Assembly: GCA_016218715.1 (NCBI GenBank)
Contig: JACRDG010000076.1
Coordinates: 1 to 64,000 of the forward strand
Source of the DNA: Desulfomonile tiedjei
GTDB taxonomy: Bacteria; Desulfobacterota; Desulfomonilia; Desulfomonilales; Desulfomonilaceae
DNA length: 64,000 bases
Reading direction: 5' to 3'
In this document: positions 1-64,000 of the stretch, piece after piece
Layout of the letters: each line of letters starts with the position of its first letter
Numbering within the stretch: the stretch's first letter is position 1
Notes under the pieces: generated by a model
Database searches by the model: none
Told to the model about the DNA's origin: nothing
Seen by the model: only the letters and a program-made list of their open reading frames with translations
Program-made: the position numbers and the translations under genes

Positions 1-56
1 AAACCCTTTATCATTAAGGAGTTGAGCTAAATGCTGACCGCTGACTGCTGAAAGTT

Positions 57-82
57 ATCCGGAAATCTTGGATTTCCGGATG
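57..82. other. perfect hairpin in aprB upstream region
   Basis: An 11-bp perfect inverted repeat (ATCCGGAAATC / GATTTCCGGAT, 3-nt loop). No T-tract follows on the plus strand, so it may be the end of an upstream transcript or a leader structure. The gene it belongs to is outside the window. Confidence 0.5.
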
Positions 83-262
83 AGAACTGATTAAGGTGTT
101 GTGGGTATCGGAAGACGGCCCACAAGGTTTTGGGTACCTGGCATCTTTATTCTTTTGTTAAGGCTTTCCGGGACGTGGACAGAGTTCAAGGGCGAAGGCC
201 ATCAGCCATCTGCGGTTTCCCTTGAGCTTGTAAGCTATTTTATTGACCGAGCATTTTTTCCC

Positions 263-290
263 TTGACAAAAAAAATGAATCTGGTATACG
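263..290 (+). promoter_or_regulatory. probable sigma-70 promoter of aprBA-qmo
   Basis: TTGACA at 263-268, a 16-nt A-rich spacer and TATACG at 285-290. It is the best -35/-10 pair in the 750-nt AT-rich region before aprB. It would give a leader of about 455 nt. No convincing gene lies in 1-754; an 83-codon open frame at 101-352 has no ribosome site and no recognisable sequence. Confidence 0.5.
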
Positions 291-661
291 TAAAGCTTTC
301 TTGTTCCAATATTCACAAAATTAATAAAAGTATAATTTATTTAGATAGTTAAGAAAATAGAGATTGTGCTTTGGGTAAATCGGCCAACGATGGGGGATCT
401 CCTGGAAAGGTCTTTTTAAATCATTAAATCAGGAGAGTTGGTAACGTTTTTGAGTCAAACCATCAGACAGATTTTGTTAATGAAGAACGGCTTGCCAAAT
501 GACATAAGGTCGGGTTGGATTAACTGAGCCGGGAAGGCTTTCGATATTTTGGGAGGACTTTTTTCAAGGAACACGGGGCCTAATTTCAAGGATTTTCGAC
601 CGTCCCAGATAGGGGATACTTCTGGAAAAGAGATACATCGACACAGAAGGGGGGTGAGATG

Positions 662-676
662 GTCGGTCTGACCGAC
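662..676. promoter_or_regulatory. short palindrome upstream of aprB
   Basis: GTCGGTC-T-GACCGAC is a perfect 7-bp inverted repeat around one base, 79 nt before the aprB start. The loop is too small for an RNA hairpin at full length, so a protein-binding site is the more natural reading. No factor can be named. Confidence 0.3.
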
Positions 677-754
677 GGGGCGATTTATTACAAAAAACAC
701 GAAAGATCCAAATCGCTTTTTGAAACATAAATCAACAAATATGAGGAGAAAACT

Positions 755-1216
755 ATGCCAAGCTTTGTGATTAAAGAAAAATGTGATGGATGCAAAGGGC
801 AGGACAAAACCGCTTGTATGTACATTTGCCCGGTGGATCTGATGTTCTTGGACAAGGATGGTTCGGCTGGATACGGCGAGATGAAGGCCTGGAACCGGGA
901 CCCTTCCCTTTGCTGGGAATGCTATAACTGTGTCAAGATCTGCCCCCAACAGGCTATTGATGTCCGTGGTTATGCCGACTTCGTGCCCATGGGTGCCAGT
1001 GTCACACCCCTTCGGGGTTCTGAGGACATTATGTGGACCGTTAAATTCCGGAATGGCGCTCTGAAACGCTTTAAGTTCCCCATCCGGACTACGGCTGAAG
1101 GCAGCGCGGTTCCCAATGGCGGATTTGATGAAGGTTCCGGCGATCTGAAGAGCCCTTACCTGTTCACCGAGCCTGCTTCCTTAAAACTGGCAGCTTTACC
1201 CACACCAAAAAAGTAA
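755..1216 (+). CDS. aprB: adenylylsulfate reductase beta subunit
   Basis: AprB is the ferredoxin-like subunit of dissimilatory APS reductase. It passes electrons to FAD in AprA for reduction of APS to sulfite plus AMP in the cytoplasm. The 153 residues carry two [4Fe-4S] motifs: CDGC near residue 10 with CMYICP near residue 21, and CWECYNCVKICP near residues 47-58. They are followed by the C-terminal tail that wraps around AprA in known structures. The start is supported by GAGGAGA seven bases upstream. Only 12 bases separate it from aprA, so the two are co-transcribed. Lysine codons are AAA-rich compared with later genes, as in the first half of aprA. Confidence 0.97.
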   Translation: MPSFVIKEKCDGCKGQDKTACMYICPVDLMFLDKDGSAGYGEMKAWNRDPSLCWECYNCVKICPQQAIDVRGYADFVPMGASVTPLRGSEDIMWTVKFRNGALKRFKFPIRTTAEGSAVPNGGFDEGSGDLKSPYLFTEPASLKLAALPTPKK

Positions 1217-1234
1217 CGAAGGAGGGAAATGATT

Positions 1235-3112
1235 ATGGCAGATTATCCAACTGTAGAAGTAACCACCGATCTGTTGATTCTGGGTGGAGGTATGGCCTCT
1301 ACGGGGGCTACTGTTGAAGCCGCCTACTGGGCGAAAAAGAACGGCGTGAAAGTAACGACCGTTGACAAAGCCGCCTTTACGCGTTCCGGAGCCGTGGCCA
1401 TGGGCCTTTCGGCTATCAACCAATATGTCGGCATTGCCGACGGTCAGAACACAGCGGAAGATTATGTTAATTATGTCCGCCAGGATTTGATGGGCATCTC
1501 CCGGGAAGATTTGGTCTATAACATCGCCCGTCATGTGGATTCTTCGGTCCATCTTTTTGAAAAATGGGGTTTGCCCATCTGGCTGGATGAAAACGGCAAG
1601 TATGTCCATGAAGGCCGCTGGCAGCTCATGATCAACGGTGAATCCTACAAAGTGATCGTGGCCGAAGCCGCCAAGAACGCCATGGACGCCGCCGGTTTCG
1701 AGATCTATGAGCGTGTTTTCATCGTCGCCCCCCTGATGGACGGTGACCGGATCGCCGGGGCCGTCGGTTTCGGGACCCGCGATGAGAAATTCTATGTCTT
1801 TAAAGCCAAAGCCGTCATCTGCGCCCTGGGCGGCGCGGTCCACGTCTTCCGTCCCCGGTCCACCGGTGAAGGTCAAGGCCGTTCCTGGTATCCGCCTTTC
1901 AATACCGGATCCAGTGCCTACTTTACCCTTCAAGCCGGTGCCGAGATGACCTGTCAGGAAGTCCGCTTTATCCCGGTTCGGTTCAAGGATGCCTATGGAC
2001 CGGTCGGGGCCTGGTTCCTGCTCTTTAAATCCCGGGCAACCAGCGCCACGGGCGGTGAGTATATGGTCGTCCGCAAGGATGAGTTGAATAACTGGGCGCC
2101 TTATGGTCTGGCCAAACCGATCCCGGCCAACCTGCGTAACTACCTGGGCATGTTGGATGAGTTCGAGGGCAAAGGCCCGATCTACATGAGAACAGAAGAA
2201 GCCATTGCCAATATCGCAGCCCAGTTCAAAGACGATCCGAAGGCCTTCAAGAAGAAGATGAAGGAACTTGAGTCCGAGGCGTGGGAAGACTTCCTCGACA
2301 TGACCATTTCCCAAGCCATTCTCTGGGCCGGCACCAACACGCAGCCTGAAGAGAGGTCCTCTGAGATCGCCGCTTCCGAACCGTACTTCATCGGCTCCCA
2401 CTCCGGTGCTTCCGGCGCGTGGGTCAGCGGACCGAAAGACCTTGCTCCGCCCGATTACTTCTGGGGCTACGCGTACATGTCTACGGTAAAGGGTCTGTTC
2501 TGCGCGGGTGACGCGTCCGGCGCTTCCAGTCACAAGTTCTCCTCAGGCTCCCACGCTGAGGGTCGTCTGGCCGGCAAGTCCATGGTCCGCTTCGTGGTCG
2601 AGAACAACACCCAGCCGAAGGTGGACGCGGCGAAGGTCGATGAGCTGAAGAAGGCAGTCCTGAAGCCGCTCGATCTGTTCGCAGAGTTTGGCGCCAAGTC
2701 CAGCGATCCGGACATCAACCCTGAGTTCATGAAGCCGAAGATGTTCATGTTCCGTCTGCAGAAGATCATGGACGAGTACGCAGCCGGTGTGACCGCTGGC
2801 TTCAAGACCAACAAGCCGAAACTCGAGAGATGCCTCGAGCTCCTGAACTGGCTCAAGGAAGACTCCGAGAAGCTGGCTGCCGAGAATCTGCACGAGCTGA
2901 TGCGCTGCCACGAGAACATTCAGAGAATGCACCAGGCAGAGTGCCATGCACGCACCATGCTCTTCCGTGAAGAGACCCGTTGGCCGGGCTACTACTTCCG
3001 TTCCGACTTCCCGACCATGAACGACAAGGATTGGAAGTGCTTCGTGAACTGTACCTACAAGGGCGGCAACTGGGAGTTCAGGAAGGTGCCCGTTCTCTCC
3101 ATAGTCAACTGA
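1235..3112 (+). CDS. aprA: adenylylsulfate reductase alpha subunit
   Basis: AprA is the FAD-containing catalytic subunit of APS reductase. The N-terminal dinucleotide fold (LILGGGMASTGATVEAAYWA, near residues 12-31) and SGAVAMGLSAIN mark the fumarate-reductase-like flavoprotein family. The length, about 625 residues, suits an intact AprA. GGAGG at 1221-1225 is four bases from an ATG at 1229 and better placed for the ATG at 1235 (MADYP), which I chose. Codon use changes within the gene: roughly 11 AAA to 5 AAG lysines before about position 2225, but about 3 to 27 after it. The 5' part resembles aprB and the 3' part resembles the qmo genes. A factor-independent terminator follows, so qmo may need its own promoter or readthrough. 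Confidence 0.97.
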   Translation: MADYPTVEVTTDLLILGGGMASTGATVEAAYWAKKNGVKVTTVDKAAFTRSGAVAMGLSAINQYVGIADGQNTAEDYVNYVRQDLMGISREDLVYNIARHVDSSVHLFEKWGLPIWLDENGKYVHEGRWQLMINGESYKVIVAEAAKNAMDAAGFEIYERVFIVAPLMDGDRIAGAVGFGTRDEKFYVFKAKAVICALGGAVHVFRPRSTGEGQGRSWYPPFNTGSSAYFTLQAGAEMTCQEVRFIPVRFKDAYGPVGAWFLLFKSRATSATGGEYMVVRKDELNNWAPYGLAKPIPANLRNYLGMLDEFEGKGPIYMRTEEAIANIAAQFKDDPKAFKKKMKELESEAWEDFLDMTISQAILWAGTNTQPEERSSEIAASEPYFIGSHSGASGAWVSGPKDLAPPDYFWGYAYMSTVKGLFCAGDASGASSHKFSSGSHAEGRLAGKSMVRFVVENNTQPKVDAAKVDELKKAVLKPLDLFAEFGAKSSDPDINPEFMKPKMFMFRLQKIMDEYAAGVTAGFKTNKPKLERCLELLNWLKEDSEKLAAENLHELMRCHENIQRMHQAECHARTMLFREETRWPGYYFRSDFPTMNDKDWKCFVNCTYKGGNWEFRKVPVLSIVN

Positions 3113-3130
3113 CATCAACACCGACCTGAA

Positions 3131-3164
3131 AGACTCCGGGTGCGGCAAACGCACTCGGAGTTTT
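3131..3164 (+). terminator. rho-independent terminator after aprA
   Basis: A 12-bp stem (ACTCCGGGTGCG / CGCACTCGGAGT, one G-U pair) with loop GCAAA, followed by TTTT. It lies 18 nt after the aprA stop and 80 nt before qmoA. Confidence 0.85.
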
Positions 3165-3244
3165 CCCCAAAAAAGGGTTCAAGGTACGAGGAAACGGTTT
3201 GAGGGGGCACTATGCCCTCTCATAGCCGTTCTCAGGGAGGAAAC

Positions 3245-4510
3245 ATGGCTGGACAGAAGACCGTACTGGTCGTCGGGGGCGGTATTAGCGGGATAACAGC
3301 AGCGGTTGAGGCCGCAGAGGCGGGTTGCAAGGTCATCCTGGTCGAGAGACTGCCGTATCTCGGAGGCCGGGTAGCGCAATTGAACAAGTACTTCCCGAAG
3401 CTGTGCCCTCCAACCTGCGGCCTGGAAATCAATTTTCGAAGGATCAGACGCAATCCCGACATCACGGTATATACATTGGCAGAAGTCGAAAGGATCGCAG
3501 GAAAACCGGGGGCCTATACCGCCTCCATAAAGATATCCCCGAGGTACGTCGAGGATCACACTGCCACGAGTAAATGCGTCGAAGACTGCCCGGTGGAAAT
3601 ACCCAATGACTTCAACTACGGGATGGACAAGACCAAGGCAGTCTCCTTGCCCTACGAGATGGCCTATCCGATGAATCTTGTGGCCAATGGGGACGCTCTC
3701 AACAAGGTTAAAGACACCCCGGGATTCAAGTCCTTCGTGGAATCATGCACTAAGAAGGGGATCCGCATCGACCTCGAGGCAAAGGCGGAGACCATCGACG
3801 TGGAGGTTGATTCCGTAGTCTGGGCAACTGGTTGGAGACCCTACGACGCGACCAAACTGGAAAAGCTGGGGTTTGGGACCTGTGCCAACGTAATTACCAA
3901 TGTGATGATGGAGAGACTCGCCGCAGCGAACGGACCCACGAGGGGAGAAATCGTTCGCCCTTCCGACGGCAAGAAGGTGAACAACCTCGCCTTCGTGCAG
4001 TGCGCGGGCTCTCGGGATCGAAATCACCTGCCGTATTGTTCGTCAATCTGCTGCCTTGCTTCGCTCAAACAGGCAACCTACCTGCGGGACTATAACCCGG
4101 AGGCCCAAGCCCAGATCTTCTACATAGACCTCCGGGCCCATGGGCGCTTCGAGTTCTTCTTCGATCGGGTCACCAAGGACGACAAGATCATCCTGACCAA
4201 AGGGAAGATCGTCAACGTCACCGAAGATCCGGTTACGAAGGACGTGATACTCGAGGGCGAGGACATCCTCTCCGGACAGAAGATACGCCGTACCTTCGAC
4301 ATGGCAGTGCTCGCCACCGGAATGCAGCCGAATACGAGTGTGGAAAAGATCCCAGGGCCGGGAGTCACGTACGACGACTTCGGCTTCGTCGTTTCGGCAA
4401 CCGGCATACACGGGGCGGGTGTCACCAAGCGGCCTATGGACGTCGGCACCTGCTTGCAAGATGCGACCGGCGCAGCGTTGAAAGCCCTTCAGGATACGGT
4501 GGGGAGGTAA
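3245..4510 (+). CDS. qmoA: quinone-interacting membrane-bound oxidoreductase subunit A
   Basis: QmoA is a cytoplasmic HdrA-like flavoprotein of the QmoABC complex, which links the menaquinone pool to APS reductase. The 421 residues begin with an FAD-binding fold (VLVVGGGISGITAAVEAAEA, near residues 6-25), followed by LGGRVAQLNKYFP and a conserved CPPTCG. A second nucleotide-binding region lies in the middle (CAGSRDRN.LPYCSSICC). I chose ATG 3245 because AGGGAGG lies four to five bases upstream; an in-frame start at 3212 has no such site. Four bases separate the stop from qmoB. Codon use is AAG/GAG-rich, unlike the front of aprA. Confidence 0.95.
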   Translation: MAGQKTVLVVGGGISGITAAVEAAEAGCKVILVERLPYLGGRVAQLNKYFPKLCPPTCGLEINFRRIRRNPDITVYTLAEVERIAGKPGAYTASIKISPRYVEDHTATSKCVEDCPVEIPNDFNYGMDKTKAVSLPYEMAYPMNLVANGDALNKVKDTPGFKSFVESCTKKGIRIDLEAKAETIDVEVDSVVWATGWRPYDATKLEKLGFGTCANVITNVMMERLAAANGPTRGEIVRPSDGKKVNNLAFVQCAGSRDRNHLPYCSSICCLASLKQATYLRDYNPEAQAQIFYIDLRAHGRFEFFFDRVTKDDKIILTKGKIVNVTEDPVTKDVILEGEDILSGQKIRRTFDMAVLATGMQPNTSVEKIPGPGVTYDDFGFVVSATGIHGAGVTKRPMDVGTCLQDATGAALKALQDTVGR

Positions 4511-4514
4511 GTCC

Positions 4515-6797
4515 ATGGATCATAAAATCGGAGTCTACATCGATACAGGATACGGAATTGGTGAGGCGCTCGACATTGAAGCACTGTGCACCGTTGCCAC
4601 CGGCGAGTTCAGCGTCCCCGTATGCAGAGCAGAGTCCTACTGGAACGAGCCGGACAAGCTCGCAATCATCCGGAACGACATCGCGGGGGAAGGCCTGACC
4701 GCGGTGCTCATCGCCGGTCCTTCTCCCCGGGTGCATCAGGACGCCTTTAAGTTCGACGGTACCATCGTCGAGCGGGCCAATCTCCGTGAGCACGTGGTCT
4801 GGTGCCAGCCGCCCAACCACGAGGACACTCAGATGCTCGCGGAAGACTATATCCGCATGTGGATCGTCAAGACGTCGAAGTATGAGGATCGCCCGCCCTT
4901 CATGGAGGAGACCTCGAAGGACATCCTCGTGATCGGCGGAGGAATGACCGGTATGACCGCGGCCCTCGAAGCAGCCGCGGCCGGTTACCAGGTATACCTC
5001 GTGGAAAAGGAACCGCAGCTCGGCGGATGGGCCAACAAGTACGCCAAGGTCTTCACGGGCAAGCCGCCCTACACGGAACTGACAGATTCACCCGTGCAGG
5101 AGAAGATCGCCGCGGTGAACAAGAGTGACAAGATCAAGGTGTTCGCCGGCCACCGTGTGTTCCGGATCTCCGGCGCACCGGGGATGTTCGACGTGATTGT
5201 CAGAGCTGACGGTCCGTGGATCGAGAAGCTGGATACGGCGCAGAACGAATGGCTGGCTGCCAAGAAAGCCAGAGAGGCCGCGGGAGGAGCGGCTGGGGAA
5301 AAGAAAGAAGCCGAAGGCGAACCCACGGAGCCTGAGGTCCCCGATGATCCGTCCGAGTTCGCCCACGAGGTGGTCAGGGTCGGCTCAGTGGTTCTGGCTG
5401 CCGGATGGCGGCCGGAAGAGCCGCAGAACGCCGAACACCTCGGGTACGGGACGCTCCCGGACGTGATCACCAACGTGCAGTTGGAGGAACTCGCGGCCAA
5501 GGGCAAGATAACGAGGCCGTCGGATGGGAAAGAGGTTTCCAGCATCGCATTCATCGAATGTATGGGACCCGAGGTCGAGCATCCGCTCCTTTACGGCTCG
5601 AACGTGAGTTCTCTGGTAGCCCTGAAGCAGGCCCAGTACCTGCGAAAATCCAACCCTGATGGGAAGGCGTTTGTCTTCTACAACAACATGCGCACACCGG
5701 GTCAGTACGAGGTCTTCTACCAGGCCATGCAGGACGATCCGGGCGTATTCCTGTCCAAGGGGATTCCCACAGGTGTAGCGAGCGCGGCCTCAGGGCTCGC
5801 AGTGGACGTGAAAGACACCCTCCTTGGCGAGCAACTCCGCGTGAACGTCGATCTGGTAGTCCTCTCGACCGGCATGGTGCCGGTGACGAAGGACGCGGCG
5901 GTCCTCAATCTGAAGTACCGCCAGGGCCCCTTCCTTCCGGAGAACCCCTATGGGTTCAATGATTCGCACTTCATTTGCTTCCCGTACGAAACACAGCGGA
6001 CCGGTATCTACACCGCAGGATGCGTGCGGCAGCCGATGGACTTTCAGAGCTGCGAGACGGACGCGACCGGAGCGGCTTTGAAGGCCATTCAGTGCATGGA
6101 GCTGGTGGCTCAAGGCAAAGCGGTGCACCCGAGAGCGGGAGACGAGTCATTTCCTGAAATCTTCGTGACCCGCTGCACGCAGTGCAAACGCTGCACTGAG
6201 GAGTGTCCGTTTGGAGCGTACGACGAGCAGCCGAACGGCACCCCGATGCCAAACCCGACCCGGTGCAGGCGCTGCGCCATCTGTATGGGCTCTTGCCCCG
6301 AGCGGATCATCTCGTTCCGGGATCACTCGGTGGACATGATCGGCTCTATGGTCAAGGCCATGAGCGTACCGGACGAATACGCGGAGAAGCCGCGCGTGGT
6401 CGTGTTCATCTGCGAAAACGACGCCTATCCGGTCCTCGACATGGCTGGTATGCACCGGCTGCAGTACAGCGCATTCGTACGATTCATCCCCTTGAGGTGC
6501 CTGGGGAATATCAACATGGTCTGGATCGCCGACGCTCTGTCAAAGGGCATCGATGGGATCATGCTGATCGGATGCAAGTACGGCGACGACTACCAGTGCC
6601 ATTTCGTCAAGGGCAGCGAGCTGGCTGAGTACAGAATGGGAAAAATCAGCGAGACTCTCCAGCGTCTCGTGTTGGAATCGGATCGAATCAACGTCCAGCA
6701 GCTCGCGATCGACGAGTATTACAAGCTGCCTGGAATCATTAATGATTTCATCGAACTCCTCAGTGGATTCGATCCCAACCCGTATAAAGGTTTCTAA
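4515..6797 (+). CDS. qmoB: quinone-interacting membrane-bound oxidoreductase subunit B
   Basis: QmoB is the second HdrA-like flavoprotein of the Qmo complex. It has 760 residues. An N-terminal segment of about 135 residues precedes the FAD fold (ILVIGGGMTGMTAALEAAAA). A charged, alanine-rich insertion at about 245-275 separates the FAD halves. Two ferredoxin motifs follow (CTQCKRCTEECP near residues 555-566 and CRRCAICMGSCP near 586-597). The C-terminal part resembles MvhD, the electron-transfer subunit of methyl-viologen hydrogenase, as in other QmoB proteins. The position between qmoA and qmoC with short gaps (4 and 12 bases) supports one operon. Confidence 0.95.
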   Translation: MDHKIGVYIDTGYGIGEALDIEALCTVATGEFSVPVCRAESYWNEPDKLAIIRNDIAGEGLTAVLIAGPSPRVHQDAFKFDGTIVERANLREHVVWCQPPNHEDTQMLAEDYIRMWIVKTSKYEDRPPFMEETSKDILVIGGGMTGMTAALEAAAAGYQVYLVEKEPQLGGWANKYAKVFTGKPPYTELTDSPVQEKIAAVNKSDKIKVFAGHRVFRISGAPGMFDVIVRADGPWIEKLDTAQNEWLAAKKAREAAGGAAGEKKEAEGEPTEPEVPDDPSEFAHEVVRVGSVVLAAGWRPEEPQNAEHLGYGTLPDVITNVQLEELAAKGKITRPSDGKEVSSIAFIECMGPEVEHPLLYGSNVSSLVALKQAQYLRKSNPDGKAFVFYNNMRTPGQYEVFYQAMQDDPGVFLSKGIPTGVASAASGLAVDVKDTLLGEQLRVNVDLVVLSTGMVPVTKDAAVLNLKYRQGPFLPENPYGFNDSHFICFPYETQRTGIYTAGCVRQPMDFQSCETDATGAALKAIQCMELVAQGKAVHPRAGDESFPEIFVTRCTQCKRCTEECPFGAYDEQPNGTPMPNPTRCRRCAICMGSCPERIISFRDHSVDMIGSMVKAMSVPDEYAEKPRVVVFICENDAYPVLDMAGMHRLQYSAFVRFIPLRCLGNINMVWIADALSKGIDGIMLIGCKYGDDYQCHFVKGSELAEYRMGKISETLQRLVLESDRINVQQLAIDEYYKLPGIINDFIELLSGFDPNPYKGF

Positions 6798-6809
6798 GGA
6801 GGGGCACCG

Positions 6810-8009
6810 ATGGCGAAAGAGTTCGTTGCTGAACCCGATCTCCAGTTTACTCGAGATGTGATAGCCGCCGGCGGCAGTGACGTGAAGAAGTGCTACCAGT
6901 GCGCGACCTGTTCGGTCGCGTGCCCCATTTCACCCGACAACAGCCCGTATCCACGCAAAGAAATGATATGGGCCCAGTGGGGCTTGAAGGATCGACTGGT
7001 CAACGATCCGGACATTTGGCTCTGTCACCATTGCAACGACTGCTCGACGCAATGCCCTCGGGGCGCGAACCCGGGCGATTTGATGAAGGCTGTGCGCAAG
7101 ATGGTCATCGAGGAGAACTCCTGGCCGTCGTTCCTTGGAGGCCTGGTCGGCCAGCCGTCGCTGATGGTCTTGACCCTGGGTATACCGGTGGCAGTGGTTC
7201 TGTTTCTCGTGTACATCAATGGCGGATTCAGGGCCCCTCAGCCTCTCAATTACGGGGAGTTCATTAACTACCTGTACATCCAGGGAGTATACACCTTCGC
7301 ACTCGTGTTCGCCGTGGTGTCCATGGTCCTGAGCCTCAAGAAGTATTGGGCCAATTTGGAAGCGAATTGCCCGATAAACGTCGGCGCGGTCCGCAAGCCG
7401 TTCGTGCCGAGCCTGATCGAGGCCTTTAAGGAAATCCTCCCCCACGACAAGTTTAAGGAGTGCGAGGCCAACAACATCCGTTATGCATCGCACTTGATGG
7501 TCTTCTGGGGGATGATCGGTCTCTTCGTCACCACTGCGATCGTGGCGTTCAATATCGACATACTCCACATAGCTCCACCGTCCAGGGGCGGTCCAGGCAC
7601 CGTGCCGATCAAGATCCTGGGCAACGTGAGTGCTATTGCCTTCGTGCTCGGGCTGGGCATCATGATCGTGCGTCGCATCACGCAGCCGGACCAGGCTGGG
7701 AACAGCTCGTACTTCGATTGGCTGTTCCTGTTCGTGATCTTCGGCACCGGCGCCACGGGACTGCTTACGGAACTGGTGCGTTGGGCTGGGTCGGCGCCGG
7801 GCGCGTATTTCCTGTACGCGGTGCATTTAATGTTCGTCTTGGCGCTGCTCCTCTACCTCCCGTTTTCCAAGTTCGCTCACATCGGTTATCGGACCCTGGC
7901 GATTGCGTGGGGGAAGTCCGCGGGGAGGGATGTGACGTTGCCTGTGGTACCGAACTATGCGCCGGTTCCTGCCCAGGAGGGTGGGGCTGAAGAAACGCCA
8001 CAAGCATAG
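6810..8009 (+). CDS. qmoC: quinone-interacting membrane-bound oxidoreductase subunit C
   Basis: QmoC is the membrane anchor of QmoABC and fuses an HdrC-like ferredoxin domain to an HdrE/NarI-like cytochrome b. Two iron-sulfur motifs (CYQCATCSVACP near residues 28-39 and CHHCNDCSTQCP near 73-84) are followed by about six membrane helices from residue 110 onward. Several histidines in the helices (for example in 'YASHLMVFWG' and 'YAVHLMFVLA') could ligate heme b. It has a strong site (AAGGAGG, six bases) before the ATG. It is the last gene of the cluster; a terminator follows within 90 bases. The role is quinol oxidation and electron delivery towards AprAB. Confidence 0.95.
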   Translation: MAKEFVAEPDLQFTRDVIAAGGSDVKKCYQCATCSVACPISPDNSPYPRKEMIWAQWGLKDRLVNDPDIWLCHHCNDCSTQCPRGANPGDLMKAVRKMVIEENSWPSFLGGLVGQPSLMVLTLGIPVAVVLFLVYINGGFRAPQPLNYGEFINYLYIQGVYTFALVFAVVSMVLSLKKYWANLEANCPINVGAVRKPFVPSLIEAFKEILPHDKFKECEANNIRYASHLMVFWGMIGLFVTTAIVAFNIDILHIAPPSRGGPGTVPIKILGNVSAIAFVLGLGIMIVRRITQPDQAGNSSYFDWLFLFVIFGTGATGLLTELVRWAGSAPGAYFLYAVHLMFVLALLLYLPFSKFAHIGYRTLAIAWGKSAGRDVTLPVVPNYAPVPAQEGGAEETPQA

Positions 8010-8043
8010 CGTGGAGAGACCGTTCGACGAAAGTTCCCGAAAA

Positions 8044-8095
8044 GCTGAGGGGGCGAGCCGGGTTGCGACCCAGCCTTGCCCCCTCACGTTTTTGA
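8044..8095 (+). terminator. rho-independent terminator after qmoC
   Basis: A long GC-rich stem (TGAGGGGGCGAG pairs with CTTGCCCCCTCA) with a 16-nt apical part, followed by CGTTTTTG. It closes the apr-qmo cluster. Confidence 0.9.
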
Positions 8096-8141
8096 AGAGT
8101 GTTCGGTAGGTTTTATCGCGCGGTGATTGGCTTGCGAATAC

Positions 8142-8378
8142 TCAGCAGGAGATGCGCTTCTCGAACTTTTCCCACAATAGCTGGGCTATTTCTTGGCCGA
8201 CATCAGCCCAGTCCTGATTCGCACTTCCGAGGTAGTTCGATAGATCATGAGTCCACCGGGATTTGTCTCCTTCCATGAAATTCCTCAGGAAATTACCGTA
8301 CAAACCCTCATACATGTAAGGACTGACCCTCTCGATATCCGACACAATCATTTTTGCCCTATCAGACTTTGTCATCAT
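8142..8378 (-). CDS. small hypothetical protein
   Basis: A 78-residue acidic protein with several tryptophans and aromatic residues; no signal peptide, membrane helix or metal motif. I chose the ATG at 8378 because GGAGG lies five bases upstream; the next codon is also ATG. A longer frame to 8420 has a weaker site. It stands alone and converges on qmoC. I recognise no family. The strong ribosome site and natural composition suggest a real gene. Confidence 0.6.
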   Translation of the reverse strand: MMTKSDRAKMIVSDIERVSPYMYEGLYGNFLRNFMEGDKSRWTHDLSNYLGSANQDWADVGQEIAQLLWEKFEKRISC

Positions 8379-8420
8379 TGATCCCTCCGCTTCAGGATCG
8401 TCGATCCCGTCATTAACCAT

Positions 8421-8739
8421 CCGGCTCCCTGCTAGTATGTATTAAATTAGACGCAGTTGCCGGCGTACTGTTTCAAAAAAATCGCGAGGGCATCGATTCC
8501 TTAGCGTTGCAACATTCGCCGCCGGTGTGCTAAGCTACCCCCGCTTACTATGCCCAGGGCTGTATTTGGGTTGCACGAGTGCTTCAGTGACGAAGTTCGA
8601 GTCGAGGCTTGACTTCCGAGGGGAGAGGGGCGTTCCTCAAGCTGCTCACACGGCAGCAACAAACGGGACGTGACGGAGAACCTTCTCTTCCCGGCGTGAG
8701 GCGACCGCGCGGCCTGGCTGTGGAAGAAAGGATGGACTG
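8421..8739. other. gene-free region before purB
   Basis: About 320 bases without a supported gene. It includes a short AT-rich segment near 8440-8460. I found neither a clear promoter nor a known riboswitch pattern, and specifically none of the conserved ZTP-aptamer bases I looked for. Confidence 0.4.
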
Positions 8740-10050
8740 TTGATCCCGCGCTATACACGCCAGGAAATGGGGAACATCTGGGAACCGGCGAACCGCTACC
8801 GAAAATGGCTGGAGATTGAGCTGGCAGTTTGCGAAGCGTGGACGGAACGAGGGATTGTTCCACCCGCGAGTATGGAACGAATTCGAGCCACGGCGAATTT
8901 CGATCCGCAACGGATCGATGAAATCGAGAAGATTACCCGGCATGACGTCATCGCATTCACGACCAGCGTGGCCGAGTTTGTAGGGGAGGATTCCCGCTTC
9001 ATCCACAGGGGACTCACCTCGTACGATGTGGTGGATACCGCCCTTTCGCTCCTGCTCAAGGAGGCCGGACTCCTTATCCGCTCGGGATTGACGGCACTTC
9101 TGGGCGCCCTGAAGGACAGGGCTTTTGAACACCGCCGCACCTGCATGGTGGGACGATCTCACGGCATACACGCGGAGCCGATCTCCTTCGGCTTGAAACT
9201 GGCCATCTACTACAGTGAGATGTCGCGGCATCTGCAACGCTGGGACGCTGCGCTGGAGACGATTTCTGTCGGGAAGATATCAGGTGCGGTGGGTACGTAC
9301 GCCCACCTCGATCCCGAAATGGAAGCAGCCATCCTGAAGAGGTTGGGACTTGCACCCGCGCCGGCTTCCAACCAGGTCATCCAGAGAGATCGCCACGCGG
9401 CCTATTTCACCGCGTTGGCTCTCATGGCCTCCAGCATGGAAAAGATCTCGGTGGAAATCAGGCACCTGCAACGTTCCGAGGTGGGAGAAGTGGAAGAGTT
9501 CTTCCATCCAGGCCAGAAGGGCTCCTCGGCCATGCCTCACAAACGCAACCCGGTTCTCACGGAGAACCTCAGTGGCCTGGCCCGTGTGATCCGAGGGCAT
9601 GCCCTTGCGGCTATGGAAAACGTTCCGCTCTGGCACGAGAGAGACATCTCCCATTCCTCCGTGGAAAGGATTATCGCGCCTGACAGCACGATCCTGGCCG
9701 ATTTCATGCTGAACCGGCTCACCGAGGTGATCCGCAACATGAAGGTCTACGAGGACCGGATGCAGAAGAACCTGGAACAGAGCCGCGGACTCATTTTTTC
9801 CGAAGCCATCCTGCTCCGTCTGGTCGATCGCGGCCTGACGAGAGAACAGGCATACGCCATCGTTCAGCGCAACGCCATGACCGCGTGGGAACAGGAACGA
9901 GATTTCAAGGAGGTGCTTCTGGGGGACCCGGATGTGCTGAAGTACCTCAGTCGCGAAGAGGTTGGAACCGCCTTCGACCTGGGGCACGCGTTGCGGTGGG
10001 TGGACGCGATCTTTGATCGGGTGTTTTCTGAAGAAAAAGCGGCTACATAG
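8740..10050 (+). CDS. purB: adenylosuccinate lyase
   Basis: PurB cleaves SAICAR to AICAR and adenylosuccinate to AMP, each releasing fumarate, in purine synthesis. The 436 residues show the family's conserved parts: the N-terminal 'IPRYTRQEMGNIW', the histidine region HRGLTSYDVVDTA, and the signature loop GSSAMPHKRNPV (near residues 262-273) with the catalytic serine. The start is TTG at 8740, preceded by AAAGGA, giving the usual 'MIPRYTR' N-terminus. The gene is followed after 61 bases by an envelope gene and looks independent of it. Confidence 0.95.
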   Translation: MIPRYTRQEMGNIWEPANRYRKWLEIELAVCEAWTERGIVPPASMERIRATANFDPQRIDEIEKITRHDVIAFTTSVAEFVGEDSRFIHRGLTSYDVVDTALSLLLKEAGLLIRSGLTALLGALKDRAFEHRRTCMVGRSHGIHAEPISFGLKLAIYYSEMSRHLQRWDAALETISVGKISGAVGTYAHLDPEMEAAILKRLGLAPAPASNQVIQRDRHAAYFTALALMASSMEKISVEIRHLQRSEVGEVEEFFHPGQKGSSAMPHKRNPVLTENLSGLARVIRGHALAAMENVPLWHERDISHSSVERIIAPDSTILADFMLNRLTEVIRNMKVYEDRMQKNLEQSRGLIFSEAILLRLVDRGLTREQAYAIVQRNAMTAWEQERDFKEVLLGDPDVLKYLSREEVGTAFDLGHALRWVDAIFDRVFSEEKAAT

Positions 10051-10111
10051 ATTCATAACTTAATGTAAAAGAATCTTGACTTTTCACGCAAGAACTTGTA
10101 AAGAAAAGCGC

Positions 10112-11992
10112 ATGTTGACTCGCAAACTGAGAACATCCTTTAATCGGATACCCTATCTCTGTGCCGGAACGGCATTCCTGCTGGCCCTCGTCACCATCGC
10201 GCAGGCCGCCACGGAAACTCGGAACGGCGAGCCGCTCTATCCCCAGGCATTGATGAATTGGATGGTGGAAGGGACCTTTCATGCGCTCATCGTGGACAAG
10301 TCGCAGCAGCGCCTGACCGTATGGCGGGTGAAGGACGGTGAGCCTTCGATGGTCGAGTCTTACCGCTGTTCCACAGGCGAGAATGAGGGGGACAAGTGGG
10401 TCCGCGGGGACATGAAGACCCCTGAAGGGGTCTACTTGTTCTGTTCCGTGATCGACGGCCGCAGACTCCCTTCCAAGTACGGACTTTGGGCGTTCACCAC
10501 TGACTACCCCAATTTCGTGGACCGCCGCCGCGGGAAGAGCGGCGACGGCATTTGGTTGCACGGCAGGGACAAGCCGCTCAGAGAAAAGCCGGATTCCAAC
10601 GGGTGCATCGCACTGGAAAACCAGGATCTGATCAAGGTTTCTCGCTTCATCAGGCTGCAGGGTACCCCTCTCATCGTTGTGGACCGGTTGCTGATGGCCC
10701 CTCGGTCCGCGATTCTGGAGCAGGAACGCCAACTGCGAGACTTTGTGGAATCCTGGCGGGAGAGCTGGGAGTCGCGCGACGTTGAAGGATACATGAGTCA
10801 CTACTCGCCGAACTTCCAGGCCTGCTGGCTCGATTTCAAGTGCTGGAAGGAAAAGAAGCGCAGGCTCTCGCGGCGTTACAAGAATATCAAGGTGAGACTG
10901 AGTGACGTCTGTCTCTACCGTCAGGACGGGCTCGTCACCGCGGTCTTCAAGCAGTGGTACAACTCCGACGGTTTTCGCAGCACCGGCGTCAAAGTTCTGT
11001 ATATGACGCATCAGGGCGGTAAGTACGCCATCTACTCCGAAGATTACCATCAGCCCGTGGACGACGACTTCCCTGTCGGAACCCTCCTGGCGCGGTCCGG
11101 CGCAGAGCCTCCGACTGGAGGGGACAAGGGGAACGAGTTCAGAATTCGCCTGGTTTCCACGGATGAGCCGGAGGCATATCAGGAAGGTGAGATCGAAAGC
11201 CCCCGTCCATCCGCTCCTTCAAGAGGGGTGGTATTGGACCGCCTGGCTTCGGCCGGCCAGCGAGAAATCGAACCGCCAAGCCTCGAGAGCAGTGGGAGAC
11301 TCGCGGACGAAACCGGTCCCGAGCGGCTGATAGTGGCTCGCATGGTGCCTGCGTACGCGCCTGCCGACCTTGCGCCGTCTCCAAGGACGCGCCAGCACCT
11401 GATGGCTGCTGCCAACGGACCACGCGAAGAAGAAACCGCAAAGGTACAGGAGGAAGGTCGCAAAGGATCGGCCGGCCCAACCAGGGAGGGGCCCGGTCAC
11501 ACGGTTGCCGCACCGGCACTCGTCGAGTCCGCCCCGCAGATCGAGGGGACCTCACCGCGGCCGGACACCCAGGTGGCCAAATCCCAACCACCCAAGAAGA
11601 CAACCAAAAAGGGAATGCGCCAGGAAATAGCTCAATTTGTTGATCAGTGGAAAGACGCGTGGGAACAAAAGGATCTTGACAGGTTCGGAAAAATGTATCA
11701 TCCAAATTATAGACAGGGGAAGATGAGTTATGATGACTTCCTCAAGTCAAAAAGACAGTTTTTCCACAAGTACCAAAACATCCGCGTAGAAGTTGAGCGG
11801 GTGGAAACCAGGAAGGTGAAAGGACAGGTCGTTGTCACTTTCCTTCAGACCTTCCGAGGAGACGACTACAGTGATAAAGGCAGGAAAAGCATGGTCCTGG
11901 CTCAAGGAGAAGGCGAAGGGTACCGCATCCTTGAAGAAAACTGGTCCCCCCTTGGGGGATCTCCCGCCGATTCCCGTACCAAAGGTCCGTAG
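10112..11992 (+). CDS. YkuD-family peptidase with two NTF2-like domains (Csd6-like)
   Basis: A predicted exported L,D-transpeptidase-fold enzyme of 626 residues. A signal peptide covers residues 1-33. The YkuD catalytic domain follows (about 50-195) with the signature WLHG (His150) and SNGCIAL (catalytic Cys165). NTF2-like domains lie at about 210-325 and 515-620, separated by a proline- and charge-rich linker. H. pylori Csd6 and C. jejuni Pgp2 have the same catalytic domain plus one NTF2-like domain and act as L,D-carboxypeptidases that trim peptidoglycan tetrapeptides to tripeptides. Trimming rather than cross-linking is therefore likely here, but that is inference. I chose ATG 10112; a TTG at 10076 in the same frame is less likely. 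Two genes downstream is a Csd4-like carboxypeptidase. Confidence 0.85.
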   Translation: MLTRKLRTSFNRIPYLCAGTAFLLALVTIAQAATETRNGEPLYPQALMNWMVEGTFHALIVDKSQQRLTVWRVKDGEPSMVESYRCSTGENEGDKWVRGDMKTPEGVYLFCSVIDGRRLPSKYGLWAFTTDYPNFVDRRRGKSGDGIWLHGRDKPLREKPDSNGCIALENQDLIKVSRFIRLQGTPLIVVDRLLMAPRSAILEQERQLRDFVESWRESWESRDVEGYMSHYSPNFQACWLDFKCWKEKKRRLSRRYKNIKVRLSDVCLYRQDGLVTAVFKQWYNSDGFRSTGVKVLYMTHQGGKYAIYSEDYHQPVDDDFPVGTLLARSGAEPPTGGDKGNEFRIRLVSTDEPEAYQEGEIESPRPSAPSRGVVLDRLASAGQREIEPPSLESSGRLADETGPERLIVARMVPAYAPADLAPSPRTRQHLMAAANGPREEETAKVQEEGRKGSAGPTREGPGHTVAAPALVESAPQIEGTSPRPDTQVAKSQPPKKTTKKGMRQEIAQFVDQWKDAWEQKDLDRFGKMYHPNYRQGKMSYDDFLKSKRQFFHKYQNIRVEVERVETRKVKGQVVVTFLQTFRGDDYSDKGRKSMVLAQGEGEGYRILEENWSPLGGSPADSRTKGP

Positions 11993-12965
11993 CAAAGCCT
12001 GCTATTCCGTGGTACTGATAAACGAGACCGGGAAGACCCGTCAGTTCGACCTGACCCCCGGTCGCGTGCGACTGGGAATCGGGCTCCTCATTGCGGCTCT
12101 CGCACTATTCGTGGCTGTTACGGTGGTGGGAGTGGTACTGCCCAGCAAGGGGACCGTGGCCAAGGCGGTTCCGGACGACATGCTTCTCCAAAAGGTCAAG
12201 GCGCTGGAAGACGACTTGAGACAGAAGGAGCTGGCGCTCAGCGTTCAGGACAAGCGCATCAAAGAGATGCAGGAACGCCCTATGCTGGCAGCCGCAGCCC
12301 CTCGAGGCACGGTGGATGCAGCTCCGTCTCCGACCCCGAGCAGAAGCCTCGACGACAGTGGCGGCCCTCTGATGTCGCTCCAGGAGGGAAAACCGGATGA
12401 AGGATCCGGATCTCCGGCTGTGGGCGAGGAGCAGCAGGCAGCGTCCGGGGTAGCATCCAGACCGGAGGCAGGCCTCGCCGCGACAAAAGATGAGCCCCAA
12501 AGCAAGGAAACCTCGAGCAGGGCCGAGCGCAGTCCCAAGTCTGCCCTCAGCTTCAATGCTCAGCAGGTGACGGCCGTCACGGAGGCACCGGGTAAGGGAA
12601 CGTTGAGTTTCAGGCTCGTGAAGGATCATCCTGAAGTCCCCTTCCGCGGATACCTCTTCGTCTTCGTGGAGACGTTGGACAAATTAGAGGATCCGAAGAT
12701 CTGGGCTTACCCGGACCGTGCAAAGCTCGGCGACGAATATCTCCCTTCCGACTACCACGAGGGCGAGAGCCTGTCGTTCAAGCAGAATTCCCGGGTGGAA
12801 CTACCTCTCCGCGATGTGCGGCCGGGAGCGGCGTTGGCCAGGGTGTCGATCCTGCTGTACGATCTGGACGGAAGCATCGTCTTTCAGCGAGGGTTTGACC
12901 GCAAGGAAGTGAAGGTCCTCAGCGCTGCCGATCGGAAGGGCGGAACGAAGAGACGGCCGCTCTAG
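11931..12965 (+). CDS. membrane-anchored protein between cell-wall peptidases
   Basis: Function unknown. The protein has one membrane helix (LGIGLLIAALALFVAVTVVG), then a short coiled-coil stretch (ALEDDLRQKELALSVQDKRI), a low-complexity Pro/Ser/Glu linker, and a C-terminal globular domain of about 110 residues rich in beta-strand patterns. The topology suggests a single-pass inner-membrane protein with its bulk in the periplasm. The start is uncertain: the frame is open from 11832, overlapping the end of the previous gene. I chose TTG 11931, with GAAGGG upstream. The overlap and position between a Csd6-like and a Csd4-like enzyme suggest translational coupling and a scaffold role. Confidence 0.7.
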   Translation: MKKTGPPLGDLPPIPVPKVRSKACYSVVLINETGKTRQFDLTPGRVRLGIGLLIAALALFVAVTVVGVVLPSKGTVAKAVPDDMLLQKVKALEDDLRQKELALSVQDKRIKEMQERPMLAAAAPRGTVDAAPSPTPSRSLDDSGGPLMSLQEGKPDEGSGSPAVGEEQQAASGVASRPEAGLAATKDEPQSKETSSRAERSPKSALSFNAQQVTAVTEAPGKGTLSFRLVKDHPEVPFRGYLFVFVETLDKLEDPKIWAYPDRAKLGDEYLPSDYHEGESLSFKQNSRVELPLRDVRPGAALARVSILLYDLDGSIVFQRGFDRKEVKVLSAADRKGGTKRRPL

Positions 12966-13084
12966 TGACGGGGCCTGGGCAGGCTCTCCGACAAACCGGA
13001 GGGCCTCAAGGAAACAGGATGGCGTCGCAGAGACTTCTCGGCCGGCTCTTTGCTCGTACGCAAACGGGGAGAGAGGCGACGACC

Positions 13085-14959
13085 ATGCCTGAGACGCGCG
13101 CCCGACAACAGACCGCGGTTTTTCGTCGCAGCCTCCTGGGACTGGCGGCGGTCGTGTGCCTCGTCATCTTTCCATCCCTGGCGATGCCTGCCGAAACCGT
13201 CCATCAGGTCTTCTTCGAGGGGACGGACCATCAACTGGACGTGTACCATGTGAAGGGCCGGACCTCCGGGCCGACACTCATGCTCATGGGCGGAATTCAA
13301 GGGGACGAACCGGGTGGCTATCTGGCCGCGGATGTTTACGCCGATATTTCGCTGAAGAAAGGCAACCTCATCGTCGTACCGCGGGCCAATTTTCTCTCGA
13401 TCCTGCTCAACGAGAGAGCCCCTGCGGGGGATATGAATCGCAAATTCGCACTCACAGGAAATCCGGTCGACCGTGATGCTGCAATTGTAGGGATCATCAA
13501 GACCCTGATGCGCAAGAGCGATTTCTTTCTCAACCTGCACGACGGATCGGGGTTCTATTCGCCGGAGTGGGAGGCTCCAAACCGCAATCCGTTGCGCTTT
13601 GGGCAGTCTGTTATTGCCGACGCCGCTGATTACACCAGACCGGACGGCACGGTCTTCAACATGGAGACCATGGTGCAGAAGGTCCTGGAAAAGGTGAATC
13701 CCCAGATATCAGCCCCCGAGCATCGGTTTCGTTTCAACAACCACAGGACTATGGCCCCGGATACGCGGCACAAGGATCAGCGGCTGTCGGCCACCTTCCA
13801 CGCTCTGACTCAGGTGGGAATCCCTGCTTTTGGCATAGAAACATCCAAAGATATCAGCGACTTCGGGCTTAGGGTCCGGTACCAGACGCTCGTGGTGAAT
13901 GCCTTTCTGAGAGAGTGCGGCATCGAGGTGGAGAATCCCAAGATCTGCCTTGAGGCTCCGTTTCTCAAGTTCCTGATCGCTTCCATCAACGGCCAGACGC
14001 CGATCGTGCTCAACGCCAATGACGTCTTGAGGGTGCAGCAGGGGGACAAGTTGCGGATGATACACGTTGAGGCCAACTATTCCCGCGGCCTCACCGCGCG
14101 CCTCAAGGGATCTTCCCCGCGACTGAACGACGTGAATCACGACATCGTCCTCACCAAAGGGAGCACCATAGAGGTGAGAAAAGACCGCTTCCTCATGGCA
14201 GGGATCCCGGTGGAGATAACCCGGCAAGCGGCCTCCAGCCCACGAAAAGGCAGGCTCGAGCCGAGAGTCCGCTACTTTTGCGTCAAGGTCAACAACAAGG
14301 CCCAGGCCCTGGAACCGGGAGAAACCCTTACCATCCTGAGAGGTGATGTCCTCACGATCGTCGACCCGAGAACCAACCTCGATGCACGCGACGAGCAGGG
14401 GATGAAGGTGGATCTACGAGGTTTTCAGGCAAAGTCCCCTGATCCCCTGGACGATCGGGGCCATGCCATCGACACCGCCAACGATCTCCAGAAGGAGTAC
14501 GCCACGATCACCGGTGACACGCTGGTGTTCCCTTTGCAGGCGAAGCTGAACAAACGGGTCTTCGCTGAAAGCACGATCGCCGTGGCGGAAGCGAAGCTGG
14601 AGTACGTCGTACTGGGGAGATCGGGCGATTTCCCGTTCGTAGCCTACGCTGGCGATAAGCTGGAACTCCCGCGCGGTTGCATCCTTACCATCATGGACGT
14701 CAAGACGAACGCTTCTGGAGAGACTCCTCTTTCCATAACCATGGCAGGGCGCACGGTGACATGGCAGAAGAGCGGCTCTGCAGGGATCGATTCCTCGAAG
14801 CTGGATGCCTCTGAAATGCCTCTCGACATCACCCGCAACGGGTGCAGCATCGGACGAATATGGCTCAAGCAGGGACCTGAACTGCGCGTAACGAGCGGCG
14901 AACGCCGCACACAACCTCCGGTGCTGAAGGTCCGGTACGAAGGGACTGTGGGCAAATAG
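13085..14959 (+). CDS. M99-family carboxypeptidase (Csd4/Pgp1-like)
   Basis: A predicted periplasmic zinc D,L-carboxypeptidase of 624 residues. A signal peptide (about 1-36) is followed by a catalytic domain with GGIQGDEPGG (Gln72, Glu75), NLHDGSGFYSPEWE (His152) and FGIETSKD (Glu252). H. pylori Csd4 has an unusual zinc site made by Gln46, Glu49 and His128 with catalytic Glu222; the residue types and spacings match well here, including the glutamine. Two or three beta-rich repeats fill the C-terminal half. Csd4/Pgp1 turn muramyl tripeptides into dipeptides and control helical shape. I chose ATG 13085 because GGGAGAGAGG precedes it and the signal peptide follows directly; in-frame starts at 12965 and 13019 exist. 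Confidence 0.87.
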   Translation: MPETRARQQTAVFRRSLLGLAAVVCLVIFPSLAMPAETVHQVFFEGTDHQLDVYHVKGRTSGPTLMLMGGIQGDEPGGYLAADVYADISLKKGNLIVVPRANFLSILLNERAPAGDMNRKFALTGNPVDRDAAIVGIIKTLMRKSDFFLNLHDGSGFYSPEWEAPNRNPLRFGQSVIADAADYTRPDGTVFNMETMVQKVLEKVNPQISAPEHRFRFNNHRTMAPDTRHKDQRLSATFHALTQVGIPAFGIETSKDISDFGLRVRYQTLVVNAFLRECGIEVENPKICLEAPFLKFLIASINGQTPIVLNANDVLRVQQGDKLRMIHVEANYSRGLTARLKGSSPRLNDVNHDIVLTKGSTIEVRKDRFLMAGIPVEITRQAASSPRKGRLEPRVRYFCVKVNNKAQALEPGETLTILRGDVLTIVDPRTNLDARDEQGMKVDLRGFQAKSPDPLDDRGHAIDTANDLQKEYATITGDTLVFPLQAKLNKRVFAESTIAVAEAKLEYVVLGRSGDFPFVAYAGDKLELPRGCILTIMDVKTNASGETPLSITMAGRTVTWQKSGSAGIDSSKLDASEMPLDITRNGCSIGRIWLKQGPELRVTSGERRTQPPVLKVRYEGTVGK

Positions 14960-15090
14960 CTCTCAATTCCTACCATTCAGCGGGTCAGACGCAGCCCATC
15001 AGGATGCTTTAGGGGCGCGGCCTGCCGCCTTTCCGATGTGTCGATCGGGAATCCGTAGGGGCAGTGCAATAATCCTTGGCGTCCGGAGCG

Positions 15091-15447
15091 TCAACCCTTC
15101 TTCACCATGTGATTGTCCCGGTCGACGTACACGTTCTTGCTCTTGTGACCTTTGCAGACTGCATCGTCCAGAACGGCGTACGAACAGATGATGACGAGGT
15201 CGTTGACCGACACCTTCCGCGCGGCCGCGCCGTTTAGGCAAATCTCGCCGCCATTGGGCTCGCCCGCAATGGCGTACGTGGCAAATCGCTCGCCGTTGGA
15301 GACGTTATAGATGTGAACCTGCTCGTACTCCATGATGTCCGCGGCTTCAAGCAACGCGGCATCAATGGTTACGCTCCCTTCGTAGTCGATGCAGGCTCCG
15401 GTGACCCGTGCCCGGTGGATCTTGGATTTGAGCATTGTGCGCAGCAT
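15091..15447 (-). CDS. panD: aspartate 1-decarboxylase
   Basis: PanD makes beta-alanine from aspartate for pantothenate synthesis. It is a pyruvoyl enzyme that cleaves itself at Gly-Ser; YEGSVT near residue 22 is the cleavage motif. The 118-residue protein also keeps NVSNGERFATYAI, NGAAARKVSVNDLVII and the N-terminal 'MLRTMLKSKIHRARVT'. I chose ATG 15447, which has GGAG seven bases upstream. The gene follows panC by about 70 bases on the same strand, so panC-panD is one operon. Confidence 0.96.
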   Translation of the reverse strand: MLRTMLKSKIHRARVTGACIDYEGSVTIDAALLEAADIMEYEQVHIYNVSNGERFATYAIAGEPNGGEICLNGAAARKVSVNDLVIICSYAVLDDAVCKGHKSKNVYVDRDNHMVKKG

Positions 15448-15517
15448 TCGTCTGCTCCATTCGCGCAAGTGGTAGGCGTTTCTCTCTAGTCCGGCGAGCT
15501 GCGGTGTAGAGGTGTGC

Positions 15518-16393
15518 TCACACCGGCTTGTTCGCCGGATTGTTCCGATGGAACACCATGTTGTCGATGAGGCGGGTCCTGCCGACCCGAACCGCGAGGG
15601 CGGCGAGGGCAGAATCATCCACTTCTTCCAGTGACCGCAACGTCTCGGGATGAACCAGGCTGACATAGTCAGGCTGTGCGGCCGGTTCCCGCGTTATTCT
15701 GTCGGCCATGACCCGGAGGTACCGTTCAGGGCTTCGTTCCCCTGCGTCGAACAGTTTCTTCGCTTCATGAAGGGCATGGTGCAGACACACGGCCTGACGT
15801 CTCTCATCCGGGGAGAGGTACGAGTTGCGCGAACTCATGGCAAGTCCGTCGGCTTCCCGGACGGTAGGGCAGGGGACCACATTGACGTCCACGTCGAGGT
15901 CCCTGACCATGGTGTTGATTACCTGGAGCTGCTGGAAGTCCTTCATGCCGAAATAGATGTTCGTCGGCGCGACGGTGTTGATCAGCTTCAGGACGACAGT
16001 GGCCACTCCTCGGAAGTGACCTGGCCTGGACGCACCGCACAACGGCTCGGAAACCTCGAGCACATCGACGTACGTCTGGAAACCCGGACCGTATACATCC
16101 CCCGGTTCCGGCATGAAGAGCGCGTCAACCCCGACTGAGGCGCATTTGAGCGAATCCGCCTCCAGGTCACGGGGATACGTGGAGAGGTCTTCGCTGGGGC
16201 CGAACTGGGTTGGGTTCACGAAGATGCTCGCGGCGAGCAGGTCGTTTTCTCGTCGACCGCGACGCATGAGGCTCACATGTCCTTCGTGAAGATAGCCCAT
16301 GGTGGGCACCAAGCCGATGCTCTTCCCTGCGGCACTGTGAAGCTTCGCCCACCGCTTCATCTCCGCCACTGACGTGATTGTCTCCAAAGGCAC
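15518..16393 (-). CDS. panC: pantothenate synthetase
   Basis: PanC joins pantoate and beta-alanine with ATP to form pantothenate. The 291 residues show the family's motifs: VPTMGYLHEGHVSL (the HIGH-like ATP-binding motif), SIFVNPTQFGP, YFGMKDFQQLQVI and the KMSKS-like MSSRNSYLSP. I chose GTG 16393 because it gives a normal N-terminus and has GGGG a few bases upstream. The longer frame to 16471 would run through the leader and its terminator hairpin. PanB is not in the window. Expression is probably controlled by premature termination in the leader. Confidence 0.95.
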   Translation of the reverse strand: MPLETITSVAEMKRWAKLHSAAGKSIGLVPTMGYLHEGHVSLMRRGRRENDLLAASIFVNPTQFGPSEDLSTYPRDLEADSLKCASVGVDALFMPEPGDVYGPGFQTYVDVLEVSEPLCGASRPGHFRGVATVVLKLINTVAPTNIYFGMKDFQQLQVINTMVRDLDVDVNVVPCPTVREADGLAMSSRNSYLSPDERRQAVCLHHALHEAKKLFDAGERSPERYLRVMADRITREPAAQPDYVSLVHPETLRSLEEVDDSALAALAVRVGRTRLIDNMVFHRNNPANKPV

Positions 16394-16400
16394 TGTCCCC

Positions 16401-16430
16401 AAAATAAAAAAGCCCTCCGAGAGGAAGGCT
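16401..16430 (-). terminator. terminator/attenuator in panC leader
   Basis: On the minus strand AGCCTTCC-TCTC-GGAGGGCT (8 bp, one G-U pair) is followed by TTTTTTATTTT. It ends eight bases before the panC GTG, so it can only act as a conditional stop. Confidence 0.85.
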
Positions 16431-16540
16431 CCGCGCAATCCGGTGATGGTCGTCCTTCCCGTCCCGGTCATCCTGATCCAGGCGGTCTATGTGCACACTT
16501 CACATGAGCGGTTCCGGGTCCCCAAGGGACTCCAGACACA
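16431..16540 (-). promoter_or_regulatory. structured panC leader, candidate pan RNA motif
   Basis: The leader starts with UAUGUG, which can pair with CACAUA about 50 nt later. Inside is a hairpin UCUGG-A-GUCCC-UUG-GGGAC-CCGGA with a single bulged A. A second segment (CCUGGAUCAGG) follows before the terminator. A 'pan' RNA motif with bulged adenosines is known upstream of pantothenate genes in Firmicutes, Chloroflexi and Deltaproteobacteria. The match is by location and shape only. Confidence 0.5.
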
Positions 16541-16546
16541 TATTTT

Positions 16547-16574
16547 ATTATAGCCTTCGGGACGCGCCGGTCAA
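16547..16574 (-). promoter_or_regulatory. sigma-70 promoter of panCD
   Basis: TTGACC (complement at 16569-16574), a 16-nt spacer and a perfect TATAAT (complement at 16547-16552). It would start transcription near 16540 and give a leader of about 147 nt. Confidence 0.8.
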
Positions 16575-16701
16575 GGGGAAAAGTGGCTTTCAAGTAAGCA
16601 TTTACGTACCGGATCGCGCGGGGTTCGGGCGAGGCTGAAACGCTGCCAGGAGGCCCGGGGGACACCTTTACGCCATAGCCTGAACGTGGTACAGAGAACC
16701 G

Positions 16702-17847
16702 ATGCAATCCCTGGTTACGGTACGAACTTGCGCAAACTACGATGCAAGCGCGGTCTCCGCGGTTCTCCGCACCGTCGTCGACGATCTGGGGGGGATGCAT
16801 CGCTGGATCAAACCCGGTGACCGGGTCCTGCTCAAACCCAACCTGTTAAAGTCGGCCGCTCCGTCGGAAGCGGTGGTCACCCACCCTGCCGTGGTCGAGG
16901 CTGTGGCTGCGCTTGTCCTCGACTGCTCGGCCAGGCCCTTTGTCGGGGACAGCCCCCCATTGGGCAATTTGCCCAGGATCCTCGCCAAGTCCGGGTACGA
17001 TCCGTTCATGAAGCGGATGGGCATTCAGGCGGTTCCCTTCACGAGAAAACGAGTGGTGGAGTTTTCGGACGGCCGACTGTTCCGACGCATAGACCTTGCA
17101 GCCGAAGCGTTCGAGTTCGACGCGGTGATCAGCCTCCCAAAGCTGAAAACCCACTGTCAGATGCTGCTGACACTTGCAGTCAAGAATCTCTTCGGAACGG
17201 TTATCGGCACGGACAAAGCCTCATGGCATATGAGGAGCGGGCGGGATGCGGATACCTTTGCCACGGCCCTGGTCCAGATCTATGAGAAGATCCACCCCAG
17301 GCTTTCCGTGATCGACGGCATTCTCGCCATGGAAGGGAATGGTCCCAACAGCGGTCAGCCTCGACAGCTCGGGATTGTGGCAGCGTCGGAAGACGCGATC
17401 GCGCTCGATTCGGTGGTCTGTAGGCTCGTGGGATTTCCGGTGGACGCGCTTCGGACCTGCGTCATCGGCGAGCAACTTGGAGTGGGAACGGCCGACCCGG
17501 ATCGAATCGAGGTGGCTGGAGACGGTTTGCAAGGGCTTCCGCCGGTAAAGTTCAAACCGCCCAAGTCGATGACCGTTGCCTGGAACATGTCTCGCCTGAA
17601 TCCCATCCGTAGGTTCATGGAGAATCACATGGTGATCAGGCCGGCGATCGATGCGGCCGCGTGCAAGGTGTGCGGCACGTGCGAAAGTCACTGTCCGCCC
17701 CACGCGATCACCCAAGTCGCTGGAGCGATGACGATAGACCGTCGAAAGTGCATTTCCTGCTTCTGTTGCCATGAACTCTGCTCGCACGATGCGATCCGGA
17801 TTCAACAACCCGCGCTCGGCCGACTGCTCGGTTACATGACCCGATGA
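16702..17847 (+). CDS. DUF362 protein with C-terminal ferredoxin domain
   Basis: A 381-residue cytoplasmic protein. The N-terminal 300 residues are the DUF362 fold (KPGDRVLLKPNLL; AVISLPKLKTHCQMLLTLAV; SVIDGILAMEGNGP). The C-terminus carries two [4Fe-4S] motifs: CKVCGTCESHCP, and an atypical CISCFCCHELC in which no proline follows the fourth cysteine. DUF362 ferredoxins are common in strict anaerobes; their substrate is unknown. The next gene begins 31 bases later in the same direction, so co-transcription is possible. The start ATG has no strong ribosome site. Confidence 0.85.
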   Translation: MQSLVTVRTCANYDASAVSAVLRTVVDDLGGMHRWIKPGDRVLLKPNLLKSAAPSEAVVTHPAVVEAVAALVLDCSARPFVGDSPPLGNLPRILAKSGYDPFMKRMGIQAVPFTRKRVVEFSDGRLFRRIDLAAEAFEFDAVISLPKLKTHCQMLLTLAVKNLFGTVIGTDKASWHMRSGRDADTFATALVQIYEKIHPRLSVIDGILAMEGNGPNSGQPRQLGIVAASEDAIALDSVVCRLVGFPVDALRTCVIGEQLGVGTADPDRIEVAGDGLQGLPPVKFKPPKSMTVAWNMSRLNPIRRFMENHMVIRPAIDAAACKVCGTCESHCPPHAITQVAGAMTIDRRKCISCFCCHELCSHDAIRIQQPALGRLLGYMTR

Positions 17848-17878
17848 GACAGCCCTATTCGTGCAACGGGAGGATCTC

Positions 17879-19405
17879 GTGGACCTGGCGGTTCTTCAAA
17901 AGGTAGCTCAGGAACTTAATGAAGTTCTCGTGGGCGGTTTCGTCAACAAGATACATCAGCCGCTGCCGCGGGAAATCGTTCTACGCATCAGATCGAGGGA
18001 AAATGGCGAGAACAAGCTGATGATCAGCGCAGATCCCCTGCTTGGCCGCATCCATCTCACGGGGCTGAGAATTCCCAACCCACCCGCGCCGCCGAGGTTT
18101 TGTGCGTTCCTGAGGGCGCATTTTCAGGGCTCGAGAATACGCGAGGTTCGAGCCGATTCGGGCGATCGAGTGGTGCGAATTGTCGCGACCAGAGGCCCGG
18201 AAGCCGAACGAGTCTGCCGCGAGCTGATCGTGGAACTGCTCGGGCGGGACTCCAACATCATCCTGGTGGACGGCGATTCTCAGGAGATCATGGATTGTCT
18301 GCATCGCATTCCCGACAAGGAGACCGGCAGCCGAGTGGTCATGCCGGGATGGGTGTACCTGCCCCCTCAGAAGCGTCCGCAAGCCGCGCGTCGGGGGAAT
18401 GGCGAGTCGGAAGTCCTGGAAGGACTTCCGGGCATACGAACGCGGGCCGACGGCAAGCGGCGCCTTGTGCTGAATGCGACGGAACCCGGCGACGAGCAAT
18501 ACGCGACGATGAATCTCGCAGCGGAGGCCCTCTATGCGCCGCGGTTGGAGTCGTTGCTCGTGGAAGCCCTGCGGAGAGAAGTTGCCGCGCCTTGCAAGGC
18601 TCGTATTCGATCTCTGGAGCGTCGTGAAGAGAAGATCCGATCCGATGCCGAACGATTGAAACGTCTCGTCGATCGACAGGAAGAAGGAGAGCTTCTCAAG
18701 GCCAATCTCAATCGGGTCAAGAAGGGGATGAGATGGCTGGAAGCGGAGGATTGGACCACCGGCGGCAAGCGCACCATCGAGCTCGATCCTGCGCTCGATG
18801 CGGTTGCGAACATGCAAAGGATTTTCCGAAAGGCAGCCAAGGGAAAGCGCGGGGAGAAGAAGGTCCAGGAGCGCCTGCAGGTAACCAGGGACGAGAAGCG
18901 GGCCATCGAGGAACTGCTCTATTTTGTGGAAGAAGCCAGGGACGTCACAGAGCTGGAATCAGCCGCTACGTCGATACCGGGCCAAGCCGGCGACACGCGA
19001 AACGGTGGCCCACAGCCGAAGCGAATTGCGCCCACGGAGCCATCGCTCTTCCACGTGTTTCATACCGATCGAGGACGTCCGGTGCTGGTCGGGAAGAGCG
19101 CGGCCGGCAACGATTTTCTCCTTCGCCACAAGGCTCACAAAGGGGACCGCTGGCTCCACGTGAAGGACTTTGCAGGCGCACATGTGATCCTCTCCGCAAA
19201 AGGTCTGGAGCCGCCTTCCTTCGACGAGACCAGATACGCTGCAGGGCTCGCTGCCCATTTTTCCAAGGCGCGGGGTAAAGGGAAGGTGGAGGTCATAGTC
19301 GCGGACGTCGCGGACGTGCACAGGATCAAAGGAGCGATGAAGGGTCAGGTCAGCGTCAAGCATTACCTGACTATACTGGCGGAAGGCTCCCGGCCGAAGG
19401 ATTGA
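17879..19405 (+). CDS. rqcH: Rqc2/RqcH-type NFACT ribosome quality-control protein
   Basis: RqcH binds stalled large ribosomal subunits and adds alanine tails to trapped peptides. It has 508 residues: an NFACT-N domain (KIHQPLPREIVLRIRS; LTGLRIPNPPAPPRFCAFLR), a long coiled-coil centre with many Lys/Glu/Arg (about 235-350), and a C-terminal NFACT-R domain (VLVGKSAAGNDFLLRHKAHK, DRWLHVKDFAGAHVIL). I chose GTG 17879, which has GGGAGG five bases upstream, over GTG 17861, which has none. The central region is long enough to bridge the 60S/50S interface as in known members. Confidence 0.88.
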   Translation: MDLAVLQKVAQELNEVLVGGFVNKIHQPLPREIVLRIRSRENGENKLMISADPLLGRIHLTGLRIPNPPAPPRFCAFLRAHFQGSRIREVRADSGDRVVRIVATRGPEAERVCRELIVELLGRDSNIILVDGDSQEIMDCLHRIPDKETGSRVVMPGWVYLPPQKRPQAARRGNGESEVLEGLPGIRTRADGKRRLVLNATEPGDEQYATMNLAAEALYAPRLESLLVEALRREVAAPCKARIRSLERREEKIRSDAERLKRLVDRQEEGELLKANLNRVKKGMRWLEAEDWTTGGKRTIELDPALDAVANMQRIFRKAAKGKRGEKKVQERLQVTRDEKRAIEELLYFVEEARDVTELESAATSIPGQAGDTRNGGPQPKRIAPTEPSLFHVFHTDRGRPVLVGKSAAGNDFLLRHKAHKGDRWLHVKDFAGAHVILSAKGLEPPSFDETRYAAGLAAHFSKARGKGKVEVIVADVADVHRIKGAMKGQVSVKHYLTILAEGSRPKD

Positions 19406-19467
19406 CGTGCTTAGCACACCTTTTCGCAAATACGGTGTCTCCCGTGGGGTCCCTGCGCTTGGCCGTT

Positions 19468-19525
19468 CAGTGGGGCCGATCTTGCCGGTCCATGGGGAAA
19501 TGACAGGCAAGATGCCTGTCCCACC
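19468..19525. repeat. dispersed REP-like repeat, copy 1
   Basis: About 58 nt that match the reverse complement of 57809-57866: a GACAGGCATCTTGCCTGTC hairpin next to a second hairpin containing GGACCGGC. A weaker relative lies at 42967-42990. The gap 19406-19566 holds nothing else I can support. Confidence 0.75.
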
Positions 19526-19566
19526 AAGGCCCCGGGATCCGCTACCGTATTTGTGAAACACAGTAC

Positions 19567-21195
19567 TTAGGACTCGTGGTGTCTCCCGCGGGCCTGGTCG
19601 AAGTTGACGCCCTGGACGTAAGCGCCTGTAAGATCGGTCCGGGTCAGAATTGCCTCGAAGAGGTCCGCGTTGGCCAGGTTCGCTCCGGTTAGATTGGCCT
19701 GGGTGAGGTTCGCTTCGGAAAGCTTGACTTCCGGCATGAATGCCCACATGGCTTGGACCTGAGCCAGGTTGGCGTCGGAGAGATCCGCGCGGGCGAGGTT
19801 GGCCTTGCGGAGGACGGCTCCGTACAAGTCCGCGGATTTCAGGATCGTGTCCGAGAGGTCCGCGCCGGTGAGATCGGTCCCCACCAGAATGGCCTTCTTC
19901 AGATCTACCCTGGCAAGCAGAGCGCCGGAGAGATCCCTGCGGGAAAGGTTCGCACCCGAGAGATCCGCGTTGGCCAGGTTCACCCTCGCGGCCACAGCCT
20001 TTTCCACAAGGGCTCCGAGAGAAGCTTCCTCACCGCTGAAAATGACCTTGTCGGTGAGCCTGTCCCTGATCTCAAATCCGGTGGGGCGGCCCAGCGCGCT
20101 GCTGTCCAGCTCATCCTGGCAGATGAGCCCCTGAGCGTGAAGCCGTTTCAGCTGCTCTTTGAGCGTCCTGGAGGTAAGCTTGCACTGCTCCATGATGGCT
20201 TCAAAGGATGCTCCCGATTTGACGGCCACCACTATTTGGCACGGATCCACATCGGTCCTGGAAATTTCGAAGAGGTGTCCCGAGCTGACCTCCTCGTCCA
20301 CGAACACCGCGCCGTTGGACCTGGCCGCTCGATCGTCAAGCTCTGCCTGAAGGATCGCGCCGGTACCAGCCAACTTGTTGAAAAGGCTTTGAAGGCCTCT
20401 GGCCGACAGGTTGTACCGCTTCATGAGCGCGGCGTCGTCCATCCCGCTCCGCAGGGAGGTCAGTACGTCTGTCGCGTCGATGACCGGCTTCTTGGGTCTC
20501 CCCGCGGCGTAGCCGGCAGAATGAACCGCCAGGATGACCGATCCGTTCGATTCAGCCGCGTCCCGTGCCCCCGCGGCCGATTCCGTCGGTCCTGTCAGAG
20601 GCACCTCTTTCAAGATGGCTTCCAGCGATTCTGCGGGCTGATGTCGCTGTTCGGGAAGTTCAGGTGCATCCACCCCGGATTTTGCGGCGGTCGCAGCGGC
20701 GCTGGCATCCGAACCACCTTGGGAAGTGTCTTCCCGAGTGCCTTCCGCTGCGATGGGCGCTTCATGTGCCGTTTGGTGAACTTTCTTGTTTCTTTCCTCG
20801 AGTTCCTCCCAGGGCATGGCGCCACTGGAAACGAGCTTATTGAAGAGGCTTTGGACCCCTCGCGAGGAGATGTCGTAGCGCTTCATGAGTGCAGCGTCGC
20901 TCAGACCGCTCCGAATGCACTGCAATGCATCCGCAGCGTCTATGACGGGTTTCTTGGAGCGGCCGTCCGCGTGCTCTGCACGGCCCATTCCGAGATCGAA
21001 TACGGTTGAATCAAGGCCGGCTCTGTTTCGAAGCTCCGATTCATGAAGTAGGCCGGAAGCGAGCAACTGTTTGAACAGACTCTGCAAGGCATTGGCAGAC
21101 AGGGTGAATTTCTCCATCAGCTCGTGATCGCTCAAACCGGACCTGATGGCGTTCAGTGCTTCAATGGCTTTAACGACCGTTTCCCGCTGAGACAT
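19567..21195 (-). CDS. pentapeptide-repeat protein with four repeated helical modules
   Basis: A 542-residue soluble protein of unknown function. The first 370 residues carry four copies of a roughly 50-residue module: at about 1-55, 78-135, 233-293 and 308-365. The third reads 'SLRSGMDDAALMKRYNLSAR'. The fourth copy is divergent. The last 145 residues are a pentapeptide-repeat stretch (A[D/N]LSGANL pattern), which forms a right-handed square beta helix. The centre is a disordered Ala/Glu/Pro linker. I chose ATG 21195, with AAGGAG five bases upstream. The module recurs in the genes at 47164 and 58424, so its role is shared. DNA mimicry, known for some pentapeptide proteins, is possible but unsupported. 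Confidence 0.85.
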   Translation of the reverse strand: MSQRETVVKAIEALNAIRSGLSDHELMEKFTLSANALQSLFKQLLASGLLHESELRNRAGLDSTVFDLGMGRAEHADGRSKKPVIDAADALQCIRSGLSDAALMKRYDISSRGVQSLFNKLVSSGAMPWEELEERNKKVHQTAHEAPIAAEGTREDTSQGGSDASAAATAAKSGVDAPELPEQRHQPAESLEAILKEVPLTGPTESAAGARDAAESNGSVILAVHSAGYAAGRPKKPVIDATDVLTSLRSGMDDAALMKRYNLSARGLQSLFNKLAGTGAILQAELDDRAARSNGAVFVDEEVSSGHLFEISRTDVDPCQIVVAVKSGASFEAIMEQCKLTSRTLKEQLKRLHAQGLICQDELDSSALGRPTGFEIRDRLTDKVIFSGEEASLGALVEKAVAARVNLANADLSGANLSRRDLSGALLARVDLKKAILVGTDLTGADLSDTILKSADLYGAVLRKANLARADLSDANLAQVQAMWAFMPEVKLSEANLTQANLTGANLANADLFEAILTRTDLTGAYVQGVNFDQARGRHHES

Positions 21196-21562
21196 CAAAG
21201 CTCCTTGAAATGGCACTCCTGCAACCGTGGATCATACCACGGGCGCATTTGGAAAGTATAGAGCGGGTGAAGAAAGTTCGAGATTGCGACGATCCGTTGG
21301 AGCGCTTGTCGAGCTGCTGCAGCGAAACGTTCAGCACGTGACTCCCTACCGTTCACCATCAATTCCAGGCCTTCCTGACGTCATGAAATGCGCATCTTTC
21401 CGGTCAAAGCTGCAGGCGGTCGTGGCAAGCTATCACGCTTGACTGAAAGAGGCCCTGCCAATATAGTTACGCTGCACTATGCAGGAGAGCGACATATCAC
21501 GAGCGTGCATCGTCGACCACAACTTCGTGCCGGCGGGGGCCGGATAGAACGGAAATGAGAAC
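21196..21562. other. gene-free region
   Basis: About 370 bases between two divergent genes. A 71-codon frame at 21227-21442 has no ribosome site and odd composition. I see no clear promoter or repeat. Confidence 0.4.
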
Positions 21563-22588
21563 ATGCATCATTCCCGATCGGTTCATGACCTGTCCGCGCT
21601 GTTGATCTGCCTTTTCATAGCTGTAGCCCTGTCGATAACGTATGGTTACAACAGCGCCTCTTTCTCGTTCGCCCATGCCAACACCGAGTCCACATTTAAA
21701 TCCTTTTCTCGGGGGTTTGAGGCCTACGTCGCGGACATGCCCGGTGCGTGGCGTCCGCGGTTGTTCTCAAATTATATCGCCAGCTCGATCATGCCGTGGC
21801 AGGCCAAGGACGATGATTTTGCGCTCCGGGTCGGGGGATGGAATGCGTGCTGGTTCCTCCTCTGTTGCTGCGCCTACGCCATTGGGGATCGGAAGAACGC
21901 CCTTTTTCTGATATTCGGGACGTTTGGCGCGCTCTATTACGCGTTCACTCCCGAGTCCGGGATCCGGATCTATCCGTGGGACTTGCCGCCACTCTTCTTT
22001 TTTGTGTTGCTGTATATCGGAGTTCGCATACGACGGCCGCTCCTGGTCATTCCGGCGGTGATAGTGGGGACGGGATTCAAAGAGACCGTGGCTCTGGGAA
22101 GCCTGGTTTTTCTCTTCTGGGACGAGCTTCCCGTGCGGAAACGCCTGGAATACACCGCGGTCTGTGCTGCAGGAGCAGCCGGGGTCAAGATCGCGATCGA
22201 CATCCTCACCAGCAACCCCACGTGGGGGTTCACGATGGAGTGGGGCGTGTACGGTCCCCTTGTGGGGCGCGGCACATCAGACCTCGGCATCGTGCTCCTG
22301 TACAATTTCAAGGCGTTGGCTACGCCGACCCTCAATCACCCGATCTTCGTGAATGCGGGGACATTTGTGGTGTTCTTGCTGCTTCCCGTCAGAGACCGTG
22401 AAGACCTGATGTGGAAGGTGCTGGGTGTGCTCTTTCTTGTTGGGATTCTCCTCTTCGCCATAGTGAATGAGTACCGGGTGTTCTTTGAAGTCATCCCATT
22501 TTCACTGTACGCCATCAAGAAGACATTGGATGGGAACTGGTCGACGACGCATTCACCCGGGCAGCAGGGTAGTATCGCCGGTCGTTAG
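21563..22588 (+). CDS. multi-pass membrane protein, unknown
   Basis: A 341-residue protein with about eight or nine predicted membrane helices, starting at residues 8-25 after a short N-terminus. No catalytic motif is visible. The arrangement (long loop after the first helix, 'PESGIRIYPWDLPPLFFFVLLYIGV', short basic loops) resembles undecaprenyl-linked glycosyltransferase or polymerase-type membrane proteins, but I cannot assign it. It stands alone between minus-strand genes. The ribosome site GGAAATGAGAAC is modest. Confidence 0.7.
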   Translation: MHHSRSVHDLSALLICLFIAVALSITYGYNSASFSFAHANTESTFKSFSRGFEAYVADMPGAWRPRLFSNYIASSIMPWQAKDDDFALRVGGWNACWFLLCCCAYAIGDRKNALFLIFGTFGALYYAFTPESGIRIYPWDLPPLFFFVLLYIGVRIRRPLLVIPAVIVGTGFKETVALGSLVFLFWDELPVRKRLEYTAVCAAGAAGVKIAIDILTSNPTWGFTMEWGVYGPLVGRGTSDLGIVLLYNFKALATPTLNHPIFVNAGTFVVFLLLPVRDREDLMWKVLGVLFLVGILLFAIVNEYRVFFEVIPFSLYAIKKTLDGNWSTTHSPGQQGSIAGR

Positions 22589-22629
22589 GGTGGTCCGCAA
22601 GTCTTTCTGACGCGCCAGTGAGCATGGGA

Positions 22630-23313
22630 TCATTCTGAATGCGCTTCCGCAGGTTCAGGAATCACGTCCGCGGTCACCTTGTCGACGTACTTGACCCAAT
22701 CGTATCCGTAGTATCCTTCCGCCACCACACGGAGCGGAAATCCATGCTTCATGGGCAGAGGCGCTCCATTGACGTGGTGGGCAAGGAAGACTTGGTCGGA
22801 AAGCACGTCACTAATCGGTACGCGAAGGACTTTTTCGTACCTGCCTTCCGGTCCTCGAAAAGTGATGTAGTTCACCTCTTTTGCCATGCCCGCGCGACCG
22901 AGCAGCTCCTTGACCGAAACCCCTCTCCACAAGCCGTGGTTTGCGAAGACCCCCGGACAGATCAGCAGAACAGCCCGTTCCACAGAGGGCATTTCCAGCA
23001 GGGTAGGGTAGCGCAGGTGCAACGGCCGTTCCACGCCTCCTTCGACCCTCAGCATCCAGGTTTCCAGATTGACCTCGTGGTCTTCCAATCCCATGACGCC
23101 AAAGTCGTCTGTCCGCGTTATCTCCAGGTGGCTGGTGTCCAGGTCCTTGGGGTTCTTGTCCACCAGGGTTTCTCGCTTCGTACCTTTTGGCACGATGATT
23201 TTGAGAGCTTCTGCAGCCACGTGCCTCACCATGGAAAAGAATGGGCTCAACAACAACCCTGTGCCGAACAGGCCGGTCAGGGCCTTCTTCAGGAACTTCC
23301 TCCTGCTCGCCAT
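22630..23313 (-). CDS. Tat-exported sulfite-oxidase-family molybdopterin protein
   Basis: A 227-residue protein of the sulfite oxidase/YedY (MsrP) superfamily. A twin-arginine signal (SRRKFLKKALTGLF) directs folded export. The catalytic core has 'LICPGVFANHGLWRGV', whose cysteine is the expected molybdenum ligand, and the downstream 'HGFPLRVVAEGYYGYDWVKY', typical of the family. YedY-type proteins repair oxidised methionine or act on other oxyanions; the substrate here is unknown. It is shorter than plant or animal sulfite oxidases and has no heme domain. It overlaps the end of the upstream glycosylase gene by 25 bases. No membrane partner like MsrQ is adjacent. Confidence 0.85.
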   Translation of the reverse strand: MASRRKFLKKALTGLFGTGLLLSPFFSMVRHVAAEALKIIVPKGTKRETLVDKNPKDLDTSHLEITRTDDFGVMGLEDHEVNLETWMLRVEGGVERPLHLRYPTLLEMPSVERAVLLICPGVFANHGLWRGVSVKELLGRAGMAKEVNYITFRGPEGRYEKVLRVPISDVLSDQVFLAHHVNGAPLPMKHGFPLRVVAEGYYGYDWVKYVDKVTADVIPEPAEAHSE

Positions 23314-23984
23314 ATTTCAGCCTCTCGCTCGCGGAATCGTTCCAGCGGGCACTGGTCGCACTTCGGGGTTTTCCTGCAAAATGCATGGCCCACCGCGACG
23401 AACTGCGCGTGAAAATCATTGAACAATTCTACAGTGCACTCCAGATTGGCGTGGAAAAAAGCCTGGATCGAGTCATAATCGTTTCGCTCCGGCATGAGGC
23501 CGTGCCGCTCCAGCACCCATTTCGTGTACGCGTCTACCACAAAGATCGGCTTGTAGGCCGCGTAGAGAATGATGCTGTCTGCCGTCTCTTTGCCGACACC
23601 GTTGATGGAGAGCAACTCTTCTCGAAGGGCTGCCGTTGGTGGCAAGAAGAGCGCATCCAGATCGCCTCCATGCTTTTCCACCAGGTGACTCACCAGGTTC
23701 TTCAGCCGCGCTGCCTTGACGTTGTAATACCCGCAGGGCCGTATCAGCTCCGCGAGCTGCATCAAGTCCATCTCGTATAGTCGTAGGGGATCGAGCGCTG
23801 GTTCCGCCTTGAGGTTGGCGATGGCCTTGACCACGTTCTTCCATGCGGTGTTCTGCGTAAGGACCGCTCCGACACACACCTCGAACGGTGAACCCGCAGG
23901 CCACCAGTTCCGGTGCCCGAATCGTTCCCGTAACGCGCCGTACCATTCCATGAGTAATTTGCCGATGCTTCCGCTCCTGTTCAT
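23289..23984 (-). CDS. HhH-GPD DNA glycosylase (endonuclease III/MagIII type)
   Basis: A 231-residue base-excision repair enzyme. It has the helix-hairpin-helix (LLSINGVGKETADSIILYAA) and the catalytic aspartate in FVVDAYTK. The lyase lysine of endonuclease III, in GVGRKTA, is replaced by glutamate (GVGKETA), which points to a monofunctional glycosylase like MagIII. The C-terminal iron-sulfur loop has only three cysteines (C-x5-C-x2-C) instead of four. The ATG overlaps the stop of the ABC ATPase gene by four bases (ATGA), so translation is coupled. Confidence 0.85.
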   Translation of the reverse strand: MNRSGSIGKLLMEWYGALRERFGHRNWWPAGSPFEVCVGAVLTQNTAWKNVVKAIANLKAEPALDPLRLYEMDLMQLAELIRPCGYYNVKAARLKNLVSHLVEKHGGDLDALFLPPTAALREELLSINGVGKETADSIILYAAYKPIFVVDAYTKWVLERHGLMPERNDYDSIQAFFHANLECTVELFNDFHAQFVAVGHAFCRKTPKCDQCPLERFREREAEIWRAGGSS

Positions 23985-24781
23985 GAAGATGCCGTGCTCC
24001 TGTGGAGGAGAGTGTTCCCTTCGCCCTGCGACTCCAGAAAGAGGGCCATGAGATCCGGTACCTGCATTTTCGCCAGGTCCTGTGAGCCGATATCTCTGGC
24101 TATGGAGCCGTGGCTCATCACCACCGTGCGGTCGCGGATCTCCAGCGCGTGGGTGAGGTTGTGGGTGACCATGAGGGTGGTCAGGCCCTGTTCCCGCACC
24201 ATGACCGTGGTGAGGCGCATGACCTCGCGCGAGGCTCGCGGATCGAGGGCAGCGGTGTGCTCGTCGAGAAGGAGCAATCGGGGACGCTGAAACACCGCCA
24301 TCAGGAGCGTTATTGCCTGCCTCTGGCCCCCCGAGAGGAGCCCCACCTTGGACGTCAATCTGTTTTCCAAACCCATGGCCAGGAGCGCCAGCCTGTCTCG
24401 GATCTCGTTCCGCAGTTGCTTGTTCAGCGCGGGACCCAGCCCGCGAAACTTGCCGCGGGTCGCGGCAAGGGCGAAATTCTCTTCAATCGTGAGGCCGGCC
24501 GAGGTCCCCATCAACGGGTCCTGAAATACCCGACCTATGAGGGCTGCCCGCTCGTACTCGGGGACGCGGGTCACCTCTGCGTCACCAACAACGATCTTTC
24601 CAGAGTCGGGAAATAACGAGCCCGAGAGCAAGTTGAGCAGGGTCGACTTCCCGGAGCCGTTCCCTCCGATAAGCACGAGGAACTGGCCTTCGGGGATCTC
24701 CAGGGAAACGTCATTCACTGCGACTACTTCGTTGACCTCGCCGGGATGGAAGACTTTCGTTATGCCTCGGATCTTGACCAC
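23981..24781 (-). CDS. ABC transporter ATPase (COG1101 type)
   Basis: A 266-residue ATP-binding subunit with Walker A (GGNGSGKST), signature LLSGGQRQAI, Walker B (LLLLDEHTA) and the switch histidine in VTHNLTHAL. It resembles the ATPase of the uncharacterised or tryptophan-type importers that pair with COG4120 permeases. The start is GTG with GGGAGG six bases upstream. The permease gene ends 22 bases before. The substrate-binding lipoprotein normally encoded beside these two is not present in the window. Confidence 0.88.
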   Translation of the reverse strand: MVKIRGITKVFHPGEVNEVVAVNDVSLEIPEGQFLVLIGGNGSGKSTLLNLLSGSLFPDSGKIVVGDAEVTRVPEYERAALIGRVFQDPLMGTSAGLTIEENFALAATRGKFRGLGPALNKQLRNEIRDRLALLAMGLENRLTSKVGLLSGGQRQAITLLMAVFQRPRLLLLDEHTAALDPRASREVMRLTTVMVREQGLTTLMVTHNLTHALEIRDRTVVMSHGSIARDIGSQDLAKMQVPDLMALFLESQGEGNTLLHRSTASS

Positions 24782-24803
24782 TGAGTCCTCCCAGGCGGAA
24801 GCG

Positions 24804-25700
24804 TCATCGGATAGCGCGGCCCTTGAGCCGGCGTCGCACTTGGGGGAATGCCAGCGCCAGCGCGACCAGGAGCGCGGTGATCAGATTCAGATCGCTCGGT
24901 TCGAGACTGATCGGCCCGAAGCGGAAGCTCAGAGCTGCTGCGATAGCCAGCCGGTAGAGGACCGAGCCGAGCAGCACGCCCACCAGAGCCACCAGGACGG
25001 TCCGCTCTCCGACCAGAGTTTCTCCTATGATCACCGATGCCAGGCCAGCGATGATCGTACCCAGGCCCATGCCGACATCCGCGCTCCCGAAACTCTGCGC
25101 GAGGAGAGCGCCGGAAAGGGCCACCATCCCGTTCGAAAGCGCTACCCCCACAATGATGGCGGTGTGGGTATTGAACCCCTGCGCGGCCACCATGCGTGGA
25201 TTGTCTCCCGTCGCGCGTAGAGCGAGCCCGAAGCTCGTGTGAAGAAAGCGTTCCAGCCCGATCAGCAGGATCAGGAGCACCACAGCGTCGAGCGCAAGCG
25301 GAAGGACGTGAGAAGGTATGCCGAGTCCCTGCAATGCATCGAATACGGTCGGACGGTTCAGGAGCGCGAGATTCGGCGCACCCATGATGCGAATGTTGAT
25401 CGAATAGAGCGCGATCATCGTTAGGATGCCGGCCAAAAGATTTAAAATGCGGAGTTTCGTGCTGATGACCGCGGTGACCGCACCGGCTGCCATTCCCGCT
25501 GCCATCGCAGCAATGAGAGAGAGCTGCGGGCTTCCTCCCGCGTGAATCATCGCGGCGGAAACGGCCGCGCCAAGCGGGAGAGTCCCGTCGACGCTCAAGT
25601 CCGGGAAGTCCAGCACCCGGAACGTGAGATAGACCCCGAGCGACATCAAACCAAAAACAATACCTTGTTCCAAAGCTCCAATGACCGTGTACCAACTCAT
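24804..25700 (-). CDS. ABC transporter permease (COG4120 type)
   Basis: A 298-residue inner-membrane permease with eight or nine helices. 'GIVFGLMSLGVYLTFRVLDF' and 'PDLSVDGTLPLGAAVSAAMI' are typical of the branched-chain-amino-acid-like permeases in the TrpX/Y/Z group. 'ALRATGDNPRM' is the coupling-helix region that meets the ATPase. It is paired with the downstream ATPase. The upstream neighbour is a membrane winged-helix protein, not a substrate-binding protein, so the importer is incomplete here. Confidence 0.88.
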   Translation of the reverse strand: MSWYTVIGALEQGIVFGLMSLGVYLTFRVLDFPDLSVDGTLPLGAAVSAAMIHAGGSPQLSLIAAMAAGMAAGAVTAVISTKLRILNLLAGILTMIALYSINIRIMGAPNLALLNRPTVFDALQGLGIPSHVLPLALDAVVLLILLIGLERFLHTSFGLALRATGDNPRMVAAQGFNTHTAIIVGVALSNGMVALSGALLAQSFGSADVGMGLGTIIAGLASVIIGETLVGERTVLVALVGVLLGSVLYRLAIAAALSFRFGPISLEPSDLNLITALLVALALAFPQVRRRLKGRAIR

Positions 25701-25799
25701 CGTGAGCCTATGCCTTCACGACCGCCGGGAGAGTCGTATTCGAATAGCTTCTCTCCAAACCGGAGACCGCTCCACATGGTCCAATCCTGTTCCTGCAGT

Positions 25800-26351
25800 T
25801 CAGATGCCTCTGACCTTGTATGTGATCGGTTGTTCCGGGTCGTTGTGCTCGAGGTCGATTTCTGCGACCCCGGATCTCACGAGTTCTCCTATGATCTTTT
25901 CGGCTTTCTCAAAGGAGATGTCGAGTTCCAGGGCCAGTCGGGCAGATGTCAGCCGATTGCCGTATTTCGCGGCCACGAGGAGCGCCTCGTTGGTGTCCTT
26001 CAAACGTGGCCGCCATGCGGTAAGCGCGTACCCGGCCCCAATCAAGGCCAGCGAGACCAAAATGCTCTCTAGCGGTCTGGTCTGGAAACCCATAAGCGAG
26101 AAGGTGTACAGGCCGCATGAACCCCACAACGTGAGAAAACCGCCGAACATGAGGACCCGTCCGGTCCATTTCTGTCTCACCTGTCTTCTGGCTTTTTCTT
26201 GCTGATGCCTCTCGACGACGGCTTTTATCTCTTCCGGCCGTTCAGGGAGGGTGGAGAGAGAGGTCTCTCCGGGAATTATCCGTTCGCGGTACCGCTCCAG
26301 CGCGCGTTTTGTCTTGGCCCGGATCATCTCGAGGGGATCGTGGTCTTCCAT
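25800..26351 (-). CDS. membrane protein with C-terminal winged-helix-like domain
   Basis: A 183-residue protein of unknown role. The basic N-terminal half precedes two membrane helices (about 80-120). The last 60 residues look like a winged helix (NRLTSARLALELDISFEKAE). It could be a membrane-bound regulator. I chose ATG 26351, 15 bases after the stop of the nucleoside phosphorylase gene; the frame extends upstream to 26423 but would overlap that gene. Confidence 0.65.
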   Translation of the reverse strand: MEDHDPLEMIRAKTKRALERYRERIIPGETSLSTLPERPEEIKAVVERHQQEKARRQVRQKWTGRVLMFGGFLTLWGSCGLYTFSLMGFQTRPLESILVSLALIGAGYALTAWRPRLKDTNEALLVAAKYGNRLTSARLALELDISFEKAEKIIGELVRSGVAEIDLEHNDPEQPITYKVRGI

Positions 26352-26365
26352 TGGACTTTTCCCTG

Positions 26366-27166
26366 TCAGGTCCGCGACGTTCCCTGGAGTAATTCCAGGG
26401 CTAACAAGCCGGTTTCTATGCACCGAAGCTCGAATGATTCAAGCATCTCGGGTGAGGCGAACTCTCCCGAGATCCGGTTGGCTACTACGCCGCACAGGCC
26501 GCCGGCCCTGATGTTGAATTCCGAGACGCGAGCCAGGGTGAGGTACACGGACATCTCCATGTCAAAGTTCAGGACACCGCCGGCCCGCAATCGGTCGATC
26601 TTGTCCCGGTCCAGGCACGGGAATCCTGGAACACATCGGGCCTGACCCGCATAGAAATCGGAGGTCGTGCAGGTCATTCCGCGGTGGAAAGGGTGGTCCA
26701 GTCTCCTTGCCGCCTCGGTGAGCGCCTCGAGCACGTCGCGATGAGCGTCCGCCTCGACCTCTGGAGCCGCGTAATAGTTCGTAGTGGTCTCGTCCCTGAT
26801 CGCTCGCTCCGTTATCACCAGATCGCCGAGAGCAATATTCTCTTGGATCGCCCCGCACGTACCCAGGCGAATGAACGTGACGTCCGAGACGCACTGGCAT
26901 GCTTCCACCATGGCAATGGCCGTCGGACCCGGCCCGATGCCGGTTCCCATGACCGATGCGCGGACACCCCTGTACGTGCCGGTAAAGGTGACAAATTCCC
27001 GTTTGCCGCGCTGGACCTCAACCGTGTCGAAGTGGGCCGCCACCTTCATCGCACGCGCGGGATCGGCACAGGTGAGCACGTAGCCTGCGATGTCTCCGGG
27101 GCCGCAGTCGATGTGATAGAACCTCCCGGCACGGTTGCGTGGAAGCTCGCTTTCAGGGACTATCAA
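26366..27166 (-). CDS. nucleoside phosphorylase, uridine phosphorylase-like
   Basis: A 266-residue PNP/UDP-family enzyme that would split nucleosides with phosphate into base and ribose-1-phosphate. Conserved parts: YVLTCADPARAMKVA near the N-terminus, VMGTGIGPGPTAIAM, FIRLGTCGAIQ (phosphate site) and VLNFDMEMSVYLTL (ribose site, with Glu and Met). The glutamine/arginine pair that marks uracil binding is not clear, so substrate choice is open. It lies 27 bases after the acyl-CoA dehydrogenase gene and likely shares its transcript. Confidence 0.85.
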   Translation of the reverse strand: MIVPESELPRNRAGRFYHIDCGPGDIAGYVLTCADPARAMKVAAHFDTVEVQRGKREFVTFTGTYRGVRASVMGTGIGPGPTAIAMVEACQCVSDVTFIRLGTCGAIQENIALGDLVITERAIRDETTTNYYAAPEVEADAHRDVLEALTEAARRLDHPFHRGMTCTTSDFYAGQARCVPGFPCLDRDKIDRLRAGGVLNFDMEMSVYLTLARVSEFNIRAGGLCGVVANRISGEFASPEMLESFELRCIETGLLALELLQGTSRT

Positions 27167-27193
27167 CGGTCGTTCCTCGGATGGTGGCTGGTT

Positions 27194-28342
27194 TCAGAAC
27201 GGTCGCAAGAGCGCTCTGCCCGCCACAAGCCTCATGATCTGATTCGTCCCGGTGTAGATTTGGGTGAGCTTGGCATCCCGCATCATACGCTCGACCGGGA
27301 AATCCTTCATATACCCGTATCCGCCGAGGATCTGCACCGCGTCCGTGGTGACCTTCATCGCGGTATCGGATGCGGTGAACTTCGCCATGGCAGCGAAGGT
27401 TGTCGCCTCATCCCCGGCGCCTTCGTCGAACATGCCGGCTGCCTGGTACGTGAGCAGCCGCGCGCACTCGACCCCCGCGGCCATGTCCGAAACCATGAAT
27501 TGAATCGGCGACAAGGCCGCGATAGGTTTGCCGAACTGGATTCTCTGCCGAGCGTAGGCCCTGGCCTCGTCCAGCGCTCCTTGAGCAATTCCCACTGCTT
27601 GGGCCGCGCAAAAGAGCCTGCTCATGGAGAGGGTCCTCATGAGATTGGCGAAGCCGTCCCCGACCGCGCCGACGAGATTCTCAGCCGGGACCTCCATGTC
27701 CTCGAACAGCAGCTCCGAATTGACCGAACCCCGCATCCCCATCTTGTTTTCGTTCTTGCCGTAACTCAGCCCGGGGTAGCCCTTTTCCACGACGAACGCG
27801 CTGATGCCCTTAGCTCCCTGCGCGGAGTCCGTGTACGCATAGAGGACGAAGAAATCCGCCACCGAACCGTTCGTGATGAAGCATTTCCGGCCGTTGATGA
27901 CGTACCGGTCTCCTCGGAATTCGGCCCTGGTTCGCATGGAAAGCAGATCCGAGCCTGCTGACGGTTCGGTCGCTGCCAATGCGGTCAGTTGCTTCGATGT
28001 CCCTCCGAGTCGGCTGAGGTACTTCTCCTTGAGCGACTCGCTCCCGCCGTGCAGGATCGGCAAGGTCCCGTCAGCCTGCGCGATCAGCAACAGGGCCGAG
28101 GACGCGCATACCTTGGCGATCTCTTCGAGAATCACGCAAAAGGTAAGGAGTGAAATCTCCACGCCGCCGTAACTGGCCGGCAGCAGCGGTGTCAGGAGCC
28201 CGTTTTCGGCAAAGGTCTCCAGCGCGTGATGAGGAAACGCTCCGGACTCGTCCAGCTCTGCGGCTCTCGGTCCTATCTCTTTTGCCGCCATTTTCCTGAC
28301 CGTGTCACGGATCATCTGTTGCTCTTCGCTGAGTTTGAACAA
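27194..28342 (-). CDS. acyl-CoA dehydrogenase
   Basis: A 382-residue FAD enzyme that oxidises an acyl-CoA to the enoyl-CoA. Motifs: FAD site 'ALAATEPSAGSDLLSMRTRA', 'YVINGRKCFITNGSVADFFV', and the C-terminal GGYGYMKDFPVERMMRDAKL. At the usual catalytic-base position (IYEGT in short- and medium-chain enzymes) it reads QIYTGTNQIMRLV, a threonine. The base must sit elsewhere, as in isovaleryl-CoA or alicyclic acyl-CoA dehydrogenases. The start is TTG with GGGAGGG seven bases upstream. It is 24 bases after its paralogue. The substrate is unknown. Confidence 0.92.
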   Translation of the reverse strand: MFKLSEEQQMIRDTVRKMAAKEIGPRAAELDESGAFPHHALETFAENGLLTPLLPASYGGVEISLLTFCVILEEIAKVCASSALLLIAQADGTLPILHGGSESLKEKYLSRLGGTSKQLTALAATEPSAGSDLLSMRTRAEFRGDRYVINGRKCFITNGSVADFFVLYAYTDSAQGAKGISAFVVEKGYPGLSYGKNENKMGMRGSVNSELLFEDMEVPAENLVGAVGDGFANLMRTLSMSRLFCAAQAVGIAQGALDEARAYARQRIQFGKPIAALSPIQFMVSDMAAGVECARLLTYQAAGMFDEGAGDEATTFAAMAKFTASDTAMKVTTDAVQILGGYGYMKDFPVERMMRDAKLTQIYTGTNQIMRLVAGRALLRPF

Positions 28343-28366
28343 GATCGACCCTCCCGGGACATGTCC

Positions 28367-29518
28367 CTATTTGTGCCCGCGCTCGTTCAGGACCTCACGG
28401 GCAATTACCAGTCTTTGAATCTGGTTCGTACCTTCGAAGATCTGCGTGAGCTTCGCGTCCCTGAACATCCGCTCCAGCGGAAAATCCTTCATATAACCGT
28501 ACCCGCCCAGGACCTGGATCGCATCGGTGGTCACCTTCATGGCCGCGTCCGACGCGAAGCACTTGGCCATGGACGCAATCTTGGTGTTCCGCTCCCCCCG
28601 ATCGTAGAGTCCTGCTGCCCGGTAGGTCAAGCCTCTTGCCGCCTCGATCAGGGTTCCCGAGTCGGCTATGATCGCCTGGATGAGCTGGTGCCGGGAAATA
28701 GGCTTGCCGAAGGTGCGCCGTTCCCTTGCGTACCGAACCATCACCTCGAAGGCCCCCTCCGCGATGCCCAGAGCTTGCGCAGCCACTGCGGGACGCGACA
28801 TATCGAAGTCCTTCATTGCCAGCAGGAAACCCTTGCCTTCCTCGCCGAGAAGATGCGCGGCGGGAATCCTCACCTCCTCCAGGATCACCTCGGTGGTGTT
28901 GGAGCCGCGTTGGCCGAGTTTATTCTCCGTCCGGCCCACGGAAACGCCCGGTCGGTCCCGTTCGACCAGGAAGAAGGAAAGCCCCCGGTGCCCCCCCTCC
29001 TGTGAAGTCCGCGCCAGAACTGAGTAGAGCGAGGCTACCCCGCCGTTGGTGGCGAAGCACTTGGTCCCAGAAAGTACATACTCGTCACCGTCTCTCCTCG
29101 CGCTCGTCTTGATGGAAGCGACATCGGACCCGGCAACGGGCTCGGTCACGAGGTACCCCACAAGCGACCGATCGTTGCAGATCCTCGACAGGAACTTGTC
29201 CCTGATCTCCGCGCGTGCGCCGTGCACGATGGGAAAAGATCCCACGGCCTGGATGATGAGGAGAAGGGCCGAGGCCGCGCAACACCTCGCGATCTCCTCC
29301 ACCGCGCAACAGAGGGCAGTGCCGCGATACCGCTCGATCCCGCCGTACTCCGGCGGCAGAGAGAGCGTCAGCAGGCCGAGCTCCCAGCACAGGGCTTCGA
29401 CGTCCCGATTGAAAACCCCCTGCTCGTCAATAGAAGCAGCCAGCGGTTCGATCCTCTCTTTGGCTGCTCGATGGACGATCTCTCGGAAAATCCTTATCTC
29501 TTCAACCGATTCGAACAT
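28367..29518 (-). CDS. acyl-CoA dehydrogenase
   Basis: A 383-residue paralogue of the next gene. It has the FAD motif 'LVTEPVAGSDVASIKTSA', 'YVLSGTKCFATNGGVASLYS' and C-terminal GGYGYMKDFPLERMFRDAKL. The catalytic glutamate is present (QIFEGTNQIQRLV). I chose ATG 29518 with GGGAG six bases upstream; the frame stays open for another 126 codons upstream, but that extension has no family resemblance. It is the first gene of the minus-strand series. No electron-transfer flavoprotein gene is in the window. Confidence 0.92.
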   Translation of the reverse strand: MFESVEEIRIFREIVHRAAKERIEPLAASIDEQGVFNRDVEALCWELGLLTLSLPPEYGGIERYRGTALCCAVEEIARCCAASALLLIIQAVGSFPIVHGARAEIRDKFLSRICNDRSLVGYLVTEPVAGSDVASIKTSARRDGDEYVLSGTKCFATNGGVASLYSVLARTSQEGGHRGLSFFLVERDRPGVSVGRTENKLGQRGSNTTEVILEEVRIPAAHLLGEEGKGFLLAMKDFDMSRPAVAAQALGIAEGAFEVMVRYARERRTFGKPISRHQLIQAIIADSGTLIEAARGLTYRAAGLYDRGERNTKIASMAKCFASDAAMKVTTDAIQVLGGYGYMKDFPLERMFRDAKLTQIFEGTNQIQRLVIAREVLNERGHK

Positions 29519-29822
29519 GGCGACTCCCACTTGGAACGCCGCATCAGTGCACAGATGTTGCCGGCGTCCCGTTCCATGAAACGTACGAGCCCAGATTTCA
29601 GCGTTGGCCGTCTCTCGAATCACAGGCACGGCGACCTGGCGAGCCGATCCAGTATAGAAGCTCACCAGCCGCCTGACAATAGGTGAAACCGGTCCGATGA
29701 CGGGCAAAAAAGATTGCTTTGACCTTGATCCTGCGCTTAAGTATAGCGTCGGTCCTCTGCCTGTCACCTCCCGATGGCCGGAGACCGACCGACACCTGGA
29801 AACTGGGAAAGGAGAGGTGAGC
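29519..29822. other. divergent intergenic region
   Basis: About 300 bases between divergent genes. Open frames on both strands continue into it from the flanking genes, but without ribosome sites. No clear promoter pair could be fixed. Confidence 0.35.
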
Positions 29823-30524
29823 ATGACCGCGAAAACCGATTTTAACGGGTTCCCCCGGGAGGCCGTGACCTGGTATTCGGAACTCGCGAAGAACAACAGC
29901 CGGGAGTGGTTCGCTCAACACAAGGAAGAGTTCGAGAAGTATGCCATGGCGCCGGCGCGTGATTTCGTCTTCGAGATGGGGGAGCGGCTCAAAGAGATAG
30001 CTCCGAAAATCGTAGCCGATCCGCGGGTGGACAAGTCGATCTTTCGCCCGTATCGGGATACTCGGTTCAGCAAGGACAAGGCGCCATACAAGACCCACCT
30101 TGGCATTTTCTTCTGGGGAGGGAATCTCGCCAAAATGGATTGCCCGGGGTTCTATTTTCATCTGGAGCCTCCGGACCTGCTCCTCGCCGCGGGGAATCAT
30201 TGTTTCTCGAAGCCGCTTCTCCAGGAATACCGGGACTCCGTCGTGGACTCGAAGCATGGCCCGGCCTTGGCCAAGGCCATAGCGAGCGTGCAGAAGAAGG
30301 GTCCTTACGCCATCGGAGAAAAACAGTTCAAGAAGACCCCCCGCGGGTACGACCCGTCTCACAAAAATGCGGAACTGCTCCTCTTCGGCGGTCTCACCAC
30401 CTGGGTTACCGAGCCTATCCCCGCGGAGCTTCACTCCAAGGATATCATCGAGTACTGCTTTGCGCGATTCAAAGATATGGCTCCGATCTATTTCTGGCTG
30501 CTCGACATGATCGGCAGGATGTGA
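29823..30524 (+). CDS. DUF2461 family protein
   Basis: A 233-residue cytoplasmic protein of the TIGR02453/DUF2461 family, function unknown. Family marks: NNSREWFAQHKEEFEKYAMA near residue 20, SIFRPYRDTRFSKDKAPYKT near 72, FYFHLEPPDLLLAAG, and 'FKKTPRGYDPSHKNAELLLF'. I chose ATG 29823 because GGAGAGG lies upstream; a frame upstream to 29697 is poor. The next gene begins 138 bases later on the same strand. Confidence 0.85.
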   Translation: MTAKTDFNGFPREAVTWYSELAKNNSREWFAQHKEEFEKYAMAPARDFVFEMGERLKEIAPKIVADPRVDKSIFRPYRDTRFSKDKAPYKTHLGIFFWGGNLAKMDCPGFYFHLEPPDLLLAAGNHCFSKPLLQEYRDSVVDSKHGPALAKAIASVQKKGPYAIGEKQFKKTPRGYDPSHKNAELLLFGGLTTWVTEPIPAELHSKDIIEYCFARFKDMAPIYFWLLDMIGRM

Positions 30525-30662
30525 CGCGGGCAGGGATCGGGGAGGATATTCACCGCTGCGAAGATGCTTTGAAACGCTTTGACCGCCTCGGTTCCGTACG
30601 GAGCCGCCTTCGAGGCTGTCAAAGATGGCGTGAAGCACATTCAAGTCAAAGGAGATGCTTCT

Positions 30663-31271
30663 ATGAAGAAGCGTTCGACGCTGGAAAGGAAGATGCTCTC
30701 CTATTTCGGGTTGATAGCCGCTGCATCTCTCCTGATAACGGTTGAATTCATCTGGGCCATCCGAGAAGCCACCCCGCACCCGGAAACCGTAGTCCAATCA
30801 TCCGTGAGTCCGTCGGACGCGGCCCAGTCACTCAGCCGTCGCATGGAAGCCCTGCAGAGCAAGGCCGTCCTGATGTGTGTCGTGCAGGCAGTGGTGACCC
30901 TCATCGTGCTGATCATGTTCATGAGGAGGATTACCGGCCCGCTGCAGGCAATGGTGGAAGAAGCGGGGTTCATTTCCGACGGGGACCTCAGTCGCACGAT
31001 ACAGGTCCGCACCCAGGACGAAATCGGCCTGATCGGAGAGACCATCAACGGCCTGACGAGCAACATCCAGGAGATTGTCGGCCTCGGGCTCTCCACGGAA
31101 GCTGCGCTCCGCTTTCCGCTCGCGGAACTACGCGAGCGATTGGACGCGGACGAAGAAGCCGGCAGGTACCTGGACGAGATTGAAGGCAGTCTCGACATCT
31201 TCAAGGACCTCGCTCAGGGATTCAAACTCTTACCCCCGCCGATGGCCGCTGAAGACGCGGAGGAATCGTGA
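30663..31271 (+). CDS. HAMP-domain membrane protein without output domain
   Basis: A 202-residue inner-membrane protein. The first helix is at about 14-33; a short periplasmic segment of about 45 residues and a second helix (AVLMCVVQAVVTLIVLIMFM) follow. A HAMP domain (RRITGPLQAMVEEAGFISDG, then DEIGLIGETIN) comes next. The C-terminal 60 residues are acidic and helical, with no kinase, cyclase or methyl-accepting region. It may sense at the membrane and signal through a partner. The start has AAAGGAG upstream. Confidence 0.8.
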   Translation: MKKRSTLERKMLSYFGLIAAASLLITVEFIWAIREATPHPETVVQSSVSPSDAAQSLSRRMEALQSKAVLMCVVQAVVTLIVLIMFMRRITGPLQAMVEEAGFISDGDLSRTIQVRTQDEIGLIGETINGLTSNIQEIVGLGLSTEAALRFPLAELRERLDADEEAGRYLDEIEGSLDIFKDLAQGFKLLPPPMAAEDAEES

Positions 31272-31373
31272 CGGGGTCGCTGAGGGCACATGTGGCTGGA
31301 GTCAAATGGGCAACTCCCGCGCCTTCGGTCGCTGAACAAGGACCGGCTTTACGAATGAGACGGATAAGAATCT

Positions 31374-32141
31374 ATGACTGGTGAATGGACAGCCCTGCCG
31401 GTAGGCTTCGTCATCGCGACGCTGGCCACCCTGGTCGGCTTCGGGGGGGGCATTTTGTGGATGCCCTTCCTCATACTGGTAACCCACCTGGAGCCCTCAG
31501 AGGCAGTCGTGACTTCGTTGGTGATTCAGATAGGCGGTATGGGATCCGGCAGCTTGGCGGTAATCAGGGCGAAGAAGACCGACTTGAGCTTGCCGCTCTA
31601 TTTGTCGGCATGCGCGTTTCTCGGTGTCCCCATTGGCGTGTGGTGGTCTCGATTTGCGTCCGCGGACTCGATCGTCTTCCTTCTGGGCGTATTCTGCCTC
31701 GCTGTTGCGCTCGTATTTGTCTACACGCAAGACCTCGTTGACACTCCACTCGTGAAAAATGTTTCGCTGAAGCAGACCGCGCCGTACTTGTGGCTTGCAA
31801 CCCTCTTTTCGATCCTCACCGGCTTGCTCTCCATGGGGGTCGGGGATTTCCTGGTTCCTATCCTGCGCAATCGGCTCCGATTGAACATGGAATCCGCTAT
31901 GGCAGCCTGCCTGATCGTCATGACGCTGAATGCAGCCCTTGCCGCTGCGCTTCACCTTGCCCTCGGCGAGAAATTCGCCACAGGAGTCGTCCTCTGGGCT
32001 ATCCCGGGGGTCCTTATCGGCGGCCAGGTTGGGCCGCGCCTGGCAGGTCGGATACCGGATCAAACCCTCAAAGAAATTTTCATCTATGGCCTCTCGCTGG
32101 CCGGGATACATATGATGTTCGCCATGCCCGGCGGCCACTGA
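31374..32141 (+). CDS. TauE/SafE-family anion exporter
   Basis: A 255-residue membrane protein with about seven or eight helices in two repeats. The repeat motifs GFGGGILWMPFLI (near 22-34) and LLSMGVGDFLVPILR are the family hallmark. Members export sulfite, sulfoacetate or related anions, which would suit a sulfur-metabolising cell, but the substrate is not shown by sequence. The gene ends at a palindromic element that can also act as a terminator. Confidence 0.85.
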   Translation: MTGEWTALPVGFVIATLATLVGFGGGILWMPFLILVTHLEPSEAVVTSLVIQIGGMGSGSLAVIRAKKTDLSLPLYLSACAFLGVPIGVWWSRFASADSIVFLLGVFCLAVALVFVYTQDLVDTPLVKNVSLKQTAPYLWLATLFSILTGLLSMGVGDFLVPILRNRLRLNMESAMAACLIVMTLNAALAAALHLALGEKFATGVVLWAIPGVLIGGQVGPRLAGRIPDQTLKEIFIYGLSLAGIHMMFAMPGGH

Positions 32142-32230
32142 TACCGATTCACCTTCAAAGCAGTAATCTGGGGAGAACCTTTTTGAAAAAAGGTTTCTCC
32201 CCAGATTACTGCTTTGACAGCGAATTGGTG
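32141..32230. repeat. palindromic element, copy 1 (also a two-way terminator)
   Basis: A near-perfect inverted repeat of about 90 nt. The core AAAGCAGTAATCTGGGGAGA pairs exactly with its complement around TTTTTGAAAAAA. The ends (ATACCGATTCACCTTC and AGCGAATTGGT) pair imperfectly. It sits between convergent genes and is related to the element at 33453. Confidence 0.85.
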
Positions 32231-32312
32231 GGATTCGTTTCGGGCGATCGAGCAGATGGAGAAGATTGGTGCAAGTGATATCGCGCGGCACACGTTGCCG
32301 CGCGATAGTCAG

Positions 32313-33392
32313 CTATTTCAGTTTCTCTCCGCACTCCGTGCAGAACCTGGCTGCCGGTTCGGCAGGTTTCCCACATTTGGGGCAGTTCGTTGCCACTGGC
32401 ATTGGCGTTCCGCATTCAGGGCAAAATTTGGCAGCGCTCGGAATCGATTTCTTGCACGCACCACAGACCTTTTCCTCGGCAGCGGGCGGGGGAGGGGCGG
32501 CTTCGGCGGGCTGGGGTACCCCCTGGCGAGAAGCCGAAAGGCTGGTGGCCATCGATGCAGCCATCTGCTGCCCCATGGCTATGCCCGCGCCCATACCGAT
32601 CATCTCGCCGGCACCACCGGACCGGGCGGCCTCCGGAATCGCTTGGGCGGTCTGGAACTGGGTCAGGCGATTCAAGTCTCCGGCAAGAGCCATCTGGGAG
32701 CGGACATCCAACATCTTCTCCACTTCCGGCGGGACGGAAATATTCTCGATGACGAACATGGCCAAAGAGAGGCCGTATCGCTGAAAATCGCCATCCAGAG
32801 TCCCTCGAGCCTTTTCACCGATGCCCCGGTAGTTCGCAGCGAGATCCAGGGCAGCGATCTTGGCTTCACCCAGCATTCCCGTGAACGCGGAGACGAGCAT
32901 GCTGCGCAGCTGGCCCTCAATCTCTTCCGCGGTGTAGCACCCCAGGGTCCCTACGACTTCCTTGATGAACTTCCCCGGATCCGTGACCCGAATGCCGTAC
33001 GTTCCGAACGCTCTCAGGCGCACCACTCCCAGTTCCGGGTCCCTGAGCATGATCGGATTCTGGGTACCCCACTTCAAATCAAGGAAATTCCGGGTGCTGA
33101 CGAAATACACCTCGGCCTTGAAGGGGGATTCGAACCCGTACTTCCACGACCGCAGGGTCGTCATGACAGGCATGTTCTGAGTCGAAAGGCTGTACAACCC
33201 CGGGGCAAAGACGTCGGCAATCTGCCCCTCGTTCACGAAGACCGCAGCCTGCGTCTCGCGCACGGTGAGCTTGGCGCCCATCTTGATTTCATTGTCCTGA
33301 TCGGGGAAACGCCACACGATGACATCGCCGCCGTCATCGAGCCAGCTTATGACCTCAATCAGTTCGCCTTTGACAATATCCCAGATACCCAT
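32313..33392 (-). CDS. SPFH-domain protein with two C-terminal zinc ribbons
   Basis: A 359-residue protein of the YdjI/'virion core' SPFH group. The SPFH region spans about 25-235 ('LTVRETQAAVFVNEGQIADV', 'YGLSLAMFVIENISVPPEVE'). A Gly/Ala/Met-rich helical segment and a Pro-rich linker follow. The two zinc ribbons are CGACKKSIPSAAKFCPECG and CPKCGKPAEPAARFCTECG. No membrane helix is evident; SPFH proteins often form large membrane-associated rings. The start has AAGGAG six bases upstream. Related elements flank the gene on both sides. Confidence 0.85.
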   Translation of the reverse strand: MGIWDIVKGELIEVISWLDDGGDVIVWRFPDQDNEIKMGAKLTVRETQAAVFVNEGQIADVFAPGLYSLSTQNMPVMTTLRSWKYGFESPFKAEVYFVSTRNFLDLKWGTQNPIMLRDPELGVVRLRAFGTYGIRVTDPGKFIKEVVGTLGCYTAEEIEGQLRSMLVSAFTGMLGEAKIAALDLAANYRGIGEKARGTLDGDFQRYGLSLAMFVIENISVPPEVEKMLDVRSQMALAGDLNRLTQFQTAQAIPEAARSGGAGEMIGMGAGIAMGQQMAASMATSLSASRQGVPQPAEAAPPPPAAEEKVCGACKKSIPSAAKFCPECGTPMPVATNCPKCGKPAEPAARFCTECGEKLK

Positions 33393-33452
33393 CCTGGTCT
33401 CCTTTTGTTCAAGTGCATTCGCCTTGAAGTACAGGCATGCCCGTCAGAAGCT

Positions 33453-33545
33453 CATACCGGTTCGCATTGAAACGAGCAACATCGGGGTGAACTTCGCTGC
33501 ACAGTCAAGTTCTCCCGGGACTACTTTTCGAAAGCGAATCGGTAT
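33453..33545. repeat. palindromic element, copy 2
   Basis: About 92 nt with terminal inverted repeats ATACCGGTTCGCATTGAAA and TTTCGAAAGCGAATCGGTAT. It has the same layout and related ends as the element at 32141, but the interior is degraded. The rest of the gap 33393-33723 shows nothing I can support. Confidence 0.65.
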
Positions 33546-33723
33546 CACCTCAGCAAAGGATCTGTGTCGAAGGGTATCATCTCGACCGAGCCTTGGCAAG
33601 TGGACTCACGCCGGGCAGAAATGAGTAGCGAGTGGCAAGAGACGCTCTCGCGAGCGGGGAGAAATTCAGGAGCCGGTTTGAGGATGAACCCCGGCTCGGG
33701 GTCCATCCTCTTATGGGCATGGG

Positions 33724-35109
33724 TTACTCTTCGATGGTGTACTTGCCCTTGTTCGCCTCGTCGAACTCGACTTTTGCCTTGACGTACTTAGGCTTAAACC
33801 CGAGTTTCTTCAGCACGTTATATGCCATCTCCGCACGGGCGCCGGTGCTGCAATGGACGACCAGTGTCTTGTCCTTGGGCAACTCAGCTATCCGTTGCTC
33901 GAGCTCATCCAGCGGGATGTTCACGGCATTGGGCAACACGCCCTCGGCCGCTTCGGACTTCATCCGAACGTCCAGGACCACGAGATCTGCAGAAGGCTTC
34001 CCGAGGGCTCCTTTGAACGCCTCTATCTCGATCTCGCCCGGCATGAGCTTGCGAACGTAGGTTACCTTGGAAGCTGCAGGACCCTTGGCGATCTGCTTCC
34101 CGGCCTTTTCCCAGCCCTGGAAGCCTCCGATAAGGATGCTGACGTCCTTGTATCCCCATCCGGAGATCGTCTTGACCGCATCCATGGCCGATGCGATATC
34201 ACCATCCTGATTGTAGAGAATCACCGCTGCGTTCATGTATTTCGGGAATTGGGCCTTGAGGCTGTCGAGGCCGCCCTCCGGAACCGATACTGCGTTGGGG
34301 ATGTGCCCCTGTTCCACGGTCTTGGCGGGTCGCAGGTCGAGGAGAACGTACGAGCCCTTATTCTTGTCGAAATCTTCTATACCGGCGACGGTGGAGACGA
34401 CCGGGTTACCCGCTTTCTTCCATGCGGGAAGACCGGCGTGAAAGACCTTGATATTCTTGTATCCGAGCTTTGCCGCCTTCCTGGCGGCTAGTGGGCTCAG
34501 GACTCAAGAGAATCCCGCACAGTAGTAGATCTGCAAGGTCTCTTTGTCTTTGGGCAGGAGTTTCTCTGCCAAAGCATCAAATGCCGGGAAGGGCATAGGC
34601 ACTGCTGTGGCAATGTGGCCGTGGTGGTACATGGGCTCGGGCCTGCTGTCGAGAAGGACGTAATTCCCCTTCTCCGGCCCCAGGGCAACTAACTTGGCGA
34701 CGTCCTCGGCGGTCGCGAGCTGTTCCTTGGGTACTTCCAGCCCTTTTTTGACCTCGACCTCTTTCGCGAAGTTCTTGCCGTCCTTCTTGATGTAGACGAT
34801 CCTTACCGACTCCTGCTTCGGTATCTTGTTCATGGCAGGAGCGTTCTTCAAGACGGCTGAATCGTCGTAGGCGATCACCTCCATATCCGGGCCGATCTGG
34901 AGCTGGATGGTCTTTGCCTTTGTCGACACGTCGACCAATTTTCCGGCAAAGAGATTCGACTGCTTGTCGTAACCGTGGCACTTCAAGCAACTGGGGTCGG
35001 ACTTGGCCGGAAGCTGATCGTCAGCCCTGGCGGTACCCACCTGCAGCAAGCCGGAAGCGATGAGCACAGCCGTGGTCAAGCCGATCAGGGCGATTGCTCT
35101 TCCGCGCAT
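33724..35109 (-). CDS. exported c-heme/triple-rhodanese selenoprotein (in-frame UGA)
   Basis: Read through one UGA (complement of 34504-34506) this is a single 461-residue protein. A signal peptide (1-29, ending ARA) precedes a c-type heme site (Cys41-x2-Cys44-His45), a linker domain, and three rhodanese domains. Domain 1 reads YYCAGFS-Sec202-VLSPLAA, where the usual cysteine is replaced by the UGA codon. Domain 2 (ILYNQDGD) has no active-site cysteine. Domain 3 has VVHCSTGARAEMAYNV. Rhodanese sequence continues without a break on both sides of the UGA, and a SECIS-like hairpin begins right after it. The start has AAGGAG seven bases upstream. A periplasmic sulfur- or selenium-transfer/redox role is likely; the substrate is unknown. 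Without readthrough the product would stop at 201 residues. Confidence 0.85.
34465..34498 (-). promoter_or_regulatory. bacterial SECIS-type hairpin
   Basis: On the minus strand, GCCGCC-AGGAA-GGCGGC forms a perfect 6-bp stem with a G-containing 5-nt loop, capped outside by GAGC/GCUC. The loop guanines lie about 23 nt after the UGA, inside the 16-37 nt range known for bacterial SECIS elements. Confidence 0.8.
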
Positions 35110-35617
35110 TACTTCACTCCTTTCTTTCCTTATTCATTACGATCTGGATGAGGCACGAGCGGGAAGCATGGGCTATGACCAACGCCAGGCGTTGGAATCG
35201 GCACGAAAGCGCACTCCTTCCCGGTTCTAGCTCTGATCCGGTATCAGCGGAATCGAATGAAAAGCTTGCGGCGTGCGCCGGCACTGGCGATTCCGGTGGT
35301 CCCGCGGTTCCGTCCGCGCCCTGTATGTGGGGGACGAGACCAGTGTACCTACATGACTATCGTAATATATAGATAAACAAAAAGCCATTTTTTTCGGCCG
35401 GCCGGAGTTTTTTTTTGATTGCCTCCGTCAGGCATCTTGGCGGGTCCAGATCTGAAAAACGTGGATTCCAGCCTTCGCCGGAATGACGGGAAATGCCTTC
35501 GCTGCGACGGAGAGGATGATAAGACCGTGGTATGGCAATGGAAAAGTCGGGCAAGCCAAGCGGGGAATTCCCAATGCTTTCTTTTCCGCTTCGGCCTTCG
35601 GGGGTACTGAGCGGGGA
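35110..35617. other. gene-free region with a repeat
   Basis: About 500 bases. It holds an AT-rich stretch near 35360-35395, likely the promoter side of the selenoprotein gene, though no clear -35/-10 pair is visible. A GGATTCCAGCCTTCGCCGGA repeat lies at 35463-35490. Confidence 0.4.
35463..35490. repeat. short dispersed repeat (GATTCC..CGCCGGAATGACGG)
   Basis: A 28-nt hairpin-forming sequence with close relatives at 39980-40007 and 49663-49689. Such repeats are common between genes in many Proteobacteria and give rise to false open frames. Confidence 0.7.
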
Positions 35618-35857
35618 TTACGGTCGTATCTTGCGGTAGAACAGCCCCTTTCGGGGAGAGAGTGCACCATCCGAGATCTGCTTCTTGATCTTTACCAGAT
35701 CCACTTTGCGGGCTCCTCCGGGGGTGAGGAGGGCCTCACGTTTTTCGATCCCCGCGCCGATCCCCGCGACTGCCATGAGAAGGCAGAGAGCGAGCAGCGC
35801 AACGAAAATCAGATCGACGGGGCGTTCGAGGACCTGCTTAATGGCGGACCTGTTCAC
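35618..35857 (-). CDS. small single-helix membrane protein
   Basis: A 79-residue protein with one membrane helix (LIFVALLALCLLMAVAGIGA) and a basic C-terminal part. The GTG start overlaps the stop of the large upstream gene by four bases (GTGA), so translation is coupled and the two products probably act together. No family is recognised; it could be an accessory subunit of the FMN/iron-sulfur fusion protein. Confidence 0.7.
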   Translation of the reverse strand: MNRSAIKQVLERPVDLIFVALLALCLLMAVAGIGAGIEKREALLTPGGARKVDLVKIKKQISDGALSPRKGLFYRKIRP

Positions 35858-38800
35858 GGTTCCACACTCCCTGGCGGAGTCCGCGGTTGTTTAGAGCCCT
35901 GGAAGAGACAGCGGTGGCATTTGATGCAGTCCACATCTTCGGGAAACGCGACCCCCAGGTCGCAACGAGAAGGAATGGGCCGCGGAGCCACCTTCTTCAG
36001 CAGGCTCACTTTGTTGAAAAGAGCCAGAAACGCGCCGGCCGGGCAGAGGTAGCGGCACCAGAAGCGAAAGTAGACTGTCGAGGCGAAGAGGCACGCGGCC
36101 GCGAGAGCCAGCACCCAGAAGTCCATCTTCCACCCGAAGAAGTGCTGCAAGGGGCTGAAGGAGAACCAGATCGCGTCGTCGGTGACCAGGAACAGACACA
36201 TCAGCACGCCGAGGAGAACGAACTTCGTGTACCGTCCGACTCGCTCGACCTGAGCAGACGCGCGGCGCCTCACCGATCCGATCGCGAGAAACTCCTGCAA
36301 CGCGCCGAACGGGCACAGGTACCCGCAGAACCCTTGTCCCCACAGCACCGAGATTGCCAGCACCCCAACGAAGAGGAGATTCCTCCATACTGTGCCCGCC
36401 GCGGGAATCTGGCCTTTCACGATCCCCGCCGCGTCCAGACAACTGAACGGCGCATTGAGGTAAACTCCGAGAACCAGGAGTGAGAGCGCAAGGCAGACCG
36501 TCCTGGTGCTGCTGCTCCGGGTGTGGAACGCAAACACAAAGAACACGAGCAACGCGGCCACAGCCAGGAGACGCGGATCGCGAATCGCCATGCTCCACAC
36601 CGGTCGCTTCTCTGTCCGGGGCTTTTGTTCCGTGATGCCCAACAGGGGCGATGCGATCCGTTGCCCGGTCTTGTTGAGGCTCTCGGTGACTGCCCGAGCG
36701 GTGATCGTCGCGCCGCTGAGGCTGTCGATACGATCGTCCAACGGTTCCAGGATAGAGCGTCCCCGAAAGTGGTGGAGCCATTCGTCGATCCCCTTGAGGT
36801 AGGACGGAGTCTCACGAGACTCCACGAGATCGAGCCCCTTTATCTCGCCGCGCTCGGACACCGAAACCACAAGATTGATCGGTCCCCCGTACCCGCGAAC
36901 ATCACCCGCGGGAGGAATAGTGCTGAGGGTGACGGTGAAGCCACCCTGGGTCGGCGAAGTTCCCACGTAATGAGGGTAAGGTCCTTCGTGGAACGCGAAG
37001 CGATCGGATCCCGAGATCCTGGCCAGGAGATCGTCAGGGAACTTCACGACCGGCTCGCGACTGGGAGGCCCGATCAGGAGGCTCCAGGCTGCAGCCGCGG
37101 CAACGGAAAAAATCAAGAGCCACGTCAGCCGCACGTAAGGGAAGGATACCCGCGCGGAAGGTCTATACCGCGACAGGGTCTGTTCGCAGCGATCTAGTAC
37201 GGTTTCAACGACGAACAGGATGGCCGGGATGAGTAAGATCAGCGCCATTACGATGCACGCCCGTTCCATGCCCAAGAGCGGCACGAGCAGAGCCCCGGTG
37301 ATGAACGCTCCCAAAGCCGCGCCGAAGTGATCGGTCGCGTCGGTCAAGCCGGAACTCTCACCTGCGTCGCGTGCCCGTTCCAGGTGGCAGGCAGCGACAA
37401 GAGGGAATGCACTTCCGGTGAAGATCCCGGAGACGCAGACCAACGCGGAGACGATCAGTTCGATGTCCCAGGGTTCTCGGCGTGCCACGGATTCGAGAAC
37501 CGTGGTCAGGATCAGGCAATACCCGGCGAAGAGCGCGAGGCTCACGAGTAAGGCGCGCTCCTTGCGTCGAATCCGAGGGAGTAACAGACCAATGCACCAT
37601 CCGCCCGCAGCGAGCCCGGCCATGAAAGCCCCGGCCACCAGACCAATCCGTTCGAATACGTACCCGAACAGGCTCTGGTATCCGTAGATGAGCACGATCT
37701 GCATTCCCATCGCAGCAGCGCCCACCGCGGTCATGGCCAGCAGGACGCGAAATCGGGCATCAGCCCCTTCTCTCGGACCCCATCGGGCCCGGAAACCGAT
37801 CCGTGCGGCAAGAAAACAGATCATCGGGATCAGGTAGACGGTGAGCCCGCCGCGGCGCAGGGTGTTCAGTACTTCCATCCCTTCGGTCCCCGAGAATCGA
37901 CCCCAGAGAATCATCGCGAGGGACGAAGAGACAGGCGAGAAATCGGTGTTGATGAGAGGCGGCGCCCGTTCCAGTTCGCCCTTCACGAAGGCAGTCCTGG
38001 CAGGGGGCAGGATGGTATCGAAGGCCTCGGGATCGAAAAAAGTCTTGCCAAGCGTCCGATACCGGGATTTGAGCGTTCCCGGATCGAGACTCAGGAAATC
38101 CCCGGAGAGCGACGCAAAGAAGAGGGTTTCGTCGCCGGGCGTGCCGAGAACAGCAGGGAAGACCTGTTTCATCGTATGGTACACGGAACCGGCATACGAG
38201 GCCACGTCTGAGCCCCAGAAGTTGTCTGCCGACGTCACTCGGGTGAAGAACATTCCGCCCGGCCTCAAAGCCCGTGCCGCAGCCTGGAAGAACTCGAGGG
38301 TGTAGTACCGGTTCCAGAACGCGGATACCGGATCGGGTACCGTGCAAATCACCGCGTCGTAAACTTGAGGCCTGCACTGGTTCACATAGAAACGGCCGTC
38401 GCCAAAGATCATGTGCACCCGAGGATCGCCGAGAGCCTCCCGTTCACGCGAGGGCATGAACCTCTTTGCCACCTCCAGCGCTTCGGGGTCGGGCTCGATC
38501 ACATCGACCCAGTCCACTGGATACGAGAGGAGCGATACGAGAAAACTCCCAATCCCGCCGCCAATGACAAGCACTCGCCTGGTGTCGGGCTTTTGGGCCA
38601 GGATCAATGCGGCGAGGCGATCCGCGGTGGGAGCGTCGGGAAACGAGGAGACGATCTTGCCGTTCCCGAAGAGGGAAAACTGCTTGCCGAGCCGAGATAT
38701 TTCCACTTGCTGGTACGGCGTGGGCTCGGACGCGAGGAGCTTCAGTCCCGGATGTAACGCGTCCCATCTGATGCGCAGTGACGCGTCCGTCACCAGGCGT

Positions 38801-39441
38801 CCGGCAGAGGACAGGACGATCGCGGAGGTCACCAGCAGGACCGCGGCAGTGAGAACGCATCCTTTGAGCTTCCGGCTTTGTCCGTAGACCGCCGCGCCGA
38901 TCGCAAGCGGCACGTTCACCGCGGAGACGATCGCGAGCGGCGACAGGTACCGTACGAGGACGAATGTGAACATCAAGCCGCCCAGGAGGCTCCCGAGCCC
39001 CTCGAACACGTACAGCCGCGCGATGACGCGATCGTCGGTTCTCTCAAGCGCTTTGCATCCCAGGGGGAAAAGAAAGCCGGTCAGGAAGGCGGTGAGGAAT
39101 GTCCCGATCGGCACCGCGACGAGAATGCCGTGGAGCGGTATCAACTCCGCGGGAGATGCACCGCTCAGGTACGGAAGCGACCGAACCACGACGATCTGAA
39201 GGATCAGGGAAAATCCCAGGCCTGACAGCGAGTAGAGAAAAATCTCAAGAAAGGAGCCTTCCCGTTTCTTTACGAGCCATGCGCCGGCAAGAGCCCCGAT
39301 GCCGATGCCGGAGAGCCATGCGCCGAAGAAGATGCCGATGGAGATCTCGGTGCCATGGAAGATCACGAGGATCTCCCGTAACAACGAGATCTGCCCGGTC
39401 ATGGAGCACAGGCCGAACAGAAAGAACATCCACGACATCAT
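35854..39441 (-). CDS. giant fusion: spermidine-synthase-like/membrane/FMN-binding/NosR-NapH type
   Basis: A 1195-residue membrane protein. Order of parts: about seven helices (1-215); a SpeE-like Rossmann domain (about 235-440) with VLVIGGGIGSF near 290-300; a second set of about eight helices (about 500-780); an FMN-binding domain with the flavinylation motif SGAT at about 909-912; then NosR/NapH-type helices with two CxxxCP motifs (Cys1039/1043 and Cys1129/1133). It ends in C-x2-C-H-x-C without a full ferredoxin. The acidic catalytic region of aminopropyltransferases is altered (CTVPDP), so polyamine synthesis is doubtful. A likely role is electron transfer across the membrane, with covalent FMN on the outer face. 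I chose ATG 39441 (GGGAG upstream); the frame extends to 39645 but would cross the divergent gene. Confidence 0.85.
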   Translation of the reverse strand: MMSWMFFLFGLCSMTGQISLLREILVIFHGTEISIGIFFGAWLSGIGIGALAGAWLVKKREGSFLEIFLYSLSGLGFSLILQIVVVRSLPYLSGASPAELIPLHGILVAVPIGTFLTAFLTGFLFPLGCKALERTDDRVIARLYVFEGLGSLLGGLMFTFVLVRYLSPLAIVSAVNVPLAIGAAVYGQSRKLKGCVLTAAVLLVTSAIVLSSAGRLVTDASLRIRWDALHPGLKLLASEPTPYQQVEISRLGKQFSLFGNGKIVSSFPDAPTADRLAALILAQKPDTRRVLVIGGGIGSFLVSLLSYPVDWVDVIEPDPEALEVAKRFMPSREREALGDPRVHMIFGDGRFYVNQCRPQVYDAVICTVPDPVSAFWNRYYTLEFFQAAARALRPGGMFFTRVTSADNFWGSDVASYAGSVYHTMKQVFPAVLGTPGDETLFFASLSGDFLSLDPGTLKSRYRTLGKTFFDPEAFDTILPPARTAFVKGELERAPPLINTDFSPVSSSLAMILWGRFSGTEGMEVLNTLRRGGLTVYLIPMICFLAARIGFRARWGPREGADARFRVLLAMTAVGAAAMGMQIVLIYGYQSLFGYVFERIGLVAGAFMAGLAAGGWCIGLLLPRIRRKERALLVSLALFAGYCLILTTVLESVARREPWDIELIVSALVCVSGIFTGSAFPLVAACHLERARDAGESSGLTDATDHFGAALGAFITGALLVPLLGMERACIVMALILLIPAILFVVETVLDRCEQTLSRYRPSARVSFPYVRLTWLLIFSVAAAAAWSLLIGPPSREPVVKFPDDLLARISGSDRFAFHEGPYPHYVGTSPTQGGFTVTLSTIPPAGDVRGYGGPINLVVSVSERGEIKGLDLVESRETPSYLKGIDEWLHHFRGRSILEPLDDRIDSLSGATITARAVTESLNKTGQRIASPLLGITEQKPRTEKRPVWSMAIRDPRLLAVAALLVFFVFAFHTRSSSTRTVCLALSLLVLGVYLNAPFSCLDAAGIVKGQIPAAGTVWRNLLFVGVLAISVLWGQGFCGYLCPFGALQEFLAIGSVRRRASAQVERVGRYTKFVLLGVLMCLFLVTDDAIWFSFSPLQHFFGWKMDFWVLALAAACLFASTVYFRFWCRYLCPAGAFLALFNKVSLLKKVAPRPIPSRCDLGVAFPEDVDCIKCHRCLFQGSKQPRTPPGSVEP

Positions 39442-39585
39442 CGTCGGGCTCCCGGTCGTTGCATAGGGTGAACCTGGTTCTATCACTTTGCAGTCGGGCA
39501 GCCAAGGCTGCTCTGGTCCGCGGAGCGGCTGATGATTAGCGTACGGGATGAGAGCGACGACCGAGAAGGTTCGAAGGAGGCTCCC

Positions 39586-39777
39586 ATGCTGAGTACAAAA
39601 GATATGGCTCTCTGGATCGATGCGAGAATCTGCGGCTCCTGTCATCAGGGGTACACCTGCAACGAGTACGACTGCGAGCAGGCACGTAAGATCGCGGATA
39701 TGCTTTCACGAATGACCGTGTTCAAAGGCAAGGACAGCGAGGGAAAAGACGTTTCCGGGCTGCTGGTGCCCGACTAA
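39586..39777 (+). CDS. small cysteine-rich protein
   Basis: A 63-residue protein with ICGSCHQGYTCNEYDCEQAR in its first half: four cysteines and a histidine that could bind a metal or cluster. A CxxCH string is present, but no signal peptide, so a c-type heme is unlikely. The start has GGAGG five bases upstream. It is divergent from the giant fusion gene and ends at a strong hairpin. No family recognised. Confidence 0.65.
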   Translation: MLSTKDMALWIDARICGSCHQGYTCNEYDCEQARKIADMLSRMTVFKGKDSEGKDVSGLLVPD

Positions 39778-39791
39778 GGGCAGGTCTGTCA

Positions 39792-39820
39792 GAGACCTCT
39801 TCCTCTCGGGAAGGGGTCTC
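39792..39820. terminator. hairpin terminator after small Cys-rich gene
   Basis: A 12-bp stem (GAGACCTCTTCC / GGGAAGGGGTCTC, one mismatch) 15 bases after the stop. There is no long T-tract, so termination may be weak. Confidence 0.6.
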
Positions 39821-39920
39821 GTGACTAATCGTGAGCCGTCCTTTCCCGCCGTTGGTAATCATTCAGTTATGCGAGGCAACCAGTGACTTGTGTTGGTCAA
39901 CGACAACCGCCCGGCTCCAG

Positions 39921-40008
39921 GTCGTACTCCGGCGTAGGCCGGTATCCAGGAGAGGCCGAATCCGGCAAAGCGCCAGACTGGATTCCGGCCTCCGCCGGAA
40001 TGACGGAG
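39921..40008. repeat. dispersed repeat pair in the gap before the defence genes
   Basis: Two halves: TACTCCGGCGTAGGCCGG... and ...GGATTCCGGCCTCCGCCGGA, the second matching the repeats at 35463 and 49663. The gap 39778-40182 otherwise shows only a TATAAT at 40116-40121 without a clear -35. Confidence 0.65.
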
Positions 40009-40182
40009 GATGAGGCCCTCTTTCTTGTTGTCCCGGTTAAGCACCCAAGTGCCCACGCGCAAGCGAATGGTTTCCGCCGTTGACGGATTTCCCGTGAGTT
40101 CTGTCTCCAATCGGCTATAATCGATCCGCGCCAAGGGACAAGTCCCGACTTGTTTGCCTCCCGGCCAAAAGGAGGGGTGTTC

Positions 40183-41319
40183 ATGTATAAATCCTTTCGC
40201 GTGAAGAACTACCGCTGCTTCAAGGACCTGACCGTCGGGCCTCTGGAACGCGTGAACTTGATCGCAGGCAAGAACAATGTCGGGAAGACGGCTCTGTTGG
40301 AGGCCATCTGGTTGTTCCAGGAATACCTCACTCCGCCTGTCGAGATCCTGGTTCCACTGTTTCGTGGCCTCGACAGCCTAGGTCCGAGAGATTTGATGGC
40401 TTCATTGTTCATCAATTTCGAGGACACCGAGACAATTGAAATGTTGGTAGGGCACCCCGATGACCGGTCCGCGCGTCTCAGGTTAACCGTGAGTCGGGCG
40501 AGAGAGGCTTTCGACATAGCGCCGTTTCGGATTACCGTAAGTGAGCCAGCCGAGAGGGCTGAGGACTCAAGTAACAGAAAGCATTCCGTGGGCAACGACC
40601 CATCCCATCCCCAACAGGATCTCAGAACACCTACCGGAGCATTTCCTCCCGAAGTGATTCTGCAACATGAATATCAGTCACCCGATGGCTTGGCGACCGG
40701 AGGGCTGATGGGCGTCAGCAGTGAGGGACTGAGGCGTGCTTTCTCAATTGGCGCTGGGCAGACAAGGGTTCCTTTCTTGGTGGGTAATCGTGAGATAAAT
40801 CCGCTCGACCTGGCTGAGAAATGGAGCGAACGAGCTGAACTCGGGGATGACAAGAAAGTTATTGAGACCCTAAGAATTATCCAGCCAGACCTGCGCGGAT
40901 TGCGGGTTCTCTACAAGAAGCGAAAACCGATCATTGAGGTTGACTTAGGCGTGGAGCGACTCATGCCACTGGCGCTCTCGGGTGATGGCATGAGAAGCCT
41001 CCTGCTCTTCGCAGTCCTTCTCCTTCAAGCCAAAGGGGGAGTGTTCTTAGTGGATGAGATCGAAAACGGCCTGCATCATTCGGTTATGAAAGACGTCTGG
41101 AAGGCGCTTGCGGCCTCTGCCAGAAGCTTTGACGTGCAGATTTTCGCGACCACGCATAGCCACGAGTGCATTCGGGCTGCTCATGAGGCCTTCTGCGAAA
41201 GCCCTGAGTATGATTTCCGCATGCATCGTCTGGACCGGATTGACGACACCATCCAATCGGTCACCTACGATAAGGAGACCTTGGGCTACTCACTTGAGGC
41301 CGGCTGGGAGGTGCGTTAG
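40183..41319 (+). CDS. AAA ATPase of OLD/PARIS type
   Basis: A 378-residue RecF/OLD-like ATPase. Walker A is GKNNVGKT (residues 29-36). The Q-loop region follows. The signature ALSGDGMRSLLLFAVLLLQA, Walker B VFLVDEIENGLHHS and switch FATTHSHEC are all present. It has no fused nuclease; the TOPRIM domain is in the next gene, which starts within the stop codon (TAGTG). Such pairs act in phage defence (class 2 OLD-like, PARIS AriA/AriB). The ATG at 40183 gives 'MYKSFRVKNYRCF', the normal N-terminus for this group. Codon use is less GC-biased than in neighbours, hinting at acquisition. Confidence 0.82.
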   Translation: MYKSFRVKNYRCFKDLTVGPLERVNLIAGKNNVGKTALLEAIWLFQEYLTPPVEILVPLFRGLDSLGPRDLMASLFINFEDTETIEMLVGHPDDRSARLRLTVSRAREAFDIAPFRITVSEPAERAEDSSNRKHSVGNDPSHPQQDLRTPTGAFPPEVILQHEYQSPDGLATGGLMGVSSEGLRRAFSIGAGQTRVPFLVGNREINPLDLAEKWSERAELGDDKKVIETLRIIQPDLRGLRVLYKKRKPIIEVDLGVERLMPLALSGDGMRSLLLFAVLLLQAKGGVFLVDEIENGLHHSVMKDVWKALAASARSFDVQIFATTHSHECIRAAHEAFCESPEYDFRMHRLDRIDDTIQSVTYDKETLGYSLEAGWEVR

Positions 41320-42065
41320 TGGACAGGCATGGTGAGGAGCCAAAGGAAATCCGCAAACCGAAGTTGTTGTTGGTTGAGGGCAACGACGACCGGCAATTCT
41401 TCACCGCACTGTTGAGGAGAGATCAACTCGACGACATTGCCGTGGAGGACTTCGGCGGAACCAGGAGACTCGGTGGTATGCTAAGAGCTCTCAGACTCCG
41501 GTCGGGTCACGAGCGACTGCAGTCGTTGGGGATCGTGAGGGATGCAGACGCGGATGCGGAGCGGGCCTTTCAGAGCGTACGCACAGCACTAACAAACGCC
41601 GGTCTTCCCGCCCCCACGGCTCCTCTGGAACCCCCCGCTGGCACCCCGAGAGTGACCGTTATGATCTTGCCGCCAGGGAGGCCTTGCGGAATGTTGGAAG
41701 ACGTTTGCCTCATGTCCGTTGCAGATGACCCGGCTATGGCCTGCGTTGACGAGTTTTTCGCATGCCTCACGAGATGCCTTGAGAAGTTGCCGCGCGAGAC
41801 CTCGAAAGCGATGGTGCGGGCCTTTCTCGTTTCCCATGAGCTGCTTCAGGATTCGCATTTCGAGGCCATCAAGCAGTACTCGGAACAGTGGCTTCCAGAG
41901 CCGGAGGTGCCCAATTCTCCGAGCGTGGAAAAGCTCCACGCATTCCTGGCCACACGATACAAGCCGGATTTGGACTTGGGGATCGCTGCCCAGCAAACCG
42001 AACCGTATTGGAATTTCGATCACCCGGTATTTAAACCGATCAAGGGATTTCTGCGGAATCTCTGA
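41319..42065 (+). CDS. DUF3226/DUF4435-like TOPRIM protein
   Basis: A 248-residue partner of the ATPase upstream. The N-terminus reads KLLLVEGNDDRQFF, the conserved glutamate motif of TOPRIM nucleases. LGIVRDADADAERAF supplies the DxD motif. It resembles DUF3226; PARIS systems carry a DUF4435 TOPRIM (AriB) released by the ATPase on phage sensing. The GTG start overlaps the stop of the ATPase gene by one base. The effector nuclease role is inferred from the pair. Confidence 0.78.
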   Translation: MDRHGEEPKEIRKPKLLLVEGNDDRQFFTALLRRDQLDDIAVEDFGGTRRLGGMLRALRLRSGHERLQSLGIVRDADADAERAFQSVRTALTNAGLPAPTAPLEPPAGTPRVTVMILPPGRPCGMLEDVCLMSVADDPAMACVDEFFACLTRCLEKLPRETSKAMVRAFLVSHELLQDSHFEAIKQYSEQWLPEPEVPNSPSVEKLHAFLATRYKPDLDLGIAAQQTEPYWNFDHPVFKPIKGFLRNL

Positions 42066-42109
42066 GAGCGGATGATTTCTTTCTGCTCTCTCCAAGGTTC
42101 TCACCGCTC

Positions 42110-42685
42110 CTAATCGTCAAAGTATTCGGGATAGAATTCCCGGGCGCATTTCGGGCAGAGGCTGTGCGAGAAGTCAACGGACAGGTGCTCTTTCATGTAC
42201 GATTCGACCTCAGACCAGTAATCCCGATCGTCCCGTATCTTCTTGCATATGGAACAGACGGGCACGATTCGCCTGAGCGCCTCCAGTTCGGTGATGTCCT
42301 CAAGGACGAGCAAAACGAGCGTCGTTCCGTCGGATGCGAACGGCGCAGTGGTCACGAGGAAATGCTTTGCTGTGGGCTTGCCTCCTACGTCCGCGGTCAT
42401 CTGCACCTTCTGACGCACGATCTTCTCACCCTCCCGTGATTGTACCACCGAGCCTCGTACGACGCAATCAGGGCAAGAAGCGCTGCTCCCGCAACCTCCC
42501 GCCGTCTCCGTAGAGTGAATGCAACGCAATGAGTCCCCTACTCCCGGGCGAACCAAGGATCCAGCATCGTTCGCTAGCATTTGGGAAGCAGCCACGTTGA
42601 AGTCGACAATTCGAACATCGCGGTCGACCACGAATACGGCTGATGGCATGGCATCAAGTACGGTCTTATAGAAACTATTCATCAT
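42110..42685 (-). CDS. PAS-domain sensor with C-terminal cysteine motif
   Basis: A 191-residue soluble protein: a PAS domain (about 8-135, 'AVFVVDRDVRIVDFNVAASQ' at the front) and a C-terminal VCSICKKIRDDRDYWSEVES...FSHSLCPKC segment, which is found after PAS domains in many signalling proteins. The PAS domain holds an internal C-x4-C-x2-C group (GCGSSASCPDC) that may bind metal or sense redox state. No kinase or DNA-binding output is attached. I chose ATG 42685, after GAGAGG; two ATGs are adjacent. Confidence 0.75.
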   Translation of the reverse strand: MMNSFYKTVLDAMPSAVFVVDRDVRIVDFNVAASQMLANDAGSLVRPGVGDSLRCIHSTETAGGCGSSASCPDCVVRGSVVQSREGEKIVRQKVQMTADVGGKPTAKHFLVTTAPFASDGTTLVLLVLEDITELEALRRIVPVCSICKKIRDDRDYWSEVESYMKEHLSVDFSHSLCPKCAREFYPEYFDD

Positions 42686-42918
42686 GACCTCTCGGTACAA
42701 AGGTCCCATAATGGCAGAGCATGCGCAAGTATTCCATCATAGGGTGTTGTTCGGCCCGCGGTCAACCCGGACCGCCCGGCGCACGCCTCTCCTTGATTTT
42801 CGCGATTCCCGATCATATACTGATTTCATTAGGTGATTTCCTCTCCGGCGGCACGCAAGGGGCGCTCAGCGGCCGACCGTTTCATAAGATTTCGCACTCA
42901 GATGCTGAAGTTGGTGAA

Positions 42919-43019
42919 CCCTCACCGTGTCCCTCTCCCGCGGAGAGAGGGGACTCTCAGTGGCGCCGGCATCTTGCCGGTGATTTCTCCATCCCTCTGG
43001 GCGAGGGATGGGGTGAGGG
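42919..43019. repeat. inverted-repeat element before amrS
   Basis: CCCTCACC and GGTGAGGG bound about 100 nt with internal stems (CTCTCCCGCGGAGAGAGGGG; GGCATCTTGCCGG; CCCTCTGGGCGAGGG). The middle resembles the REP-like repeat at 57809. The gap 42710-43107 holds no gene that I can support. Confidence 0.65.
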
Positions 43020-43107
43020 CTTCCGGATTCTTCGTCTGACAAAGCAATCGTTTCACGCGGAACCTCCGCGATGCATTGTGGACGCTTCGCTCAACGGGTC
43101 CGAATTC

Positions 43108-44109
43108 ATGGCACGAACCGACGTCTTCCTCTGCGAGCTTTGTCCGAAAGGGTGCCGCATCACCGAAGGCCAGAGCGGCGATTGCAAATCCCGGATCGTC
43201 GTGGACGGTGAGCTGCGAGCGGTGACGTACGGAAGGCCGTGCACACTGCACATCGATCCGATTGAGAAGAAGCCGCTGTTTCACTTCCTGCCCGGAACTT
43301 CGATCCTCTCTCTCGCCACCGCAGGCTGCAATCTCCACTGCAAGTTTTGCCAGAACTGGACTATCTCGCAGGCGGCTCCGGAAGATCTGCGCACCATGGA
43401 CCTTCCTCCCGAAAAAGTAGTTCAGGTCGCTCAGGCCCAGCGCTGTCTTTCGATCGCGTATACGTACACGGAGCCGGTGGTTTTCTACGAGTACGTTCTC
43501 GACACCTCGACCCTGGCCCGGCAACAGGGACTGCGCAACGTCACCGTCACCGCGGGCTCGATCAACCGAAAGCCCATGGAAATGCTCTGCAGTGTGGTAG
43601 ACGCGTCCAATACCGATCTGAAGGCGTTCAGTGACACCTTCTACCGGGAACTCTGCGACTCAACCCTCAAACCCGTGCTGGACGGCATGGTCGTCATGAA
43701 GGAACACGGTGTCTGGTTGGAGATTACCAATCTGGTCGTCCCTACCTTCAACGACGACCTCGACATGATTCGCAAGATGTGCCGGTGGATTCTGGCAAAC
43801 CTCGGCGCGGACACGCCGTTGCACTTCAGCCGGTTTCATCCGATGTACAAGTTGAGGAACCTGCCCCCGACGCCGGTAGACACCCTCATGAATGCGAGAA
43901 AAGAAGCCCTCGACATAGGCTTGCGATACGTGTACGTCGGCAACGTTCTCGGTTCGGGGGCGGAACACACATGCTGCCCCAGCGACGGCACCCTCCTTAT
44001 TAAGAGGCTGGGCCATTCGATCCTGGAAAACAACCTGGTCGACGGCAAGTGTCCCAAGTGCGGATCGAAGATCCCGGGAATATGGAGCCACGATGCGCAG
44101 CGATCCTGA
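43108..44109 (+). CDS. amrS: AmmeMemoRadiSam system radical SAM enzyme
   Basis: A 333-residue radical SAM protein. N-terminal cysteines CELCPKGC form an extra metal motif. The radical SAM motif is CNLHCKFC (near residues 74-81). Then come SIAYTYTEPVVFYEYV, VTAGSINRKPMEML and HFSRFHPMY, typical of AmrS. A C-terminal zinc ribbon-like segment (CCPSDG...CPKCG) is present. Its substrate is unknown. It is next to a fused Memo-AMMECR1 gene, which completes the three-part AmmeMemoRadiSam set. The start is uncertain: the frame opens at 42721, but the ATG at 43108 gives a normal N-terminus. Confidence 0.88.
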   Translation: MARTDVFLCELCPKGCRITEGQSGDCKSRIVVDGELRAVTYGRPCTLHIDPIEKKPLFHFLPGTSILSLATAGCNLHCKFCQNWTISQAAPEDLRTMDLPPEKVVQVAQAQRCLSIAYTYTEPVVFYEYVLDTSTLARQQGLRNVTVTAGSINRKPMEMLCSVVDASNTDLKAFSDTFYRELCDSTLKPVLDGMVVMKEHGVWLEITNLVVPTFNDDLDMIRKMCRWILANLGADTPLHFSRFHPMYKLRNLPPTPVDTLMNARKEALDIGLRYVYVGNVLGSGAEHTCCPSDGTLLIKRLGHSILENNLVDGKCPKCGSKIPGIWSHDAQRS

Positions 44110-44359
44110 TCAGACATCCTGGCTTGACGAGGACGTACGTTTCTCGCTCTGTGACGCGTGCGGGAACAGCTTCTTGCCGGTCACGCGAATCGCCGGGTCG
44201 TCGGCCGTCGCTCGCGAGAGCCGGCTGACTCTGGGCCGGAGAACCATCCTCAAAATCTTTGGAGCGCTCCCGGTAAGCCTTCTGCTCTGGTGGTACGGGC
44301 CGACACGTTTGGCAAGGCCAGGCCGGCGTGCGATGTTCTCACGGAAGATCGGGTCATGA
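44093..44359 (+). CDS. small possible membrane protein between amr genes
   Basis: An 88-residue frame that overlaps the end of amrS by 17 bases and could be coupled to it. It has a Cys pair (CDACG) and one hydrophobic segment (ILKIFGALPVSLLLWWYGP). No family recognised and no strong ribosome site; it may be spurious. Confidence 0.4.
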   Translation: MRSDPDQTSWLDEDVRFSLCDACGNSFLPVTRIAGSSAVARESRLTLGRRTILKIFGALPVSLLLWWYGPTRLARPGRRAMFSRKIGS

Positions 44360-44443
44360 GGACCTCCCGGAGCGCTGCAGGCGGGCAACGCGTGGCGGCA
44401 TCCAAAGGTTTCCGCCAGACATGCCAACCTCGATGAGGAAACC

Positions 44444-46030
44444 ATGAAGAGAGCGATTTTGTTGATGGGCGGGGTCGCGCTGGTCGCGACGGTCGCATTC
44501 GTCGGTCGAGGCTTGGTCTCCTCCGCCGCGAGCAGCGAGACGGTCACGAGCAGCGAGAAAGTGAGACAGCCCGCGGTCGCTGATACGTTCTATCCCGCGG
44601 ATAGGGAAAAGCTGCGCGCGATGGTAGTCGATTCGCTCAAGGCCGCGACGAAAGTGGATTTTCAGAAACCGATCAAGGCCATTCTGGCTCCTCATGCAGG
44701 TTACGTCTACTGCAGCGGGACGTTGGCCGCGGCATACAAACAGATCGAAGGCCCTGCTTTTCGGTACCACACGGTCATTCTCATCGGCCCCAGCCACCGA
44801 TTCCCAACCAAGGCTGCGGCGGTGAGTTCCGCTGAGCGCTGGGAGACTCCGCTCGGTTCGGTGCCCGTGGACACCGGCCTCGCCAGGAAACTGACGGAAA
44901 CGGGAGGCAGGATCCAATTCGACGATCGGGCTCATGTTGCCGAACATTGTCTGGAAGTCCAATTGCCGTACCTGATCGTCGCAGCGGGAGGCAAGCCGTT
45001 CAAGATTGTGCCGTTGCTCACCAACAGCAGCGATCCTCTGGACCACGAGACGGTCGGCCGTGCGGTTGCAGAGATCGCGGACGATACCGGGACGCTCATC
45101 GTGCTATCGTCGGATCTGAGCCACTATCCACAGGCATCGGTGGCCGAAGAGGTCGACCGGCAGATCCTCTCCGGGTTGACGTCTCTCGACGCGAACACGC
45201 TTCGCGAGGCGAGCGAGAAGATACTGGCGAGCCGACCGGCAGGCCTTTCAACAGCCATGTGCGGGCTGGACGCGGCCCTTTGCTTGACGCGGGCCGCTCC
45301 GCTCTTGGGGATCACGGAAGGGAAGATCGTCAATTACTCCCATTCCGGCATGACGAGCGGTGACCCCCAGCGCGTGGTGGGGTACGCAGCAGCGGTCTTC
45401 ACCGGTGAGGGCAAGATATCGCGTGCGGCAGCAATCCCGCCTCTCACGCTGGCATTCAGCTCTCAGAGTCGCAAGGAACTGATCTCCATGGCTCGGGAGG
45501 CAGTGCAGGCCGCAACGGCAGGGAACTGGGTCTCGCACGACCCGAGCCGCAACCCGGAGCTGCAGGTCAAGGCCGGGTGCTTCGTGACGCTCAAGAACCA
45601 GGGGCGACTGAGAGGATGCATCGGCTGCTTCCAGACTGACGAGCCTCTGTGGAAGACTGTCCGAGAGATGGCTGTCTCATCTGCGACCATGGACGCTCGC
45701 TTTCGGCACGATCCGATCACGACTGGGGAGCTTCCCCACCTTGATGTGGAGATTTCCGTCCTGTCCCCGCTTCGGCCTATTGCGCGGCCGTTGGAGGAAC
45801 TGAAGCTCGGACGTGACGGCATTGTGATACAGGACAAAGGGCGGAAGGGGACATTCCTTCCGCAGGTGGCACAACAAACCGGTTGGAGCCTGGAGGAGTT
45901 CCTCGGTCACTGTTCCCATGACAAGGCCGGTATTGGATGGGATGGGTGGAAGAGTCCGACGGCCCGGATCTTCGCCTATACGGCCACGATCGTCAGCGAG
46001 AAAGATTTCCCTGGATCGGATCGCGAATAG
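44444..46030 (+). CDS. fused Memo-like/AMMECR1 protein with signal peptide
   Basis: A 528-residue fusion of AmmeMemoRadiSam proteins B and A. Residues 1-30 are a signal peptide or anchor. The Memo (AmrB) domain runs about 40-320, with APHAGYVYCSG, LIGPSHRF, HCLEVQLPYL and SSDLSHY carrying the metal-binding histidines. The AMMECR1 (AmrA) domain runs about 340-520, with CFVTLKNQGRLRGCIGCFQ. Memo and AMMECR1 proteins are normally cytosolic and separate, so the export signal and fusion stand out. Function unknown; a link to amrS is supported by position. Confidence 0.87.
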   Translation: MKRAILLMGGVALVATVAFVGRGLVSSAASSETVTSSEKVRQPAVADTFYPADREKLRAMVVDSLKAATKVDFQKPIKAILAPHAGYVYCSGTLAAAYKQIEGPAFRYHTVILIGPSHRFPTKAAAVSSAERWETPLGSVPVDTGLARKLTETGGRIQFDDRAHVAEHCLEVQLPYLIVAAGGKPFKIVPLLTNSSDPLDHETVGRAVAEIADDTGTLIVLSSDLSHYPQASVAEEVDRQILSGLTSLDANTLREASEKILASRPAGLSTAMCGLDAALCLTRAAPLLGITEGKIVNYSHSGMTSGDPQRVVGYAAAVFTGEGKISRAAAIPPLTLAFSSQSRKELISMAREAVQAATAGNWVSHDPSRNPELQVKAGCFVTLKNQGRLRGCIGCFQTDEPLWKTVREMAVSSATMDARFRHDPITTGELPHLDVEISVLSPLRPIARPLEELKLGRDGIVIQDKGRKGTFLPQVAQQTGWSLEEFLGHCSHDKAGIGWDGWKSPTARIFAYTATIVSEKDFPGSDRE

Positions 46031-46043
46031 TGTGCAGGAACTG

Positions 46044-46052
46044 TGCTATAAT
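46044..46052 (+). promoter_or_regulatory. extended -10 promoter for small membrane protein
   Basis: TGCTATAAT (TGn plus a perfect -10) at 46044-46052, just after the amr fusion gene. No good -35 is visible. It would give a 200-nt leader to the gene at 46262. A similar TGCTATACT precedes nadE. Confidence 0.5.
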
Positions 46053-46261
46053 AGAATAGCTTGTCGGGTCTCATCTCCCGCAGGGGAGCGGCCCTAGGCC
46101 GAACCGAGTATCGTTCCGAGGGTGCCGGCTTGAGCGGCAAGAACCGGAGCGACCTGGCGACTAACGCGAACGCCTGCCGATCCCTGTCGGTCTTGGTTCT
46201 CCCGCCGGCCGATGGCATCTCGTGGCGAGGCCGGTGAATTTGTTTGTTGGAGGAGTGCACT

Positions 46262-46426
46262 ATGGAGAGCCTGATTGCTCAGTCTATCGTACAAAATGTT
46301 GCTACCGGAGGCAATTCCTGCGCTGTCATCGCCTGCTACGGAGACTGGGTGTTCTGGATCAGTATCCTCGTGGGAGTTGTAGGTGGAGCGATCCTGTTCT
46401 TCTTGAAACCAACGGAAGCCCAATAG
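46262..46426 (+). CDS. 54-residue single-helix membrane protein
   Basis: A short protein with one membrane helix (WVFWISILVGVVGGAILFFL) near the C-terminus, preceded by a Cys-containing segment (SCAVIACYGD). The start ATG has an excellent site (TTGGAGGAG, seven bases). The promoter at 46044 and the clean stop support a real gene. No family recognised. Confidence 0.65.
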   Translation: MESLIAQSIVQNVATGGNSCAVIACYGDWVFWISILVGVVGGAILFFLKPTEAQ

Positions 46427-46565
46427 GCCTGGTTCCTTGAGAGAGCGCTCGATGCGCCGCGCTATGAGCGTCTGAGTCGAGCCAGAAACGCGCGCCATGC
46501 GCTCGATTCTTGGCCGAGCCGGCACTGTCATGGTGCCCGGACAGCGAATATGAGGCAAAAAGCCT

Positions 46566-46814
46566 GTGATGATACACGAAGGACACGAGGGACGTCGATT
46601 GAATATTCCGGGCCATGTGCCCGAAGACTTCGCAAATGCGGTGGCAACCTTGCTCATCCTGGGCATTGCGGGAGCCCCCACGTGGGACCTGATCTACAAC
46701 CACGCGCCGGAGAAATCTCTGGCCTGGATCGAGGGTATTCTCAAGGCCAACGACACTTCCGGGCTGGTCCACTCGGATCTCCGGTGGTGGGAATACCAGT
46801 TGCGCGGTCACTAG
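46566..46814 (+). CDS. small hypothetical protein
   Basis: An 82-residue frame with natural composition and several tryptophans. A hydrophobic stretch (NAVATLLILGIAGAPTWDLI) may be a membrane helix. The ribosome site is weak (GAGG 17 bases upstream; a second ATG follows directly). It could be translated from the upstream small gene's transcript. Not recognised. Confidence 0.45.
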   Translation: MMIHEGHEGRRLNIPGHVPEDFANAVATLLILGIAGAPTWDLIYNHAPEKSLAWIEGILKANDTSGLVHSDLRWWEYQLRGH

Positions 46815-47163
46815 AAGGTCAAGACGCCGTTCTTTCCCCCATAAAAAGACCAAGCCCACCAATCGTACAGATGGACTCCAGTCACGGTCACCCGTCGCAA
46901 AGGACCCCCGGCTGAATTTCCTGATTCCCGGTTGCGGGCTTCAGTGTTATAATACCGCTTCTGAATCCGCGATTGGATTGGCGTTTCCCCGTGCAAGCAA
47001 TCGCGTGGGCGATCTCGCAACCAGCCGCATGCCGGGGGGTGGGTGGTGGTTCCTCGAGCCATAGCTCACGGGAGGGGAGGCGCGAGACGCGGGCATCGGC
47101 CAAAAGCCGGGGCGCTTCCGTGACAACAGCCCTGCAACGATAACCCGTTGCGAGGGAGGATGA
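46815..47163. other. gap with possible promoter
   Basis: About 350 bases. A perfect TATAAT lies at 46948-46953, without a good -35; it would give a 205-nt leader to the pseudokinase gene. No gene or repeat seen. Confidence 0.35.
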
Positions 47164-48558
47164 ATGGGAGTCAAACTCAACATTCAGGATTTCGTTAGCG
47201 ACTACTGCCGGGGAGTCAAGGACAAAGATCTGCTCGCAAAACACCAGATCAACGCCAAAGAACTTATCGCCATCGTCAAGAAACTCATCAACGAGGGGAT
47301 GATCTCCAAGGAGCAGTACTTCGAGAGGAACCGCAAGATCGAGGAACTGGAAACCATCGAGGAGAGACAATTTCTGGCATCCCTTTCCCACTGCCCCGTG
47401 TGCGGGCACATCCACCCCACACCGTTCACCGTCTGTCCGGCGTGCGGAGCGGATGTGACCAAGCTTGAACGAGAACCCGGCGAGACACCGAAGCTGCAGA
47501 AGCCGCCTGCAAATCCGCCCCCGCCCGAAGAGCCGGCCCCGCGACCGGTAGTAGCTGTTCCGCTGACGATCGCGCCGGCGCCTCAGCCGGGTCAGCTGGT
47601 CCTTCCCTATCCGTCGGAGACCGAGAACTTCCCGCCCGCAGTCGAACAGAAGTTGGAACAGCCTTTGAGAGACATCTCTCTGGTCCCCGATGCCGTGGAA
47701 CACTTCGAGGGGGGTGACTACGAATTGACGGAGGTCCTCTCGAGCGGTCCGTTGGCCGCTCTGTTCAAAGCGGCAGACATGTCCGGCCAGGGACCGGTCG
47801 TTTCAGTGAAGATCTTTCACCTGGAGTTCGTCAAGAGTGTGGACTTCGACGAACTCCTTCGAAAACTCATCAGCCTCCAATCCGGCATGACCGACTTCAA
47901 CGTCGCGAAAATTCTCGGGGTAGGCCATGTCGAGCACCATCCTGCTCTTGTCTACGAACACCTCCCGACCAACCTGGAACGGGTGCTCCGGAAGCATCCG
48001 GAGGGGCTCTCCGACGATCTGTTCATGACTATTCTTCCCCAGATGCTGAACGCCCTGGGATATTCCCACATGCACCGAAGCAAGGCCGGCGAAGTGCGGC
48101 GCGTTCCTCATATCTTTCTCAAGCTCTCCAAGTTCCTGTTCGATGAGAAATCGTACGCGCTCAAGCTGGACGACTGTGGCCTTTGGCGAGCGCTGGTCGC
48201 AGTTCGCGGGTACCAGCGAAAGATCTGGGAAGAACCGGACGTTGACGTCTCGGCACTGGCCCCCGAGGCCTTCGTACACGACAGCAAGTTTGTGAACGCC
48301 TTTTTTGCAGACGTCTATACCCTCGGGATAATCCTGTATCGACTGCTCACGGGCAAGAACCCTTTCTGGGCTTCCACTGTTGAGGAATACCAGTTCGCTC
48401 ACCTCAGGACGTTCGCGATTCCGCCGCGGGTGCACCGGTATACGGTGCCCGAGTGGCTGGACAGCATGATAATGAAATGTCTGGAAAAAGATAAAGCGAG
48501 ACGATGGCGGAGCGCGACTCAGATGGAACTCGCCATCGGCAAATCGTTCACCGACTGA
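47164..48558 (+). CDS. pseudokinase with helical module and zinc ribbon
   Basis: A 464-residue protein. The N-terminal 60 residues are a diverged copy of the helical module described under the pentapeptide-repeat gene ('FVSDYCRGVKDKDLLAKHQI'). A zinc ribbon follows (CPVCGHIHPTPFTVCPACG, about 78-97), then a Pro-rich linker, and a Ser/Thr-kinase-like domain (about 185-460). The ATP-binding lysine is present (VSVKIF), but the HRD catalytic loop is lost (VPHIFLKLSKFLF) and the DFG is DCG, so phosphotransfer is unlikely. The start has GAGGGAGGATGA upstream. The next gene also has a zinc ribbon. Confidence 0.82.
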   Translation: MGVKLNIQDFVSDYCRGVKDKDLLAKHQINAKELIAIVKKLINEGMISKEQYFERNRKIEELETIEERQFLASLSHCPVCGHIHPTPFTVCPACGADVTKLEREPGETPKLQKPPANPPPPEEPAPRPVVAVPLTIAPAPQPGQLVLPYPSETENFPPAVEQKLEQPLRDISLVPDAVEHFEGGDYELTEVLSSGPLAALFKAADMSGQGPVVSVKIFHLEFVKSVDFDELLRKLISLQSGMTDFNVAKILGVGHVEHHPALVYEHLPTNLERVLRKHPEGLSDDLFMTILPQMLNALGYSHMHRSKAGEVRRVPHIFLKLSKFLFDEKSYALKLDDCGLWRALVAVRGYQRKIWEEPDVDVSALAPEAFVHDSKFVNAFFADVYTLGIILYRLLTGKNPFWASTVEEYQFAHLRTFAIPPRVHRYTVPEWLDSMIMKCLEKDKARRWRSATQMELAIGKSFTD

Positions 48559-48601
48559 TCGCGGACCGAGCCGCTGAAAACTGGCGGAATCCGGGAGATC
48601 C

Positions 48602-49594
48602 ATGAACGCGGACGGCTCTATCATCTGCTCGACCTGCCAAGGCACCATGTGGCCAGGCGACCCCTTTTGCCCTCACTGCGGAAAGCTCAGTCCCGGCCTG
48701 GTGTCTCCAGGGGACCTCGCGTTGGAGATACAGGACGTACCGTCGGAAAGGCTTCGCGAGCAGGTCGTGCAGGCGTTAAAGGGATTGTTCCCGGCGATAG
48801 ATGCAGCCGCGGTGTCCCAGCGTCTCAAGTGGGGTCCACGTATCCTGGTGGAGGGGATCGACGAGGCATCGGCAGAAAGGCTTCGGGAAGCTCTCGCGTC
48901 TCTCAAGGTTCCTGCACGTTCCATTAACTCTCCGAGAGACTTGCCCTGGTTGAAACGTCTGTTGAATCCCGGCCTGGGGATTTCTGCAGTGAGCGTCCTC
49001 TTCGCGGGGCTTTTAGGTGGGCTGGCCGCATTGGTGCTGGTTCTTCTTGCTGCGGCAGCGCCCGCCGCCTGGGCGGTGATGTTATCTCACAGCCGGGAGG
49101 CGCTGATTCCCATCGGCGAGATACGTCCTCACGACGCCGAAAGATGGATTGGAGTTGCTCGCGACTTCTCGTCCGTGATGGGGCAGCTCGCTCGTGAGGA
49201 CGCCGAGAAGCTTACGGCCATCGCTGCTGCCGTCTTCGAGGTTCAGCGCCGTCTCAAGAGTGATTCGCTGCTTGCGACGGTCTCTGGAGAAGATCAGGGA
49301 GACCTGTATCACAAACTCACGGAAGCCCTGCGGGTCGGCGTGGATCTCGGCCGCCGGCTGAACGCGTCCCGGGGTGACGAGCAGATAGCCCAGCGCATCG
49401 AACTCGAGTCGTTGTCAGAAACGGTCAGCAAGACACTAGAATGGTTCCTGATTCTGGAAACACAGGAACTCAAGCCGGCCGGTCAGCTCGGTGCGGAATT
49501 GAATCAGGTAGCTGAAAACATTGAACGGATTCTCCGGGACGTCCGGCCGAACTCCGCCCATGTGCCGCGGAGATCGGACAAGACACTCGCCTGA
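48602..49594 (+). CDS. zinc-ribbon membrane protein, unknown
   Basis: A 330-residue protein. A zinc ribbon at the N-terminus (CSTCQGTMWPGDPFCPHCG) precedes a helical segment (about 35-105), two membrane helices (about 122-160) and a long helical, charged C-terminal domain (about 175-325) with heptad-like patterns. The 43-base gap from the pseudokinase gene and shared zinc ribbons suggest the two work together. No family recognised. Confidence 0.7.
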   Translation: MNADGSIICSTCQGTMWPGDPFCPHCGKLSPGLVSPGDLALEIQDVPSERLREQVVQALKGLFPAIDAAAVSQRLKWGPRILVEGIDEASAERLREALASLKVPARSINSPRDLPWLKRLLNPGLGISAVSVLFAGLLGGLAALVLVLLAAAAPAAWAVMLSHSREALIPIGEIRPHDAERWIGVARDFSSVMGQLAREDAEKLTAIAAAVFEVQRRLKSDSLLATVSGEDQGDLYHKLTEALRVGVDLGRRLNASRGDEQIAQRIELESLSETVSKTLEWFLILETQELKPAGQLGAELNQVAENIERILRDVRPNSAHVPRRSDKTLA

Positions 49595-49602
49595 AACTCC
49601 GC

Positions 49603-49689
49603 GTCGTCACCCTGGCGAAGGCCGGGGTGACGAAGGAATTGAATCCCGCGAAGCGCCTCAACGGATTCCGGCTTCGGCCGGATTGACGG
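49603..49689. repeat. dispersed repeats
   Basis: Two hairpin units: GTCACCCTGGCGAAGGCCGG with GGTGAC (49606-49631), and GGATTCCGGCTTCGGCCGGA (49663-49682), the latter related to copies at 35463 and 39980. Confidence 0.65.
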
Positions 49690-49883
49690 ACGGGAAACAC
49701 CCCTCTTCCGTGGTCCAGGTTGCGCACTCACGTGCCACGCTCCAGAGAGTGAATACAGGCCGACGGGCAACCAGTTGGACATTGGTCTGGCCAACTGCTA
49801 TAACTCTCCCCTAATTTTTCATGCGATCCACCACATCGTTTGACCGGAACCCATCCGGTGTTATTGGGTTGAGGAGATCACAG

Positions 49884-50423
49884 GTGCTTAATCTTCAAGT
49901 CCTTATCTTGACGCTGGTCCCCCTCCTGTCCGGAGCGGTGCCGGGCGACGGCAAAATGCCCATCGGGGCCCTGTCGCTGCTCGGAATCGGCGAGCGGCCG
50001 TCTGTAGAGTTTCTGGTCGGTACCTGGAAGTATTCGGACGAGTTCTTCAGATGGGGTATCACCGACCGCGACAGGGCCGAAGTGCGGCCGTTCAGGGGCC
50101 GCGCCTACATGTCTCTACGCCAGGACGGGACCGCCAAAATGGTCAATCTGTTCAAGCCCGCGGACTCGCGCTGGAAACTGAACGAACAGGGTATTGTCCT
50201 GTATGACCCCCAGCACCCGGAGCGGTTTTCGCAGACGCTTCCCATCCGGAAGCGCGATCGGGACCGGATCTGGGTCCTGCTCCCCTTCACAGGCGGGGCA
50301 ACGGGAATCGGATTGGTGCGGGTACCTGATGACGAACCGTCCAAGGTCGAGACTCGTCCGAGGAGCGGTCAAAGAAAGTCTCGGGAGGTTGAGGAGGAGA
50401 AGAAGGACCCCTTCGATTGGTAG
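49884..50423 (+). CDS. hypothetical exported protein
   Basis: A 179-residue protein with a short signal peptide (VLNLQVLILTLVPLLSGA), a beta-rich core of about 125 residues ('VGTWKYSDEFFRWGITDRDR', 'AYMSLRQDGTAKMVNLF'), and a highly charged C-terminal tail. The core reads like a lipocalin-like or 'copper resistance NlpE-like' small barrel, but I cannot assign it. I chose GTG 49884 with GAGGAG seven bases upstream. Confidence 0.6.
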   Translation: MLNLQVLILTLVPLLSGAVPGDGKMPIGALSLLGIGERPSVEFLVGTWKYSDEFFRWGITDRDRAEVRPFRGRAYMSLRQDGTAKMVNLFKPADSRWKLNEQGIVLYDPQHPERFSQTLPIRKRDRDRIWVLLPFTGGATGIGLVRVPDDEPSKVETRPRSGQRKSREVEEEKKDPFDW

Positions 50424-50478
50424 GCGGCGTGCTCATCGGCCCCACTACGCGGAGGCCTGGAAGCCCCCCGGTGAACGA

Positions 50479-50985
50479 TTACGATCGCGAGCGTTCCTCC
50501 TCGTGGATTCTGCGCCACTTGAGTTGTCTGTCCTTCTCCATGATCCTCTTCAGCATCTGCCTGAGTTTGTCGTCCTTCACGGCCTCCAGCATCTGATCGA
50601 CAGCTTCTCTCTCCTGTTCGGTGGCGTGAGGGGGTTTTGGCGGGGCAGGCTCGGGTTTTGTCGCCTTGGCCCACGATCGCTGGCTAAAGCGTATGTCCGC
50701 GAGTGGTGCCGCTCCCGGCCGGATGTGGGCGTTGAGCTTTTCCAGGAGAAGGTTCTTTATCGCGGCCAGTTCGTTCATCCACGCGGCCGAATCAACGGCG
50801 ACGTGCAGCGTGGCTCCTGTGACCTTCTCAGCCTTCGCGTGGCGGGCTACCTGCCAACCGACTATGCGCGGCCAGGAGTGCAGAATGGCGTACCGGGACA
50901 GACTGGCGGTGAGGCCAGACCGGGCAAAGATGCTGTTGAGCACCGTCCCAACACTGGTAGGATAGCCGGATTCCCTGCGTTTCAT
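50479..50985 (-). CDS. dciA: DciA-type helicase operator (DUF721)
   Basis: DciA helps load the DnaB helicase in bacteria without DnaC or DnaI. The 168 residues carry the DUF721 domain (about 15-105: 'YAILHSWPRIVGWQVARHAK', 'LHVAVDSAAWMNELAAIKNL'), a Pro/Lys linker and a helical, charged tail. It is the last of three minus-strand genes (speD, mogA, dciA). A DnaA-box cluster lies 5 kb away. Confidence 0.85.
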   Translation of the reverse strand: MKRRESGYPTSVGTVLNSIFARSGLTASLSRYAILHSWPRIVGWQVARHAKAEKVTGATLHVAVDSAAWMNELAAIKNLLLEKLNAHIRPGAAPLADIRFSQRSWAKATKPEPAPPKPPHATEQEREAVDQMLEAVKDDKLRQMLKRIMEKDRQLKWRRIHEEERSRS

Positions 50986-51048
50986 AGGCTTGTTCGGATC
51001 AGGGAGCAGAACCGGTCGGACCGATCCGCTCGGGTGGGCGCGCTCGCT

Positions 51049-51552
51049 CTACGCGCAATCGGAGGGGTCGCCCTGGATCTTGGCGATGGCGTGTTCCAGG
51101 GCCGGCAAGACCACTTGCAGGTTCTCCAGGGCACCTTTCGGACTTCCGGGGAGATTGACTATCAACGTCTTACCCCGCACACCAGCCACGGCCCGGGAGA
51201 TCATGGCGTGAGGGGTCTTGGACAGGCTCGCAGCGCGCATAGCTTCGCCCATGCCGGGAATGAGCCGGTCCAGCACTGCCGTCGTGGCTTCAGGGGTGAC
51301 GTCTCGGGGAGAAAGCCCCGTTCCGCCCGTGGTCAGTATGAGATCCGCCCGGTAATCATCTGCCCACAAGGTCAGTACCTTGCGGATCTCGACTTCCTCG
51401 TCCGGCACCACGGCGGTCCACTGTACCGAAATCCCGTGGATTTGCAGGAGACTGACCAACTCGGGTCCGGAGGTGTCCCCTCGGGACCCTTTCGCGGAGC
51501 GATCACTAACGGTGACTACTCCCGCACGCAGCATTTTGACTGATTGCGACAT
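51049..51552 (-). CDS. mogA: molybdopterin adenylyltransferase-type protein (MogA/MoaB)
   Basis: A 167-residue protein of the molybdenum cofactor pathway. It has the signature 'LILTTGGTGLSPRDVTPEAT' and the downstream VNLPGSPKGALENL. Members adenylylate molybdopterin before metal insertion. Several molybdo- or tungsto-enzymes would need it, including the Tat-exported protein at 22630. The frame overlaps the end of speD by 47 bases; a second ATG at 51534 would reduce this. Confidence 0.9.
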   Translation of the reverse strand: MSQSVKMLRAGVVTVSDRSAKGSRGDTSGPELVSLLQIHGISVQWTAVVPDEEVEIRKVLTLWADDYRADLILTTGGTGLSPRDVTPEATTAVLDRLIPGMGEAMRAASLSKTPHAMISRAVAGVRGKTLIVNLPGSPKGALENLQVVLPALEHAIAKIQGDPSDCA

Positions 51553-51922
51553 CGGTCCGTTCGTGCTGTTGAGCCTCGGGTAACCCTCTTTGAAAGAAAC
51601 GCACCTTCATATCGCTGGCTTCCAGCTCTTCTTTGAGGAATGCAGCCGCGTTCCAGGGGTTCACTTTCGAGCCACACGTAAATATATCTACCGCAGCGTA
51701 GCCGTGCTCCGGCCAGCTATGGATTGTCAGGTGCGACTCTGCGATGACCACCACGCCAGAGACGCCCTGCGGGTTAAAGTCTTGAAACGCCGTTTTCAAC
51801 ACGGTTGCCCCGGCAACCTCTGCAGCCTGAGACATGATCTTCTCGAGGTAGTCAAGGTTGTCGATTTTTTGCCTGTTGCAATCTGCAAACTCGATCAGAA
51901 GATGAATACCCAAGGCTTTCAT
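51506..51922 (-). CDS. speD: S-adenosylmethionine decarboxylase proenzyme
   Basis: SpeD makes decarboxylated SAM for spermidine synthesis. It cuts itself before a serine that becomes the pyruvoyl group: IAESHLTIHSWPEHGYA, Ser63. The 138-residue protein is the small bacterial form; the C-terminal tail after 'RFFQRG' is variable. I chose ATG 51922 with GGGGG just upstream; an ATG six bases earlier is also possible. No separate spermidine synthase gene is near; the SpeE-like domain at 35854 is unlikely to serve. Confidence 0.92.
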   Translation of the reverse strand: MKALGIHLLIEFADCNRQKIDNLDYLEKIMSQAAEVAGATVLKTAFQDFNPQGVSGVVVIAESHLTIHSWPEHGYAAVDIFTCGSKVNPWNAAAFLKEELEASDMKVRFFQRGLPEAQQHERTDVAISQNAACGSSHR

Positions 51923-52150
51923 CGTCATCCCCCGTACCGAGTGGGCTCAAGAGCCTCTCGTAGATAATGTTTCGCATACGTTACGCCATGAATCCTCCTT
52001 GATGGAAGAAAGCCGCCGGGGACCATGGCCAGCGCCCGTTGCCTGTAGATACACCGCCGTCGCACGGAGCGACGAACGATCATCCTGATTCAGGCGGCCA
52101 CACGGTGAGGGGAGAAGGCTCCCTCTCGCGTGGAACGTCAGGGTCTTAAC
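51923..52150 (-). promoter_or_regulatory. structured speD leader with a two-codon reading frame
   Basis: On the minus strand are: a GGGAG/CTCCC hairpin; CCGCCTGAATCAGGATGA, shared with the panC leader; a perfect ribosome site AAGGAGG (complement 51994-52000); then ATG-GCG-TAA (complement 51981-51989); and a hairpin CGAG-A-GGCTC-TT-GAGCC-CA-CTCG right before speD. The rest of the gap up to 52516 shows no supported gene. Confidence 0.45.
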
Positions 52151-52516
52151 TTTACGAGGAGGAAGTTAAAGGTCTCCTCGCTCAGGAAAGTCCCTCCAGG
52201 TAATGATTTCGATGAGATACGTGGACGGTGAGATTCGAAGACTCCTGAACCGGGCAGGGAGGCATTCCTACCAAGAGAGTAGTCACAGGAGGTCTGGACG
52301 GACATCCGGTTCATTTGTGTTACTCAGGGGCCTAGCGCCCCTTGACCTAAACTTAAGCATTCTTTTTTGCACTGTTGATAGGTCAGTTGTCAAGAAAAAA
52401 AGTTCTCTTCCGGAGACCCTTTCATGCTGCTCGGGGGAAATCGTCCTCAATCCCCATCGCGTACAGAAAAGCCGCGGCAGGAGTGGCCCTGCGTGACCGC
52501 CCGGCTCAGCCCTCGC

Positions 52517-52732
52517 TCACGTGATGGTGTCCCCGCAATTGGGGCATTTCCGGTGGAACTTGCTCACCTGACCTGACCAGCCGCACGCAAGGCACTCTTT
52601 GTGCTCGTGCGCGGACGACTCCGGTGCCTTGGTCCTCCCGCGGCGCGAGAGGATGATCATAAGCCCAAGGATGACGATCGCCAGCACGACCGCGATTCCA
52701 ACCACAGTTGTTGTTCCGATGTCCAGCGTCAT
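52517..52732 (-). CDS. small membrane protein with zinc ribbon
   Basis: A 71-residue protein. One membrane helix (VVGIAVVLAIVILGLMIIL) is followed by a basic loop and a cytoplasmic zinc ribbon (CLACGWSGQVSKFHRKCPNCG). The ATG at 52732 has AGGAGG six bases upstream; the longer frame to 52915 overlaps prsW and is not used. It lies 29 bases after the prsW-like gene and is probably co-transcribed. Confidence 0.75.
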   Translation of the reverse strand: MTLDIGTTTVVGIAVVLAIVILGLMIILSRRGRTKAPESSAHEHKECLACGWSGQVSKFHRKCPNCGDTIT

Positions 52733-52761
52733 AGGTTGCCTCCTTGCCTTAAACGCGACCG

Positions 52762-53673
52762 TTACCCTACAGGCGGGCACAGGTCCGACGAGTCGATTGA
52801 AGCCCCGCAGCGGTGGCACCTGGTCGCGCATGGATCGAGACGCGCCCTGCAACGTCCGCAGAATCGAGGGGTATCCATTGCTACCCGCGGAACCGCGACA
52901 TCGCACCGCGTGCATCGCTCCGCCTGTTCCAGCGTGTACGCGCCACAGTGAGGACAGAGAATCAACGCGCCCTCACCGAGGTCGGGAAAGGGGAATTGCC
53001 GGTGAAACTCTCGAATCCGGCGATTCATGATCCACCCCATGAAAAGCATGAGGGGAATAAGCGAAATCATGGCCGTACCTGGGTCAACCTCAACCACAAG
53101 ATTGTAGACACCGTGAAACGTGGCTCCCATCAGGAACCCTTTCAGAATGGTCGTCAGCTCTCCCGAGCGCCGGAAGCGCGCGAGCCCCATCGAATATCCC
53201 CACATGGACGAGAACATAACGTGGCCCGGGGTCGCAAACATGACTCGGGACCACAGATCGCTCGGTCCGAGTTGACGCAAATACAGGATGTTCTCCACCG
53301 ACGCGAATCCCAACGCAGCCGTTGTGGCGTAGATTATCCCGTGGATGGGCTCCCGGAAATCCGGATCGCGGTAGATGGCGAACCAGACCGCGGCGAGCTT
53401 GAAGAATTCTTCGATGGGGCCTACGAGGCAGGAACTCAGCGGTCCCGAGCCCAGGATCGTTCCCCGAAGGAGGCCCATGTTGGTGTACAGCTCGACCAGC
53501 ATCGTGGGCAAGGTGCAGGCGCAACCCCACAAAAAGACCCGAAGGATGTGGGCGGACGAATCGGGACGATGGCGGCCCTTGTAGTAGAAGTACGCCAGCC
53601 ACGCCACACCTGGCAGAACGCCAAGAAAGGGATATGCCGCCTCCAGTTCCGCACCTCGCATAGCAGTTGCCAA
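52762..53673 (-). CDS. PrsW-family membrane protease with zinc ribbons
   Basis: A 303-residue membrane protein. About seven helices carry the PrsW motifs GPIEEFFKL, ASVENILYL and ATPGHVMFSSMWGY, whose Glu and His residues form the active site of this CAAX-protease-related family. B. subtilis PrsW cuts an anti-sigma factor. The C-terminal 70 residues are two zinc ribbons (CPHCGAYTLEQAERCTRCD and CGRCRARLDPCATRCHRCG), an unusual addition. The start is TTG 53673 or ATG 53661; neither site is strong. Confidence 0.85.
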   Translation of the reverse strand: MATAMRGAELEAAYPFLGVLPGVAWLAYFYYKGRHRPDSSAHILRVFLWGCACTLPTMLVELYTNMGLLRGTILGSGPLSSCLVGPIEEFFKLAAVWFAIYRDPDFREPIHGIIYATTAALGFASVENILYLRQLGPSDLWSRVMFATPGHVMFSSMWGYSMGLARFRRSGELTTILKGFLMGATFHGVYNLVVEVDPGTAMISLIPLMLFMGWIMNRRIREFHRQFPFPDLGEGALILCPHCGAYTLEQAERCTRCDVAVPRVAMDTPRFCGRCRARLDPCATRCHRCGASIDSSDLCPPVG

Positions 53674-54006
53674 GTCTTCCGACGGTCACACAAGGCCTGC
53701 TGCAATCCAATCGGACACCAGTCTCGGATACTGCCATAATTGACTTTGTGATCCGGTGTCCGTATAACACGGAAGCAACGGAGAACCAAGCCTCCTGCTC
53801 GGCCCGAGCCTGCTGTGGCCCGTGCGAGGCTGTGTGCAGCAATTGCAGGATTTCCCGACCGTTTCACCACGGCGGCTTGAGGGACCCTTTCACTTCGGAA
53901 ACCCCTGAGCCGAGAGACCTTCGTTTGGGAGCCTCCAGGCCGGCGGGCAAACCGGTCGGAATGATTCACAACCACGATAACAACTGTCTGGTGAGCATCT
54001 CTGATT

Positions 54007-55062
54007 ATGTTGAATTCTGGACTGAATGTGAGACAGGAAGATCGGGACGTTGACGCACCGGATGCTCGCGCACTGGTCGTCCTGGACCGCTTGGTGAAAC
54101 ACTTCCCCGCTCCCGGTGGATTCCTCCAGCGTGAGAGACTCTTCGTTCATGCCGTGGACGGGGTGGACCTGGAGATTCGCCGCGGTGAGACCCTCGGGCT
54201 TGTTGGCGAGTCGGGATGCGGCAAGTCTACCCTCGGCAGGATTGTCCTCCGATTGGAGAAGCCGACATCCGGACGGATCCTCTTCGACGGTCAAGACATT
54301 GCCGGGCTCAAGGGCCGGGCTATGAAAGACGTCCGGCGGAAGATGCAGATCATCTTCCAAGACCCGTATTCTTCCTTGAATCCGAGGAAGACTGTCGAGA
54401 GTATTGTCCGGGAACCTCTCACCATCCACGGAATCGGCTCGCGCGAGGAACGGCGCAAAAAGGTCTTGGATCTCATGGAAGAGGTCGGACTGCGGCCCGA
54501 GTACCTGGACCGCTACCCTCATGAGTTCTCCGGCGGTCAACGCCAGCGCATCGGTATTGCCCGGGCGCTTGCGCTCAATCCCAGTCTGATCGTGGCGGAT
54601 GAGCCCGTATCCGCTCTGGACGTTTCTATCCGTTCTCAAGTCCTGAATCTTCTGGAAGACTTGCAGGAGAAGTACGGCCTCACTTACCTGTTCATTTCGC
54701 ACGATCTCTCCGTAGTGGAGCACATCGCCGATCGTGTGGCCGTCATGTACCTGGGGAAGATTGTCGAGATTGGGAACAAGGCAGATATTTACGAGCGTCC
54801 TCTACACCCGTATACCGAAGCGCTCCTCAGTGCAGTCCCCGTTCCTGACCCCTCACGGAAGAGTGAGAGGATCATCCTCGAAGGAGACGTGCCGAGCCCG
54901 ATCTATCCGCCCCCCGGATGCCGTTTCCACCCCCGATGCTGGCTTCGCATTCCTATCTGTACCGAACTGGAGCCCCCTCTCCAGGATGTGGGCGGCGATC
55001 ATGCAGCGGCGTGCCACGTTCGGGCTCCGGCGAGGGAGCTTCTCGGGGAAGGGACGAACTGA
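54007..55062 (+). CDS. oligopeptide ABC transporter ATPase (OppF type)
   Basis: A 351-residue ATPase with Walker A (GESGCGKST), signature [10 protein letters not shown], Walker B ([14 protein letters not shown]) and switch HDLS, plus the C-terminal oligopeptide/dipeptide domain with CRFHPRCW and further cysteines that may bind an iron-sulfur cluster. The usual partners (OppA, B, C, D) are absent, so it is an orphan here. Its 3' end overlaps that of the convergent iron-sulfur gene by 110 bases. Confidence 0.9.
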
Positions 55063-55861
55063 TCGCGCCGGTCAGGCCCACTGCCCGGAGCAGCCATTCC
55101 AGGGATTGACGGCACGAGGGCTCTTGCGTTTCCTGAAGCGATACGCACTCATCCAGCCGGTGCCGGCCCATGAGAAGGCCCACGGCGAATTCCATGCAGT
55201 TGTAGTTTCGGCATCGGCCGCAATTCGCGCCGGGGAGCCGTTTGAAAATCTCTATGGCTCCAATGCCGTGTCTGGGTTCTGTTTCCGGCTTGAGGCTGGA
55301 ACGATGATGCCACGCGGACATGATCAGTTCCACCACCGACCGTAACATTATCCACGCGTCCAGGAGGTCGTCCGCGCGAGAGATGACCACTTCCCGCGGG
55401 GAAACGGCGAGCAGCCGGTGTTCTTCGTCAAAGGCGAGAACAGGCACGTCACGACGGAACGATCCGCCTCGAATGATCCTCGCCATGACCGGTATCAACT
55501 CGTTGAGGCTCTTTTCCGGAACTACCTCCACTCTCAATCTCGACGGATCGGTCACGCTCGGCTTGATCGCGGTAACACGGAGATCGCCCAGCACCTGTTT
55601 CCAGAGGGGATCCGGCGGTTCAGCCTCCGGTACTTCCCGAGCGAATCGGTGGTAGGGGAGGAGCCCGCTCAAGGATATGTCGCGAGAGGCGAGGAATTCT
55701 CGCAAGGATCTCGCCGAACCGGGCACGCGAATCACCGGGACAGCCAGGCCGTGACAGAACCGCGGAAGCGGAATCACCTCGAACAGTGCCTGCGCGGACT
55801 CGAGCGCCTCGCTCGCGTCGTCGAAGGACTGCCAGTCGGGAAATACCAAAACGTTGGCCAT
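54953..55861 (-). CDS. iron-sulfur protein with Fes-type CxxC domain
   Basis: A 302-residue protein of unknown role. The C-terminal part holds a [4Fe-4S] domain of the RnfB/CdhD kind: [19 protein letters not shown], then a cysteine about 20 residues on. The N-terminal 200 residues have two alpha/beta parts without recognised motifs. The tail after residue 255 is rich in Pro and Arg; its coding sequence is the part that overlaps oppF, so the true stop or start of one of the two genes may be affected. Confidence 0.7.
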
Positions 55862-56300
55862 AGCCTGAGTTAATCACGAAGCCTTTCTGCAAGTCAAGTT
55901 CCATCCGAGTGCGAGAAGGGTGCGCGCCGGCAACCATTGCAATTATCCACACCTGTTAATAACTGTAAGGGCTCTGTGAGCGGGCCGCGGCAAAGGCCTA
56001 CATATTCTCGGCTGTTATGTTACCCGTTGGTTTTATTAGACATTATGCCTGTGCCCCATAAGTGGTCACATCGCATGAGCGGCTGACGAACAGCGAGTCG
56101 GAAGGACTTGTCCACAGGGTTACGGCCAAGTTATCCACAGAAGGTGTGGATATCCGGAGCCGCCGCGCTGTTCGGAGTCGAATGCCTTGGTGAGACTTGC
56201 AAAACGTGCCGAAATATGGTTTGGATAACATCCGTCCCATTAAGAATGGGAGCGGATCCGACAAAACCCGCCGCGTCTTCGAAAGGCCATCCGAGAGCTG
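55862..56300. other. DnaA-box cluster, candidate replication origin
   Basis: Four DnaA boxes within 211 bp: TTATCCACA at 55943-55951 and 56131-56139, TTGTCCACA at 56108-56116, and TGTGGATAT (reverse) at 56145-56153. The last two form an inverted pair. An AT-richer stretch (about 56015-56050) lies between them. No gene fits in this 439-base gap. Confidence 0.5.
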
Positions 56301-57737
56301 ATGCAAAGCCTCAGAGAACTGTTCGACTCCATGAGTGTCCTCAACGTCGTGGACATTCTTATCCTGACAGCGCTCATCTATTTCGTCGCAGCGTGGGTCA
56401 AGGGCACACGTGCTTTTCAAATCCTGGTCACTCTGGCTGGTATGGTCTTAATCTATTTTGTGGCTGCCAGGTCGGGTCTGGTCCTGACCTCGATGCTGTT
56501 CCAATACCTGGGCGCAGTGATCATTGTCGTCTTGGTGATCGTTTTCCAGCCGGAGATTAGGGAGATGCTGGACCGTGCCTCTCCGATCCGCTTTCTGAGC
56601 GGCAGCCGGCCTGCAGAGGTGAAGCCGGAAATCATCGATGAAACCGTAAGGGCAGTGGCGGAGCTTGCGGGCTTGCGAATCGGCGCCCTGATCGTTTTCA
56701 GACGGCAGGATCGGCTGGATAGTCTGATGACCAGGGGGAAACCCCTAGACAGCTTGATCTCCAATGAGGCCTTGTCGATGATCTTTCAGAAGAGATCGCC
56801 GCTTCACGACGGAGCGGTGCTGATCGTCGGCGAGCGGATCCGAGCAGCCGGCTGCATTCTCCCTCTGTCGAAGGATGAAACCCTTGACAACTCCTACGGC
56901 ACGCGTCATCGGGCAGCTCTGGGACTTACAGAGCGGAGCGACGCCCTCTGCGTGGTCGTTTCCGAAGAGCGGGGCGAGGTCTCCCTCGTCGAAGGGAGAG
57001 ACATCACCAATTACCGGAAGAGGACCGATTTCCGGCAAGCGCTCGACCGCGGCCTCGCACTCGGGCAGACCGGAGGGGCGCACTCTGAAAGTCGACTGCT
57101 GAACCTGGTCTTTACCAACTGGAAACTGAAACTCATCTCCTTGCTGATCGCGATGGCCCTCTGGTTCGCTGTCGTCGGTCCGCACTCCTCGGAATTGGGC
57201 TTGACCGTGCCCATCCAGTACACGAACCTTCCCGCGGAGATGGAAATTGCCGGGCAATGGATGGATCGGGTGGATCTGAGGCTTCGAGGCTCGGACACGA
57301 GTCTGGCAAATATCCGGCCCGGATCGGTCAGGGCGGTAGTCGATCTCAGCGATGTGGTGGCCGGTGTCAACTTCTTCAGGATAACCAGCAAGAACCTCTA
57401 CCTGCCACCAGGAATCACCGCTTCGGAAGTACGGCCCTCCGACCTCCACCTCAACGTGAGTGTCGCTTCCCTGAAGAACTTACCCGTGGTCCCGACTGTG
57501 ATTGGAACCCTTCCCGAGAAGATGCGGGTCATCGCTACGCCGGCTGAGGTAAGGGTAAAAGCCGGACAGGCCGAAATGAAAAAAGTGAGCTCCGTCACAA
57601 CCGATCCTGTGAACGTCGCGGATCTGACCGAGAAGGGAAGAATTACGGTTCCGGTGGTGGTCAAACCTGACGGGCTCAAGATAGACTTCGTGGACCCCAT
57701 GCAGGTGGTCCTGACACTGGAGGCTGAAAAGGGTTGA
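56301..57737 (+). CDS. cdaA: diadenylate cyclase fused to its regulator (CdaA-CdaR)
   Basis: A 478-residue membrane protein that should make cyclic di-AMP from two ATP. Three N-terminal helices (about 17-82) lead to the DAC domain (about 85-255) with the active-site motifs DGA (170-172) and RHR (202-204). A fourth helix (about 276-293) precedes two YbbR domains (about 296-478), which are a separate protein, CdaR, in Firmicutes. Having both in one chain fixes the enzyme to its regulator. The ATG has GAGAG upstream. The DnaA-box cluster lies just before it. Confidence 0.9.
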   Translation: MQSLRELFDSMSVLNVVDILILTALIYFVAAWVKGTRAFQILVTLAGMVLIYFVAARSGLVLTSMLFQYLGAVIIVVLVIVFQPEIREMLDRASPIRFLSGSRPAEVKPEIIDETVRAVAELAGLRIGALIVFRRQDRLDSLMTRGKPLDSLISNEALSMIFQKRSPLHDGAVLIVGERIRAAGCILPLSKDETLDNSYGTRHRAALGLTERSDALCVVVSEERGEVSLVEGRDITNYRKRTDFRQALDRGLALGQTGGAHSESRLLNLVFTNWKLKLISLLIAMALWFAVVGPHSSELGLTVPIQYTNLPAEMEIAGQWMDRVDLRLRGSDTSLANIRPGSVRAVVDLSDVVAGVNFFRITSKNLYLPPGITASEVRPSDLHLNVSVASLKNLPVVPTVIGTLPEKMRVIATPAEVRVKAGQAEMKKVSSVTTDPVNVADLTEKGRITVPVVVKPDGLKIDFVDPMQVVLTLEAEKG

Positions 57738-57808
57738 AAGCAGCCGAACGGTCGGACTTTTACTCCGTACACCTTTGCATGAACTCGGCCTCGGATTTTC
57801 GGGATAAC

Positions 57809-57868
57809 GGTGGGACAGGCATCTTGCCTGTCATTTCTCGCTGGACCGGCTAGATGCCGGCCCCGCTG
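57809..57868. repeat. dispersed REP-like repeat, copy 2
   Basis: GGTGGGACAGGCATCTTGCC and a second hairpin with GGACCGGCTAGATGCCGG. It matches the reverse complement of 19468-19525 almost throughout. Confidence 0.75.
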
Positions 57869-57968
57869 AACAGCCAAGGGCGGGACTCCAAGGGAGACAC
57901 CGTACGTGCGAAACGGTGCACTACGTTTATGCTCTTGGCCGCGCATGGGTATGACAGGGGCAGCACGC

Positions 57969-58412
57969 ATGGACGAGAGAAACAAAGCTCTTCTGAACGA
58001 GATCCAAGCGGGGTTTCCCGTGGAGCCGCACCCGTACCGTGTCATAGGGGACCGGATCGGCATGGACGAACGCGAAGTCCTGGCCCGTATCAGGCTCCTC
58101 AGGAAAGAAGGGATCATTCGACGCTTCGGAGCGTCCCTCGACTCCCGGCGGCTGGGCTACGTGAGCACCCTGCTGGCCGCGAAAGTTCCTCCGCAGAAGT
58201 TCGATGCATTCGTCGAGACTGTTGGAGCGTGTCCGGGCGTGACGCACAACTATGAGAGGCGCCACGAGTACAACGTCTGGTTCACTCTCATCGCACCCTC
58301 CCTTGCAGAAAAGAAACGCATCGTCGAAGAACTCATACGGCAGACCGGCGTCGATATCCTCGAACTGCCGGCAAAAAGAATCTTCAAAATACGTGTCGAC
58401 TTCCGCTTCTGA
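57969..58412 (+). CDS. siroheme decarboxylase subunit (AhbA/AhbB), Lrp-like
   Basis: A 147-residue protein with an N-terminal helix-turn-helix ('YRVIGDRIGMDEREVLARIR') and an AsnC-type C-terminal domain. In sulfate reducers AhbA and AhbB together decarboxylate siroheme to didecarboxysiroheme in the alternative heme pathway. 'GVTHNYERRHEYNVWFTLIA' matches this group, whose histidine/arginine residues act in the active site. Only one of the two subunits is encoded here. I chose ATG 57969; longer frames start at 57906 and 57951. A general Lrp regulator is less likely. Confidence 0.8.
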   Translation: MDERNKALLNEIQAGFPVEPHPYRVIGDRIGMDEREVLARIRLLRKEGIIRRFGASLDSRRLGYVSTLLAAKVPPQKFDAFVETVGACPGVTHNYERRHEYNVWFTLIAPSLAEKKRIVEELIRQTGVDILELPAKRIFKIRVDFRF

Positions 58413-58423
58413 AAATCCCCCGC

Positions 58424-59107
58424 CTAACCGAAGTCCGAGTCTTTTCGGTTCATGACCGCAATGGGTCCGCCGCAGTCGGGGCACTGTTCGGAATAGTCGA
58501 ACATGATCCGCTTGCAGAGGCGGCACTGGTAAACGGCCATGTACACGGTCCTGGAAAGGGACTTGCGTTCCTCCACGTCTTCCGGTGTCAGCAGGCCTTC
58601 CCAAACGAGTCGCGCCAACAGGCTCAGAAGCCTCGCCTGGGAGACTCGGTATTTCTGCATCAAAGCGGCATCGTCGAGGCCGGCTCTGACGTCGCCGGCA
58701 AAGGCCTTGCCATCGATGAATCTTCTTCCCCCCGAGACGACCGAACCGGCCGCGGCCCCCGTGCGCGATTTCTCGGATGAAGCTTGCCCGGGCACTGCGC
58801 GATCGGCATGCGTTTGCTTCCATCTGCCGACCGTCTGGCCGATGCCGTCGATCATGTTTTCCAGGGAATGCCACGTTCGAGATAGAGTCTTGTTGAACAC
58901 CGCCTTGGTCGCGATCCCCGAGCCCTGGGGAGAGAGATGTAGTGAGAAATGCAGTCCCACCTCGTTCCCGTCCGCATCGAGGTACCGGACTTTGCTCAAT
59001 TGGCGAGGTGCCCCGGAAGGATCACGCTGCCCCGAATCCCGGCGAAAGCCGAGCCGGTCCATGATTCTATCGACGAGGAGCAAACCTTCATCAGTCCCGA
59101 TCTTCAT
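58424..59107 (-). CDS. protein with helical module and C-terminal zinc ribbon
   Basis: A 227-residue protein of unknown role. An N-terminal alpha/beta part (1-95) and a linker precede one copy of the helical module (about 132-185, 'DVRAGLDDAALMQKYRVSQA') and a zinc ribbon at the end (CRLCKRIMFDYSEQCPDCG). The module is the same as in the pentapeptide-repeat protein at 19567. I chose ATG 59107; the frame extends to 59176. Confidence 0.75.
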   Translation of the reverse strand: MKIGTDEGLLLVDRIMDRLGFRRDSGQRDPSGAPRQLSKVRYLDADGNEVGLHFSLHLSPQGSGIATKAVFNKTLSRTWHSLENMIDGIGQTVGRWKQTHADRAVPGQASSEKSRTGAAAGSVVSGGRRFIDGKAFAGDVRAGLDDAALMQKYRVSQARLLSLLARLVWEGLLTPEDVEERKSLSRTVYMAVYQCRLCKRIMFDYSEQCPDCGGPIAVMNRKDSDFG

Positions 59108-59311
59108 TTCGAGTCCCCCCAACGGATTTGCCGACTCCACGCGACAAGAAGCCTCCCGAATGTCGGCCTCTCTCATACGGATTCATACCCAAAGAGGTAA
59201 TCCGGGAAACCTAGTCGCGCAAAAGACGTTCCCCCCGTTGTTACTCGTTTGAAAGCGATATGGTATGGGGCGACCGGATCCGGTCAGCCTAATTTCGCAA
59301 GGCATTTTACG

Positions 59312-59986
59312 CTATCCCTTGAGCAATGCAAAGAAATTCTCGTACATCCGGGCCGCATGGCGCGCGAGCTGGTGCTCCAGTTCTCCGAATTCTTGCATGA
59401 TTGGCTCCAAGTCTGGTAAATCGGCGAACCAGTCTCTCAGCATCTCTCCTGTGACCTCGACATGGAACTGCAGGCCGAAGGCGTTGCGATGCCGAAACGC
59501 TTGGTGGGGACATTCATTCCCCCGAGCCAGGAGTGTCCCGCTCGCTGGAATGTGAAACATGTCTCCATGCCATTGGAAGACGGTGAGGCTATCAGGGAGG
59601 CCCTGGAAGAGAGCGTCCTCCTTGCCCGCGTCGGTCAACATGACCTGTCCCCAGCCGACCTCTTTCTGCGGAGACAAGGTGACCTCTGCTCCGCCTGCCT
59701 TGGCTATCAGTTGAGCGCCCAGACAGACGCCCAGCACGAACCGATCCTCGTTGATCGCCCGCCGGAGCAGCTTGGTTTCCTCCCGGAGAAACGGGTACGA
59801 TTCTTCCTCGTACACGTTCATGGGGCCGCCCATCGAGACAATTGCTGCAAAACGATCCAGATCCGAGGGGAGCGGGTCGCCCGCGTAGAGGCGAGCGGCA
59901 TGAAGCCGCGCGCCGCGGGTTTCCAGGAAGGTTCCGAAGGTTCCCGGTCCCTCCGATTCTACATGTTCCATAACCAGAATGTTCAT
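59312..59986 (-). CDS. class I glutamine amidotransferase
   Basis: A 224-residue GMP-synthase-like amidotransferase domain. The nucleophile is in VLGVCLGAQLIA (cysteine near 95), with the catalytic His-x-Glu in FGLQFHVEVT. The synthetase domain of GuaA is absent, so its ammonia acceptor is unknown. The ATG overlaps the nadE stop by four bases (ATGA) with AGGAGA upstream, so it is coupled to nadE. Confidence 0.88.
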   Translation of the reverse strand: MNILVMEHVESEGPGTFGTFLETRGARLHAARLYAGDPLPSDLDRFAAIVSMGGPMNVYEEESYPFLREETKLLRRAINEDRFVLGVCLGAQLIAKAGGAEVTLSPQKEVGWGQVMLTDAGKEDALFQGLPDSLTVFQWHGDMFHIPASGTLLARGNECPHQAFRHRNAFGLQFHVEVTGEMLRDWFADLPDLEPIMQEFGELEHQLARHAARMYENFFALLKG

Positions 59987-61701
59987 ATCTTCTCCTGGGT
60001 CATGCCGCCGAAGCAATATCGGCAGGTCAATGGGAGGCGTCTGTCTTTGCCGAAAGCCCTCGGAGTAATTTTCACGCCGGGCGGAGCCTGTCGCCGCTTG
60101 TACTCGTTTCGATCCACCATCGCGATGACGTCCCTGACCACGTCAGGAGGAAATCCGTCGATTTCGTCGAACCCCTTGTCTTCTTCCACATACGCTTTGA
60201 GGATCGGGTCCAGCACCGCGTACGGCGGCAGAGAGTCCTCGTCTTTCTGGTCGGGACGGAGTTCCGCACTGGGCGGGCGAACGATCACGCTCGACGGGAT
60301 CACGTCTCGCCCAGCCTTGCGATTCACGTACTCGGACAGCTCGTACACCAGCGTTTTCGGCACGTCCTTCACCACGGCAAAACCGCCGGCAGTGTCCCCG
60401 TAGAGCGTGCAATACCCGACCGCGGTTTCGCTCTTGTTCCCGGTGGTCAGGACCAGCCATCCGAACCGGTTGGAGAGGGCCATCAAGATGTTACCCCTGA
60501 TCCGAGCCTGGAGGTTTTCGAATTCGGTACCGGTTCTTCCTTTCCTGAAGGGATCTTCGAGGATTTTGGCGTACGCGTCGAACACCTCTTCGATCGGGAT
60601 GGTGAGAAGCTCGATCCCCAGGTTCCGGGCCAGAATCTCGGCATCGGAAAGGGTCTCTCGCGACGTGTACTGTGACGGCATCGTGACCCCTGTGACGTAC
60701 TGCGGTCCGAGCGCGTCCACAGCCACCGCGGCAGTGAGCGATGAGTCTATGCCGCCACTCAGGCCGATCACCACCGCGGAAAAACCGTTCTTTCGGACGT
60801 AGTCGCCTGTTCCCAGTACCAGGGCGCTGTATACCTCTTCTACGAGATTCAGCTCAGGTTGGATAGTCGCAGGCCGGTACTGACGGCCGGGAAGATCCGC
60901 TCCCCGCGTGATCCTGACCCGTTCATCCACGTTCCAAAGGGGGAGAGTGTTGTCCGTGACCGGGATCTCCACATCAGTCACGAGCAGATCCTCCTCGAAG
61001 CGCTTGGCAGTTGCAAGGAGCCGGCCGTGGGGGTCGACCACGAGGCTGCCGCCGTCGAAGACCAACTCGTCCTGGCCGCCCACGAGATTGGTGTAAGCGA
61101 CGGTCGTGCCGGTGGCGCGGGCAAAGAGGCTGATAATCTGGTCCAGCCGGTACGTGTACTTTCCCGCATGGAAGGGAGATGCTGAGAGATTCACGACGAC
61201 CTGTGCGTGATTCCGTAGCGCGCATCGCTCCGCGGTGGACCCAGGAATCCAGATGTCCTCACACACGGTCACCGACACCCGCACGCCAGCGATCTCAACG
61301 ACCAGACACTGCGAGCCGGACCGGAAATATCTCTTTTCGTCAAAGACCCCGTAGTTGGGGAGTTCGACCTTGTGATAGACCCCCTGGATCGCGCCGTCGT
61401 ACAGCAGGGCTGCAGCGTTGTAGGTCCGATCTTCTCTGCTGTCGGCAAATCCGACCAGCACGCCGATGCCCGAGCAGTATGGTGCAACCGCCTCCAAAGA
61501 CTGGCGGTTCTCCGTGAGGAAACTCGCCCTGAACAGAAGGTCCTCCGGCGGGTAACCGCACAGAGCCAACTCGGGGAACGTCACCAGGTCCGCCGCGGCA
61601 GATTTTGCCCGTCCGATCCAGTCGACGATCTTCTGTGCATTTCCGGAGAAATCGCCCACCGTAGGGTTGATCTGGGCTTGCGCTATCCTGAATACGGTCA
61701 C
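59983..61701 (-). CDS. nadE: glutamine-dependent NAD+ synthetase
   Basis: NadE amidates nicotinate adenine dinucleotide to NAD. The 572 residues combine an N-terminal nitrilase-type amidase (Glu in TFPELALCGYPPEDL, Lys in YHKVELPNYGVFDE, Cys in SVTVCEDIW) and a C-terminal synthetase with the P-loop VIGLSGGIDSSLTA. Ammonia from glutamine is channelled between them. The 324-base gap upstream has a TGCTATACT promoter and a strong hairpin from glnA. Confidence 0.95.
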   Translation of the reverse strand: MTVFRIAQAQINPTVGDFSGNAQKIVDWIGRAKSAAADLVTFPELALCGYPPEDLLFRASFLTENRQSLEAVAPYCSGIGVLVGFADSREDRTYNAAALLYDGAIQGVYHKVELPNYGVFDEKRYFRSGSQCLVVEIAGVRVSVTVCEDIWIPGSTAERCALRNHAQVVVNLSASPFHAGKYTYRLDQIISLFARATGTTVAYTNLVGGQDELVFDGGSLVVDPHGRLLATAKRFEEDLLVTDVEIPVTDNTLPLWNVDERVRITRGADLPGRQYRPATIQPELNLVEEVYSALVLGTGDYVRKNGFSAVVIGLSGGIDSSLTAAVAVDALGPQYVTGVTMPSQYTSRETLSDAEILARNLGIELLTIPIEEVFDAYAKILEDPFRKGRTGTEFENLQARIRGNILMALSNRFGWLVLTTGNKSETAVGYCTLYGDTAGGFAVVKDVPKTLVYELSEYVNRKAGRDVIPSSVIVRPPSAELRPDQKDEDSLPPYAVLDPILKAYVEEDKGFDEIDGFPPDVVRDVIAMVDRNEYKRRQAPPGVKITPRAFGKDRRLPLTCRYCFGGMTQEKI

Positions 61702-61909
61702 CGCTTCCTCCTGGCCCGGGACTTCGCTCCTGACGCATTCGCATCCGCCAAGCGGAAACGACGTACGGCAGTTGCAGAAATTTCTGACCGATCGTGTTGA
61801 CGTAACGCCTCCGATCCCTGCCTGGGATCAGGAACCTGCTGAAGGCTACATCGAAAAAGAGGGGCTCTTCGCAACTGCTCTAAGGATGGGATTCACCCCA
61901 ATTCCCGGC

Positions 61910-61918
61910 AGTATAGCA
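61910..61918 (-). promoter_or_regulatory. extended -10 promoter of nadE
   Basis: TGCTATACT on the minus strand (complement at 61910-61918), about 200 nt before nadE. No clear -35. The rest of the gap 61702-62025 shows only the glnA hairpin. Confidence 0.45.
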
Positions 61919-61925
61919 CAAACAG

Positions 61926-61970
61926 CTCAGCCGTCTGAGCCTTTCGTCAGGCCGAGACGGCTGAGGGTGA
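61926..61970 (-). terminator. hairpin after glnA
   Basis: A perfect 11-bp stem (CTCAGCCGTCT / AGACGGCTGAG) with a further inner GGCC pairing, about 60 nt after the glnA stop. It is followed by CTGTTTGTG rather than a strong T-tract, so it may also stabilise the transcript end. Confidence 0.65.
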
Positions 61971-62025
61971 TGGAGAGGTGGTGGCAACCCCTTCCATGTT
62001 GACCGAGCCCGAGAAAATCCGGAGG

Positions 62026-63438
62026 CTAGCAGTCGAAGTACAGGGCGAACTCATACGGATGCGGTCTCATGCGAACCGGGTTGAGTTCTGCGTCAGTCTT
62101 GTACTCGATCCATTTGTCGATCACGTCCTGGGTGAAGACGTCACCCTTGAGCAGGAAGCCGTGGTCCTTTTCCAAGGCCTTAAGCGCTTCAGCCAGGCTC
62201 CCCGGCGTGGACGGGACGTCCTTCAGCTCTTCCGGGGAGAGGGCGTAGATGTCCTTGTCCAATGGCTGGCCCGGATCCATCTTGTTTTCGATACCATCCA
62301 GAACCGCCATCAGAAGAGCGCTGAATGCCAGGTAACCGTTGCAGGAAGGATCGGGGGTTCGATACTCGACCCGTTTCGCCTTCGGGGAAGCGCTGTACAT
62401 CGGGATACGGCAGCAGGCGGAGCGGTTCCTGGAAGAATAGGCCAAGTTGACTGGAGCCTCGAAACCCGGCACCAACCGCTTATACGAATTGGTGGTGGGG
62501 TTGCAGAGAGCACAGAGCGCGGGGGCATGCTTCAGGATGCCACCAATGGCCCAGAGAGCCATCTGTGACAGGCCCGCGTACTTGTCGCCCGCGAAGAGAG
62601 GAACCCCTTCCTTCCAGATACTTACGTGGGTATGCATGCCGGAGCCGTTGTCCTCGAACAATGGTTTAGGCATGAAGGTAACGGTCTTGTAGTGACGCTT
62701 CGCGACGTTCTTGAGCACGTACTTGAACCACATGAGCTGGTCGCCCATCTTTACAAGCGGGCTGAACTTCATGTCGATCTCGGCCTGTCCCGCGGTGGCC
62801 ACCTCATGGTGCTGCGCCTCGATCACGATGCCGAGGGACTCGAGGACCTGCACCATTTCAGTACGGATGTCCTGCTGGGAATCCGTGGGGGATACCGGGA
62901 AGTACCCTTCCTTGTGTCTCGGCTTGTATCCGAGGTTGGGTCCCTCGTCACGGCCGGTGTTCCAGCATCCTTCGACGGAGTCGATCTGATAATAACCGTG
63001 GTTCGAACCGTAGCTGTAGCGGATGTCGTCAAAGATGAAGAACTCGGCTTCCGGACCGAAGAAAGCGGTGTCACCGAGCTTGGTGTACTTCAGATACGCC
63101 TCGGCCTTCTGGGCGATGTTGCGGGGATCTCTCGTGTAACGCTCCTTGGTGACCGGGTCGACGATGTTGCAAATGAGCGAGAGGGTGGGCGCGGCCATGA
63201 ACGGATCCATAACCGCGGTCGACGCATCAGGGATTACCAACATGTCGGACGCGTTGATCGGCTGCCAGCCTCGGATCGAAGAGCCGTCGAATCCGAAGCC
63301 TTCCTCGAAGGAATCTTCCTCGAGTTCGTGGAGGGGAACGCTGAAATGCTGCCACATCCCCGGAAAATCCATGAACTTGAGGTCCACCATCACCGTGTTG
63401 TTCTTCTTGGCAAATTCGAGTACTCCTTTAGGGTCCAT
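62026..63438 (-). CDS. glnA: glutamine synthetase type I
   Basis: GlnA joins ammonia and glutamate with ATP to form glutamine. The 470 residues have the N-terminal beta-grasp ([14 protein letters not shown]), [23 protein letters not shown] (metal site), '[15 protein letters not shown]' and '[11 protein letters not shown]'. The tyrosine adenylylation site is kept ([16 protein letters not shown]), so GlnE-type control is possible; glnE is not in the window. The start has AAGGAG six bases upstream. glnB lies 217 bases before it on the same strand, so they may form an operon. Confidence 0.96.
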
Positions 63439-63478
63439 GCACTGCTCCTTTTCTGTTTTCGGAAGTTCTATTCAGTTA

Positions 63479-63492
63479 CCCCTCCGAAGGGG
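63479..63492. other. small hairpin before glnA
   Basis: A 5-bp stem (CCCCT / AGGGG, loop CCGA/TCGG), 41 bases upstream of the glnA start. It may slow or shield initiation. No sigma-54 motif could be found in the glnB-glnA gap. Confidence 0.35.
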
Positions 63493-63655
63493 GGATACTC
63501 ATGTGAAGAGGCCTGCAGGTCGCTACCTCTTGCATGCCTATGTCAATCCGCCTCACAGGACCGAGGCCAGTACGTAAAGTCCCTGAGAACGGGGGAATCC
63601 GCCGGAAGCACGATCGGCTACGACCCCACGTCCCGCGAAAGGTCCCCGGGGGATG

Positions 63656-64000
<345 letters not shown>

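Follow-up and report, generated by a model that had tools for sequence, protein, structure and literature searches.

The minus-strand gene at positions 33724..35109 (35109→33724) of the window, a 64,000-nucleotide stretch of a Desulfomonile tiedjei contig, almost certainly encodes a real selenoprotein, as judged from comparison of its sequence with those of its relatives. The gene comprises 461 codons, one of them for Sec, and a stop codon. With translation table 11, the frame is read as two ORFs, 34504-35109 (201 amino acids) and 33724-34317 (197 amino acids). When TGA is read as U, the frame is continuous and gives one 461-amino acid protein with U at residue 202, within YYCAGFS-U-VLSP. The initial annotation had proposed a single gene split by an in-frame UGA. 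This proposal and the coordinates given with it are correct; the strand, which was absent from it, is minus, and the features described below lie on the minus strand unless marked otherwise. A predicted Shine-Dalgarno-like sequence, AAGGAG, is seen in the sequence itself at 35117..35122, 7 nt before the ATG. The architecture of the protein is a predicted signal peptide, a CxxCH motif, a CusF-like OB domain and three rhodanese domains.

The UGA codon for Sec202 is at 34504..34506. We compared the window protein with 10 full-length relatives (56-68% identical), which together with it form a same-family set of 11 members. In this set, codon 202 is TGA in nine members and TGT (Cys) in two, and the conservation extends over the full length, on both sides of the UGA. 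Because nine separate genomes have UGA at the same codon, we accepted it without resequencing. In a 48-member alignment, column 202 is Sec in 34 members, Cys in 12 and another residue in 2. Thus, the Cys or Sec that was to be looked for in homologues at this column is present in 46 of 48, and the two exceptions have a shortened loop. In one lineage (L075 and L080), the shortened loop of domain 1 reads C-V-G-G-C and D-I-G-G-C, with only Gly aligned at column 202; in L080, Asp replaces Cys197.

SECIS-like hairpin and selenocysteine machinery

A SECIS-like hairpin, GCCGCC-AGGAA-GGCGGC, is located at 34472..34488. Measured from the UGA, the hairpin begins 15 nt downstream and its loop 21 nt downstream, spacings that fit the usual range for bacterial SECIS elements. 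The fold of 70 nt of this gene had a z-score of -3.5 against dinucleotide shuffles. Against synonymous-codon shuffles, the z-score for 50 nt was only -1.5, so folding energy does not decide the case for this gene taken singly. With such shuffles, many individual genes scored weakly (mean z-score -0.9 for Sec genes and -0.3 for Cys genes). Because the energy z-scores are weak, we relied on the pairing register, the loop G and the Cys genes as a control.

Wider searches gave matches in 38 of 395 genomes of the phylum, 69 of 93 genomes of one family and 76 of 277 genomes of one class. We analysed 102 homologues, 57 with Sec and 45 with Cys, a set that leaves out 13 loci missed by the motif pattern, including Sec genes L028, L068-L070 and L084 and the shortened-loop genes L075 and L080. 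All 57 Sec genes form the four core pairs in the register i+j=46, with C-G, U-A, U-G, G-C and A-U as variants, and compensatory changes are present among these pairs. Loop position 22 is G in 57/57 Sec genes versus 5/45 Cys genes. The core pairs and the loop G occur together in every Sec gene and in none of the 45 Cys genes; because this combination was derived from the Sec set, the Cys genes are a fair control. On the tree, the Sec/Cys distribution needs at least 10 changes, whereas the haem motif needs only 3. In eight of eight independent pairs on supported branches, the hairpin switches together with Sec (sign test, p 0.008). Within the same family, the nine Sec genes retain the stem CCGCC/GGCGG and the two Cys genes have a broken one; in L024, one of the nine, the stem carries a compensatory change from C-G to U-A. 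Thus, the perfect 6-bp stem with loop AGGAA, initially proposed to be a bacterial SECIS, is a SECIS-like hairpin that is shared by the Sec homologues and missing from the Cys homologues.

Rfam gave no SECIS match; its hits near the gene were all below threshold, mostly to microRNA models, and fell on a dispersed palindromic repeat. This repeat is at 32143-32229, between a TauE-like gene and an SPFH gene, and a search of the genome for it gave 65 matches, of which many are one place counted on both strands. One genome, G237, encodes both a Cys and a Sec paralogue (L090 and L092) of a shorter, non-haem form that lacks the OB domain region. A search of a plasmid collection for the protein gave no match.

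We searched the genome (5.55 Mb, 124 contigs, estimated to be 99.99% complete) for the Sec machinery, as had been suggested. Profile matches were obtained for selA (590 bits), selB (384 bits) and selD (370 bits), and a tRNA-Sec was found with 71.3 bits and by ARAGORN as well. All four are above the curated cut-offs. SelB would decode codon 202 (UGA) as selenocysteine, aided by the hairpin just downstream. The selD of this genome (L095:974-2023 (+), contig C85) is itself a selenoprotein gene with an in-frame TGA, which places Sec near the N-terminus.

Rhodanese domains and the Cys197-Sec202 loop

Three rhodanese domains had been proposed, and Pfam PF00581 matches three stretches of the protein (151.9 bits in all); matches to the rhodanese fold reach Z 17.4. 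Domain 1 (approximately residues 124-240; 34390..34740; fold matches Z 17) contains Cys197 and Sec202. Domain 2 (approximately residues 241-345; 34075..34389) lacks a catalytic Cys: in the 48-member alignment, column 300 never has Cys, the residues there being S, D, G, N, A or T. Domain 3 (approximately residues 355-445; 33775..34047) has the canonical Cys420-S-T-G-A-R, with Cys420 and Gly423 in 48/48 members and Arg425 in 47/48. By these residues, domain 3 is intact and domain 2 is dead, as the initial annotation had read them. Domain 3 may act as a conventional sulfane-sulfur carrier and domain 2 as a structural spacer.

Domain 1 differs from that earlier reading, in which Sec took the place of the reactive cysteine. 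In alignments, Cys197 (of YYC; 34519..34521) is the counterpart of Cys420 in domain 3 and of the YC in solved rhodaneses such as the rhodanese-like protein 6mxv, and the position is Cys in 47/48 members. The alignment thus rules out replacement of the catalytic Cys by Sec: the canonical nucleophile position is held by Cys197, and Sec202 follows it five residues further along the same active loop. Therefore, domain 1 is a two-chalcogen site (C-x4-U) and not a Sec-for-Cys rhodanese. In other words, the proposed set of a Sec site, an empty site and a Cys site stands for domains 2 and 3 but not for domain 1, which has both Cys197 and Sec202. The nucleophile and the conserved Gly that follows the helix lie 19 residues apart in domain 1 (197/216) and 17 residues apart in domain 3 (420/437). 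Thus, the loop of domain 1, inside which Sec202 lies, is two residues longer than that of domain 3.

Cys197 and Sec202 probably act together as a pair. This is supported by TsoB of the same genome (L178:241-2058 (-), contig C115; 979 bits versus a cut-off of 805), which has two Sec codons in its rhodanese loop, YU-AGLT-U-VRS (U-x4-U), and therefore Sec at both positions. In the pair, Cys197 would accept a sulfane sulfur (or selenium) atom as in a rhodanese, and Sec202 would resolve it by forming a selenenylsulfide with Cys197, with release of the reduced atom. The roles might be reversed: Sec202 would then be the nucleophile and accept the sulfur or selenium atom, with Cys197 as the resolving partner. 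A selenol is usually the better nucleophile, and the longer loop of domain 1 relative to that of domain 3 may let residue 202 reach the pocket. However, Cys197 holds the canonical position and is better conserved (47/48) than residue 202, and we regard this reversal as somewhat unlikely.

The protein belongs to a known kind, the rhodanese-like selenoproteins. Reviews list five forms of these by domain and short motif, among them form 1 (PF00581, UxxS, example WP_010941598.1), form 3 (CxU, NF041203) and form 5 (TsoB, UxxxxU) (PMC13188914; PMC9312934). The window protein shares the rhodanese domain with form 1, and its UVLS at residues 202-205, in which residue 205 is Ser in 44/48 members, fits UxxS. 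Form 1 was reportedly described in a 2005 paper on bacterial SECIS elements. WP_010941598.1 was compared by accession and motif alone and may or may not be of the same family; full-length homology to it would make the window protein a further member of form 1.

TsoB is the nearest NCBIfam selenoprotein relative of domain 1. Its model NF045694 matches the rhodanese part only (residues 128-249) with 73 bits, under the cut-off of 805, and the two proteins have the same loop. However, the single rhodanese domain of TsoB (rhodanese/DsbD fusion-like) is joined to DsbD and thioredoxin-like parts, which are absent from the window protein, and the first loop position is Sec in TsoB and Cys in the window protein. 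NF041203 (73 bits, under the cut-off of 115) likewise has a rhodanese domain with Sec near Cys, but it describes a single domain of 126 positions with CxU instead of C-x4-U. Among solved structures, 1yt8, YnjE (2wlr, 3ipo) and EanB (6ktv and others) also have tandem rhodanese domains, but their identity is about 20% or less and is limited to the rhodanese part; we know of no Sec or c-haem in these proteins. In the NCBIfam search, no curated model covered the whole protein.

N-terminal region and neighbouring genes

The predicted signal peptide covers approximately residues 1-30 (35020..35109; MRGRAIALIGLTTAVLIASGLLQVGTARA-DD), with a hydrophobic helix at residues 3-21 in the model, and we infer from the sequence that the protein is exported. 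A c-type haem motif had been proposed, and CLKCH is indeed present at residues 41-45 (34975..34989), after the signal-peptide-like N-terminus. It is followed by an OB-fold domain (approximately residues 50-122; 34744..34962), assigned from the AlphaFold model (pLDDT 93.1 for residues 31-128) and from matches to solved structures. Haem is probably attached covalently at CLKCH, and this N-terminal c-haem on the OB domain may trade electrons with the Cys197/Sec202 pair. A separate clade without CxxCH keeps the OB and rhodanese parts and the Cys/Sec loop, and lipobox-like signals occur in some members of this clade. Because a whole clade without the haem motif keeps this loop, the core chemistry does not require haem.

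The OB domain bears on what the protein handles. Among solved structures, it matches the Cu/Ag chaperones CusF and SilF best, with CusF 2vb2 at the top (Z 9.0, rmsd 1.8, 67 aligned residues, approximately 10% identity). The protein could therefore be a real selenoprotein that handles periplasmic selenite, tellurite or metal ions and not sulfane sulfur: the CusF-like domain would bind metal, and the haem or the Sec site would reduce it. A Geobacter gene cluster gives a parallel, since it encodes the rhodanese-like protein ExtH (49.0 kDa), the Sec-containing c-type cytochrome ExtKL, and ExtI, which has been linked to selenite/tellurite reduction (PMC5877670). However, OB folds are common, the identity to CusF is low, and no ext-like cluster was seen in the window, the neighbours being an SPFH gene and an FMN/FeS fusion. 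Metal or oxyanion handling is therefore unlikely. We also considered whether ExtH is this selenoprotein, being rhodanese-like and similar in size to the window protein. This candidate was rejected because the source names ExtKL as the selenoprotein of the cluster (PMC5877670); Sec and the haems sit in ExtKL and not in ExtH, which was compared by description alone.

The CxxCH motif might instead be a metal site or a disulfide, with no haem electron transfer. It is a lone motif beside an OB domain, outside any recognisable cytochrome fold, and is missing from many relatives. On the other hand, CxxCH is found throughout the haem clade and in 11/11 same-family members, another lineage (f30) has Cx4CH, a spacing that occurs in cytochrome c3, most members carry one or the other motif, the protein is predicted to be exported, and the genome encodes two cytochrome c assembly proteins. 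We consider a non-haem role of the motif quite unlikely, and covalent haem attachment remains the preferred reading.

Downstream, an SPFH/zinc-ribbon gene (32313..33392, minus) is a possible neighbour in the same unit; it adjoins in 5/9 same-family loci, including the window, and is 66-75% identical among them. Upstream, a spermidine synthase-like, FMN-binding and NapH/NosR-like 4Fe-4S fusion (35854..39645, minus) forms one frame of 1263 amino acids, of which the NapH/NosR-like 4Fe-4S part is the membrane part. It adjoins in 3/9 same-family loci, including the window (57-59% identical), and could carry electrons to the periplasm. The neighbours are weakly conserved, and the synteny is too weak for naming a substrate.

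Further upstream, the window contains an AmmeMemoRadiSam system (42721-44109 and 44444-46030, (+)), in which a radical SAM enzyme is encoded beside a fused B (Memo) and A (AMMECR1) gene. An AAA-type ATPase gene at 40150-41319 (+) has a weak likeness to the anti-phage MADS3 ATPase, far below the cut-off, and is directly followed by a frame of 248 amino acids with no NCBIfam match.

Proposed function and significance

Sec insertion, the predicted architecture and the near-invariant Cys197 with Sec or Cys at position 202 are established by comparison among homologues. The explanation as a whole, namely an exported selenoprotein in which a haem-coupled Cys197/Sec202 pair performs sulfane-sulfur or selenium redox chemistry, appears likely to us. 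A haem-coupled reductase role is suggested tentatively, with the balance leaning slightly against it. The more specific proposal, a periplasmic haem-linked family in which the Cys-Sec pair of a rhodanese loop serves as a persulfide or perselenide reductase, is possible but on balance somewhat unlikely. There is hardly any chance that the UGA is a sequencing error or the true stop codon of a decayed gene: although the frame as it stands gives two table-11 ORFs, the conserved UGA, present in nine same-family genomes and 57/102 members and always with the hairpin, and the protein conservation that persists beyond it rule out this explanation.

A haem-linked selenoprotein with three rhodanese domains was not described in the literature searched, which excludes most subscription papers. 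Sec in this protein is a second chalcogen, placed five residues past the standard cysteine in a protein with a probable haem. The family occurs widely in the phylum, and Sec and Cys have been exchanged ten times or more, each exchange being accompanied by gain or loss of the SECIS hairpin. Ordinary annotation would split or truncate many such genes. The natural series of C-x4-C, C-x4-U and U-x4-U (TsoB), in haem and non-haem versions, offers a way to test what selenium adds to sulfur-transfer chemistry. If the proposed function is true, a sulfur-transfer fold would have been turned into a reductase, and one protein would both carry and reduce sulfane sulfur or selenium.
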